This document shows, one piece after another, positions 1 to 40,630 of a stretch of DNA of 40,630 nt. Both the position numbers and the translations under genes were made by a program. Under the pieces are notes generated by a model. The model saw only the letters and a program-made list of their open reading frames with translations, was not told the origin of the DNA and did no database searches. Origin of the DNA: a virus; IMG/VR virus record IMGVR_UViG_3300025217_000022, positions 1 to 40,630 of that record. One strand, written 5' to 3'. The first letter of the stretch is position 1. Each line of letters starts with the position of its first letter.

Positions 1-516
1 TTGGGCTTTGAAGCATACCCGTTCATGAGCGTAGCGCCTAATATCCTCAGCACTGAGGTCTTCACCGCCGCGGTCGATGCCCTGCCGCTTATCTCTATGG
101 ATCTATGCGTTACTGACACGGCTGGCCGAATTCTATTAGGCCTGCGCGTAAACGCACCGGCGCAAGGCTTTTGGTTCACGCCTGGTGGCCGGATCCGGAA
201 GGGAGAAGGTCAGGCCGCCGCCTTTGCCCGTTTGATGGCCGGCGAGTTAGGCTTGCACGACATCGCGTTTGAGCGGGCGCAGCTGATGGGCGTTTGGGAC
301 CATTTTTACGAAGACAGCGCCTTTAGCGCATCTGTTTCAACTCACTATGTCAACCTACCTTTCTGGATTAGGCTGACGGTCAGTGAGGTTGAGCAAGTGA
401 GGGCTGAAGATCAGCATAGTGAATGGAAGTGGATCATGCACGGGGCCAAAGACATCCCGGTCCATCCGTACGCACAGAATTATGTAGATTGGATCGGCCG
501 TAAGCTTTCTGCCTAA
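1..516 (+). CDS. Nudix hydrolase, GDP-mannose mannosyl hydrolase type
   Basis: Predicted hydrolase of GDP-sugars (GDP-mannose to GDP plus mannose), cytoplasmic, linked in other bacteria to capsule or O-antigen sugar supply. Visible: the strand PLISMDL, then QGFWFTPGGRIRKGE and a Nudix box reading G-x5-E-x7-R-L-x-x-G-E-L-G-L. The replacement of the usual R-E by R-L, with a single remaining late Glu, is the pattern of the GDP-mannose mannosyl hydrolase subgroup and not of ordinary Nudix enzymes. The length, about 165 residues, also fits that subgroup. The frame opens with TTG at position 1; the ATG at 25 gives a more usual N-terminus, and no clear ribosome site decides between them. Its GC content is lower than the phage body. 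It could be a host flanking gene or a phage-carried accessory gene. Confidence 0.8.
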   Translation: MGFEAYPFMSVAPNILSTEVFTAAVDALPLISMDLCVTDTAGRILLGLRVNAPAQGFWFTPGGRIRKGEGQAAAFARLMAGELGLHDIAFERAQLMGVWDHFYEDSAFSASVSTHYVNLPFWIRLTVSEVEQVRAEDQHSEWKWIMHGAKDIPVHPYAQNYVDWIGRKLSA

Positions 517-567
517 TTGGCGTCAATCGTAGATATTTGTTGGGTTGCACACGGGGCGACATCGATC

Positions 568-596
568 TTGTCCGCATCTAAAGGCGTGTCTATGTC
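568..596 (+). promoter_or_regulatory. Possible promoter for the HEPN-like gene
   Basis: TTGTCC, 17 bp, then TATGTC, about 70 bp before the downstream start codon. The -10 match is only partial. Otherwise the stretch between the two rightward genes shows nothing clear. Confidence 0.25.
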
Positions 597-667
597 AATG
601 AGTGCAGTATCGTAATATCATCTATTGCAGTTCTGTTCAGAAATTTTGTTGCAGGGATCGATTTGGT

Positions 668-1465
668 ATGAAGATGCACTTGCTGACCCACACTTCACTA
701 CCACCTGAGGGCAAAGATCCGCTAAATGAAATCGAAGCCAACCTCGGCCTGATGGGCGCCGACCACTTCGATCTGATGATCAGCTTGAGCCAGTTCAACG
801 AAAGTTGGATTCGATTGCAGCACGTAGACGGCGCTGCCAATGAGCTTAACGGCGCTCGCGACGGCATGAGAGACAGTCCTGAAGATCGTATGAAACGATG
901 GGATGATATCAATAAACTAACAGCTTTAAGAGCGGAACCGGAGAGCCGAGTTAGACTTGCGGTAAAAAATTTCATATTGCTTGCAGCGACCATATGCAGG
1001 GTGGGCGATCGTACATGCCAAATAATATCGGAAGCACGACCGATACGAGACAGGATCGATATCGAGGCGGTCGAATCTCTTCGGTTGGCTTTCAAACAGA
1101 GCTTCCCTGGCCTGTCACAAATGAGGGATTGGGCGGCCCACGGCAGTGAGCTTTACGCAGAACCCGATAAGAAAAAACCCGAGTTGTCTGGTCGTGACAC
1201 ACATGCATTGCCACTCGAGCACGCCACTCCAATGTATGGCGGTGAAGGTAAATTCAACTTCCAGCGGGTCGGGCCCACGATAACCATTTCACGACCTGCC
1301 AGAGGAGGAAATCCTGCCGGTCACTTTAGCCTCGACATTTCTCGTGCCACAGCTGAGAGAATTGCTGGGATGATAAGGCAGCTTGAACAGGCGCTGTCAG
1401 CATTTTACCATCCCGCAGGCGGTTTTATTGCAACTACTCAAAACCTAGAGTGGGACGGGATCTAG
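668..1465 (+). CDS. Unrecognised protein with a HEPN-like R-x4-H motif
   Basis: Not recognised as a whole (265 residues from this start). The middle is helix-rich, and residues 153-158 read R-D-W-A-A-H followed by Gly, which fits the R-(N/D)-x3-H active-site motif of HEPN ribonucleases. The C-terminal third looks strand-rich and ends in an amphipathic helix and an aromatic tail. The ATG at 668 (AGGGA about 11 nt upstream) is preferred over a GTG at 602 that would add an odd Cys-rich leader. The gene is rightward and convergent with the phage late operon, and is poorer in GC than its neighbours, which is typical of a moron expressed in the lysogen. A role in defence or superinfection exclusion is inference from motif and position only. 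Confidence 0.6.
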   Translation: MKMHLLTHTSLPPEGKDPLNEIEANLGLMGADHFDLMISLSQFNESWIRLQHVDGAANELNGARDGMRDSPEDRMKRWDDINKLTALRAEPESRVRLAVKNFILLAATICRVGDRTCQIISEARPIRDRIDIEAVESLRLAFKQSFPGLSQMRDWAAHGSELYAEPDKKKPELSGRDTHALPLEHATPMYGGEGKFNFQRVGPTITISRPARGGNPAGHFSLDISRATAERIAGMIRQLEQALSAFYHPAGGFIATTQNLEWDGI

Positions 1466-1648
1466 TTACTTCGGTTTGTCTTTACCTAATAGGGCATTGA
1501 GCCTCTCATTAGCATCTGGAATTTCGTCTGCGATTTCCTTTCTTCGAACTGCCCTATACAGCTTGTAAAATGCTAACCAAGCCAGCCGCGACAGCTCGAT
1601 CGCCGCAACAACCTTTCCGCCGGTTCGGGTGATTTTGCCCAAGCCCAT
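1466..1648 (-). CDS. Small basic phage protein of the lysis region
   Basis: Sixty residues, not recognised. A hydrophobic/aromatic middle (around LAWLAFYKLY) is followed by a strongly charged tail rich in Arg, Lys and Glu. The frame opens further upstream with TTG, but ATG at 1648 sits 2 nt after the upstream stop and has GGGGA about 9 nt before it, so that start is chosen. It is the last gene of the leftward late operon and meets the rightward gene at 1465 end to end. The middle segment could be a weak membrane or amphipathic helix, so a lysis accessory role is possible but unproven. Confidence 0.5.
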   Translation of the reverse strand: MGLGKITRTGGKVVAAIELSRLAWLAFYKLYRAVRRKEIADEIPDANERLNALLGKDKPK

Positions 1649-1650
1649 TG

Positions 1651-1983
1651 TTAATGTCCCCAACTGAAGGGTGGAAGGTCGACCGTCTGGCCGGCCAATT
1701 GGTGGGTGCTGTCGCCAAGAAACTGGATCCGGCCGTCGGTGACAAACGAATGGCAGACTTCAGGTGGGTCGCCCGGTTCAGATTTGAACGTGGGATCTAC
1801 CGCGCGGCCAGTCTGCACCAAAACCGAGGGTGTGAAAGTAGGAGCGTCGGGATTGCCGTTATAGCCCCAGCGCGGCTCAGCACCGGTGCCGACCTTAACG
1901 CCATGGACTGCTCGGCAGCCGGGACAGAAGAAGAGGACGCCGCCATCCTCCGCCCCTCGCAGTATCGTTGATAGCGCGCTCAT
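1651..1983 (-). CDS. DUF6527-like protein with paired cysteines
   Basis: Resembles the DUF6527 family often found at the end of phage late operons. Visible: FFCPGC near residue 20, then WGYNGNPDAPTFTPSV, and near the C-terminus CHSFVTDGRIQFLGDSTH and LAGQTVDLP. The CPGC pair together with the later Cys and His suggests a small metal-binding fold. The ATG at 1983 overlaps the endolysin stop by one base (TGATG), which indicates translational coupling and makes it a better start than the upstream in-frame codon at 2004. Function is unknown in the family; position suggests a lysis or late accessory role. Confidence 0.7.
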   Translation of the reverse strand: MSALSTILRGAEDGGVLFFCPGCRAVHGVKVGTGAEPRWGYNGNPDAPTFTPSVLVQTGRAVDPTFKSEPGDPPEVCHSFVTDGRIQFLGDSTHQLAGQTVDLPPFSWGH

Positions 1984-2462
1984 CAGGTCAGGCCCGTCAT
2001 ACACATTCGGTATTCGTCAGCCCGGCGGTTGACGAGGCCGCGCACCGTCTGAAGCTTGCCGCTGACACGGGCCTTGTCCCACAATTTCAGCCCAGCACAT
2101 CCACCAGCGAAATTGCGCTGATCAAACCGCTTGTCGGCCGTGGACCCGCAATACGCGGTGATGCCGATATTGTAGGCGAGAGACGCTGCGGCAGCGAGTT
2201 GATAAGGCCGATCGGCGATCGCGGGCGTGCAGCGCGCCACAGGCTCGGCAAAATCCTTCACCGCTTTTTCAAGCATGTCGCGGCACTGTTGATCGCTGTA
2301 TCGCTTCATGGCGACGCGCGTTTCGCCATAGCAAACCGTCGGTATGCCAGCGATGTCGATATAGGGGTCGTTTCGCTTCCCTTCCCAGGACGCGATGAGG
2401 GGTACGGCAAGGACAAGCGCAGCCGCTATGCCCCCGCCAGCAACTTTCTTGCCGGTGGCCAT
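1983..2462 (-). CDS. Signal-anchor phage endolysin (GH24 lysozyme)
   Basis: Cuts peptidoglycan glycan strands to release progeny. The GH24 catalytic triad is exact: Glu27, Asp36 and Thr42, spaced E-8-D-5-T as in the P21/T4 lysozyme family. Residues 8-24 form a weakly hydrophobic, Gly/Ala-rich segment directly before the catalytic Glu, the layout of a signal-anchor-release endolysin that is exported by Sec and held inactive in the membrane until the membrane is depolarised. Four Cys follow in the body (44, 60 and two near 102-120), which could form disulfides. The length of 159 residues is normal. The gene ends in a TGATG overlap with the next, and lies directly downstream of two membrane proteins that are the holin candidates. 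Confidence 0.9.
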   Translation of the reverse strand: MATGKKVAGGGIAAALVLAVPLIASWEGKRNDPYIDIAGIPTVCYGETRVAMKRYSDQQCRDMLEKAVKDFAEPVARCTPAIADRPYQLAAAASLAYNIGITAYCGSTADKRFDQRNFAGGCAGLKLWDKARVSGKLQTVRGLVNRRADEYRMCMTGLT

Positions 2463-2486
2463 GATGATCTCCGATTTTTACGGTGG

Positions 2487-2765
2487 TTAAAGCTTGTCGC
2501 GCAACCGTTCGACCTGGTGCGAATTCTCGCGCACGTCGTCGCGCAGGCGGTAAACCGCCTCGGTCATTTCCTTGATGCTCTCGGTGAGCATCAGCATCGA
2601 TGTGTTGTCCATGATGATGCCACCCGCCAACCGGACGCCAGAATCCGGTTCATCGCTGGCAGCCTTCTGTCGGCCCTTCATGATCCCGGCGATTGCCGCA
2701 CCGATGAAGCCGCCTGCGCCCAAGATCATTGCAACGATCCCTTCCCCGTCAACGCCTTCCAACAT
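2487..2765 (-). CDS. Small membrane protein, holin or spanin candidate
   Basis: Ninety-two residues from the ATG at 2765, which has AGGAG 12 nt upstream; a longer frame from 2849 would add a Pro-rich leader without membrane character. Residues about 8-30 are hydrophobic and rich in Gly, Ala and Ile (one membrane span). After a short charged stretch comes an amphipathic helix of heptads, with Leu/Val/Met against Glu/Arg, that looks like a short coiled coil. One span plus a coiled coil fits either a pinholin-like protein or an inner-membrane spanin. No separate outer-membrane spanin gene is evident. Its position immediately before the endolysin supports a lysis role; the exact class cannot be set from sequence. 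Confidence 0.6.
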   Translation of the reverse strand: MLEGVDGEGIVAMILGAGGFIGAAIAGIMKGRQKAASDEPDSGVRLAGGIIMDNTSMLMLTESIKEMTEAVYRLRDDVRENSHQVERLRDKL

Positions 2766-3237
2766 TTTGCAGCAAGCTCCTCTGGGCGTGATCGCGGTTT
2801 TTACCTGCAACTGGGATGTCGCTGGAGGCTCGGTAGGCGGATGCAACATCAGCTAGGAACAGCCAGAAATACGTGACGATGCCGGTGTTGGGCAGCCCGC
2901 TCCGCACCATTCCGTAGACGATGTTGGCAAGCACGAAGGCGCTGACGGCACTGGTGGCGAGCCTGATGGCTGGCGTTCGAGTGTAGGCGCCGTTGATGAA
3001 CAGAGCCGCCATGCGAACCAGGCCGACGATAACGGCGAGCAGGCCCCATACGTTTGCAGGAGGCGCTCCCGTCCAATCCGTTACCGCCGCCAAGCCAGAG
3101 AACAGGGCGGCGGACTCCGGATTGCTGAACATTTGGGGATGAAGCGCCACATAGACACCCCAGCAGGTCAGCCATCCCGCGTTTTGCCACTCAGGCAAGC
3201 GCGCCGGAAAGTGGTATTTTAGAGACTGGATCAACAT
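2749..3237 (-). CDS. Polytopic membrane protein, holin candidate
   Basis: 162 residues with about three to four hydrophobic spans: around residues 20-33 (WLTCWGVYVAL), 63-80 (WGLLAVIVGLV), 90-110 (a Ser/Val/Ala-rich span) and 115-130 (VTYFWLFLADV). The C-terminal tail is basic. The start ATG overlaps the stop of the tail fibre gene by one base (TGATG), and its own end overlaps the next membrane gene by 17 bp, so it is translated with both. Proteins of this kind commonly follow the tail fibre in alphaproteobacterial phages. Holin is the best guess, but no family motif settles it. Confidence 0.6.
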   Translation of the reverse strand: MLIQSLKYHFPARLPEWQNAGWLTCWGVYVALHPQMFSNPESAALFSGLAAVTDWTGAPPANVWGLLAVIVGLVRMAALFINGAYTRTPAIRLATSAVSAFVLANIVYGMVRSGLPNTGIVTYFWLFLADVASAYRASSDIPVAGKNRDHAQRSLLQNVGRR

Positions 3238-4520
3238 CAGCTAGCCCCCAGTGCGTCGATGCGCCCCCTTGCCTCGTCCAGTTCCGCAGCGACCATCGCG
3301 AGATTTGCGGAGTGCGCGCTCACACGCTGCCGCAGCGCCTTCATCTCCGCGACCAGCAGAGGGATGAGCGCGCTGGCATCCATCTGCTGCATGATCGCGA
3401 AGCCGTCGGCGTCTTCGGCATCCTTCTGGCCGGTGACCGCATAGGGTGCGACTTCCTGCACCTCATGGGCGATGAACATGGGCCGCTCCATCGTCGCACC
3501 CTTCATCTTACCGATGATCGGGTTGAGGGCGTCGATGAGCGCGCCGCTGTCCTCAATCGGGCCGATCACATCCTTCGAACGATAGTCGGAGGTCGTGTTG
3601 TAGCTCACCATCCCGCCCGACCGATTGAACTGGATCGACCCGCGCAGGGTAAAGGTGCCTTCGGACCCGAACCGCGCCCACACATTGTCGCCGGTGGTGT
3701 CCGTGTTCCATAGCATCTGGGTGACGCCAGACGTTTTAACATGCAGCCGCCCGGCAATGTTGAGCTTGCCGTCAAAATTTGCAGCCGTCGCTGTCGCGCC
3801 CATCATGATGTTGCCAGCGGACAGCAGGCGCATCATTTCCGTGCCAGCCGCATCCAGGCACATCGCACCATCAGCCGCGGTCGCGCCGCGCAGGAACCGC
3901 AACCCCGACAGCCAGGCGTCCGTTGTAGAATAGCGAAGACCTATACGCGCCTGCTCGGTGCCGTCCGCCGATCCCGCGCCACCATTACGGGTGATCAGCT
4001 CGAAGTTGGGATCGGATACGCCGCGTGCCAGCACGGACCGGATATCGGACGCGGCGCCCTGGCTGACCGTCAGGATACCGGTGGCATCGATGCGCCAACG
4101 CTCGACCCCGCCGGTGGAAAAGCCGATGCTGTTATTGCCTGCGCGGTAGAAGCCAGTGTCCTGGTCGGCGCCGAACCGCAGGCCCGGTAGCGCCGCCGTG
4201 CCGTCATCGACCAGGCCCGCGCCGATGCCGTCGCGAACGGAAGCAAAAGACTGGATCAGCGACGCCGCTGCATCCGCCAGATCCTTCATCAGCGATTGCG
4301 TGGGAATGATGCTATATGGCGCGCCGGACTGCGAAGCCCCAAGGTAGGCGGTCCGTAGCATAATCTGGGTGGCCGACACGACCTGTTCGATTTCGACCGG
4401 CTTTCCATCTGGGCCAACGAAGCCCTGCCCGTTCAGCACATTGCTGACGAAGTCAGTTCCCGCGCCGGTGACCAACTTTTGGCCGTTGGTGACAGAGACG
4501 GTGCCGTTAGAATACCACAT
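3237..4520 (-). CDS. Tail fibre with C-terminal S74 self-cleaving chaperone
   Basis: Receptor-binding tail fibre of 427 residues. The N-terminal part (WYSNGTVSVTNGQ, then GTDFV and VGPDGKPVEI) is the short beta domain that attaches many fibres to the tail. A middle of repeated short beta segments (GLRFGADQDTGFYR, GNIMMGAT) suggests a trimeric beta helix. The last 110 residues match the intramolecular chaperone Peptidase_S74: SDYRSKD carries the Ser and Lys of the self-cleavage dyad, followed by FIAHEVQEVAPYAV and a C-terminal amphipathic helix. The chaperone is expected to drop off after trimer folding. The start ATG at 4520 has GAGGAG about 8 nt upstream; the open frame extends further but codes for Arg-rich nonsense over the upstream gene. 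Confidence 0.88.
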   Translation of the reverse strand: MWYSNGTVSVTNGQKLVTGAGTDFVSNVLNGQGFVGPDGKPVEIEQVVSATQIMLRTAYLGASQSGAPYSIIPTQSLMKDLADAAASLIQSFASVRDGIGAGLVDDGTAALPGLRFGADQDTGFYRAGNNSIGFSTGGVERWRIDATGILTVSQGAASDIRSVLARGVSDPNFELITRNGGAGSADGTEQARIGLRYSTTDAWLSGLRFLRGATAADGAMCLDAAGTEMMRLLSAGNIMMGATATAANFDGKLNIAGRLHVKTSGVTQMLWNTDTTGDNVWARFGSEGTFTLRGSIQFNRSGGMVSYNTTSDYRSKDVIGPIEDSGALIDALNPIIGKMKGATMERPMFIAHEVQEVAPYAVTGQKDAEDADGFAIMQQMDASALIPLLVAEMKALRQRVSAHSANLAMVAAELDEARGRIDALGAS

Positions 4521-4531
4521 AGGGAAGCTCC

Positions 4532-7500
4532 TCAAACATAGGTGCGAAGGACAAGAAGCGAGCAGCCGCCCGCGTTGATGGATACAGATCCGGCGGTGCG
4601 CGCGGCTTTGGCTCGCACGACGTAAGTGCCGGGTGCGGGTGCTTCGTAAGAGCGCATGAATGAAGCGTAGCGATCGACGTCGTTGCTGCCGCTTTGCAGC
4701 ACCGTGTCGCCGACCGAGATAATCGCGGACCACGCCCCGCCCGACGCGATGACGAACTGATACGCCGCCATGACTATGATCGTGCCTGGGCGCGCCATCA
4801 CGACCGGTAGGCTGACAATGTCGTTCGTACTGGGGGACAGCGCTACGGCGTTCGGATTTGTGGCTTCGACTGTCTTGGTGACACCGGCCGCCTCGATCTC
4901 GCGCGCGGTGATGGTGCCGGGCGTCACGATGTTGCCGAGTATCTTGGTATTGCCGCCCAGCACGATCTGCCCGGTACCGGACTGGCGCTCGATCTCGATA
5001 TAGGTCGTGCCGTCAGGATCAGTTGCCGCGATCTTGAAGCTAATGGCGGTGCGTCCTTCAAGATCTACCAGCACTGCCCGCTGCTCGGTGATCTCGGCTG
5101 TATGGCCGTTAACGGTCGCACGGACGGTATCGACGTCAGCCGCTAATGCCCCATCTTCATCAATGCGCGCCTGCCGTTCGTCTGACAGCTCAGCAGACAG
5201 CTCGCCAAGGTCATTGTTCTTTTCCGCGCGCAGACTTTCCACGCTGGCAGCGACGACCGCGTCTTTGTCTATCCGCGCCTGCCTCTCTTCGGTGACCTCT
5301 GCCCGTACATCTCCGATGTCGTCGTTCTTCTCGACCCGGAGCGCATCGACGCTAGATGCAATGGCCATGTCGCCATCTATCCGCGCCTGCCTCTCAAGAC
5401 TGGCCTGCGCCTTGATAGCTTCGTCGTCAGCGTCCTTTTTGGCCCGCAGCTCTTCGACCGACGCGGCAATGGCGAGATTGCCGTCAATACGCGCTTGTCG
5501 CTCCGTGTTCACCTCGGCAATAACGCCAGCGACGTCGTCGTCCTTCTCCGCTCGGAGTGTGTCGATGCTGGACGCCAGCACGTCGTCACCATCGATCCGC
5601 GCCTGGCGATCGGTGGTCGCCTGAGCAACAAGCGCCGCGTCGCCTTCATTCTTTTCGGCGCGCAGTTCTTCGATCGTGAAAGCCAACGCATTGTCCCGAT
5701 CAACGCTGGCCTGTCCGGCCTGCGTGATCGTGGCAGTCAAATCCGATAACTCGTCAGTGACCTGAGCGCTTAACTCGGTGATTTGTTGAGCGAGCGCGGT
5801 GTCCTGGTCCGCGCGTGCAAGCGTTTCCGCCGTCACCGTTGCGCGAACGCCGTCGATCGACGCACTGAGCGTTTCGATCTGTTTGGCGATGGCGGCAAGC
5901 GCCGTGGCGGTGGTGAACTGTTCCAGTGCGATAGACGCTTCCGCCAGGCCGAGACGGGCGAGCAGCACGGTAACGCGCTGGACCATCACCTCCATGTCTG
6001 CGGTGACCCTGGCGGTCACTTCCTGCCGGGCTGCAGCTATGGCCCCCTTGGCATCACGCTTTGCAGCATCGCCGGTCAGCAGCGCCCGCAATGCCTGCTC
6101 CGCCGCCGCCGCCGCGCTTCCATCGACACCGCGCACCGCCGCGACCGTCTGACGCGCCGCCGCCTCGATCCGCCCGTCAGCGTCTGCGCGGGTAGATGCT
6201 TCATTCTCGATAGCGCCGGCGTTATTGCCGATCGCACTCTGCATGGCGTCCATGCGCAGCGTCGCGGCTAGAGCGCCGGTTACCAGCGCGCCGATCTGTT
6301 GGGTGAAGGTCGCGTTGGCGCCGTCGATAGTTGCCGACAATGTGGTGATTTGCCGGGCGACTGCCTCATACTGGGTGGCGCGCGCGATTTCCTCAATCAC
6401 GATCGCCGCCTCGGCCGCGCCCATTCGCGCCAGCAACAGGCTGACGCGCGCGACGACCGCCTCGACATCACCGTTGATCTTGGCCGTGATCTCCTGCCGG
6501 GCGGCGGCAAGCGCGCCGGATAGCTGGCGTGAGCGAGCATCGCCCTGCAGCAGTTCGCGGATCACCAGATCCAGCATCGTATCGACACGACCGGTCAGTC
6601 CGCGAGCCGCCGTTACTGCCTCGGTCGCGCTGGCGCGGATAGTCCCGTCTTCCGCAATGCGCGCGGCCTGCTCTTCCTCGATCGCTGCAGTGTTTTCGCC
6701 GACACCGGCTTCCAGCGCCTGCGAACGGGCGGCAAGCGCTTCGGTTTCGGAAGCGAGGGTAGCGATCTGGGCCGTGAAGGTGGCGCGGCTGTCATTGAAC
6801 TGAGCGGACAGCTGGCTCACCTGTATGGTCAGGGCCTGCGTCTCGCTTGCCCTGACCTGCGTCTCCTGAAGCGCATAGGCCTCAGCGGCGCCGACGCGCA
6901 CCGCCAGCTCGTCACGCGCGCGTGCCTGGGCGCTCCCGTCCTCATTGATTTTGGCCGTCAGTTCGGTGCGCGCCGATGCGAGCGATGCGACCTGATATCG
7001 CCGCGCCGCATCGCCTGCCAGAATGGCACGCAGCGCGCTTTCCTGTGCGTCAGCCGTCGCGTCCGGCAGCATCCGCACCGCCGTCAACGCCTGGGTGATG
7101 GACGCTGTGTCGCCCAGCGCCTCGATCACTTGCTCGGCCGAGGCGACGCGCGCTACGACAGCATTAAAATCAACGCTATCGACCTTGAGGCTGATCTGCC
7201 CAGCCAGAGCGTCGATCGATTCCTGGGCGGTGGTCACACGCGCTGAAAGATCGGAGACCTCTACGGCTTCGGCTTTGAGGGCCAGAGCCGCGTCGGCGCC
7301 GTCCAGCCGCACTTCGGCCGAGGTGATCCGCACCTCCAAACCCTCAAAGATTGGCACCTGGCTTGGATCGAGAACGGCACTGGCAATCGCGTTATTGACG
7401 TAGGTCCGGGTGGCACTCAGGGAAATCAGGCTTTCGGCCGCACTGAGACGGATATAGGCTTCGCTGACCTGTTCGCGCGTTTGATCGACGGCGCTGATGC

Positions 7501-9832
7501 GCACCTCGCCGGAGGCCGGATCGACGTAGAAGCCCGCATCGCGGAATGTCTCGCGCGTCCTGTTCGCTTCACTGGCGACCCGCGCAACGGTGGCGCTGAT
7601 CTGGTCCATAGCGCTTTCCAGCGTGCGACGTGACGCGTCGCTGGCAGCGCCGATGTCGGGCAGGCGGATGCGGCCCAGCACCGCTACCGCGCCATCGGCA
7701 GTTTCGAACTGGAGAGTGCCGTCCGGCTGCAACGCCAGTTGCCCGGCTACATCAGGCACCGCGACCTGTCCGAGCGCTACTTTGATGTCGGCATTATCGG
7801 GATAGGGTTGATATTGAAGAACGCCGTCGGCGGCCAGCGACAGAAGGTCGTTCCGCAGCAGGCCGGGCGGTGCGGGTATGCCGGGGATCTCCGGGATCTC
7901 GATATCCACGCCGATCGTGCCGCCTACGTTCGCACCGTCCTCGATACCCGAGAGCTTGCCGACGCCTGTGACGGCCGACAGAATTATGAAGTCACCGTCG
8001 ATCTGCTCGACGCGGTAACCTATGCGGACCTGATATCCCGTCTCGCTTTCGAGCGGAGCAATCACATGCTGCACAGGTGCATTGGCCGACACGATCGCGG
8101 CACGGTTCCAATCGCCTTCCCCGACCTTGCGATAGTCAATCAGCACCGCGTCGGCGCTGGGCATGTCGCTTTCACCGACAACGACGATCGCGGGCAGGCC
8201 TTCACCGGTGGTGGTGCCGGTCGCGGCCCAGCTGGTGGTGATCGGCGCGGGCGGCTTCAGGTCAGGCGGCGTAAGACTGAAGGGCGCTGGCGGCGTGGTG
8301 GATTGGCCCAGCGCATAGGCATGCTTGGAATAGGTTTCCGTCTGCGCCGAGAAAGACACCTTGCCGGTCGCCGGATCTGGCGCGCGCCGAGTAATAAGGA
8401 TCGGCTGATTGGCCAGTCCCTCTTCCGGTACGTTGAGCAGGACGACGTCGCCAGTCTTGAGGCCGATCCATTCTGGCCCCGTTGTGAAAGTGATCGGACC
8501 GGCTTCGCGGCTGTTGACGATGTCGTAGGCCGCGAGTTGGCCCGGCTGCATCGCCGTCTCGCCGGAAAAGACCTGCACCAGCGGATAGTCGATTTCTTTG
8601 GTGCGCTGGCCTTTATCGGCCGTGACATATTCGGGAACCGTGATCGCGGTACCGGAGATGACCGACCAATCGCTGTCTTCGTCCACATAGCGTGGAATGA
8701 CGCTGTTGAACCGATCGCGGCGGCTCTTGGTGGCGGCGATCGACAGGCTGCCAAGTAGATGGCGGCTTTCGATAGTGGCGATGGCGGTGCGCGGCGTCGA
8801 CACCATGCAGCCGATCATGGCTCCGGTCTTCGTCGGCCGTGCGCCACCGGCTTGCAGGATCCGCTTGAGCGTGTCCCACTTGCTATCCGTCGTCCATTCG
8901 ACCCCGCCGACCTTCCAGGCGTTCGCATCGCAGACGTTCGCGCACTCGACAAAATCGCCGATGCGGATTGTCGGCACCGGCGCGCCGATCCCACAGGTCC
9001 GCTTGCCATTCTGCCAGCGGCCCAGCGCCCAGGTCAGGGCGTGAAGACCCGGATTCTGCGACCATACATAGGTCGCCTCGTTGAGCGCGCGGCACGGACC
9101 GGAGCCACCGGGATAGGTGCTGTCGAGGCGCGGATCATAGACGCGGACCCATTTGCCGATCCATGCGGGTTCCGGCGCGCCCGCGCCATACATCTCACCC
9201 TCTTTGTTGTAGCGCAGCGCCCACATGGCGTGGGTGATGCCCGAAAGCCGGTGTTGGGCCGTCCAGCCGGGCGCAGCCCCACCGCCCAGCGTCAGCGCCA
9301 GCGCGCTGGCCTGCGGTCCGCCCATGTGGAGCTTCTGCCCCTGATAGTCGCGATAGTTGCCGACGGCGTTGCCGCTGCCGTCGAACGTCACCACCTCGTT
9401 ATCGATAGTGAACCGCTCGAGCTGCTCGATCTGGCCGCCGATGCTGAGCAATGCGCCAAACCATAGCAGGTCATTGAACTTGGTGTAGCCCGGCCGCGTG
9501 TTGGTGTCGGCGAAGAAGCGCAGGCCCGACATGCGCGTCCGGCCCATGGCATAGGGCAGACCGCTTTGCGGGTTCGTCTGGAAAGACGTGGCGCTGCCCT
9601 GATTGGACATGCCCGGCGCAGTTGCAGCTGACACGGCGGACAGGACACCGGCGGCTAGGCCGCCATATGTGCCGATCGCGGCGAGCGTGGATGCCGATAC
9701 GCCCGCAACACCGCCGGCGGTCGCTGCCGTCGTGGCGGTTGCGGCGACGGCAGGCGCGGCAAGGCCTGCCGTGGTAGCGACCAGCGCCACCGCGCCGACC
9801 ACCAGCGCGGCCTTGCGCATGAAGCCGGACAT
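4532..9832 (-). CDS. Central tail tip protein (J-like) with long repeat region
   Basis: At 1766 residues, the largest protein of the phage, placed where lambda J or GTA gp15 lies. It should form the tip below the hub and contact the host. Residues 1-70 are a hydrophobic Ala/Gly-rich lead. Residues 75 to about 530 are the conserved tail-tip part (QSGLPYAMGRTRMSG, FDGSGN, EYVTADKGQRTKEIDYPLVQ). About 530-690 contains fibronectin-like strands. From about 760 to 1600 follows a long coiled-coil stalk made of two repeat families, then a GRTAISFKI / GGNTKILGNI segment as in DUF1983-type tips, and a C-terminal beta domain of about 110 residues. The ATG overlaps the upstream stop (TAATG). Confidence 0.85.
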   Translation of the reverse strand: MSGFMRKAALVVGAVALVATTAGLAAPAVAATATTAATAGGVAGVSASTLAAIGTYGGLAAGVLSAVSAATAPGMSNQGSATSFQTNPQSGLPYAMGRTRMSGLRFFADTNTRPGYTKFNDLLWFGALLSIGGQIEQLERFTIDNEVVTFDGSGNAVGNYRDYQGQKLHMGGPQASALALTLGGGAAPGWTAQHRLSGITHAMWALRYNKEGEMYGAGAPEPAWIGKWVRVYDPRLDSTYPGGSGPCRALNEATYVWSQNPGLHALTWALGRWQNGKRTCGIGAPVPTIRIGDFVECANVCDANAWKVGGVEWTTDSKWDTLKRILQAGGARPTKTGAMIGCMVSTPRTAIATIESRHLLGSLSIAATKSRRDRFNSVIPRYVDEDSDWSVISGTAITVPEYVTADKGQRTKEIDYPLVQVFSGETAMQPGQLAAYDIVNSREAGPITFTTGPEWIGLKTGDVVLLNVPEEGLANQPILITRRAPDPATGKVSFSAQTETYSKHAYALGQSTTPPAPFSLTPPDLKPPAPITTSWAATGTTTGEGLPAIVVVGESDMPSADAVLIDYRKVGEGDWNRAAIVSANAPVQHVIAPLESETGYQVRIGYRVEQIDGDFIILSAVTGVGKLSGIEDGANVGGTIGVDIEIPEIPGIPAPPGLLRNDLLSLAADGVLQYQPYPDNADIKVALGQVAVPDVAGQLALQPDGTLQFETADGAVAVLGRIRLPDIGAASDASRRTLESAMDQISATVARVASEANRTRETFRDAGFYVDPASGEVRISAVDQTREQVSEAYIRLSAAESLISLSATRTYVNNAIASAVLDPSQVPIFEGLEVRITSAEVRLDGADAALALKAEAVEVSDLSARVTTAQESIDALAGQISLKVDSVDFNAVVARVASAEQVIEALGDTASITQALTAVRMLPDATADAQESALRAILAGDAARRYQVASLASARTELTAKINEDGSAQARARDELAVRVGAAEAYALQETQVRASETQALTIQVSQLSAQFNDSRATFTAQIATLASETEALAARSQALEAGVGENTAAIEEEQAARIAEDGTIRASATEAVTAARGLTGRVDTMLDLVIRELLQGDARSRQLSGALAAARQEITAKINGDVEAVVARVSLLLARMGAAEAAIVIEEIARATQYEAVARQITTLSATIDGANATFTQQIGALVTGALAATLRMDAMQSAIGNNAGAIENEASTRADADGRIEAAARQTVAAVRGVDGSAAAAAEQALRALLTGDAAKRDAKGAIAAARQEVTARVTADMEVMVQRVTVLLARLGLAEASIALEQFTTATALAAIAKQIETLSASIDGVRATVTAETLARADQDTALAQQITELSAQVTDELSDLTATITQAGQASVDRDNALAFTIEELRAEKNEGDAALVAQATTDRQARIDGDDVLASSIDTLRAEKDDDVAGVIAEVNTERQARIDGNLAIAASVEELRAKKDADDEAIKAQASLERQARIDGDMAIASSVDALRVEKNDDIGDVRAEVTEERQARIDKDAVVAASVESLRAEKNNDLGELSAELSDERQARIDEDGALAADVDTVRATVNGHTAEITEQRAVLVDLEGRTAISFKIAATDPDGTTYIEIERQSGTGQIVLGGNTKILGNIVTPGTITAREIEAAGVTKTVEATNPNAVALSPSTNDIVSLPVVMARPGTIIVMAAYQFVIASGGAWSAIISVGDTVLQSGSNDVDRYASFMRSYEAPAPGTYVVRAKAARTAGSVSINAGGCSLLVLRTYV
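5130..5830 (-). repeat. Seven 108-bp (36-residue) repeats in the tail tip gene
   Basis: The motif RQARID recurs with an exact 108-bp period; the matching DNA starts at 5163, 5271, 5379, 5487 and 5595. Two more diverged copies (QASVDRD, ARADQD) continue the same spacing at about 5703 and 5811. Each unit reads roughly RQARIDGDxAIAxSVxxLRAEK followed by 14 variable residues, a charged helical coiled-coil pattern. Confidence 0.9.
5830..7030 (-). repeat. Imperfect 471-bp (157-residue) repeats in the tail tip gene
   Basis: Three copies of a block beginning with I/L-L-x-GDA-(A/R)-(R/K) and running into AAARQE(I/V)TA(K/R) are spaced 471 bp apart (GDA codons at about 7010, 6539 and 6068). Copies two and three are closest to each other. 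The third is cut short where the 36-residue repeats begin. Confidence 0.7.
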
Positions 9833-10254
9833 TAGAGGACGCTCCAGGCGATATCTGGCTTCACGTCTATGGCGACCAGGCCTTGATCCAGATGGTCTTC
9901 ATGGAAGCCCAGCACATGGTTGTTCCCGGCATAGATCCCGATCGCGTCGATCCCGGCGTGCCCCTCATTCATGATGATGTCGCCCAGCAGCAGTCGCGAA
10001 TAGGGAATACGGGAAAGGCCGAGGCTATCGACCAGGGCAGGCAGTCCATCGAAACCCATGCGCGCGATTGCCCGGCGCGCGGTCAGCGCCGACCCATAGG
10101 CGCCCGCCTTGCTGATGCGGACAGGATAGCCGAGCTTCTTAAGGTGAAACGCTGCGACCTTCGCGCAATCGACCTTCCCCCAGGCGAACGGACGGCCGCG
10201 ATAGCGCGCCATCGTCGCCTCGATCGCGGCGTGGCGTCGTTCCAGCGGCGTCAT
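9832..10254 (-). CDS. NlpC/P60-like tail peptidase (DUF6950-like)
   Basis: 140 residues in the slot of lambda K or GTA gp14, a cysteine peptidase carried in the tail tip that opens a small hole in peptidoglycan at infection. Visible: RYRGRPFAWGKVDCAKVAAFHL near residues 15-37, where WGKxDC supplies the likely nucleophile Cys, then YGSALTARRA, LLLGDII and later GHAGIDAIGIYAG with a candidate catalytic His. The YGS and GDI elements are those of DUF6950 proteins. The ATG at 10254 makes an ATGA overlap with the upstream stop and is chosen over a GTG-type start five codons earlier. It also overlaps the tip gene downstream by one base. Confidence 0.75.
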   Translation of the reverse strand: MTPLERRHAAIEATMARYRGRPFAWGKVDCAKVAAFHLKKLGYPVRISKAGAYGSALTARRAIARMGFDGLPALVDSLGLSRIPYSRLLLGDIIMNEGHAGIDAIGIYAGNNHVLGFHEDHLDQGLVAIDVKPDIAWSVL

Positions 10255-10898
10255 CGCGCCTGATTCCATGACTGGACTGCTGCGACAGCACCAGAGATAC
10301 CCGTGCGCGACGTCATGCGGCCCTTGGGCGGCTTCACGCCCCAGTAGAGATTGACGTCAGTCCCGGTCATATATTCAAGCCCCAGTTCCCCTGGCCAGAT
10401 TGATTGATGCCAGCCGTTGGAGGCGCGCTGGCCTTCCTCGACCTCAAACAGCCGTTCGAACACACTGACGATCGAGAACTCGACCGTGCGCTCGCCTCGT
10501 TCGCTGACGCCGATCACCGGCACGTCAATCTCGCCCAGGAACAGGATTTCCGGCGTCCCGATGACGGCTCCGCTCGCACTGTTCACCGCGCCCACCATGA
10601 TCGTGGCGACGCTGCCCTGCATGTTAGGGTGCGACAGAACGGCAGCGGCGCTGACGTCCGGCGGGAACAGCGTCACCGTGACCTCCGGCGCGCTGTCCTC
10701 CATGTCCTCATCCATTTCCGACAAGGCTGCGATCGTCCCAAACGTACTGTCCTGTCCCCGATAGATCTCCGACCCAATCTGCAACACGGCGGACCCATCG
10801 AGCAGCCGCAGGGTATAATCCGGCAATTCGATCTTCAGCGCACCGAACAGAAGGGGCGCGGGCGCAGCGAGCGCGTTTTTGAGCGCAGCGTCCATCAT
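10251..10898 (-). CDS. Tail hub/tip assembly protein (gpL/DUF2163 position)
   Basis: 215 residues between the distal tail protein and the NlpC-like peptidase, the place of lambda L or GTA gp13. The sequence is beta-rich with an opening helix (MDAALKNALAAPAPL) and the strands LLFGALKIELPDYTLRLLDGS, EVTVTLFP and RTVEFSIVSVFERLFEVEEG, then GWHQSIWPGELGLEYMT near the C-terminus. Such hub proteins connect tail tube to central fibre. No Cys cluster for an iron-sulfur centre is visible. The start ATG overlaps the upstream stop (ATGA). Family assignment rests on order and general character, so only the role, not the name, is secure. Confidence 0.7.
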   Translation of the reverse strand: MMDAALKNALAAPAPLLFGALKIELPDYTLRLLDGSAVLQIGSEIYRGQDSTFGTIAALSEMDEDMEDSAPEVTVTLFPPDVSAAAVLSHPNMQGSVATIMVGAVNSASGAVIGTPEILFLGEIDVPVIGVSERGERTVEFSIVSVFERLFEVEEGQRASNGWHQSIWPGELGLEYMTGTDVNLYWGVKPPKGRMTSRTGISGAVAAVQSWNQAR

Positions 10899-11497
10899 GC
10901 ACCTTCCGACAGGGTAAAGCTGAAGCTGGCGAGCCGATCGACGCTGATCTGCCAGGACAATTCTTCACCCGGCGACACAAGTCCTTCGATCATCGGCGGC
11001 GCGATCTCCACAATGTCATTGTTCGACAGGTTGGTCCGCAGCATTGGCCAGATGTTCGCATTGAGCGTGCCATCGCCGCCCACGGTGCCGTCCGCCGCGA
11101 AAATATGAAGGTAGCGGCGCGCGGCGTGGACGATGGACAGGAATTGCCCTTCCTTCGCTTGGTAGCCCGCCGTCATACCTTTGAGCGGTACTGCGGTGCC
11201 GGAAACGATCGCTGCGGCGACGCGTGCCGCACCTGGTGCGCCGGTGTCAAAATCTGGCTGCGGAAATACCATCCGCAGGCGATCTTCCCGCGCGCGCAAC
11301 AGGCGGGACTGGATAATCAGGGCTTCGCCACGCGTTTGAGCAGGTGGGAGAGTTAAACGAACGCCAAACCGCGTACCCAGACGATTGATGCGCTGTTCGG
11401 GGCCGCCAAGAAAGGGCGTCAGCACAGTGCCGAAGTCGCGGAGGAAAGGCGTGGCACCGTTCGGTACCACCCAATCGGGCATAACAATGACTGTCAT
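10895..11497 (-). CDS. Distal tail protein (tail tip, gpM position)
   Basis: 200 residues directly after the tape measure gene, the usual place of the distal tail or gpM-like protein that caps the tube. Visible: INRLGTRFGVRLTLPP, an Ala-rich linker, then GQFLSIVHAARRYLHIFA and WPMLRTNLSNNDIVEIAPP, and a C-terminal strand pair (LSWQISVDRLASFSFTLSEG) typical of tail-tube-like beta sandwiches. The start ATG follows the tape measure stop by 2 nt, and the gene ends in an ATGA overlap with the next gene. Its role is inferred mainly from order; homology to distal tail proteins could be tested by structure comparison. Confidence 0.65.
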   Translation of the reverse strand: MTVIVMPDWVVPNGATPFLRDFGTVLTPFLGGPEQRINRLGTRFGVRLTLPPAQTRGEALIIQSRLLRAREDRLRMVFPQPDFDTGAPGAARVAAAIVSGTAVPLKGMTAGYQAKEGQFLSIVHAARRYLHIFAADGTVGGDGTLNANIWPMLRTNLSNNDIVEIAPPMIEGLVSPGEELSWQISVDRLASFSFTLSEGA

Positions 11498-11499
11498 GA

Positions 11500-14400
11500 T
11501 TACCTTCCGGGAATGCGGCGGCGGGCGGAGCGGGTAGCGTCACTGCCTGCGGCAGACCGCGCTTGCAGGCCGGATGCGACCGACATAGGTGCTGCCACGC
11601 TTGCCGCACGGCCGTCGACCACGGCATCGAAATAGGGTGACGGCACCACCTCGACGCGAGCCGTTCCACTATTGTCGTTGCCTGGCTTGCGGATGTCGAC
11701 CATCTCGCCCTTCGTCAGACGCATGGACACGACGTTGGCATCGACGCCCGACATGCCGCCGACCTTGAACGATCCGCCCGTGTTGAAGGCTGGAACGGAG
11801 GCGACATCCAGCAAACCGGGCTTCAAGTTGACTGCCAGTGAACCGACATTGCTATATGCGGCCTCCAGCGATCCGGCGATGGCATTCCCGCCGCCGAAGA
11901 GACCGCCCACCGCGCCGAGGATGCTGCCGAACAGACCTTTGCCGCCGCCCGACGATCCGCCCCGCCCGATATTGGAGAACAGCTTCATCACCAAGTCGGC
12001 GAGCGAATTGATCGCCTCTTCCATCCCGCGGGCAATCCGGTCCCGCCACCAGTTTTTGAACCAGTCGCCGATGTTCCCGTCCAACGCGGAACGGATGCCA
12101 TCCTTGAATGTCGCTCGAACATTGCCAACCATGCGGGCACGGTCTTCCTGGTCCCATTCGGTCGCGGCCTGGGCGACAGCAGCATCGCGATCGATCGACC
12201 TGCTTTCCTCAAGCTCGCGCGCACGCGAGCGGATATCGATCTCACGCTGAAGGGCTTTGATCTTGACTTCGCTATCACCGCGATCCTGCGCCATCCGCAA
12301 AGCCCGGTCGGCCTTGTCATCGGCGATCCACCGCGCGCGAACAGCCGCACGCGCTTCATCCATTCGGAACTGATCGGATTCCGCCAGTCGCGTCGCTTCG
12401 GCCAGATTTTTCGTCTGCTCATAATAGTAGGCGATGCGCCGCTTCAGCTCTTCCTGACGCTCCAGGCTGTCTACCAGCGCCTGATCACGACCAAGGCGCG
12501 CGACCTCGATCGACACCGACAAGCGCTCGGCGGCCAACTCCTTTGCGACCGCCGCCGTCCGCGCCGACTGCAACAGGTTCATATCGCGGTTGGCCGCAAT
12601 CTTGGCCTGGTCGAGCGACATGCCGGTCCGCTGATACGCTTCGATCTGCCGAGACAGGGCTAGTTGATCCTGCATGCGCTGTTCGGCCGCGTGATCGCCC
12701 CGCAACCGCGCCGCCTCCAGTTCGGCCTGCATCTTGATTTGCTGACGATTATCGGCGTCATACTGGGTGTTGCGCCCCTTACCGCCGCCGCCCCTTTTGG
12801 CTTTGCCCGCCTCATCAAAATTGACGGTACGACCAGCGCCCGCCGCCGACTTGGGTGCGGCCACGGGCGCCGGAGCCGCCGGTGCGCCGCCGGATTGATC
12901 CGGTTTGGCACCGCCAAGGCCCAGACGCTCCTTCAGCGCCGCGTACTTGTCGCCGATCCACTTCGCCGCGTTTCCGATCCAGGTCATCAGCCCGCCGAAC
13001 TTGTCGACCAGCCAGCCCTTCACGCCTTCATAGACGCCCTTCGCGGCGGCAGTGACGTTGGGGAAAGCGGAGGCGACCCAATTGACCGCGCCAGCGACAA
13101 GGGACGTGAAACCATCGGCAACGCTCCCGAACGCATCGACCAACCAGGCCTTGGCGCTGTCATAGACCGCCTGCAACGCCCCACCGATTCCAGGCAAGAC
13201 TGCGTCAGCAACTTTGATGATGGTCTGTAGCGCAGCATCGACCGCCGCCGCTGCTGCCGTCCATGCCCCGGCGAAATCGCCAGATAGCAGGGCGGCAACA
13301 GCCTGAACCACATTGTCGATGACGGACACGATTCCGCTGATGGCGGTGACAGCGACGTTGATGGTGGCAACCAAGGTAACACCCAATAGTTCGATCAATC
13401 CGGCGACGATAGTGCCAACGACGTCGAGGACGCCGCCAAGAAGCGACATCAACCCGCCGAAAGCAGAGCCGATCGGGCCGTTCACGACATTGGCGACCAC
13501 GCTGCCGACCTGGGCGAACAGTGCCGCAAGGGGCGGGCCTAGAACCTGCGTCGCGATATCCCACACCCGCTGAAGGGCAGGAACGACACTGTCTTTGAAC
13601 AGGAGGAACGCGCCAATCGCCCAGCCTATCGGACCAGTCAGACCAAGGAAGGCCCGCGCAGCCATGCCCAAACCAGCGGTCAACGCGCGGGCGGCGCCAA
13701 ATTCCAGCAAGGTCGAGAGCAAGGCCTCAGCCGGGGCTACAATGAACGATATGGCGCGCCCGATCATGCCGAACGATTTGGCAAGCCGGACCAGTACCAC
13801 CTTTGCCACAAGGCCCAAGACGGCGACGAGCGGCCCTAGCGCGGCAACCAGCGCCCCGATAATGACGCCAACTTTCAAGAGAGCCGGGTTGGCGCGGGCG
13901 ATGGACTCCAGCATCTCGGCAAAAGCTGTCTTCACCGATGTGATGAGTGCGGTCAGACCGGCTTCGCCGATGGCGATCTTCACGCTTTCGAAGGCATTGG
14001 CCACGCGCTGAGTAGCCGCCGCTTCGCCCTCCAGGCGCTTGTCGATCTTCGCGCCGACGTCACCGCGCATGATCTCGTTCTGGACGTCAAGGATGCCCTG
14101 CCGTCCCTTTTCCATCAAGGCGATCGCGGTGCGCGATGCGTCAGAGCCAAATATGGTCTTGAGGGCTTCGGTCTTCGATTTATCCGACAGATTGCCCAGC
14201 GCCTTGCGCAGGATCTCGGCCTGTTCGGCTAACGGCTTCATGCGCCCGGTTTTTAGATCGAAAAATTCTATACCGAGCAGCTTCATCGCATGATCGGCCT
14301 CCCTCGACACCGGCACAAGGCTTTGAATATAGGTCTTGAAGCTGGTGCCAGCATCGGAGCCGCTGCTAAATTGCGTGCTGGTGGCGGCCACCGCCGTCGC

Positions 14401-15063
14401 AAAATCGCGGAAGCTGATACCGGCTGCCGCCGCAACGCCGCCGCCCTGCGCCACAGCAAGCTGGAAATCCTCAAAGCCGAACTTCGACGCGTCGAGCGCG
14501 CCCACCACGTCATTGACGACGGCAGGCAATTCCGCTGTCGTCGCTTTGAACTGGCCCATCACATCGGTGACCAGGCTAGCAGCGGGCGTGACGTTCACCA
14601 TCCCGGCGGCGGCAAGATCGAGAGTTGCTTTGAGCGCACCGCCCAGAATGTCGGACGTCGCCACACCGGCCAGCCCGAGCGCTTCGATACCATCCGCCGC
14701 GTCGGTGGCACCTTTGCCTACCGCCGGACCGAGCGATTTCGCCTGATCGGACAGCTGCTTGAGCTCTTTGCCAGTGACACCCTGAAGGGCGGCTTCGACA
14801 CGCTTCATCGATGCTTCGAACGTGCTGGCGGTTTTGTTCGAGGCCGCCGCCAGCGCGCCTAATGGCACAGTCAGGCCCGCCGTCATGCTGACGCCGACGA
14901 TCCGCATCTTGCGGGTCATGTCATCTAGGGCCGACCCCAGCTGCTCAAAGGATCCCTTGAGACCGGCAAGATCGCCGCGCGCCTTGCTGACGGCAGGCGC
15001 CCAATCATTGGTGTCGAGGACGAGGACACCCCGAAGAGCGCCAATGACGGCGGGACTGCTCAT
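11500..15063 (-). CDS. Tail tape measure protein
   Basis: Sets tail length and is ejected during infection. 1187 residues. The N-terminal region (about 55-360) carries the conserved tape measure domain: TASTFEASMKRVEAALQG, LGPAVGKGATDAADGIEALGLAG and LKTIFGSDASRTAI. Several long hydrophobic stretches lie between about 390 and 620 (GALVAALGPLVAVLGLV, VVGTIVAGLIELLGV), followed by a charged coiled coil (about 740-960) and a Gly-rich C-terminus ending in FNTGGSFKVGGMSGVD, common to siphophage tape measures. ATG at 15063 has AAGGG about 9 nt upstream; TTG one codon earlier is also open. At about 0.15 nm per residue the tail would be roughly 180 nm, so the virus is a siphophage. Confidence 0.92.
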   Translation of the reverse strand: MSSPAVIGALRGVLVLDTNDWAPAVSKARGDLAGLKGSFEQLGSALDDMTRKMRIVGVSMTAGLTVPLGALAAASNKTASTFEASMKRVEAALQGVTGKELKQLSDQAKSLGPAVGKGATDAADGIEALGLAGVATSDILGGALKATLDLAAAGMVNVTPAASLVTDVMGQFKATTAELPAVVNDVVGALDASKFGFEDFQLAVAQGGGVAAAAGISFRDFATAVAATSTQFSSGSDAGTSFKTYIQSLVPVSREADHAMKLLGIEFFDLKTGRMKPLAEQAEILRKALGNLSDKSKTEALKTIFGSDASRTAIALMEKGRQGILDVQNEIMRGDVGAKIDKRLEGEAAATQRVANAFESVKIAIGEAGLTALITSVKTAFAEMLESIARANPALLKVGVIIGALVAALGPLVAVLGLVAKVVLVRLAKSFGMIGRAISFIVAPAEALLSTLLEFGAARALTAGLGMAARAFLGLTGPIGWAIGAFLLFKDSVVPALQRVWDIATQVLGPPLAALFAQVGSVVANVVNGPIGSAFGGLMSLLGGVLDVVGTIVAGLIELLGVTLVATINVAVTAISGIVSVIDNVVQAVAALLSGDFAGAWTAAAAAVDAALQTIIKVADAVLPGIGGALQAVYDSAKAWLVDAFGSVADGFTSLVAGAVNWVASAFPNVTAAAKGVYEGVKGWLVDKFGGLMTWIGNAAKWIGDKYAALKERLGLGGAKPDQSGGAPAAPAPVAAPKSAAGAGRTVNFDEAGKAKRGGGGKGRNTQYDADNRQQIKMQAELEAARLRGDHAAEQRMQDQLALSRQIEAYQRTGMSLDQAKIAANRDMNLLQSARTAAVAKELAAERLSVSIEVARLGRDQALVDSLERQEELKRRIAYYYEQTKNLAEATRLAESDQFRMDEARAAVRARWIADDKADRALRMAQDRGDSEVKIKALQREIDIRSRARELEESRSIDRDAAVAQAATEWDQEDRARMVGNVRATFKDGIRSALDGNIGDWFKNWWRDRIARGMEEAINSLADLVMKLFSNIGRGGSSGGGKGLFGSILGAVGGLFGGGNAIAGSLEAAYSNVGSLAVNLKPGLLDVASVPAFNTGGSFKVGGMSGVDANVVSMRLTKGEMVDIRKPGNDNSGTARVEVVPSPYFDAVVDGRAASVAAPMSVASGLQARSAAGSDATRSARRRIPGR

Positions 15064-15068
15064 CAACT

Positions 15069-15715
15069 TTACCCTTTTATCGGTGCGGCGGCGGTCCAGA
15101 GGCGCGCCATGACCAAAAGCTGGTCGGCGGTCATCGGACGCTTTTTCTTTTCGCTACGACGCGGACCCGCGACGTCCTTCAGCGCAGGCATGGCTTTGGC
15201 TCGCTGGAGGGCGGCCGTCGTCCATGCAATCCATGCCCGGTCCTGATGGTCATTCTCGGCGGCGCGGCGTTTGCCATCGACCAGGATGCTCATCAGGCGC
15301 GGGGTGCTGCGAAAAAAGCTGTCGGCATCTGGACCGAGACCAAGCTCGGTCCAGATGGTCAGCGCCCTTTCCCAGTTCCAGTCTTCTTCGGCGTCGGCGC
15401 CTTTCCCTCCGCGCTCGCGTCGGGCGCAGGGAACGCCGCCTGGAATGCCTGGGCAATAATCTGGGCCGCAGGCTGCACGCCAAGCCGATGGATCATGTTG
15501 CCAGCTTCCAGATCCGACATCAGGCCGTGTTTGGCTTCTAAACCTACACGGAAGATTGACCGGATCAGGGTCGGACTGGCCAGCTTGTCGCCCACTTCAG
15601 CGACGTCAACGCCCAGATCATTCTCGATCGTGCAGAGCGCATTGAAATCGTAGAGCAGGATAAATTCCTGCCCTTCGATCTTGAAGGAAACTTCCCCCTT
15701 TACCGCATTGGCCAT
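15069..15715 (-). CDS. Frameshifted tail assembly chaperone (G-T-like fusion)
   Basis: Product made when ribosomes slip -1 at the heptamer G GGA AAG (15407-15401), read in phase as GGA-AAG in the upstream frame. After the slip the new frame is open with no stop to 15069. It first adds a segment including EEDWNWERALTIWTELGLG, then SFFRSTPRLMSILVDGKRR, and ends with the 74-codon stretch that otherwise looks like a separate small gene (from ATG 15293). The slip site is the same heptamer as lambda G/GT. The extension binds the tape measure in lambda, and the tape measure gene follows immediately here too. Frame arithmetic and absence of stops are seen directly; use of the slip in vivo is inference. 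About 215 residues in all. Confidence 0.75.
15359..15715 (-). CDS. Tail assembly chaperone, unshifted form (GTA gp10-like)
   Basis: 118-residue product of the 0 frame, a tail assembly chaperone of the gene-transfer-agent family that helps assemble the tube around the tape measure. Visible: VSFKIEGQEFILLYDFNALCTIENDLG, then LRSIF-like helix SPTLIRSIFRVGLEAKHG and IIAQAFQAAF. The tail past residue 100 is a Lys/Pro/Gly-rich linker, which is what remains when the ribosome does not slip. The ATG at 15715 has GGGGG about 7 nt upstream and follows the tail tube stop by 3 nt. The product ratio of this form to the fused form would be set by slip frequency. Confidence 0.85.
   Translation of the reverse strand: MANAVKGEVSFKIEGQEFILLYDFNALCTIENDLGVDVAEVGDKLASPTLIRSIFRVGLEAKHGLMSDLEAGNMIHRLGVQPAAQIIAQAFQAAFPAPDASAEGKAPTPKKTGTGKGR
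15401..15407 (-). promoter_or_regulatory. -1 frameshift slippery site GGGAAAG
   Basis: Heptamer G GGA AAG in correct phase with the upstream chaperone frame, 14 codons before its stop. A GCGCC/GGCGC pair that could form a short stem follows. A second GGGAAAG lies 33 nt further on but is out of the canonical phase. Confidence 0.75.
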
Positions 15716-15718
15716 GAC

Positions 15719-16153
15719 TTAACCCCCCGCCGGTTCGCGAACGATCGACCCGCTGCACCGTCCGGTAACCTGAGCGGTCAGACGGTCGTTCAGAGGCGCT
15801 GTGGGCTGGAACCCGCGCACCAGCAGGTCGAAGGCCCAGACCGCGCCGTTGGGCCATTCGAATTCGAACGGTACGGGACGACGATACGCCTTGGCAGCAA
15901 GGATGAGCGTTTCGGTCGGACCGCCCGGCACATAGTTGACCGTGAATGAGCACTCGCCTGGATCAGTGAGGCCGCCAATATATTCCTTCACACCGTCGGG
16001 CGAGCCGAAATGCGTGACCTCAATTTCGTCGTCCAGCTGCTGGGGCGGCGTGATTTCGAAGGGTTCGCCGATTTCCGAGAAGACGGAAGCGGGCGGAACC
16101 TTGACGCGGATCTTGATCCCAAGACCCGTCATCGCCTGGCTAGTACCTGCCAT
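15719..16153 (-). CDS. Major tail tube protein
   Basis: 144 residues, forming the hexameric rings of the non-contractile tail. Visible: FSEIGEPFEITPPQQLDDEIEVTHF, a conserved opening of lambda-V-like tube proteins; then SPDGVKEYIGGLTDPGECSFTVNY, where the GL-x-D-PGE turn is typical; and VWAFDLLVRGFQPTAP with LTAQVTG. There is no C-terminal Ig-like domain. The gene precedes the chaperone/tape measure set and follows the tail terminator, the standard order. ATG at 16153 with AGGAG 8 nt upstream. Confidence 0.88.
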   Translation of the reverse strand: MAGTSQAMTGLGIKIRVKVPPASVFSEIGEPFEITPPQQLDDEIEVTHFGSPDGVKEYIGGLTDPGECSFTVNYVPGGPTETLILAAKAYRRPVPFEFEWPNGAVWAFDLLVRGFQPTAPLNDRLTAQVTGRCSGSIVREPAGG

Positions 16154-16171
16154 GGGTTATTCTCCTGAAGG

Positions 16172-16549
16172 TTAAGATGCGTGGTGCCAGAGGCGCAGAT
16201 CGAGCGAAGTGCGATGGATCGGCTTGTTGGCCGCATCCACGTCCTGGTCGTCGCGCTCGTTTTCGACAAAGCAGGAATCAAAGTGAGGCAGGCCAAGTGC
16301 TTCGCCAGCGGCCTCCACCGCGCGCGCGACCCTTTTTGCATCGCCATACCGACCGCCAAAACAGTCAGCCTGCACCAGATAGGGTGTCATCCCGTCGCGC
16401 CCGGCATGGGTGTAGAAACGGACGCCACTGATGACCTGAAGCCGCACCGACGGGCTTTGCGGTGGCCGTAGTCCCCATTCGATGCGGGCGCCGACCAGGG
16501 CCGCCAAACCCGCATTTGCGAGCAGCGCTGCACGAAATTCTTCTTCCAT
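16172..16549 (-). CDS. Tail terminator/completion protein (DUF3168)
   Basis: 125 residues of the DUF3168 type (GTA gp8, lambda gpU position), which caps the finished tail and joins it to the head. Visible: the opening helix EEEFRAALLANAGLAALVG, then IEWGLRPPQSPSVRLQVISG, YLVQADCFGGRYGDAKRVARAVEAA and a C-terminal SLDLRLWH strand. The spacing of the first helix, the P-Y/P-S strand and the D-C strand is that of the family. It lies between the HK97-gp10-like protein and the tail tube gene, as expected. ATG at 16549 immediately follows the upstream gene. Confidence 0.85.
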   Translation of the reverse strand: MEEEFRAALLANAGLAALVGARIEWGLRPPQSPSVRLQVISGVRFYTHAGRDGMTPYLVQADCFGGRYGDAKRVARAVEAAGEALGLPHFDSCFVENERDDQDVDAANKPIHRTSLDLRLWHHAS

Positions 16550-16553
16550 GAGC

Positions 16554-16967
16554 CTAGCCTCTCAGGATACGCGTCAAGCGGTCGCCAAGCGCGGCGCGAA
16601 GGCGGCTCTGCACCTCCCGCAACCGGCCATCCCAGGACGGCCGCAGGAATGGATGCGCACCCTCATACACGGTGCCGAATTCTTCGGTGATGGCCTGCGG
16701 GAGCGGACCCGGCCCAACATAGATCTCGACCGTACCGGGTTCCGGCGCATGCCGCGCCGCTTGGGCGCGGCTCAGTTGGTCCCCGGCATGGATCGAATTT
16801 GCCAACGCTCCGGTCCGGCGGCGCACCAGCGCCTTTGCCGTATCGGCCACGGGCTGCAACGCATTGATGCCAATCGCTTTGAGCTGGTCAGCATCGGTCA
16901 TGTCGCTCAGCCGGGTGAGATTGCGATCGGCATCCTCGAAGCCCTCGATTCGAAACCCCGATTTCAC
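16554..16967 (-). CDS. HK97 gp10-like head-tail protein
   Basis: 137 residues, a neck/minor tail protein of the HK97-gp10 family involved in head-tail joining. Visible: FRIEGFEDADRNLTRL at the start, then QPVADTAKALVRRRTGALANSI, the signature of the family (helix followed by TGxLxxSI), then VEIYVGPG and EEFGTVYEGAHPFLRPSWDG. The preferred start is a GTG at 16967 that forms a GTGA overlap with the upstream stop; a second GTG at 16997 is possible. The gene order adaptor, gp10, DUF3168, tail tube matches HK97-like phages and gene transfer agents. Confidence 0.87.
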   Translation of the reverse strand: MKSGFRIEGFEDADRNLTRLSDMTDADQLKAIGINALQPVADTAKALVRRRTGALANSIHAGDQLSRAQAARHAPEPGTVEIYVGPGPLPQAITEEFGTVYEGAHPFLRPSWDGRLREVQSRLRAALGDRLTRILRG

Positions 16968-17317
16968 GATTGGGGCAGTAACTGGAGCAGGTCGCACGCC
17001 GTAGTGATTTCGAGACCTTCGCGGCGGCCGATCTCTTTCACCCCGGTGACATTATATGTCAGATCATCGCAAACAAACGAGAAGGTATCAGCGCGGATCG
17101 TCGCCGTCAGCGTGTCATAGCGGCAGACAAACCGACTTGTAATCTTGGTGCCGAAGCTCGCCGCCCGCATCCTTTCACCGTCGCTCGCATCGACGCGCGA
17201 CATCCAGCGCTTGCCAACTTCCGCAGGAACGCCCGGCTCAGACGAAAAACCGTCGTCATCCTTGGCCGTCGCTAATATCGTGACGCGACGATCCAGCTTG
17301 CCCGGATCCAAGGTCAT
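16964..17317 (-). CDS. Head closure/adaptor protein (SPP1 gp16-like)
   Basis: 117 residues, a small beta-barrel protein that closes the connector below the portal. Visible: GKLDRRVTILATAKDDDGFSSE, the conserved opening of phage head-tail joining proteins, then VPAEVGKRWMSRVDASDGERMRAAS and RFVCRYDTLTATIRADT, VCDDLTYNVTGVKEIGRREG. All elements are in the family order. It overlaps both neighbours by 4 nt (ATGA and GTGA), so it is translated as part of the connector block. Confidence 0.87.
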   Translation of the reverse strand: MTLDPGKLDRRVTILATAKDDDGFSSEPGVPAEVGKRWMSRVDASDGERMRAASFGTKITSRFVCRYDTLTATIRADTFSFVCDDLTYNVTGVKEIGRREGLEITTACDLLQLLPQS

Positions 17318-17892
17318 GCCCGATAGACCCGAAATGGCTGCAATAACGTTTCCACGCCTACAGACATCGGGATAGCGGACGTCGCCATGCTTGTGTCTGA
17401 TGCGGTAGTGCGAAATCGATACAGGTCGCCGACCATCATAAGGATGGCCACGACTATCGGCGCGGGTACGGACTCATATCCTGCGCGATAGGTAACACGC
17501 ACCGATCGGCTTGACCCACGGTATGCGCGCGTGGTCGGCCACGATTTACCCCAGGCCGAGCCGATGACACCGCCGCGAAACTCGTAAGTCGCGGGATCAA
17601 GTACGCGCTCCATGCCGCTGACGTCGTCATAAACGATGCCGATGATCGAGATCGCGGGCGGATACGGCAACGAAATCGGGTCACAAACAAACCCGTCAAG
17701 TCCAGCCTCCAGCGTCTGGACGCCGATCGCGCGGCCCAGCCAGCCATCTGGCCCGTCAATATGCGCAGTCGCCGCGTCGATAAAGGTGCCAATCAGGAGG
17801 TCGTCATCATCACCGTCCACCCGAAGATGCCGTTTCGCAACATCGATCGAAACGAAACGTTCCGGGGGGACGGTGACGATGACACGCCTCAT
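17314..17892 (-). CDS. Head-tail connector protein (HK97 gp6-like)
   Basis: 192 residues, the adaptor ring attached to the portal. Visible: VSIDVAKRHLRVDGDDDDLLIGTFIDAATAHID, the alpha-helical opening of the gp6/gp15-like connectors; GWLGRAIGVQTLEAGLDGF; PYPPAISIIGIVYDD; YEFRGG; and VRVTYRAGYESVPAPIVVAILMMVGDLYRFR, where the RAGY and PAPI elements are hallmarks of the family. Length is normal. ATG at 17892 lies 3 nt after the upstream stop with AAGGG 8 nt before it, and the 3' end overlaps the adaptor gene (ATGA). Confidence 0.9.
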   Translation of the reverse strand: MRRVIVTVPPERFVSIDVAKRHLRVDGDDDDLLIGTFIDAATAHIDGPDGWLGRAIGVQTLEAGLDGFVCDPISLPYPPAISIIGIVYDDVSGMERVLDPATYEFRGGVIGSAWGKSWPTTRAYRGSSRSVRVTYRAGYESVPAPIVVAILMMVGDLYRFRTTASDTSMATSAIPMSVGVETLLQPFRVYRA

Positions 17893-17895
17893 GGA

Positions 17896-18597
17896 TCAGC
17901 CCTTTGCCTTACCGGTTTTTGCAGGCTGCTCATCATGTTTGTCGCCGGTGGCCAAAGCGGTGCCAGCCTGAATAACCGGTGTCAGCTTAGCTTCGAGATC
18001 CGCGATACGATCGCCACGGGCGTCCAGCTCTTCCCGCGCCGCCTTGTACTCGTTCACGATGTTATCGTGCTGCGTGCGAAGGTCGCCCAGATCCTTTACC
18101 GCCAGATCGCGCGCTACCATCGCGTCCGCCTGGCCCTTGATCAACCGGTCGAGGTCAGCCCGAAGTGCAGTCGCCGTCTCTTCATGCGAATTGTTCATGT
18201 CGCGGAAAAGGTCGTTGCTGGTATCCAACGCTGCTTTCAGCCGCTCGATTTCGGCTTCCAACACGACGGCGGGAGCGCCTTCGTCACCAGTCGCCGCCTC
18301 GACAAATGGCACACCCGGACCAGACGTTGCCCGTGGGGGCTGGCCCGTCATTACTTCGCCAGCACGCACCGCCAGGTCAGCGCGCCGCTCACCAGGACGC
18401 ACCACCTCAACAACTACCGTCTCGGTGACGATCGGTCGATGGTTGGCATCGACCAGCTTGCCGTCGATGACATAACCGGCAAGGCCCCGACCCACGAAAT
18501 ACCGCTCACTGGTTTCTTCGCGCGAAACCTGCTCGCCTTTCGTGAAGGTCTCTGGCGGCAAAGATTCCGTTCGATAGTCCACTAGGAACTCGATCAT
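17896..18597 (-). CDS. Phage structural-region protein with coiled coil
   Basis: 233 residues from ATG 18597, which has GAGGAG about 6 nt upstream; the open frame runs on upstream but over the neighbouring gene. Not recognised by family. Residues 1-50 form a small beta domain (EFLVDYRTESL, GEQVSREETSERYFVGRGLAGYVIDG), like the short beta modules seen in several phage head-region proteins. About 115-205 is a long coiled coil rich in Leu, Asp, Glu and Arg, with few aromatics. The tail is Lys/Ala/Gly-rich. It sits between the putative decoration protein and the connector, so it may be a head-associated protein or an internal scaffold-like factor. Confidence 0.7.
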   Translation of the reverse strand: MIEFLVDYRTESLPPETFTKGEQVSREETSERYFVGRGLAGYVIDGKLVDANHRPIVTETVVVEVVRPGERRADLAVRAGEVMTGQPPRATSGPGVPFVEAATGDEGAPAVVLEAEIERLKAALDTSNDLFRDMNNSHEETATALRADLDRLIKGQADAMVARDLAVKDLGDLRTQHDNIVNEYKAAREELDARGDRIADLEAKLTPVIQAGTALATGDKHDEQPAKTGKAKG

Positions 18598-18607
18598 GGC
18601 AGCCTCC

Positions 18608-19054
18608 TCAGACCGTTTGCGCGACGGACGCCGCGTCGTTGCTGGTGCCGTTGCCCGCGCGGAAATCCGTGCCAAGGATCAGCGCTGCCAATTGGGTACC
18701 CGCCCCACCGACCGTCACGGTCAGACGAAAAAAGCGGAAGCCTGCGTTGCGATCGAAATCCTCCTGCCGAAGGTCAATTTGCGCCTGACGATCGTTGCCG
18801 CCGACAGCGAGCAACTGCGTGATCTGACTGCCGGGCACAGGCTTCGCGTCGGCGCCATTGCCGTCGGTAGCCTGTTCGATCTGGGCGTCGATCGTAGCGT
18901 TCGCGCCAAATGCGCCGATGCTGATGAGCGCCATGACGGTGAACAGCATTTGCATGTCCAGCCACGGCGTACTGACGGAGCCAACCGCCGCCGCTCGGGG
19001 GCTAATGCCCCCGAGCAGCGCGATCCGCGACGACAGGTTGAGATTGTGAAACAT
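18608..19054 (-). CDS. Putative head decoration/minor structural protein
   Basis: 148 residues directly downstream of the major capsid gene. Visible: an N-terminal tail, then WLDMQMLFTVMALISIGAFG, a hydrophobic helix, then DAQIEQATDGNGADAKPVPGSQITQL and a pair of strands GFRFFRLTVTVGG and LAALILGTDFRAG. Similar proteins occur next to capsid genes of alphaproteobacterial phages, where they are listed as structural or hypothetical. The shape (short extended N-terminus and a beta-rich body) fits a decoration or cement protein, but this rests on position and composition. ATG at 19054 with AGGAG 8 nt upstream, independent of the capsid start. Confidence 0.65.
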   Translation of the reverse strand: MFHNLNLSSRIALLGGISPRAAAVGSVSTPWLDMQMLFTVMALISIGAFGANATIDAQIEQATDGNGADAKPVPGSQITQLLAVGGNDRQAQIDLRQEDFDRNAGFRFFRLTVTVGGAGTQLAALILGTDFRAGNGTSNDAASVAQTV

Positions 19055-19075
19055 GGTCGTTTCTCCTCGGAAAGG

Positions 19076-20374
19076 TCAGGCGCGCTCAGCGAGCGTGACG
19101 AAATGGGATTTTGTCCGGCTGCTCTTGGGCATCTGGATCGGCTTCGACAGGACTGGCTGCCCGCCGATGCGGAACATCCAGCGGTACGCGGTAAGCGCGT
19201 AATCGAAATACAGATGGATCGACTCGGCGAAGGTCGCCGCGTTCTGGCGACGGAAGGCCTCGTAACCGTTCGGATTGACGAACTGGACATCGCCGCGCTG
19301 GCCGAGCGAGGGCGAGTGCTCGTTGAACACGACGGGACGGCCAAGAATCGCGCCGCCGGGGCTGTCATGGAAATTTTCCAGCCAGACCGGGCGCTTTGCC
19401 TCATCGTTGAGGTCTGCCAGCGCTTCGACCGCTTCGCTATTCATCAGCCAAGTGGCCTGGCTCGGCATGATCATGCGTGAGTAGAGCTGGAAGAAGTTGC
19501 GACGCGTGAAGGACATGGCGGCTTGGCCGACTTCCTTCGGCACGGTAATCGCGGCAGGCGAAGCCATCCAGCCCAGCGGCTTTTCGATGCCGTCGCCGAA
19601 CATGAAGGCCTCGGCGACCGTCCAGCGGATGGCGGCCGATGCGTGGTTGGTCAGCAGCCCCGCGACGCGGGGCGCATCCTGAAGCAATTCCTCGCTCGCC
19701 AGGACGAAGGCATAGATTTCATTGAGCTTGGTTTCACGGGGCGTCAGCTGCGCACGCGTCGGACGCATCTGCTCGGCTTCCACGCGCCAGAAGGCTTTGA
19801 CGCCGGTGGAACCCCATGGAGTGGTTTCATCGCCCAGGCCAATAACCCGGTTCGATCCGGTTGCCTCCGGCGCGATCAGATCCATGATAGGATCATTGCC
19901 GCCGCCGAACACGAGATCGGTGATTTGCTGGCGGAACTCAGGCGGCACCAGATAGCTGCCCATCTCATCGCCGCCTTCTATATGGACGTTCGCGGGCGCA
20001 GCCAGGCGATCATCCATCCGAAAACCCTGTCCGGCCTGCGGATTGGCACAGCGGACAGCCCCGGCGAACTCCGCCAGGTCGCGGAAACCGCCGGTGTCGA
20101 GCGCCGCACGCGGCTGCGCGGGAACAGTGCCAGCGGGTGGTGCCTGCGACGGCGGCGTTTCGACGGGCGACGCACCGACAGCCGCAGCGGCGGACATGGC
20201 GGCTTCCGCACGCTGGATCTGCGCGGTCAGGCGCGCCAGTTTCGCCTTGTCATCGGCGTCGGCCGCCTCTTCTTCGGCCGTGAAGTCGCGATTTTCGTCG
20301 ATCGCCGTCTGGAGACGCGCCTGTTGCCGCTGAGCGGTCGCACGCGCCTCCGCTTTCAGAACCGCAAGGTTCAT
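19076..20374 (-). CDS. HK97-fold major capsid protein with delta domain
   Basis: 432 residues. Residues 1-65 are an Ala/Gln/Glu-rich coiled coil (QQARLQTAIDENRDFTAEEE), the delta domain that acts as built-in scaffold and is removed by the protease; a Pro/Ala-rich linker follows to about 95. The HK97 core then runs on: GGYxVP-like GGDEMGSYLVPPEF, the N-arm, the E-loop region, YAFVLASEELLQDAP (spine helix start), FMFGDGIEKPLGWM, MNSEAVEAL, and WLENFHDSPGGAILGRPVVFNEHSP. ATG at 20374 with AAGGA about 7 nt upstream is preferred over an in-frame codon at 20428. No separate scaffold gene is present, consistent with the HK97 strategy. Confidence 0.93.
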   Translation of the reverse strand: MNLAVLKAEARATAQRQQARLQTAIDENRDFTAEEEAADADDKAKLARLTAQIQRAEAAMSAAAAVGASPVETPPSQAPPAGTVPAQPRAALDTGGFRDLAEFAGAVRCANPQAGQGFRMDDRLAAPANVHIEGGDEMGSYLVPPEFRQQITDLVFGGGNDPIMDLIAPEATGSNRVIGLGDETTPWGSTGVKAFWRVEAEQMRPTRAQLTPRETKLNEIYAFVLASEELLQDAPRVAGLLTNHASAAIRWTVAEAFMFGDGIEKPLGWMASPAAITVPKEVGQAAMSFTRRNFFQLYSRMIMPSQATWLMNSEAVEALADLNDEAKRPVWLENFHDSPGGAILGRPVVFNEHSPSLGQRGDVQFVNPNGYEAFRRQNAATFAESIHLYFDYALTAYRWMFRIGGQPVLSKPIQMPKSSRTKSHFVTLAERA

Positions 20375-20466
20375 GATGGATTTCCTTTTCGTTTGTGGGT
20401 GGGCGTGCGCCCGCATCGAGCGAACCACAGCGGTCCGCCCGTTTTCCTCCAGAAAGGAGGATCTCT

Positions 20467-21342
20467 TTAGATGGCTAGGGCCATTTCCATGGCCGCCGCC
20501 TGCCGCCGCATCAGCGACAGGCGAGCGCGACCCGTATTATATTTGGAGACCACGTCGCGAAGCGTGCTCACGCCGTCGATCGCACCGTTGGCCAGCGCGC
20601 GCGGCGCTGAGAATGTCTTGCCGGTGCCATGCACCGCAGCAACATCGGACGTCTTCATGCCGCGACCACGCGCAATGGCGGCGGCGAACAAGCCGTTGGA
20701 TTCATCGACGCCCTGCTGGATCTCGGCGCGATCTTCCTCCGCAAGCGGGCCATAAGGATGGCCTGCAATCTTGTCCGGGTGCGATGCGACCAGGGTCGTG
20801 ATCATCCCGATCTTGCTTTCAAAGCCCGACATGTCGGTGTGACCCGAACGGACGCCGACTGAGCCAACTTCGCCACTTGTCGTGCAGTAGAAGGCGGTCG
20901 CTTGTGTCGCGAGCCAATAGGCCGCTGAAAAACAATAGGGGTCGGCCACGGCGATGACGGGCTTGGACTGCCGCGCCTCAAAAATGGCATCTCCGCACTC
21001 CGCGCAGCCCCACACATAACCGCCGGGGGAGCGGACCGCGAGGACGATGGCCCCGATCTTATCATCGGCCGCCGCATCGCGGACCTGGTCCGCCAGAACA
21101 TTGTAATAGGTCGTGCCATACAGGCCTTGCGGGGCGAGTGTACCGCGCACCGGTATGATCAGCGTCGAGCCGTCGCGGATCGGGTCGGCAGCCTTGGCCG
21201 CCGTTTGCCCGCTACTCATGGCCGTGGCAAGCTGGCGGAGCGAATCCGGCAGCATCGCGTCGATCGAACCGCTCTTGAGCATGGCTTCAAGGAAGCCGGG
21301 ATGCATCGCCCACAGGGCAGAAGGGGCGTGGAACCGGTCCAT
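20467..21342 (-). CDS. Prohead protease, S49 (SppA-like)
   Basis: Serine protease that trims the capsid delta domain and itself during head maturation. 291 residues with an S49C layout: DKIGAIVLAVRSPGGYVWG (the SPGG oxyanion strand), then PYCFSAAYWLA with Ser139, GEVGSVGV, and HPDKIAGHPYGPL with Lys191. The 52-residue Ser-Lys spacing equals that of Bacillus SppA (Ser147/Lys199). The C-terminal GKTFSAPRALANGAIDGV is the substrate-domain signature. It sits between portal and capsid, as in phages where an S49 enzyme replaces the S14 or U35 prohead protease. It starts 4 nt before the portal stop region and has AAGGTGA upstream. Confidence 0.92.
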   Translation of the reverse strand: MDRFHAPSALWAMHPGFLEAMLKSGSIDAMLPDSLRQLATAMSSGQTAAKAADPIRDGSTLIIPVRGTLAPQGLYGTTYYNVLADQVRDAAADDKIGAIVLAVRSPGGYVWGCAECGDAIFEARQSKPVIAVADPYCFSAAYWLATQATAFYCTTSGEVGSVGVRSGHTDMSGFESKIGMITTLVASHPDKIAGHPYGPLAEEDRAEIQQGVDESNGLFAAAIARGRGMKTSDVAAVHGTGKTFSAPRALANGAIDGVSTLRDVVSKYNTGRARLSLMRRQAAAMEMALAI

Positions 21343-21345
21343 CGT

Positions 21346-22614
21346 CTAGTTCACCTTGTCTTGTGGGGCAGTCTCACCGCCCGTTGCGGTGTCGGCTGCA
21401 CGGTTGCTGTTGAGCGGCGCGCGAGGATCGCGCGCCCAGTCTTCACCTACGGGCGTCTGCCCGAACCAGTCGGTGCGGATTTCATCGACACTCAGGATGC
21501 CTGCAGTGCGCGCCAGCACGGCGTTCTTCCATTGGGTGGCCGCATCGCCGCGTAGCATGCTGTCCAGGTTGAACTTCGCACGGACATTCTGAAGACGGAG
21601 GTCCGGTGGGAGCAAGCGAACGGTGATCGCCTGCTCTATGCGGCGCGTGAGCGGACGAACGGCCCAATTTACAAATGAGCGGGTGTCCTGCTCATTGTTG
21701 CCAGCGTTGCCGCCTTCGTCGCCGGTCATGGAGCGCGGGATGCGCCAGTACCGCCCCAGCTCCAAGGTCCGTTGCTTGAACAGTTCGACCAGTTGGGCGT
21801 CGGTGTTGCTATCGCCGACCGGTTTATACGTCAGGCCCTGTTCGAACACGGGTGTCCCGCCGCGTTTCCACTTCTTTACGCCTTCCGCGATCCGTTCTGC
21901 CGATTCATCGGTCAGTTTCGCTTCGGTCGTCACGATGCCCGAGGGACGGCGATCGTTGCGGAAGAAGGCGCGCGCGCCAACCTCCAGCGCAAGCTGGAAG
22001 TCGATTGCGCCCTTGGCCTGCTTCCAGGGCGTGAGAGGCCGCAAGCCGCCGTCAGCAAGGCCAGTGAACCAGAACAGCTCCTGCGGCAGCAGACGACGGC
22101 GTGAACCTCGCTCGGGCTGATAGTCCACGGTCAGGCTGCGCTCGCCCCAAGTGGAGACAGTGCGGAGTGGGTCGAGCGCCCAGATCTCCAGACCATCCAT
22201 GCCTACCGTTGGTTCGGCGAATGCTTCACCGCGAAGAACACAGGTGAATGCCATAGATGCCCAGAACTCAGCGCCGGTCTGAAGATGGTTCGGTTCGTAG
22301 GCCAGCACATTGGCCAGCGGGAAGTCGTTCCGAGGGCCGTTATTGTCCTTAAACTCAAGCGATAGGCTACCCACCGCCTCGGCGATGATCGACACACAGA
22401 AGAATACGGCGGCGACGCGGGCTGCCGTCTCGGCCGTGTTCGCTTCGACGGGGATCGCCGATGCCAGCGTGGTCCAGGTCTCATCGCCAAAAAAGCGGCC
22501 ATCGGTCACGTTGGACGGCGCGGGGCGGCCAGCGACCGGCGCAATGGCGGTGCGGCCATCGGAGGCGTTGTACCGACCATTGGCGGCGCGGATATAGTCG
22601 TCAGGGCTGGGCAT
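21346..22614 (-). CDS. Portal protein, HK97 family
   Basis: Forms the twelve-part ring at one head vertex through which DNA enters and leaves. 422 residues, normal for the family. Visible: AARVAAVFFCVSIIAEAVGSLSLEF near residues 64-88, a signature of HK97-type portals; LANVLAYEPNHLQTGAEFWASMA; RGEAFAEPTVG; WALDPLRT; ELFWFTGLADGGLRPLTP; and FFRNDRRPSGIVTTEAKLT, then YWRIPRSMTGDE and a C-terminal RAKFNLDSMLRGDAATQ. The ATG overlaps the terminase stop by one base (TGATG), so expression is coupled to packaging. Confidence 0.93.
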   Translation of the reverse strand: MPSPDDYIRAANGRYNASDGRTAIAPVAGRPAPSNVTDGRFFGDETWTTLASAIPVEANTAETAARVAAVFFCVSIIAEAVGSLSLEFKDNNGPRNDFPLANVLAYEPNHLQTGAEFWASMAFTCVLRGEAFAEPTVGMDGLEIWALDPLRTVSTWGERSLTVDYQPERGSRRRLLPQELFWFTGLADGGLRPLTPWKQAKGAIDFQLALEVGARAFFRNDRRPSGIVTTEAKLTDESAERIAEGVKKWKRGGTPVFEQGLTYKPVGDSNTDAQLVELFKQRTLELGRYWRIPRSMTGDEGGNAGNNEQDTRSFVNWAVRPLTRRIEQAITVRLLPPDLRLQNVRAKFNLDSMLRGDAATQWKNAVLARTAGILSVDEIRTDWFGQTPVGEDWARDPRAPLNSNRAADTATGGETAPQDKVN

Positions 22615-24377
22615 CAGATTACCAACATGCCCCTTTCTTCATAAATGAAGCCGCCTGCGGCCTCGGGATTTCGTGTCATGAGCGTCACCGCGTTGAACAT
22701 TGCCGCGAGCGGATCAATCTTCGCGCCTGGCGACGATTTCACGATCGCTACCGCGCTGGTGCCGCGCGGCTCCATTTTCGCATTGCCGACGCACCACTGC
22801 ATCAAAGCCGTGCCAGCATGTCGCATAGTGCGGGCCGCTAGCTTTCTTGCCGATCCTTTAACCGCCCCACTGAGCTTGTAGCCCTGGGGGATGGACATCA
22901 ATTGGGTCGAGCTGTCGAAACCGTTCGACGAAAGCTCATCGACGATCGCGGCGACCCCCATCGGGTCCAGCCCGATCGCGCCACCCTCCGGGAATAGTCC
23001 CGCGTCGCGAACTTTCACCAGGATTTCCACGACACCACGAACATCCTCCGTCAAATCGGCCTGTTCGACTTCGCCCTCTTCGACTTCTTCAGCGCCGATT
23101 TCGGCGGCGGCTAGATCCTCATCGACCATCTCGCAACGGGTCAACGATCCTTCAGCCATCAACTCATTGAGCTTGGTGACGATATCCTGACGACGCTTCC
23201 AGACGATCGACCACGCCCAGGCATGGCACCATACTAGCCAGCGCTTGGAGCCTTTTTCGCGGCCGATCAGACAAAGTCCCAGAAGATCGTCCAGGCCGCC
23301 GCCGTCGACGCCAGCCACAATCACTTCGCAACGCCTGATAAGTTCATCGACCGTGATGGTCCGATCTATCGCGCCATCCCAAAATTCAGCGCCGGTCCAG
23401 CGATCCCGACTGAGCCGCGTGCCGATCTCGACATTAAGGTGCTTCGCAAGGAACGCCTGTAGCGCTCCGGGGTCACCTAGCTTGGCCTCATCGAACTTTT
23501 CGAGGATCGTTTCTACATCGACCGATCGGCCGAGATTAGGGTTGGTGATGTAGAAGTTGTCGGGATCGAGATATGCCTCGGCCTCCAACATTTTTTTGGG
23601 AAACTCATAAAGCAGGCCGAGCTTGCGCGGGTTGGCAACCGTTCCATCCCGGATGGCGCGATAAACGTCCAGCTTCTCCTTCATCACGCCCCTGGGCGCT
23701 TCGTCGGAATGCGTGGTCAGAAACGCAACAAAACCTTCCGGGCGACTGAGCAACCCGCCCGTCGCTTCCAGCAGCATGTTGCTGGCTTTTGGATCTTTGC
23801 CGAACTTCCACAACTCATCGACCAGAACGAAACCGGCCTTCTTCCCGCTGACGATGCCGCTGTCGGCGGCAACGACCTTCATCTCGGCATGCGTCACCAA
23901 ATGCTTGATCGTGCGCTCCGACTCCACGATCTTGAGGATCGTCGAAAGATCTTCGTCAAGCCGGACCATGCCCATGGCAGGATCAAAGACGTTGTCCGCA
24001 ACCTCTTTCGTCGGCGCGAGCACGAGCAATTCGTTATAGTGCCGCCAATTGCGCACCAGCGCGGTGACCATAATCCCGGCAGCCAGTGTCGATTTTGTGT
24101 TCTTCTTGCTGATTAGCAGGAAGAACTCACGGATCAGTCGGCGACCGCTGCTGGCGTCATAGGCGCCGAAGATCGCCGCGACGAACTCGAATACAAATGG
24201 CTCACACGCTTCACCGAACGTCGGTTGCCCGATCACGTCCGCGATGCGCAGGCCCTTAAAGACGTCGAGCGCGGCTGCCGCCTCGTCAAGGAAAAGCGGC
24301 GCCGGGACCATGCTTTCGCGACGGACGATCCGCTCCTCCCAATCGGGACAGGCGGTGGACCATTCCGTAGGACGCAT
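22614..24377 (-). CDS. Terminase large subunit
   Basis: DNA packaging motor of 587 residues. N-terminal ATPase: the deviant Walker A at residues 90-97 (S-K-K-N-T-K-S-T) and Walker B with FVLVDE (Asp187, Glu188), followed by TTHSDEAPRG, the coupling motif region. C-terminal RNase H-like nuclease: VAGVDGGGLDD with Asp358, and IGLDPMG near residue 475. Between the two nuclease strands lies an acidic insert at about 418-446, with many Glu and Asp, that is unusual for this group. Best fit is the Terminase_1, HK97-like subgroup, which cuts at cos sites. ATG at 24377 follows the small subunit stop by 4 nt. Confidence 0.93.
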   Translation of the reverse strand: MRPTEWSTACPDWEERIVRRESMVPAPLFLDEAAAALDVFKGLRIADVIGQPTFGEACEPFVFEFVAAIFGAYDASSGRRLIREFFLLISKKNTKSTLAAGIMVTALVRNWRHYNELLVLAPTKEVADNVFDPAMGMVRLDEDLSTILKIVESERTIKHLVTHAEMKVVAADSGIVSGKKAGFVLVDELWKFGKDPKASNMLLEATGGLLSRPEGFVAFLTTHSDEAPRGVMKEKLDVYRAIRDGTVANPRKLGLLYEFPKKMLEAEAYLDPDNFYITNPNLGRSVDVETILEKFDEAKLGDPGALQAFLAKHLNVEIGTRLSRDRWTGAEFWDGAIDRTITVDELIRRCEVIVAGVDGGGLDDLLGLCLIGREKGSKRWLVWCHAWAWSIVWKRRQDIVTKLNELMAEGSLTRCEMVDEDLAAAEIGAEEVEEGEVEQADLTEDVRGVVEILVKVRDAGLFPEGGAIGLDPMGVAAIVDELSSNGFDSSTQLMSIPQGYKLSGAVKGSARKLAARTMRHAGTALMQWCVGNAKMEPRGTSAVAIVKSSPGAKIDPLAAMFNAVTLMTRNPEAAGGFIYEERGMLVI

Positions 24378-24381
24378 CGGA

Positions 24382-24858
24382 TCAGTTTATCGTCGGTGCG
24401 CTAGGGGCGGCATATTTCCCGGCAACCTTCGCAGCCGCCGCCCGCTCTGCATCTTTCTTCCCCGTCGGTGCGGGCACAGGGTCCGGCGACCGCTGCTGAT
24501 ATTTCTTGGCTGTCTCTTGCTGTTTGATCCGCTCGATCTTGCGGTCCAGCTGGGCCATCGCGGAGACGCTCCCTTCGTCGACCTTCGCAACCAGCGCCGA
24601 CATGTTCTTCATGTCGAGCCGCAGGCGAGCGGATCGCTTGCCTTCAAGCTCGTGAAAATAATGGCGGCTCAGCGTCTTGGTCGTGATGCGAAGCGCGGCG
24701 GCGATGGCCTCTTCGTCATGGCCGCAGGCCAAAGAAAGACTTACAAAACGGCGGTTTTCTGCGGTTGGCACATGGGGTGGGCGCCCCTTCTTGCCTCGCG
24801 ACGCGGGCACGGGGTCACCGAACAGGTCGGTCAATCCGTCCAAAAACACGTCGCCCAA
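24382..24858 (-). CDS. Terminase small subunit
   Basis: 158 residues, recognising phage DNA at the packaging start. Visible: GKKGRPPHVPTAENRRFVSLSLACGHDEEAIAAALRI, followed by TTKTLSRHYFHEL, a helix-turn-helix typical of this terminase family. A Lys/Gln-rich coiled coil then probably drives oligomerisation, and the Ala/Pro-rich tail ends near residue 158. Start is uncertain: TTG at 24858 has AGGGA about 9 nt upstream, and GTG at 24849 is the alternative; no ATG is available in the open frame. A long GC palindrome and the HNH gene lie just upstream. Confidence 0.87.
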   Translation of the reverse strand: MGDVFLDGLTDLFGDPVPASRGKKGRPPHVPTAENRRFVSLSLACGHDEEAIAAALRITTKTLSRHYFHELEGKRSARLRLDMKNMSALVAKVDEGSVSAMAQLDRKIERIKQQETAKKYQQRSPDPVPAPTGKKDAERAAAAKVAGKYAAPSAPTIN

Positions 24859-24920
24859 AATAAAAAATCCCTGCGTGAGATCGTTAGCGGTCCCCAGGCC
24901 GAAGCCCTTCCCGCGTTTTC

Positions 24921-24938
24921 ACCCCCCCCGGGGGGGGT
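24921..24938. repeat. Perfect 18-bp palindrome of eight C then eight G
   Basis: A, eight C, eight G, T: a perfect palindrome placed between the HNH and small terminase genes and touching the HNH stop codon. In HK97 the cos site lies in exactly this interval, so it may be part of the packaging region. A homopolymer run like this is also a place where sequencing may miscount bases. Confidence 0.6.
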
Positions 24939-25288
24939 CATGCCTCCTGCCGTTCGGCCCGCTGCTTCGCTCCGTCGTGGCACGGCTTGCAGAGGGTCTG
25001 CAGGTTGCGTTCGTCCCAGAAGAGGCGTTCGTCGCCGCGATGCGGCTCCCTATGGTCCGCGACCAACAGCGACGTGTTGCCTTCGATCCTGTCGCACCCG
25101 GCCATCTGGCATGTGAACAGATCGCGTTCGAAGATCGCAAGCCGCAGGCGTTTCCACCGTGCCAGCTTGTACCATCCACGCCATGTCACTTCGCGCCTGT
25201 CGGCCTCGTATGCATCGCGACCAGGCAAGCGTCCGATCGTCGGTCGCAGCGAGCCGAGTACCGGTTTGATATTCGCCAAGCGTCCCAT
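24938..25288 (-). CDS. HNH endonuclease of the packaging module
   Basis: 116 residues from ATG 25288. It has a complete HNH/beta-beta-alpha-metal site: FTCQMAGCD (first Cys pair), LLVADHREPHRGDERLFWD (the DH and the central region), NLQTLCKPCHDGAK (Asn, second Cys pair and last His). Free-standing HNH proteins next to terminase genes, like HK97 gp74, work with the terminase in cutting cos ends. The open frame extends back to 25498 but that part is unlike protein and contains a long hairpin, so the internal ATG is chosen although no strong ribosome site precedes it. Confidence 0.88.
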   Translation of the reverse strand: MGRLANIKPVLGSLRPTIGRLPGRDAYEADRREVTWRGWYKLARWKRLRLAIFERDLFTCQMAGCDRIEGNTSLLVADHREPHRGDERLFWDERNLQTLCKPCHDGAKQRAERQEA

Positions 25289-25306
25289 GTCACACGATCT
25301 GAAACG

Positions 25307-25344
25307 ACAGCGCCCCGCTGGGCAAGGGCCAAGCGGGGCGCTGT
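25307..25344 (-). terminator. 13-bp perfect hairpin before the HNH gene
   Basis: Arms ACAGCGCCCCGCT and AGCGGGGCGCTGT pair perfectly around a 12-nt loop, 19 bp before the HNH start codon. The U-tract after it on the leftward strand is weak (TCGTTTC), so it may be a leaky terminator or an mRNA element that affects HNH translation. The rest of the 187-bp gap is AT-richer but shows no clear promoter. Confidence 0.5.
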
Positions 25345-25475
25345 AGGTGGAGAGAAGCGTCACGCCTGCCCCGGATAAAGGTCCGTCACCAGCGTAGTTC
25401 CCAACTACCCGATTTGAGGGAAAAGACGGAAATTGTTTATTAGCATGATGCAACATTCTACCCCTTGCGCCGTGT

Positions 25476-25919
25476 CTATGCGCGCATTTCTGCGCCATTC
25501 AGCCTTTTGCAAATCGCATTGATCGCGACCGCATAGCGCTTGCGCAGAGCGTCCTCACCCGGCTTGACCCGCAACAGGGTCCGAAGCGCACGCCACGGCA
25601 CTACCTTGCGCCCTGCCGCCAGCGCCGTGACAGCCAGCACAACCAGCTTACGATCGCGCTCAGGCGCATGGGCGAGCCAGGCCGAGGCCTCTTCCATGCG
25701 CGCCAGCTGCTCACGAGACAGAGGGATGCGCGGCACCGGCTTATCCTCATGCGCCGCCCAATCCCACCAGTCGCGCACGATCAAGTGCCACGGACCATCG
25801 CTGGCGAAACCCCACGTCCCGCTCTCCGTCCGCCATTGGAACTGCATCGCCTCGACCAACCGCGCCTCGACATCGGCAAAGGCCCAGAAAATCGAACCTT
25901 CCATCGCCGGAACCATCAT
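25476..25919 (-). CDS. DUF6362-like protein, probable HTH regulator
   Basis: 147 residues. Visible: FADVEARLVEAMQFQWR near the start, RDWWDWAAHED, PRIPLSREQLARMEEASAWLAH, then a helical region VVPWRALRTLLRVKPGEDALRKRYAVAINAICKRLNG that reads like a helix-turn-helix with a wing-less basic end. This order matches DUF6362 proteins that lie upstream of HNH/terminase genes in alphaproteobacterial phages. ATG at 25919 has AAGGA 6 nt before it; nine codons upstream are open but lack a site. First gene of the packaging/structural transcription unit after the TGGAAG repeat block, so a role in turning on late genes is plausible but unproven. Confidence 0.7.
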   Translation of the reverse strand: MMVPAMEGSIFWAFADVEARLVEAMQFQWRTESGTWGFASDGPWHLIVRDWWDWAAHEDKPVPRIPLSREQLARMEEASAWLAHAPERDRKLVVLAVTALAAGRKVVPWRALRTLLRVKPGEDALRKRYAVAINAICKRLNGAEMRA

Positions 25920-25973
25920 GCCAAATCCTTCCACTAAACAACCCACTGAAAAGCCTTAAGTAATTCTGTATTT

Positions 25974-26146
25974 TGGAAGGAATGGAAGGAATGGAAGCTA
26001 TTTGAATATTCTAGCATCACATACGCCCGCGCACACACGCCCGCGCCTACGATGCCGTTTTCAAACTGCTTCCAGTCCTTCCAAAGGCGCACAAATCCGC
26101 CGCTTTCCCTTCCAATGATGCTTCCGCGACCCTTCCATTCTGGAAG
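25974..26146. repeat. Cluster of eight TGGAAG/CTTCCA elements
   Basis: Between the primase-helicase 3' end and the late operon. TGGAAG at 25974, 25983 and 25992 (9-bp steps); CTTCCA at 26069 and 26078 (again 9 bp apart), 26109 and 26132; TGGAAG at 26141. The last two form a 7-bp stem with a 3-nt loop. The remaining 25947-26155 sequence has no gene. Confidence 0.7.
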
Positions 26147-26155
26147 GTATTTTTT

Positions 26156-29100
26156 CTAGCTCCACCCCGGCACGATGTCGTCGCCGGGCGGAGCGATGCC
26201 GTCTTGATCCGGATCGGGTGGTTGATCGTCGTGGTATGTGACGACGTTGCCGTGCGTATCCACGAAGTCGCTGACCTGCTTGGTCATCTTGAGGCCCTGC
26301 CACTGCATCCCGTTGGACTGCTTGGTGGAGAACCCCTTCCCTTTCATCGCACTGGTGAAGCCGCGCTGTTGCCATTCCGGGCCGCCCGTCGCTTTCGCCC
26401 AGGCCTTGAACAATTCGTGCAGATGCGATGATTGTGCCCGACCATTCGGATCAGGCTCAGTGCATAGGCGCAGGAATCCCGCCAGCGGGTCGCTGTCGTC
26501 CTTATAGTCGGCCGACGCCGCAGAGACGTCCTCCGGCTCGATGAACCCATGGTCCATCCAATCGAGCAAGCCCTCGACCATCCATGCCAATATGCCTGCA
26601 TGTTCCCGCTTCAGCTTGTCTGGCAGCGATCGATCGCGCTGATGCGGCTCCAGGTGCGATTCCCACAGGACCACCTTCACCCGTCGCCAGATGCCTTCGG
26701 TGCCGCGCGGGATCGCGGGCATCTCGTTGCACCACAGCGTCCATTTGAAGATCGGGAAGAACCGGAAGAAGGACCGAAAATTGTCGCGGACATTCATGCC
26801 GTCGCCACCGGTGACCGTGTTGATCAGCGCTTCATTGATCTTGGCGCCGACCGGCACTTCGCCCGACGTCAGGAAGCGCACGCCCGGCAACCGCACCAGG
26901 TCGGGCGTAGCCGCGTCCCCGCGCTTCTTGCCTCCCTCGTCCAGGAAGGTTTCGACGTTGATGATGTCGCCATAATCGCCGATCGCATCCCGACAGGCAT
27001 TGCCGAAGGTCGATTTACCGTTCGCGGCCGTCGGTCCCCACCAGATGTGGAAGATCTGTTCACCGGTATCGCCGGTCAGATTATAGCCCATCCATTGCTG
27101 TAGGTAGCGACGACGGCCGTCCTTCGGCTGCGCCCACAGGACGAACTTGTCCCACTCGGCGCGTTCCGCATCCGGATCATAGTCGCAGGCGGCCAGCTTG
27201 GTCAGCATGTCGCCGCGATCGTGCGGCCGCAGATCGACCGAACCGCGTTCGCCGTCCTGCCCTCGGTGGAAATGCAGCGTGCCGTTCAGACAATTGAGGA
27301 TCATCGGATTGGTGTCGAACGCCGACAACTCGACCGTGCACCATCGCTTGGCAAGGTTGGCGATGCAGCCGATCCGGCCTGATGCCTCCGAAGCGCGGCC
27401 CCAACGCCCGATCAGGTCGGATAGCAGGACGGCCTTGCCGCCCTTGTAATCCACGACGCTATCCATGCCGTCATCATGCTGGCCCGTCTCGACATGCAGG
27501 CGCTGATGCGACTTTTCACGGATTGGACTATCAGCATCGACGATCACGCCAGGATGGTCGACGCCGGTGTCGCGAACGAAGGCGGCTTCCCGTTGGATCG
27601 CGCGCACCATCTCAAACACCGACGCCATGACCTCAGCAGGCGTCACGTCCTTTTCCTGATTCAGCACCCGGTATCGGCGACCGTCCCATCCAAGCCAGCC
27701 CTTGGCCGTCGTATAGAGATAGTCGCGACCGAAACGCGCGAACCAGCGCTCGGCATTGCCCATGTCCGTGCGCTGAAATGTCGCCAGACGCATATCGAGC
27801 AACATGCCCCCAATGTCATAAGGCCGATCGACACCAGCGGCGAAAGACTTGTCGATATCCTCCGCCTTGGCGTCGGGACAATCACGCCCCAGCTGGGCCA
27901 CCATGTCGCGGCCGTCGCCCTCTTCGATCAAACCGGCAGACACCCGCGTCCCTATGCGATAAACGATGCGACCCAGGCCCTTGGGTGTATCCACTTGCGC
28001 ATCGAGCTGTCGCAACAACCATGCCGCAGCGACCCGCTTCAGCAACGCCTGCACCCCCGGCCCCTGATCGGATAGCGATGCCTCCACACTTCCATTTGGA
28101 AGCATGTCCTCTTCTGCCAACCCCGGCGGGGGCGGGGGGAACTTGGCGTCGAAGCGCGCGCGCCAGTCGCTCAGATACTGCGCCCGCGTCTCTCCATCGG
28201 CGATACCGGCGGCCGCGCCAGCCAATCGCTTCCACAGGGTCGCCTTGCCTTCCGGCGTCACCGCCCAGGGCGTGGCCAGCATGGCGTTCCAATAATAATC
28301 GACCAGCGGTTGCGCCTGCGCCAACACCGCTTCGACACCATCGCGGCCACCATCTTCTTCGGCAGTCCGACGCGCCAGGTCGTCTGGGTCCAGTCCCTCT
28401 GGCAACATGGCGATCGCCAGCGACCCGCCCGGCCCGACACCGGGCAACGCGGTTTCGCACGCGCGCAAAGCCGCCTTCCGCCCGGCCGCGTCGCCATCCA
28501 TCAACAGGATAGGCTCATGAACCAGGCGCCAGGCGCGCATCAGCTGCGCGGGTGTTAGTGCCGTGCCCATCGGCGCCGCGACTTCCTCGATACCGATCGC
28601 ATCTAGCGCGATGACATCAAAATAGCCTTCGACCAGGACAAGCCGACGCGCGACACGCGCCGCCGGTGCCGCCCGATGCAGGTTGAACAACAACCTGCCC
28701 TTGTCGAAGTGATCGGCCGCCGGGCTGTTCAGATATTTAGCGTCCTGCCGATCAGACGTCGCCCGCGCGCCGAACCCCACCGCCCGGCCGCGCGGATCAT
28801 GGACAGGCACCATGATCCGCGTCCGAAACCGATCCCTATAGCCATCGTCGGTATCGATCAGCAGCCCGGCAGCTTCCAACATCTGCGCTGGTACACCGCA
28901 GGCCGACACCGATCGACGCGACGGCGCGATGCCCAATCCGAATTTCTCGATCGATGCGGCCGACACCCCCCGATGTCGCAGGATAGATTGAGCCGCTGGC
29001 GTCGCGCCCAGCTCCGCCGCATACCAATCCGCCGCGCGCGCAAGCACATCATGGATATTGCCGATCGCGGCCGATCGCTGGACGTCCTCCGCCGATCGTG

Positions 29101-29389
29101 CGGGCATGTCCAACCCGGCCGACGCGGCCAGATCCTTCACCGCATCGATGAAGTCCATGCCGTCATGGTCGGTCAGCCACCTGATCGCGTCGCCATGCGC
29201 GCCGCATCCGAAGCAATGATAGAACCCTTTGTCGTCGCTGACCGTGAAGCTAGGCGTATTTTCGCCATGGAACGGGCAACAGGCTTTGAATTCATTGCCC
29301 GCCTTGTCCAGTTTCAGGCTGCGCCCGATCAGGGCTGACAGCGTGGTGCGGGAGCGAATTTCATCCAGGAACGCGGTTGATAGAGACAC
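26156..29389 (-). CDS. Primase-helicase fusion (CHC2-TOPRIM plus SF3 helicase)
   Basis: 1077 residues starting the phage replication fork. Residues 1-75: CHC2 zinc ribbon with Cys38, His41, Cys59 and Cys62 (CPFH...CFGC), as in DnaG. Residues 110-310: the DnaG catalytic core and TOPRIM, with LVLVEGYFDVIAL (Glu254) and LLMDGDAAG (Asp298/Asp300). A long linker to about 530 is followed by a D5/P4-type helicase: Walker A at 785-793 (GPTAANGKS), a Walker B-like VRFLTSGEVPVG and the sensor strand WTLWCNEMP. The DnaB-binding domain of DnaG is absent, fitting a self-contained primase-helicase. Start is GTG at 29389, with weak GGTGGG upstream. Leftward and followed by the TGGAAG cluster. Confidence 0.92.
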   Translation of the reverse strand: MSLSTAFLDEIRSRTTLSALIGRSLKLDKAGNEFKACCPFHGENTPSFTVSDDKGFYHCFGCGAHGDAIRWLTDHDGMDFIDAVKDLAASAGLDMPARSAEDVQRSAAIGNIHDVLARAADWYAAELGATPAAQSILRHRGVSAASIEKFGLGIAPSRRSVSACGVPAQMLEAAGLLIDTDDGYRDRFRTRIMVPVHDPRGRAVGFGARATSDRQDAKYLNSPAADHFDKGRLLFNLHRAAPAARVARRLVLVEGYFDVIALDAIGIEEVAAPMGTALTPAQLMRAWRLVHEPILLMDGDAAGRKAALRACETALPGVGPGGSLAIAMLPEGLDPDDLARRTAEEDGGRDGVEAVLAQAQPLVDYYWNAMLATPWAVTPEGKATLWKRLAGAAAGIADGETRAQYLSDWRARFDAKFPPPPPGLAEEDMLPNGSVEASLSDQGPGVQALLKRVAAAWLLRQLDAQVDTPKGLGRIVYRIGTRVSAGLIEEGDGRDMVAQLGRDCPDAKAEDIDKSFAAGVDRPYDIGGMLLDMRLATFQRTDMGNAERWFARFGRDYLYTTAKGWLGWDGRRYRVLNQEKDVTPAEVMASVFEMVRAIQREAAFVRDTGVDHPGVIVDADSPIREKSHQRLHVETGQHDDGMDSVVDYKGGKAVLLSDLIGRWGRASEASGRIGCIANLAKRWCTVELSAFDTNPMILNCLNGTLHFHRGQDGERGSVDLRPHDRGDMLTKLAACDYDPDAERAEWDKFVLWAQPKDGRRRYLQQWMGYNLTGDTGEQIFHIWWGPTAANGKSTFGNACRDAIGDYGDIINVETFLDEGGKKRGDAATPDLVRLPGVRFLTSGEVPVGAKINEALINTVTGGDGMNVRDNFRSFFRFFPIFKWTLWCNEMPAIPRGTEGIWRRVKVVLWESHLEPHQRDRSLPDKLKREHAGILAWMVEGLLDWMDHGFIEPEDVSAASADYKDDSDPLAGFLRLCTEPDPNGRAQSSHLHELFKAWAKATGGPEWQQRGFTSAMKGKGFSTKQSNGMQWQGLKMTKQVSDFVDTHGNVVTYHDDQPPDPDQDGIAPPGDDIVPGWS

Positions 29390-29444
29390 GAAAACCCACC
29401 CCGAAAATCAGGCTAAAAAACAACAGCGATGCGGTGATGCTGGC

Positions 29445-30095
29445 CTACTGGCTGGCGTCGCCGAGTAGATCCGGCGCGCGGAACGGCGTCAGAATATCGA
29501 ACTGGCAGGGACCGATGCTATTGGCATCCCAAACGACCCAGATCACGTCCATGGTCGGATTGCCCAGCCTCAGAAAGTCCGGCCGCCAGTTCAGCGCGTA
29601 GATCCGCGCAGGCTTGTGACGACGGAACAGCCCGGTGCGTGTCTCGGCATGCCAGAAACTCGATTTAAGCAGCAGCGCGACATATTGGCAGTCCAGTTCG
29701 CCCAACAGGTGCCGGATGATCTCGGCCGCAATGGCGAAGGGCGGATTGGTGACAGCCACCGGTGACATCGCGCGCCGACATGTCAGCAAATTCTGTTGCG
29801 TCACGCGATGCGCGGGATCTGCAACCAGGTCGGTGGCGATCGTCGCGAAACCTGCCGCCTCCAGCTCGGCCGCAATCGCGCCGCCGCGCCCGCACGGTTC
29901 CCAGACCGCATGCTCCAGATCGACAGCGTCGAGCAAATGTATCCGCTCAGCCGCCAGGAAAGCGCGCGTCACCGTCGCGGGCGTGGGATAATAGTCATTG
30001 CCCTGGCGCTCGACCTTCGCGCCGCCAGCCATCATCCGGCCCAGGCCCTTGGGAGACGCCGCCGCGATCGGCGCTTCGGGGAAGAGGCCGGTCAT
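29445..30095 (-). CDS. Orphan DNA methyltransferase, adenine N6 type
   Basis: 216 residues. Motif IV reads TNPPFAIAAEII (N-P-P-F), the signature of N6-adenine and N4-cytosine methylases. The SAM pocket is EPCGRGGAIAAELEAAG, with FATIATDLV as the next strand. The opening YYPTPATVTRAFL is common in phage methylases of this kind. No restriction enzyme gene is nearby, so it probably protects or marks phage DNA, or regulates it. ATG at 30095 forms an ATGA overlap with the upstream gene, preferred over a codon three residues earlier. Target sequence cannot be told from the protein. Confidence 0.8.
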   Translation of the reverse strand: MTGLFPEAPIAAASPKGLGRMMAGGAKVERQGNDYYPTPATVTRAFLAAERIHLLDAVDLEHAVWEPCGRGGAIAAELEAAGFATIATDLVADPAHRVTQQNLLTCRRAMSPVAVTNPPFAIAAEIIRHLLGELDCQYVALLLKSSFWHAETRTGLFRRHKPARIYALNWRPDFLRLGNPTMDVIWVVWDANSIGPCQFDILTPFRAPDLLGDASQ

Positions 30096-30415
30096 ACAGG
30101 ACACCTCACAATGACCGAATCTTCACGAGCCTTAGCCTCGGCCCAGCTGATACGTCCCGCTGGCAGGAAAAGGCCTGTCGCATTCATGATCGGTCCATCT
30201 GCCAATGCTTGCAGATCCCGAGGCCGATCCAACATTTCAACCGCAAACGTACGGCGAGCCGGTATGATTTCTTCTTCACCGAGCCAGATTGGTCGGCGGA
30301 CCACACGCGCGTTGACCAGATCCCGAGGTGCTAGGCTGGCGCGGCAACCACGCACAAGCACCTCCGCACCGTACGGGATCGGCACGTCAGCCATAACGAT
30401 TACTCGCCTGTCCAT
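30092..30415 (-). CDS. Unrecognised small protein beside the clamp gene
   Basis: 107 residues, not recognised. Beta-like beginning (VIVMADVPIPYGAEVLVRGCRA), a middle with GEEEIIPARRTFAVEMLD and a tail with SWAEAKARED. Soluble, no membrane segment, single Cys near each end. The ATG immediately follows the clamp stop and the end overlaps the methylase start (ATGA), so it is co-translated with both. It may belong to replication or DNA modification by company only. Confidence 0.6.
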   Translation of the reverse strand: MDRRVIVMADVPIPYGAEVLVRGCRASLAPRDLVNARVVRRPIWLGEEEIIPARRTFAVEMLDRPRDLQALADGPIMNATGLFLPAGRISWAEAKAREDSVIVRCPV

Positions 30416-31546
30416 CTAAACCCTCATCGGCATGAGGACGTACAGCCGCGCCGCATCGTCGCTTTGCTGCCAGAGCGATGGTGCGGCAGCGTCGTTCAGC
30501 ATCACCTGCGCCCGGCCGCCTTCAGCATCTGTGCCGACCAGATGGCGCAGCACATCCAGCAGGAAGCCGCCATTGAAACCGATCTTCAGATCCGGACCGT
30601 CATACTCGACCGGGACTTCTTCGCTGGCCGTGCCATTCTCCGGACTGGCGACCGAAAGCGTCAGCACAGCGTCGGCAAAGGTCAGCGCGATAAGGCGCGT
30701 CTTGTCGCTGGCGATCGTCAGCACCCGCTCGACCGCCTCGATTAACGATTTCGGATGGAACCATGCCGCATGCGGATTGGCGGCGGGGATGACGCGCGTA
30801 TAGTCTGGATACGTCCCGTCGATCGTCTTGCCCGTCAGCACCGTCTTGCCGATTTCGAACCGGAACTTTGACGTGCTGACGCTGACGCCAACCTTGCCGC
30901 CTTCTTCGTCCAGCAGCGCGGCCAGCACCTTGACTGCCTTGCGCGGCAGGATCACGCCTGGCATCGCTTCCGCGCCGTCCGCGACGTCCAGGTGGAAGCG
31001 GGCCAGCCGGTTGCCATCGGTCGCGGCGGCGAACTGGCACGCCGATCCGTCCGGCACATGGACATAGATCCCGTTCAGATAATAGCGCGTCTCTTCTGTT
31101 GAAATAGCAAAGCGCACGCTTTCGATCATCGCGATCAGCTTGGTCGCATCCTGCTCCCATTCCGCATCCCAGTCGCGCGCCGCGATCATCGGGAAATCGA
31201 CCGTGGGCAATGTCGGCAGCTTGAACCGCGCCCGGCCGCACTTGATCGTTATGCCCAGATTGCCGTCCGTGTCGATCGTCGCCACGCCGTCCGCTGGCAG
31301 CTTCGCCGCGATCGACGCCAGCGTGCCCGCATCGACACAGAAATCCATGGCGGTGTTCGACCCTGCATCTTCCAGATCAACCGTTTTTTCGACCATGATG
31401 TCGAGGTCAGTGGCGGTCAGGAACATCTGGCCCGGCGTGGACTTCACCAGAACATTGCTCAGGATCGGGATCGTCGCTCTCGCTTCGACCACATCCTTGA
31501 TCGCCTTCAGCGCTGCGCGCAGCGGCTTGACGGGAACCTGCATCAT
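30416..31546 (-). CDS. dnaN: Phage-encoded DNA polymerase III sliding clamp
   Basis: 376-residue beta clamp that tethers polymerase to DNA as a ring of two. Visible: VKPLRAALKAIKDVVEARATIPILSNVLVKS (domain 1 opening), LTATDLDI, KLPTLPTVDFPMI, FAISTEETRYYLNGIYVHV (domain 2), ATDGNRLARF, LPRKAVKVL, and the C-terminal YVLMPMRV, nearly identical to the hydrophobic pocket end of bacterial DnaN. Length is normal for the family. ATG at 31546 overlaps the upstream stop (ATGA), with GGAG 8 nt before it; a second ATG follows directly. The phage has no polymerase gene in this window, so the clamp presumably works with host enzymes. Confidence 0.93.
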   Translation of the reverse strand: MMQVPVKPLRAALKAIKDVVEARATIPILSNVLVKSTPGQMFLTATDLDIMVEKTVDLEDAGSNTAMDFCVDAGTLASIAAKLPADGVATIDTDGNLGITIKCGRARFKLPTLPTVDFPMIAARDWDAEWEQDATKLIAMIESVRFAISTEETRYYLNGIYVHVPDGSACQFAAATDGNRLARFHLDVADGAEAMPGVILPRKAVKVLAALLDEEGGKVGVSVSTSKFRFEIGKTVLTGKTIDGTYPDYTRVIPAANPHAAWFHPKSLIEAVERVLTIASDKTRLIALTFADAVLTLSVASPENGTASEEVPVEYDGPDLKIGFNGGFLLDVLRHLVGTDAEGGRAQVMLNDAAAPSLWQQSDDAARLYVLMPMRV

Positions 31547-32055
31547 GCAGCCGTCTCCGCGTCCAGGCCCTTGTCGAGCAGGGCGATCATCGCCGTCACC
31601 GGCTTTTGCCCGGTTTCCTGCGCATGGCGGCACAGGCGTTTCCACGTCGGTCCCCACCGATCGCGCAGGATGCTGGCGGCCAGCTGGGGCGCTCCGTCCA
31701 GCGCCTTTTCCTGCACCTGCGCACCGGCCGACGGTGCCGACCCGACATAGCCGCTATGGCTATACGTCCGCGCAGCGTCGCGCCGTGCCATGGTCTGTTC
31801 GACCTCGGCCGCAACCTCTTGCGCTAGCGTCGGCGCCGGGGCTTCGTCCGGTACTGCGTCCACCGGCCACATCGCGCGGCTCAGCGACAATTCATACGGG
31901 TGCATCTTCCCTTCACGTCGCAGCTGCATCACGGCAGCGGCGAAACTGCCTACAGACAAATGAACCATGTGGCGCAGCGTGGGCATGGTCCAACCACCCT
32001 CCGGCGCCGGGCTGGTCTGCATGGCGTGGACGATTGCGTCCGTTGCTTCGGTCAT
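31543..32055 (-). CDS. Early protein with winged-helix-like N-terminus
   Basis: 170 residues, not recognised. Residues 1-60 have the look of a small winged helix: AIVHAMQTS, WTMPTLRHMVHLSVGSFAAAVMQLRREGKMHPYE. An acidic/Ala-rich linker (APAPTLAQEVAAEVEQTMARR) leads to a second helical part (AASILRDRWGPTWKRLCRHAQETGQKPVTAMIALLDKG). It is placed between the clamp and the ParB-like genes with short or overlapping junctions, so a replication or regulatory role is likely. DNA binding is an inference from the pattern alone. Confidence 0.65.
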   Translation of the reverse strand: MTEATDAIVHAMQTSPAPEGGWTMPTLRHMVHLSVGSFAAAVMQLRREGKMHPYELSLSRAMWPVDAVPDEAPAPTLAQEVAAEVEQTMARRDAARTYSHSGYVGSAPSAGAQVQEKALDGAPQLAASILRDRWGPTWKRLCRHAQETGQKPVTAMIALLDKGLDAETAA

Positions 32056-32059
32056 TGGT

Positions 32060-32863
32060 TCAGCCCTCCAGCGCTTCGGCTATGGCGCGACCGACAGCCA
32101 GGACGGCCGCATCGCGCATGTTCAGATTGGGGTGATCGGCCTTGGCGCGGTTGATATCGTCGCGCCAATCCGTCTGTTCATTGCCGCCCAGCACGGTCGC
32201 GATCATGTCGGCATGCTCCACGCCATGGGTGGCGACGCCAGCCGCGACCCCCGGAAAGATCGTGCCGAAATAGCGCAGCACCTGACCATGGAAGGCAACC
32301 GACGCCGCCAGGAGCGAAGTGCGCAGGATCTTTTCGCCATACTGGCGCACACAATGCTCCAGCCCGCCGATATTGCTCACCTGCCCCGGCTTCCAGACAT
32401 CCGGATTGGATGTCTTCGCAACCGACATGCCGCCATCGTTCAGCGCGCTTTGGATCACGCACGCTTCGGTTTCACCAGCCGCCAACGCCGCCTTGAACAG
32501 ATCCAGCTTGCTGAGCGGCCGCCGCTGCTGATTCAGCGCCACGAACGATGCGGCCTCTTCATGGGCCGATCCGGATGCGATCACGACACACGGCAGGTCG
32601 TAAATGTCGCCACGCACCCGCGCCGCCGCCAGCCGATGCTGGCCGTCGATCACATACAGCACGCCGTCTTCCCGTCGCGCGACATTCAGAGGCTGGCACA
32701 GGCCCCAATCCCATTCCCGCGCGATCCGCTTGACCAGCGATTGGCTCGGCCCGGTGTCGATCGAGCGCTGGTAGCTATCGTCGATCATCAGATCTGCGAT
32801 CGGGCGAAACTCCAGGCTGGGCCGCTGGCCGCGCTGCGGCTGCACTTTTGGCGCGCCGCTCAT
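32060..32863 (-). CDS. ParB/Srx-fold protein (DGQHR type)
   Basis: 267 residues. The N-terminal half has the ParB nuclease-like fold: FRPIADLMIDDSYQRSID, LVKRIAREWDWGLCQPLNVARREDG and VIDGQHRLAAARVRG, where DGQHRLAA is the motif of the DUF6551/DGQHR branch, followed by ASFVALNQQRRPLSKLD. The C-terminal half is helical and unlike the ParB dimer domain. Members of this group are common in phages and mobile DNA; some are nucleases and some bind CTP, so the action here is unknown. It overlaps the larger ParB gene by 4 nt (ATGA), and both are read together. Confidence 0.8.
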   Translation of the reverse strand: MSGAPKVQPQRGQRPSLEFRPIADLMIDDSYQRSIDTGPSQSLVKRIAREWDWGLCQPLNVARREDGVLYVIDGQHRLAAARVRGDIYDLPCVVIASGSAHEEAASFVALNQQRRPLSKLDLFKAALAAGETEACVIQSALNDGGMSVAKTSNPDVWKPGQVSNIGGLEHCVRQYGEKILRTSLLAASVAFHGQVLRYFGTIFPGVAAGVATHGVEHADMIATVLGGNEQTDWRDDINRAKADHPNLNMRDAAVLAVGRAIAEALEG

Positions 32864-34641
32864 TGCACCTCTTCCAATTGGGCAACGGCATTGTCGGTAT
32901 GCGGATCAGCATCAAAGGCATCGATCGTTGCCCAGGTCAGGCTGACAACGCCTGTGCTTTCCAGCAACTCTTCCAGATCGTCATAGAAGCTGCTGTCGTA
33001 ATTGACGTCGTCACCCGCGTCCAACTCGCGCTCATCGCTGTAAGCGCCGCTTTCCCAACGGAAATGCGCGATGCCATCGACAAGAATGACGGCGGGTACC
33101 GGGTCCACCGCCAATATCTCGGCCATGCGCGCGGCCTTGGCCTCGGCGGCGGCGGCATCCGCTTTTTCCTTGGCCTCGCGCTGCGCGACGGCCGCCGCTT
33201 CCTGTCGCTCAAATTCAGCTTCGGCATCCTCGAACGAAACGCGATCGACCTCATCCTGTGTGACGATAATCGACTGCTGCACAGAATAGGCTGGTCCGAT
33301 ATCGTCATATTCAAACATCCGGCCGAGCGGTGGGCGGAGACTGCCCCAGAACCGGCGGCCCGTCACATCGCCATCCTTCATCGCCGTATTGACCTTGTCG
33401 GCCGCCAGGAACAAACGGCATTGCTCGATCGCAGCCGCGCGCCGCTCGGCTTGCCGTTCCTGATCAGACTTCCCCGGTGCTTCCTCGCGGGCAGGAATCA
33501 GTTCGGCCAAGCGGCCGCTCGGCACGAAGAAACCTTCGTCCAGCACCAGCTTGCCTTCATGGTTGACCCCGGCGTAGCCGCAGATGCCGATACCGGCTTC
33601 ATCGGCCTTCGAGCGCAATTCCGGCATGCTTGGCACGTCGGTGCGGTAATAGGGTCGATCGACCTTTTCATAACCTTTCGGCGGCTTCGGCACCTTGCCC
33701 AGCCGCAATCCCGGCACAAGGATGACATCGCTGGTCGCGGGATGATCGCGCTGGGCGTCCTTCAGGATACGCGCCATCTGGAAATCTGCGCGGAACGAAG
33801 CGATAGCTATGACGACGTCGGGGTCGATCAGTTTCCGGCCGCTATAATTGTCCGCGTCACCGAAAAGGTCATCCTCATACCGGCCACCCTTCTCTTCATA
33901 GGCAGCATTGCCCACAAACTTGAACAGCGGATCGCCAGTAGTCATAACAGCATTGATGATGCCAGACCGGATCGACTGGACGCCGTGGCCCCAACTGCCC
34001 TTCTTCTCTTCCGCCGCAAAAACCTTCAGCTGTAGCTTGCAATCCTGCGATAAAGCGTAGGCTTGGGCGGCATCGATCGTCAGCTTGCCCTGCCGCATCG
34101 CGTCCAGAATTTCCGGTGCTAGCGCGGCCAGCCGCAGCCGCTGCTTCACATAGCGTTCGGAAAAACCGAACCGCTTTGCCAGATCGGCGGGCGCCAACAG
34201 ACCCGGCTTCATGAGCGCTTCGAAAGCCAGGAACTCATCGGCAGGGTTCATATCGCGCTTCGCCAGGTTCTCCGAAAGCGACAGGTCGATCGCATCGGTC
34301 GCAGCGCGCAGCAGCACCGGCACCAGGAAATCATGGTCGATGACACCCTGACGATACAGCAGATCCAATGCCTGCAATCGCCGCCCGCCCCCCACGATGT
34401 AGATTGCAGCGGCATCGATATCTGTGTCGCCCCGATACCCGATCAGGTTCTGCAACAGACCGTGCGCGGCGATGTCGTCGGCCAGGCTCTCGACATCGAC
34501 CGCCTTATCGGTGTGCCGAACATTTTCCGGCGCGCGCATCAGGCGACCCAGCGGAATCATGTCGATACCGCTGATTTTCGCAACGACGGCTTCACTATCA
34601 ATCACCGGCGCAACCGGCGCCACTTTCTTCGCTCTGGGCAT
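32860..34641 (-). CDS. ParB/RepB/Spo0J-family protein
   Basis: 593 residues. Residues about 28-130 are the ParB N-terminal domain: IPLGRLMRAPENVRHTDKAVDVESLADDIAAHGLLQNL, then VGGGRRLQALDLL, where GGGRR replaces the usual GERR, and LSENLAKRDMNPADE. A KorB-type helix-turn-helix follows (LLAPADLAKRFGFSERYVKQRLRLAALAPEILDAMRQGKLTIDAAQAYAL). The long C-terminal part has a Glu/Ala-rich coiled coil and an acidic end. No ParA gene is in the window. Similar ParB proteins accompany phage replication genes in sphingomonads. It may mark or organise phage DNA without partition. GAAGGA lies about 7 nt before the ATG. Confidence 0.85.
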   Translation of the reverse strand: MPRAKKVAPVAPVIDSEAVVAKISGIDMIPLGRLMRAPENVRHTDKAVDVESLADDIAAHGLLQNLIGYRGDTDIDAAAIYIVGGGRRLQALDLLYRQGVIDHDFLVPVLLRAATDAIDLSLSENLAKRDMNPADEFLAFEALMKPGLLAPADLAKRFGFSERYVKQRLRLAALAPEILDAMRQGKLTIDAAQAYALSQDCKLQLKVFAAEEKKGSWGHGVQSIRSGIINAVMTTGDPLFKFVGNAAYEEKGGRYEDDLFGDADNYSGRKLIDPDVVIAIASFRADFQMARILKDAQRDHPATSDVILVPGLRLGKVPKPPKGYEKVDRPYYRTDVPSMPELRSKADEAGIGICGYAGVNHEGKLVLDEGFFVPSGRLAELIPAREEAPGKSDQERQAERRAAAIEQCRLFLAADKVNTAMKDGDVTGRRFWGSLRPPLGRMFEYDDIGPAYSVQQSIIVTQDEVDRVSFEDAEAEFERQEAAAVAQREAKEKADAAAAEAKAARMAEILAVDPVPAVILVDGIAHFRWESGAYSDERELDAGDDVNYDSSFYDDLEELLESTGVVSLTWATIDAFDADPHTDNAVAQLEEVQ

Positions 34642-34676
34642 GGGACGTCCTTCTCTGTTGTGCGCCGGTGACCGGC

Positions 34677-35006
34677 TTATGCTTTGGGAAATTGTTCGGG
34701 CGCGGCAGCGGCAGGGGGGATCGCCGCCGCGCCCGATCCGCGTCGCGACCCGACGGGATAGGAATGGGAAAAGCTGGGGGCGGCTGTGCAGGCCGCCCCC
34801 AGAGGTTCAGCGCCGCTACGGGAATCCTCGGGGTCGAGGGTGGCGCTATTCGGGATGGCCTCGCGATCGATCGCGTCGGCCCAATTCTCGGCGACGTCGA
34901 AATCGACGCCATACATATCGGCCAGATTGGCCAGCATCGCCCGCCCAACATTGACGTAGCGGGTGGCGAAGTGACGCCGGGTAATCTCCATGTCGATAAA
35001 GCTCAC
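34677..35006 (-). CDS. Small early protein, GTG start
   Basis: 109 residues, not recognised; hidden inside a much longer open frame whose upstream part is antisense-like. The GTG at 35006 gives a GTGA overlap with the upstream stop, and the protein then begins SFIDMEITRRHFATRYVNVGRAMLANLADMYGVDFD, a convincing amphipathic start; an ATG five codons in (34991) is possible. The C-terminal half (Pro/Ser/Ala-rich) looks disordered. Codon use and the overlap support a real gene. It sits before the ParB pair in the early leftward operon. Function is unknown. Confidence 0.55.
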   Translation of the reverse strand: MSFIDMEITRRHFATRYVNVGRAMLANLADMYGVDFDVAENWADAIDREAIPNSATLDPEDSRSGAEPLGAACTAAPSFSHSYPVGSRRGSGAAAIPPAAAAPEQFPKA

Positions 35007-35536
35007 AGCTTGGCCCTCCGCGTGCGCAGGCCACTGGCGACGATCGTCACCACGCGCCGCTCCAGGGGCGACGGTTCTTCGACGACGATCGCCCCGTCCT
35101 TCACCAGCCGACGCACACGATAGGAGGCCGCCACCGCGTCCTTCAGCCCGACCGCGCGCGCCAGTTCCGCATTGGTCGGGCAAGGTTCGGCCCGCTTGGC
35201 CGCGCGGGCCAGCTGACGCAGCACCATGCGCGTGGTGCGCTTCGCATCGTCCGATGCGGGTGCGAAGCGGCCGCGCGGTGCGGCCTTGCGAACATGCTGG
35301 GACGGCCGCGGATCGGCCAGCCGTTGGGCGATGAAGCGGAACCCACCCCCCTGCTCGGCGCTCAGCCGCTTCGATGTCAGAGCCACCACACCGGAATCGC
35401 GCATCGCGCGGACGGCGGCACCGATCTTTTCTGCCGGACGAACGCCGGTCGAATAGACCACATCCTCTCCGGGGAGCGCCCGTTCGGCCCAGCGGCTCAT
35501 TTGATCGGGAGTACGCTGCGCGCCCGCCATCATCAT
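35003..35536 (-). CDS. Early regulatory protein with C-terminal winged helix
   Basis: 177 residues. The C-terminal part reads like a LexA-type winged helix: RTTRMVLRQLARAAKRAEPCPTNAELARAVGLKDAVAASYRVRRLVKDGAIVVEE, then RRVVTIVASGLRTRR as the wing. The N-terminal half has AEKIGAAVRAMRDSGVVALTSKRL, a second helical unit. Likely DNA-binding, perhaps a replication initiator or early regulator, but no family is secure. Three ATGs in a row lie at the start (35536, 35533 and 35530), the first overlapping the upstream stop, with GGAGG just before them. Overlaps the next gene as GTGA. Confidence 0.65.
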   Translation of the reverse strand: MMMAGAQRTPDQMSRWAERALPGEDVVYSTGVRPAEKIGAAVRAMRDSGVVALTSKRLSAEQGGGFRFIAQRLADPRPSQHVRKAAPRGRFAPASDDAKRTTRMVLRQLARAAKRAEPCPTNAELARAVGLKDAVAASYRVRRLVKDGAIVVEEPSPLERRVVTIVASGLRTRRAKL

Positions 35537-36027
35537 CGTCCCTCCGCTGCTGCCTGAAGGCGGCGGTCCATGGCCGCCAACGTCTCCTGCATTTCGTGAA
35601 TGTCCGCACGGATCGCGTCGTTCTCGCTGGGCGATATCGACGATCCGGCGTCACCGCGCGCGCACAAGGCGCCCCGCACGCTGTCGGACAGGTCGCCCAG
35701 TTCACCGGCCAGTTCGACCACGGTCAGCGTCAGGCCGTCCGCATCGTCCTGCGGCTCAGGCAGTTGGACGAATACGCCGCCCAGCTGGCGGCAAAGCGCC
35801 CGCACGATGAAGGGATGCCCCTCCATCCGCTGGCCCAGCAGATCGATCGTCACCGCGTCGCGTATAGTGATGCTGTCACGATCATTCACGCTGCCGCAGC
35901 GCGACAGCTGACTGCGCCCGACCATAGTTTCGTCGGTGCATGGCTCAAGCCCGCCTGCCGCCTCGATCGCGCGCTTGGTCGCCAGCGCCAGGGCCTTTTC
36001 GCCGCTGCTGATATCGCCCCGCGCCAT
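35533..36027 (-). CDS. Conserved early phage protein (CII-like position)
   Basis: 164 residues. Visible: ALALATKRAIEAAGGLEPC, then GRSQLSRCGSVNDRDSITIRDAVTIDLLGQRMEGHPFIVRAL, a helix-turn-helix-like set with a family look (similar SQLSRxxS / T(L/I)RDA proteins occur in alphaproteobacterial phages), and a Leu-rich second half with a C-terminal amphipathic helix. It lies three genes from Cro, where lambda-like phages have CII or a replication regulator. The start ATG at 36027 follows the previous stop by 2 nt. The exact role is unproven. Confidence 0.65.
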   Translation of the reverse strand: MARGDISSGEKALALATKRAIEAAGGLEPCTDETMVGRSQLSRCGSVNDRDSITIRDAVTIDLLGQRMEGHPFIVRALCRQLGGVFVQLPEPQDDADGLTLTVVELAGELGDLSDSVRGALCARGDAGSSISPSENDAIRADIHEMQETLAAMDRRLQAAAEGR

Positions 36028-36029
36028 GG

Positions 36030-36623
36030 TCAGTTGCCCCCGGCGAAACGGTAACGGCTATTCACAACCGGACTTGTTGCCGGTCCGCCGGGGACTATCG
36101 TGCGGTCACCACGACTCACACGAAGGGCTATTTGATGATCACCGCGTTCGCTGACGACCTCATCCCCAGCGTCGTCCGGCACGACGGAAAGATTGGCATT
36201 CTCACTCCGGACCTCACTGAGGGGCACCTGATCAGCACCGCTGCCGCCGTGGAACTCGCCACCAAACTGCTCGCGGCAGTTTCCGATGTGCATGAAGCAC
36301 AGGGTCGCGACATCACTCACCCCGTCGAGGGTATTCGTTTCCAGATCGCCCAGCGGGGAGCCACCTTCGAAGGTCGCCTGACATTCAATGTCAATCGAGT
36401 ACCCTTGTTCGCCAGCCTCACCGAGGAGCAGGTCACCGATCTTGCGGCCGCATTCCTCGCTGCGGATCGCCACATAGAGGCGGGAGGGAAGCGGGCGCGC
36501 TAAAGAAGGCTCCCCACCGAACACCAGTCGGATGCGAGCAGGATCGACCTGCGCACCGGGCGTCGGCTCTGCACAATGCAGAAAACGCACCCCTTCGAGT
36601 TTTTCGAGGACTGGTGTCATCAT
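36030..36623 (-). CDS. Possible early gene after cro (overlaps a frame on the + strand)
   Basis: 197 codons filling the space between cro and the next early gene exactly: ATG at 36623 overlaps the cro stop, a strong GGGGAGG lies 4-7 nt before the two in-tandem ATGs, and the stop is 2 nt before the next ATG. This fits a coupled operon gene. The protein is not recognised and its middle is low in hydrophobic residues and rich in Gly, Glu and Ser (for example QVPLSEVRSENANLS), as antisense frames often are. A competing rightward frame occupies 36135-36503. Only one is likely to be real; the translation signals favour this one slightly. Confidence 0.5.
   Translation of the reverse strand: MMTPVLEKLEGVRFLHCAEPTPGAQVDPARIRLVFGGEPSLARPLPSRLYVAIRSEECGRKIGDLLLGEAGEQGYSIDIECQATFEGGSPLGDLETNTLDGVSDVATLCFMHIGNCREQFGGEFHGGSGADQVPLSEVRSENANLSVVPDDAGDEVVSERGDHQIALRVSRGDRTIVPGGPATSPVVNSRYRFAGGN
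36135..36503 (+). CDS. Alternative gene on the + strand (competes with the leftward frame)
   Basis: 122 residues from ATG 36135 (AAGGG 8 nt upstream). The protein is more natural-looking than the opposite frame: IPSVVRHDGKIGILT, TAAAVELATKLLAAVSDVHEA (amphipathic helix), FEGRLTFNVNRVPLF and LTEEQVTDLAAAFLAADRHIE. Codon position statistics estimated by eye are about equal for both strands. It would need its own promoter between 36028 and 36134, where nothing clear is seen, and it would split the early operon. Hence kept as the alternative. Confidence 0.4.
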   Translation: MITAFADDLIPSVVRHDGKIGILTPDLTEGHLISTAAAVELATKLLAAVSDVHEAQGRDITHPVEGIRFQIAQRGATFEGRLTFNVNRVPLFASLTEEQVTDLAAAFLAADRHIEAGGKRAR

Positions 36624-36850
36624 GCAGCCTCCCCGATCGAGGGGGATTCGGAGGGGGTTTTTCCCGATGACGGTACAGGAGAAATATCGATATTGAGGCG
36701 ATCAGCCATCGCTTGAACGCCCGGCTTCCTCCACTTCGGAATGCGGTCGCCGCTCTTCCAGCTGGAGACGGTGGAAGGTGGGAGGTCGAGTTCGCGAGCG
36801 ACGGCACTAGTGCCGCCCAATGCGTCAATGATGTCAGATGCCGTTTCCAT
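36620..36850 (-). CDS. cro: Cro/YdaS-like repressor
   Basis: 76-residue DNA-binding regulator opposing the CI-like repressor. Visible: SDIIDALGGTSAVARELDLPPSTVSSWKSGDRIPKW, a helix-turn-helix of the YdaS/Cro type, followed by QAMADRLNIDIS and a disordered Ser/Pro-rich tail. The gene is divergent from cI across three operators and heads the leftward early operon. There is no ribosome-binding site before the ATG, and the promoter -10 ends 7 nt before it, so its mRNA is probably leaderless. The 3' end overlaps the next leftward frame. Cro is a role name given by position and fold; its binding to these operators is inferred. Confidence 0.82.
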   Translation of the reverse strand: METASDIIDALGGTSAVARELDLPPSTVSSWKSGDRIPKWRKPGVQAMADRLNIDISPVPSSGKTPSESPSIGEAA

Positions 36851-36856
36851 GGGACT

Positions 36857-36877
36857 GAATTACGATTTCCGTAATTC
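36857..36877. promoter_or_regulatory. Operator O1, perfect palindrome
   Basis: GAATTACG-N5-CGTAATTC. Perfect 8-bp arms around a 5-bp centre (ATTTC). Overlaps the cro promoter, so bound repressor would shut the leftward early operon. Confidence 0.82.
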
Positions 36878-36885
36878 CAATGCAA
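36857..36885 (-). promoter_or_regulatory. Leftward early promoter (cro promoter)
   Basis: TTGCAT, 17 bp, TAATTC on the minus strand, with operator O1 lying between -35 and -10 and covering the -10. Transcription would begin at or within a base or two of the cro ATG. Confidence 0.7.
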
Positions 36886-36890
36886 GTGGG

Positions 36891-36911
36891 AAATTACGAT
36901 GTTCGTTATCG
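36891..36911. promoter_or_regulatory. Operator O2, imperfect
   Basis: AAATTACG-N5-CGTTATCG. Left arm matches O1 except its first base; right arm has changes. Centre is 34 bp from O1. Confidence 0.65.
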
Positions 36912-36916
36912 ACCGC

Positions 36917-36937
36917 GAGTTACGATTTTCGCAATGT
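36917..36937. promoter_or_regulatory. Operator O3, imperfect, next to the repressor start
   Basis: GAGTTACG-N5-CGCAATGT. Lies 6 bp before the likely cI start and 26 bp (centre to centre) from O2, so it is placed to control repressor synthesis. Confidence 0.65.
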
Positions 36938-36943
36938 GCGCGG

Positions 36944-37564
36944 GTGATATCTACTCAAGAATTAATAGCCCAACTGCGATCGCAGCTTTCCGACGGCAAG
37001 TTCACTCAGAAGGCGGTTGCCGAGCATCTGGGCATAGCTCCGGCGCGCGTCACTGAAATGCTGAAAGGTGGCCGACGGATTCAGACGCAAGAAATAGCGC
37101 CTTTGGCGAAATGGCTTGGGATATCCACCGACGCCCAAGTGCTGGCAATTCCTGATGGCGCAAAGCCAGTTAGTTCTATTCCCTTGCTGGGCGAGGTTCC
37201 AGGCGGGCCTTGGCGCGAGGCTGTCCGAGATGTCAGCAGGTACATTCAAGTGGCGCTACCAGGCACGCGTCCTAACGCATATGCGCTGAAGGTTGTCGGC
37301 GACTCAATGGACCGAATTGTTAAGGATGGCGCCGAGATTGTCATAGACCCGGACGATACCGATCTATTTGACAAATGGCTCTACGTCGTTCGCAATCCAG
37401 ATGGCGAGGTCACGTTCAAGCAATATCGGGACGGGCCAGCTCGACTTGTTCCCTGTTCGACAAATCCAGACCATTCTCTAATCTCAGTTACCGACCGTGA
37501 TTACACGATCGTCGGCAGGGTCGTCCTTATTACGATAAGCCCGGATCAAGCCGCTCTAGATTGA
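36944..37564 (+). CDS. CI-like prophage repressor, S24 type
   Basis: 206 residues keeping the lytic genes off. N-terminal helix-turn-helix: FTQKAVAEHLGIAPARVTEMLKGGRRI, residues 20-46. C-terminal S24/LexA domain: GDSM with Ser121 and VTFKQY with Lys159, 38 apart as in LexA (Ser119/Lys156). At the position of the LexA cleavage site, 35 residues before the Ser, the sequence is EVPGGPW, giving Pro86-Gly87 instead of Ala-Gly or Cys-Gly. The GTG at 36944 is chosen because an earlier in-frame ATG (36899) would place O2 and O3 inside the gene; neither has a clear ribosome site. Lower GC than the structural genes. Confidence 0.85.
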   Translation: MISTQELIAQLRSQLSDGKFTQKAVAEHLGIAPARVTEMLKGGRRIQTQEIAPLAKWLGISTDAQVLAIPDGAKPVSSIPLLGEVPGGPWREAVRDVSRYIQVALPGTRPNAYALKVVGDSMDRIVKDGAEIVIDPDDTDLFDKWLYVVRNPDGEVTFKQYRDGPARLVPCSTNPDHSLISVTDRDYTIVGRVVLITISPDQAALD

Positions 37565-37740
37565 ACTTTCTCACGGCGGATCTGTACGTCGCCTGGCACG
37601 GTGACGTAAAAAGCTCCCCATTCGTCGTAGCTGCCTAGACCGTGCGAAATAAGATCGCGACGCATCTTCTGCTTGCAATTCCTCCACGGTCCAACCGCTG
37701 TAGCAAAGCACATTGCCCGATACCAAACGACCTCCTGCAA
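37546..37740 (-). CDS. Small LexA-controlled protein, antirepressor candidate
   Basis: 64 residues from TTG 37740, which has AGGAGG 5 nt upstream; an ATG at 37713 is the alternative. Not recognised. The sequence is compact and natural-looking: VGPWRNCKQKMRRDLISHGLGSYDEWGAFYVTVPGDVQIRREKVQ, with a basic helix followed by a beta pair. The 3' end overlaps that of cI by 19 bp, tail to tail. Its promoter holds a perfect alphaproteobacterial LexA box, so it should be made after DNA damage. By analogy with phage 186 Tum and the Gifsy antirepressors it may inactivate the CI-like protein. Gene reality and function are both inferred. Confidence 0.55.
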   Translation of the reverse strand: MQEVVWYRAMCFATAVGPWRNCKQKMRRDLISHGLGSYDEWGAFYVTVPGDVQIRREKVQSRAA

Positions 37741-37767
37741 GCACGCCTCCTGATTCGTATTGCCCCC

Positions 37768-37797
37768 TATAGAGAACAAAAAACGAACATATATCAA
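37768..37797 (-). promoter_or_regulatory. LexA-regulated promoter
   Basis: Minus strand: TTGATA, 18 bp, TCTATA. The spacer holds the LexA box, and the predicted start is about 20 nt before the TTG start codon with AGGAGG between. Confidence 0.65.
37774..37788 (-). promoter_or_regulatory. LexA box (SOS box), GTTC-N7-GTTC
   Basis: GTTC, seven bases, GTTC on the minus strand: an exact direct repeat, the known LexA-binding motif of Alphaproteobacteria. It sits between -35 and -10 of the small leftward gene. Confidence 0.75.
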
Positions 37798-37841
37798 CCT
37801 GACCGATCTTAAAAACCTGTGGAAAACCAAAGCCAACGCAT

Positions 37842-37862
37842 AAATTACGGAAATCGTATTGA
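37842..37862. promoter_or_regulatory. Operator O4, imperfect
   Basis: AAATTACG-N5-CGTATTGA. Same left arm as O2; centre GAAAT, as in O5. Covers the -35 of the rightward promoter. Confidence 0.68.
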
Positions 37863-37887
37863 CGTTCAATTACGGAAATCGTAATTC
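37859..37887 (+). promoter_or_regulatory. Rightward promoter of the integrase operon
   Basis: TTGACG, 17 bp, TAATTC. Same design and same -10 as the cro promoter, with operator O5 in the spacer and over the -10. A GGGAGG site follows in the leader before the first gene. Confidence 0.75.
37867..37887. promoter_or_regulatory. Operator O5, near-perfect palindrome
   Basis: CAATTACG-N5-CGTAATTC. The reverse complement of O1 apart from one base at the outer end. 25 bp from O4. Confidence 0.8.
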
Positions 37888-37914
37888 TGTCTCCGTCATC
37901 AACGGGAGGCATCT

Positions 37915-38373
37915 ATGCTCCAGCTTCGTACTCAATTTCCCCTACCTGGTAGTCTCGCCTTGTTCCAAGGCCTGCACTGGCGCGTGTTCCAGCATGTCGG
38001 CGATCAAGCCGTTATCACCCGCGGCGGCCCGTCGGCCGCATTGACGCGCCGCGCGCCGATCGACGAACTGGTCGATCCGGTCGAGGCCGATCACAATGCC
38101 ATCCTGCCGTCGCAGGACATGAGCGAGGCGACAACCCGCATTGCAATCTTCACCGCGAAGCTGCTGCGCGACGCCAATGAGGTCGCTCTCTATACGCTGG
38201 GCCGCAAGTTGATTGAGCATGCCCAGACCGGCCGCATCCCCCGCTTTACCGACAATAGCCACCTGGTCCGCATCATGCGTCGCTTGGGCTGGCACAAAGA
38301 TGGATGGATCGGCGAAGGCCACGCCCGCAGCCCCCGCTACGTCCGAACTGCCGCCCCGGCCAAGGCAGCCTGA
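37915..38373 (+). CDS. First gene of the rightward operon, unrecognised
   Basis: 152 residues, not recognised. Begins with LQLRTQFPLPGSLALFQGLHWRVFQHVGDQAVITRGG, then acidic stretches and helices: TTRIAIFTAKLLRDANEVALYTLGRKLIEHAQTGRIPRFTDNSHLVRIMRRLGWHKDGW, with a basic tail. Soluble, no membrane segment. Strong GGGAGG 6 nt before the ATG. Under the O4/O5 promoter, so it should be silent in the lysogen and made early in lytic growth or at establishment. It could be an accessory to replication or integration. Confidence 0.72.
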   Translation: MLQLRTQFPLPGSLALFQGLHWRVFQHVGDQAVITRGGPSAALTRRAPIDELVDPVEADHNAILPSQDMSEATTRIAIFTAKLLRDANEVALYTLGRKLIEHAQTGRIPRFTDNSHLVRIMRRLGWHKDGWIGEGHARSPRYVRTAAPAKAA

Positions 38374-38510
38374 TGGACCGCCCCAGCTTCTCGCCAGCCG
38401 CGCCCTTTGCGATTGGCGTGGCGCTGGCGGCCGTCTGGCTCACCTTCTTCCCCGCGCTGTCCTGGCTGCTGCCCCGCACCGACGCGCTGATTGGTCCATT
38501 TCTGAAATGA
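38373..38510 (+). CDS. Tiny one-span membrane protein
   Basis: 45 residues, starting in a TGATG overlap with the upstream gene and ending in an ATGA overlap with the next. Residues about 11-33 (APFAIGVALAAVWLTFFPALSWLL) are a membrane span with a charged/polar end; the rest is short. Both junctions are coupled, which argues that it is real despite its size. Function unknown; small membrane proteins in early phage operons often affect host physiology or exclusion. Confidence 0.55.
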   Translation: MDRPSFSPAAPFAIGVALAAVWLTFFPALSWLLPRTDALIGPFLK

Positions 38511-38875
38511 CCCGCACCCCTGCACAGCTGCACCAGATCGCGCGCGACGAACGCGCCCGCCGCAAGGCTGCTTGGGAAGCGGCCGGGGAGGGATCGTCCG
38601 ATCGTGCGCGCTATGACGATGCGCTCTGGTCGAACATCGAACAGATGGCGGGATTGGAAGCCAGCGACCCGACATGCCTTCGGCGCGAACTGCAATGGTG
38701 GAGCATGCCGCAACGAGAGATCATGGCGCGAAACGCGTGGGCCACCGCCTACAAGGCGGACGCCAATCTTGATCACACTGTCGATGCCAATCTCGACAAG
38801 ATCGCCGACCTGTTCGCCCTTTATCGCTGGGTCCGCCCGATAGGCTGGTCGCCCTACAAGACGGAGGCTGCATGA
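38507..38875 (+). CDS. Third gene of the rightward operon, unrecognised
   Basis: 122 residues, helical and hydrophilic: TPAQLHQIARDERARRKAAWEAAG, a long charged helix, then RYDDALWSNIEQMAGLE, LRRELQWWSMPQREIMARNAWATAYKADANLDHTV and YRWVRPIGWSPYKTEAA. Aromatic-rich and basic, without a known domain. ATGA overlap with the tiny membrane gene upstream and with the next gene downstream. Probably a small early protein acting on DNA or host factors; the evidence is only its position. Confidence 0.65.
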   Translation: MTRTPAQLHQIARDERARRKAAWEAAGEGSSDRARYDDALWSNIEQMAGLEASDPTCLRRELQWWSMPQREIMARNAWATAYKADANLDHTVDANLDKIADLFALYRWVRPIGWSPYKTEAA

Positions 38876-39039
38876 ACGCGCCCTTCCGCCCTCCACCATC
38901 GGTCGAGCTGCTAGATTTCGTGCGCGCCCTTGCGCGCGCAGACGAAGCGCGCGACTTTGACCGCCGCACCCGATCGACAGGATTCCCCGCACATGCGGAC
39001 CATCATCTACGCCCGATACAGCACCGATCTACAAAATAG
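38872..39039 (+). CDS. Small protein overlapping the integrase start
   Basis: 55 residues from ATG 38872 (ATGA overlap with the upstream gene): NAPFRPPPSVELLDFVRALARADEARDFDRR, then a polar tail. It overlaps the integrase start (38993) by 47 bp in another frame, so integrase translation may depend on it. The sequence is typical of small early phage genes, with a Pro-rich start and a charged helix. Not recognised; its existence rests on the overlap and the sequence look. Confidence 0.5.
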   Translation: MNAPFRPPPSVELLDFVRALARADEARDFDRRTRSTGFPAHADHHLRPIQHRSTK

Positions 39040-40630
39040 CCGGTCGATCGCCGACCAGATCGCGCTGTGTCGAGAGCGCGCCACCGCCGAAGGCTGGCAG
39101 ATTATCGACACCTTCACCGATGCAGAAATCAGCGGCGCCGCAGGTATAGGCGAAGATCAGCGCCCCGGAATGAACGCCCTACTCGGCCGTGTCGAACAGG
39201 GTGGCGTCGATCAGGTGCTTGCCGAATCGACCAGCCGTATCGCACGACACCAGGGCGACGGCTTCGCAATCCGTGAACGCCTGTCCTACTATGGCGCGCG
39301 CCTGTTCACCCTTTCCCAGGGCGAGATCGACGAAATCAAGGGCTGGGTGCAGGGCTTCCTCGATTCGCAGGCGCGGAAAGACATCGCTTTCAACGTAAAG
39401 CGCGGCCAACGCGGTACCGTCCGTTCCGGCCGATCGCCCGCTGGCCTTGCCTACGGCTACAAGAAAGCCAACCGCCTCGACGATCGCGGCGACCTGGTGC
39501 GTGGCCTACGCGCGATCGACGCGGACCAGGCAGAGATCGTCCGCCGAATCTTCGGCGAATATGCCTCCCACCGCAGCGCACGCCAGATCGCCGCAGGATT
39601 GAATGCCGAAGGCATACCCGGCCCGACAGGTGGCACATGGCGCAGCTCCACTATTACCGGTGACCGCCAGCGCAAGAATGGCATGCTTCAAAACCGGATA
39701 TACGTCGGCAAGATCGTCCATGAACGGACCAGCAAGGTCGCCGACCCGCGTACCCGCAAGGAACGCATCCGCCCCAATCCTGAAGCCGACTGGATCGAGG
39801 CCGACGCGCCGGATCTTCGCATCATCGATGATGCGACGTGGGACACCGTGCAGCAGCTGCGCAACACCTACAGCACGGTCCGGCCCGAAATGGCCCGCCG
39901 CCCCAAGCGCTTGCTTTCTGGCATTGGCCGGTGCGGCATCTGCGGTGGCGGATGGAACGTGATCGGACGCGACCAATGGGCATGCGGCAAGCATCGGGAC
40001 GGCGGCGGGTGCTCCAACAATCGAACGATCAAGACGCATGTCTATGAACAGAAAGTGCTGGACGGCCTGCGCGACGACATGCTGCATCCGGATGTCGTCT
40101 CGGCCTATGTGCGCGAATATCATGAGAGCCGCCGCCGACGTACCCAAGAGGTTGCGCAACAGCGCGCCAAGCTGGAACGCCGCCACCGCGAAGCCACCAC
40201 GAAAATGGAGCGACTCGTGAACGCGGTTGCCGACGGTGGCGAAGAGTTCGTCGAGATCCGCGCAATCCTGTCGAAAGCAAGGAACGACCGCGACGCCATT
40301 GCGCACCAGCTGGCCGATCTGGAGGCTTGCCCAGTGATCACCCTGCACCCCGGCATCGCAGACGACTATCGCGCCCAGATCGTGGTGCTGACTGAAGCAT
40401 TGAGCGGCAACGGCCACGCCCAACTAGAGGCGATACCCAAGCTTCGCGCGCTGATTGGCAGTGTCACGGTCTATCCCGCTGAAGGTCGGCGTGGCGTCGA
40501 GGTCGAAGCCACCGGCCGTATCGCCAACATGCTGGCTCTCGCCACCGGCCAGGCGCTGAACGCCTCAATGTATGTTAGCGGTGGAGCGGGTAGCGGGGAT
40601 CGAACCCGCATCACAAGCTTGGAAGGCTAG
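38993..40630 (+). CDS. int: Large serine integrase
   Basis: 545 residues, site-specific recombinase that inserts and, with a helper, excises the phage. Resolvase domain 1-150: IIYARYSTDLQNSRSI with catalytic Ser10 and Arg8, then the helix region and DQVLAESTSRIARHQGDG. Recombinase domain about 155-270 (GLAYGYKKANRL, RQIAAGLNAEGIPGPTGGTW, NRIYVGKIVHERTS). Zinc ribbon with CGICGG and later Cys at about residues 320-350, then a coiled coil (about 370-445) and the C-terminal part. ATG at 38993 has AGGA 10 nt upstream. The last 15 codons are the antisense of tRNA-Gly(TCC), so the gene ends in the attachment region. Confidence 0.93.
   Translation: MRTIIYARYSTDLQNSRSIADQIALCRERATAEGWQIIDTFTDAEISGAAGIGEDQRPGMNALLGRVEQGGVDQVLAESTSRIARHQGDGFAIRERLSYYGARLFTLSQGEIDEIKGWVQGFLDSQARKDIAFNVKRGQRGTVRSGRSPAGLAYGYKKANRLDDRGDLVRGLRAIDADQAEIVRRIFGEYASHRSARQIAAGLNAEGIPGPTGGTWRSSTITGDRQRKNGMLQNRIYVGKIVHERTSKVADPRTRKERIRPNPEADWIEADAPDLRIIDDATWDTVQQLRNTYSTVRPEMARRPKRLLSGIGRCGICGGGWNVIGRDQWACGKHRDGGGCSNNRTIKTHVYEQKVLDGLRDDMLHPDVVSAYVREYHESRRRRTQEVAQQRAKLERRHREATTKMERLVNAVADGGEEFVEIRAILSKARNDRDAIAHQLADLEACPVITLHPGIADDYRAQIVVLTEALSGNGHAQLEAIPKLRALIGSVTVYPAEGRRGVEVEATGRIANMLALATGQALNASMYVSGGAGSGDRTRITSLEG
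40582..40630 (-). tRNA. 3' part of tRNA-Gly(TCC), attachment site
   Basis: Read on the minus strand this is the anticodon arm CTAGC-CTTCCAA-GCTTG (anticodon TCC), a four-base variable region, the T-arm GCGGG-TTCGATC-CCCGC, the acceptor strand TACCCGC, T and CCA. Only the 3' half lies in the window; the 5' half should be beyond 40630. One anticodon stem pair (T-T) is mismatched. It marks the right attachment end. No matching copy is visible in positions 1-1466. Confidence 0.72.

Follow-up and report, generated by a model that had tools for sequence, protein, structure and literature searches.

In textbook accounts a single SOS input acts on a prophage: its repressor is self-cleaving or, where the repressor is uncleavable, an antirepressor is made under LexA control. 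The locus described here appears to combine the two, with a gene for a repressor of apparently self-cleaving type meeting, tail to tail, a 64-codon gene that starts behind a LexA-type box. Does a second, SOS-made protein finish off, time or hold back a self-cleaving repressor? The locus lies in the immunity region carried by an IMG/VR virus record (IMGVR_UViG_3300025217_000022), of which the whole analysed stretch of 40,630 nucleotides is called the window; all coordinates refer to it (Table 1). A first-pass annotation had proposed that the small gene, read leftward from a plausible promoter containing the box, encodes an SOS antirepressor on the model of Gifsy and 186.

Table 1. Features of the immunity region in the window
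Feature	Position	Strand	Remarks
Cro-like HTH gene, divergent from cI	36620..36850	(-)	P22_Cro PF14549, 2e-6, just short of the cut-off
Three operator-like palindromes (TTACGATTTCCGTAA type), gap between cro-like gene and cI	36857..36935	.	direct-repeat families D1/D2
CI-like repressor (cI), HTH + S24 peptidase domain	36944..37564	(+)	PF00717, PHROG 4, LexA 3k2z
Predicted scissile dipeptide Gly-Gly in VPGGPWREA	37202..37207	(+)	aligned with EIRAGEKREA of LexA 3k2z
Putative catalytic Ser of S24 (GDSM)	37304..37306	(+)	invariant in 41/41 partner repressors
Putative catalytic Lys of S24 (VTFK)	37418..37420	(+)	invariant in 41/41 partner repressors
Small gene, predicted SOS-controlled, 64 codons, TTG start	37546..37740	(-)	41 distinct IMG/VR loci with homologues
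Ribosome-binding site GGAGG	37746..37750	(-)	five bases 5' of the TTG of the small gene
Putative -10	about 37768-37773	(-)	box occupies the -35/-10 spacer
LexA-type operator GTTCGTTTTTTGTTC	37774..37788	(-)	conserved in homologues
-35-like hexamer TTGATA	37792..37797	(-)	separated from the box by 3 nt
Two operator-like palindromes, just upstream of LexA promoter and divergent gene	37843..37886	.	D3, I1, I5
Rightward gene, 152 residues, divergent from small gene, behind second operator pair	37915..38373	(+)	

A LexA-type box in the promoter of a small gene

The box GTTCGTTTTTTGTTC is the sole exact GTTC-N7-GTTC within the window, where 0.91 such matches are expected by chance, and a single box is not significant by itself. 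What makes it real is its conservation. Of 41 distinct homologues, 35 carry the exact box upstream of the gene and 4 more carry it with a single mismatch, while one of the two members without it (L099, on the same contig as L137) has a box in the opposite orientation. A set of 28 members contains an exact box within the 200 bp upstream of 24, against 0.13 expected. Of the 41 members, 30/36 retain an exact box when the window itself is set aside together with four phages that the promoter pattern had first brought up. A chance box is ruled out by this conservation across homologues. The conserved part is the half-sites, as the spacers differ in 31 of the 35 exact boxes and the bases at positions 5-8 are almost random. 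The box stands reversed at the same distance in four loci, an arrangement that is tolerable for an operator and not for a promoter.

The motif reported for alphaproteobacterial LexA is GTTC-N7-GTTC (PMC8565304; PMC3091678). The present sites share this motif, in either orientation, and a promoter-blocking position. Of the -35-like hexamer, TTGAT occurs at this position, or one base away from it, in roughly half of the homologues that carry a box. The putative -10 is weak when judged by the E. coli consensus, with no sigma-70 match there. LexA control of the small gene is strongly supported by sequence, and LexA would act by binding at the box.

The frame itself is as first described, running leftward from the TTG at 37740 to the stop at 37546, and its 3' end overlaps that of cI by 19 nt. 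GGAGG stands at a similar distance from an ATG, GTG or TTG in most of the homologues. The family signature is YRAxCFGxPxGPWR...RDLI..GLGSYDEWGxFYxTVPG. Values of dN/dS are mostly 0.01-0.3 in the core of the small protein, with synonymous sites near saturation, and purifying selection on the protein is strong. The AlphaFold model of the protein is a confident beta-alpha-beta-beta-beta fold (pLDDT 94). A spurious ORF is ruled out by the dN/dS values together with the confident predicted fold, and the comparisons support a gene that encodes a real, conserved protein. The first-pass annotation had made conservation of both frame and box in relatives a test of its proposal, and both are conserved.

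The small-protein family and its partner repressors

A search with the 64 residues alone yielded two relatives, both with the box and both convergent to a repressor. Alignment-based scans of IMG/VR raised the number of loci to 6, then 29, then 44, and the promoter pattern TTGATNNATGTTCN6TGTTC alone retrieved further members still missing from the protein search results at that stage. The 41 distinct members all come from IMG/VR and are distinct by sequence, close clades included. When 26 members were compared with Pfam, PHROGs and NCBIfam (E<0.05), they showed no match, and so no DinI profile match and no sequence relation to described antirepressors or to the DinI/Tum family. The small protein likewise has no match in PADLOC or to any PDB sequence, and its fold has no meaningful match among PDB folds and the viral folds of BFVD. 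A known family is thus ruled out as its identity by these libraries, sequences and folds; by these comparisons the small protein is a new, previously unnamed and unannotated family. The tblastn queries used gave no homologue in the phages of GenBank or the plasmids of PLSDB, and similarity to plasmids gave no match that would point to a host. Scans of bacterial genome contigs gave no small-gene match with patterns that were too narrow to show chromosomal absence.

The family is probably wider than the members found. Two loci counted as lacking the small gene, L162 and L176, encode, at +246 and +235, respectively, past the repressor stop, a diverged sister protein whose gene also has a LexA-type box. 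The motif of the two sisters is GYVFMxGxxPxGPxRxTxxEAxxDA, in the same place as the small gene, and the loci are the top two matches among unpartnered loci in a relaxed profile search. An AlphaFold model of the sisters, for which the only input was two sequences, has an uninformative pLDDT of 44.

Beside the small gene lies a convergent gene for an S24-type, CI-like repressor in all 41 distinct members, and no member was found away from such a repressor among them. The 3' ends of the two genes range from 4 nt apart to an overlap of 167 nt. Other neighbours of the small gene change between loci, while the linkage to the repressor stays at 41/41. The same association was approached from the repressor side with 80 repressors that have related C-terminal domains, 44 with the small gene and 36 without. 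A box near the repressor 3' end is present in 39/44 partnered loci vs 3/36 unpartnered ones (Fisher p 1e-13), so it is the small gene, rather than the repressor, with which the box is associated; two of the three unpartnered loci that have it are L162 and L176. The strict pairing supports, at the level of sequence, a small gene that belongs to the repressor, and the neighbouring CI-like repressor would presumably be the physical target of the small protein. Co-evolution specific to the repressor C-terminal domain (CTD) was not seen: with the N-terminal domain (NTD) accounted for, the partial correlation between divergence of the small protein and of the CTD is -0.02, that for the NTD being 0.46. 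This speaks against CI as the target, but weakly, as NTD identities are near saturation.

The partner in the window is an S24 CI-like repressor by its HTH, its Ser/Lys dyad and its Peptidase_S24 domain (PF00717, 6e-15, 55 bits vs a cut-off of 23), and it matches the transcriptional repressors of PHROG 4 (1e-28). The predicted scissile dipeptide, Gly-Gly in the window, is Ala-Gly in most relatives, and a rough pattern finds AG in 31/44 partnered repressors. With Ser and Lys kept in every one of the 41, the partner repressors look to be of the self-cleaving type. The analogy to Gifsy and 186 drawn in the first-pass annotation had led to the expectation of a short, non-cleavable repressor, and this expectation fails.

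Possible roles of the small protein in induction

LexA-controlled antirepressors have precedents in Gifsy, 186 and N15 (PMC3121763). Like those for Gifsy GfoA/GftA, 186 Tum and N15 AntC, the present gene is small, belongs to a phage and is directly controlled by LexA, here as predicted from the conserved promoter box, and it would presumably serve induction. In Gifsy, the antirepressor genes are not part of the immunity region, and their targets are repressors that do not undergo cleavage (PMC3121763), whereas the small gene lies inside that region, convergent with an S24 repressor that keeps Ser and Lys. Small proteins that inactivate an autoproteolytic cI without cleavage are also known, such as smORF72 (PMC10432266). 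Like this protein and VP882 Qtip, from linear plasmid-like phages, the small protein is without known homologues and is found in a phage with a cI that is predicted to be autoproteolytic from its S24 domain, Ser/Lys and mostly Ala-Gly. The smORF/Qtip modules, however, do not depend on SOS and are activated by a transcription factor encoded next to them (PMC10432266), whereas the small gene is predicted to be LexA-controlled and is convergent to cI; its site in the window has a LexA-type box, and no activator gene was noted there. A third group joins a small protein to an S24-type repressor in DNA-damage control: DdrR of Acinetobacter strengthens repression by UmuDAb, an S24-type repressor (PMC11332147), and gp7 of GIL01 strengthens repression by LexA (PMC4551915). 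Genetic pairing of this kind is present in 41/41 members here, but ddrR is divergent from umuDAb whereas the small gene is convergent with cI, and searches of the family libraries revealed no sequence relation to either DdrR or gp7.

Taken together, the small protein very probably helps to decide when these prophages wake. The reading preferred, with slightly better than even confidence, is that of an SOS-controlled accessory protein acting on the neighbouring CI, most likely as an antirepressor, and supplying the SOS branch of a lysogeny switch made up of two genes. During lysogeny, LexA of the host, bound to the box between -35 and -10, would silence the small gene, and CI would hold the early operators closed. 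Upon DNA damage, active RecA would promote self-cleavage of the S24-type CI and, through inactivation of LexA, allow the 64-residue protein to be made, which would most likely bind and disable the neighbouring CI, thus removing CI left uncleaved. Induction would then proceed faster or more completely, or be coupled to the SOS threshold. As the small-gene transcript would enter the cI 3' end, with no terminator found, its transcription may also interfere with cI expression. We infer the direction of the effect on CI from the precedents, namely the LexA-controlled Gifsy, Tum and AntC proteins and the action of smORF72 on an autoproteolytic cI. The first-pass proposal is well supported as to a small gene under LexA control that is specific to a CI-like repressor, and the antirepressor function that it named is here a matter of analogy. 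Against this function counts that the partner repressors in all 41 loci keep Ser and Lys, which would make an additional antirepressor made under SOS in part superfluous. If this reading holds, a single repressor receives both SOS inputs in this module, and the second of them must bring a benefit, since both are kept across at least 41 diverse prophages. An unannotated protein family would thereby gain a predicted regulator and a probable target.

Small proteins that strengthen S24-type repressors exist, so the effect could also be opposite in sign: made under SOS, the small protein might stabilise the S24 repressor, by better operator binding or slower self-cleavage, and delay induction until damage is severe, like gp7 and DdrR. 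Known small partners of S24-type repressors act so, one of them being strongly SOS-induced (PMC11332147; PMC4551915), and a brake would not be redundant, since the partner repressors all appear to be of the self-cleaving type. The near-invariant PxGPWR, the most conserved motif of the family, also resembles the cleavage stretch of the repressors, P-A-G-x-W-R, with which it aligns in a profile comparison (E about 0.001). This likeness was spotted by eye before being tested; it is short (14-15 columns, hhalign probability 17-28%), was reached by 0/200 and 1/200 column permutations, and comes with no visible co-variation between the motif and the partner's own cleavage stretch. Given this, and with DdrR and gp7 unrelated to the family in the libraries searched, a corepressor, the main rival to the antirepressor, is considered rather unlikely. 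The motif could also be read as a mimic, in which the PxGPWR loop imitates the cleavage stretch PAG-x-WR, docks at or near the S24 active site or the RecA-facing surface and either speeds or blocks self-proteolysis. The alignment is suggestive only, and such docking is judged unlikely; were it true, a dedicated regulator of S24 autocleavage would be built into the immunity region.

The sequence alone is also compatible with an effect on RecA or on a host protein instead of CI. A modulator resembling DinI, which would tune RecA filaments and so indirectly the cleavage of CI and LexA, fits the small size and LexA control typical of dinI, and in Gifsy phages the LexA box has a dinI homologue next to it (PMC3121763). 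The 26 members compared with Pfam, PHROGs and NCBIfam matched neither DinI nor RecX nor any other family, however, and the strict linkage to the repressor gene differs from what a general RecA modulator would need, which makes this option improbable. Alternatively, the SOS promoter might mainly drive antisense transcription into cI and so lower CI synthesis, the protein being secondary. The ends of the two genes always abut or overlap (+4 to -167 nt), and no terminator-like site was found between the small gene and cI, yet the length of the overlap varies widely, and the purifying selection and confident fold indicate that the protein matters, for which an antisense device would have no need; this is regarded as very unlikely. 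Small SOS-controlled proteins directed at the host are common in bacteria, and one of these (a division block, a toxin, or a helper of lysis or takeover) might sit in the immunity region by chance. This reading is given equally little credence, as the linkage to one repressor type holds throughout while other neighbours change, no toxin or other family match appears in Pfam, PHROGs and NCBIfam, and the tblastn queries run found the gene in neither phage nor plasmid collections.

Layout of the immunity region

The small gene lies in a compact immunity island, in which the order is cro-like gene, three palindromes, cI, small gene, LexA promoter, two palindromes and rightward gene. The cI ORF was listed from an ATG at 36899, but GTG 36944 is more likely its start because that ATG falls inside the operator-like palindromes; the conserved 'MFVIDRELRFSQCAR' stretch (36899-36944) is probably operator DNA read as protein. 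A near copy of a palindrome from the 5' region of the repressor occurs upstream of the LexA promoter in 31/39 homologous loci, vs 0.8% of shuffles. The palindrome sequence itself differs from phage to phage, and the distance between copy and box is often about 24 or 58 bp. The cognate CI may thus influence the small-gene promoter too, with CI and LexA sharing a control region. The rightward gene has no Pfam or PHROG match, and a relative of it occupies the same place in locus L001.

The small-gene promoter is also preceded, at a distance of a few tens of bases, by a DnaA-box-like site (TTWTCCACA; 37816-37826, minus strand), and 10/41 members have such a site there, against 0.12 expected. Farther away, the leftward early operon contains a gene for a ParB-like protein of 593 residues (32860-34641); the phage also encodes a serine recombinase of the integrase type. 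At the far right of the window, 48 bp (40582-40629) without an annotated feature match Rhizobium phages at 94%. The match falls within the 3' end of a large serine recombinase gene, and the 48 bp are possibly an attachment-site core.
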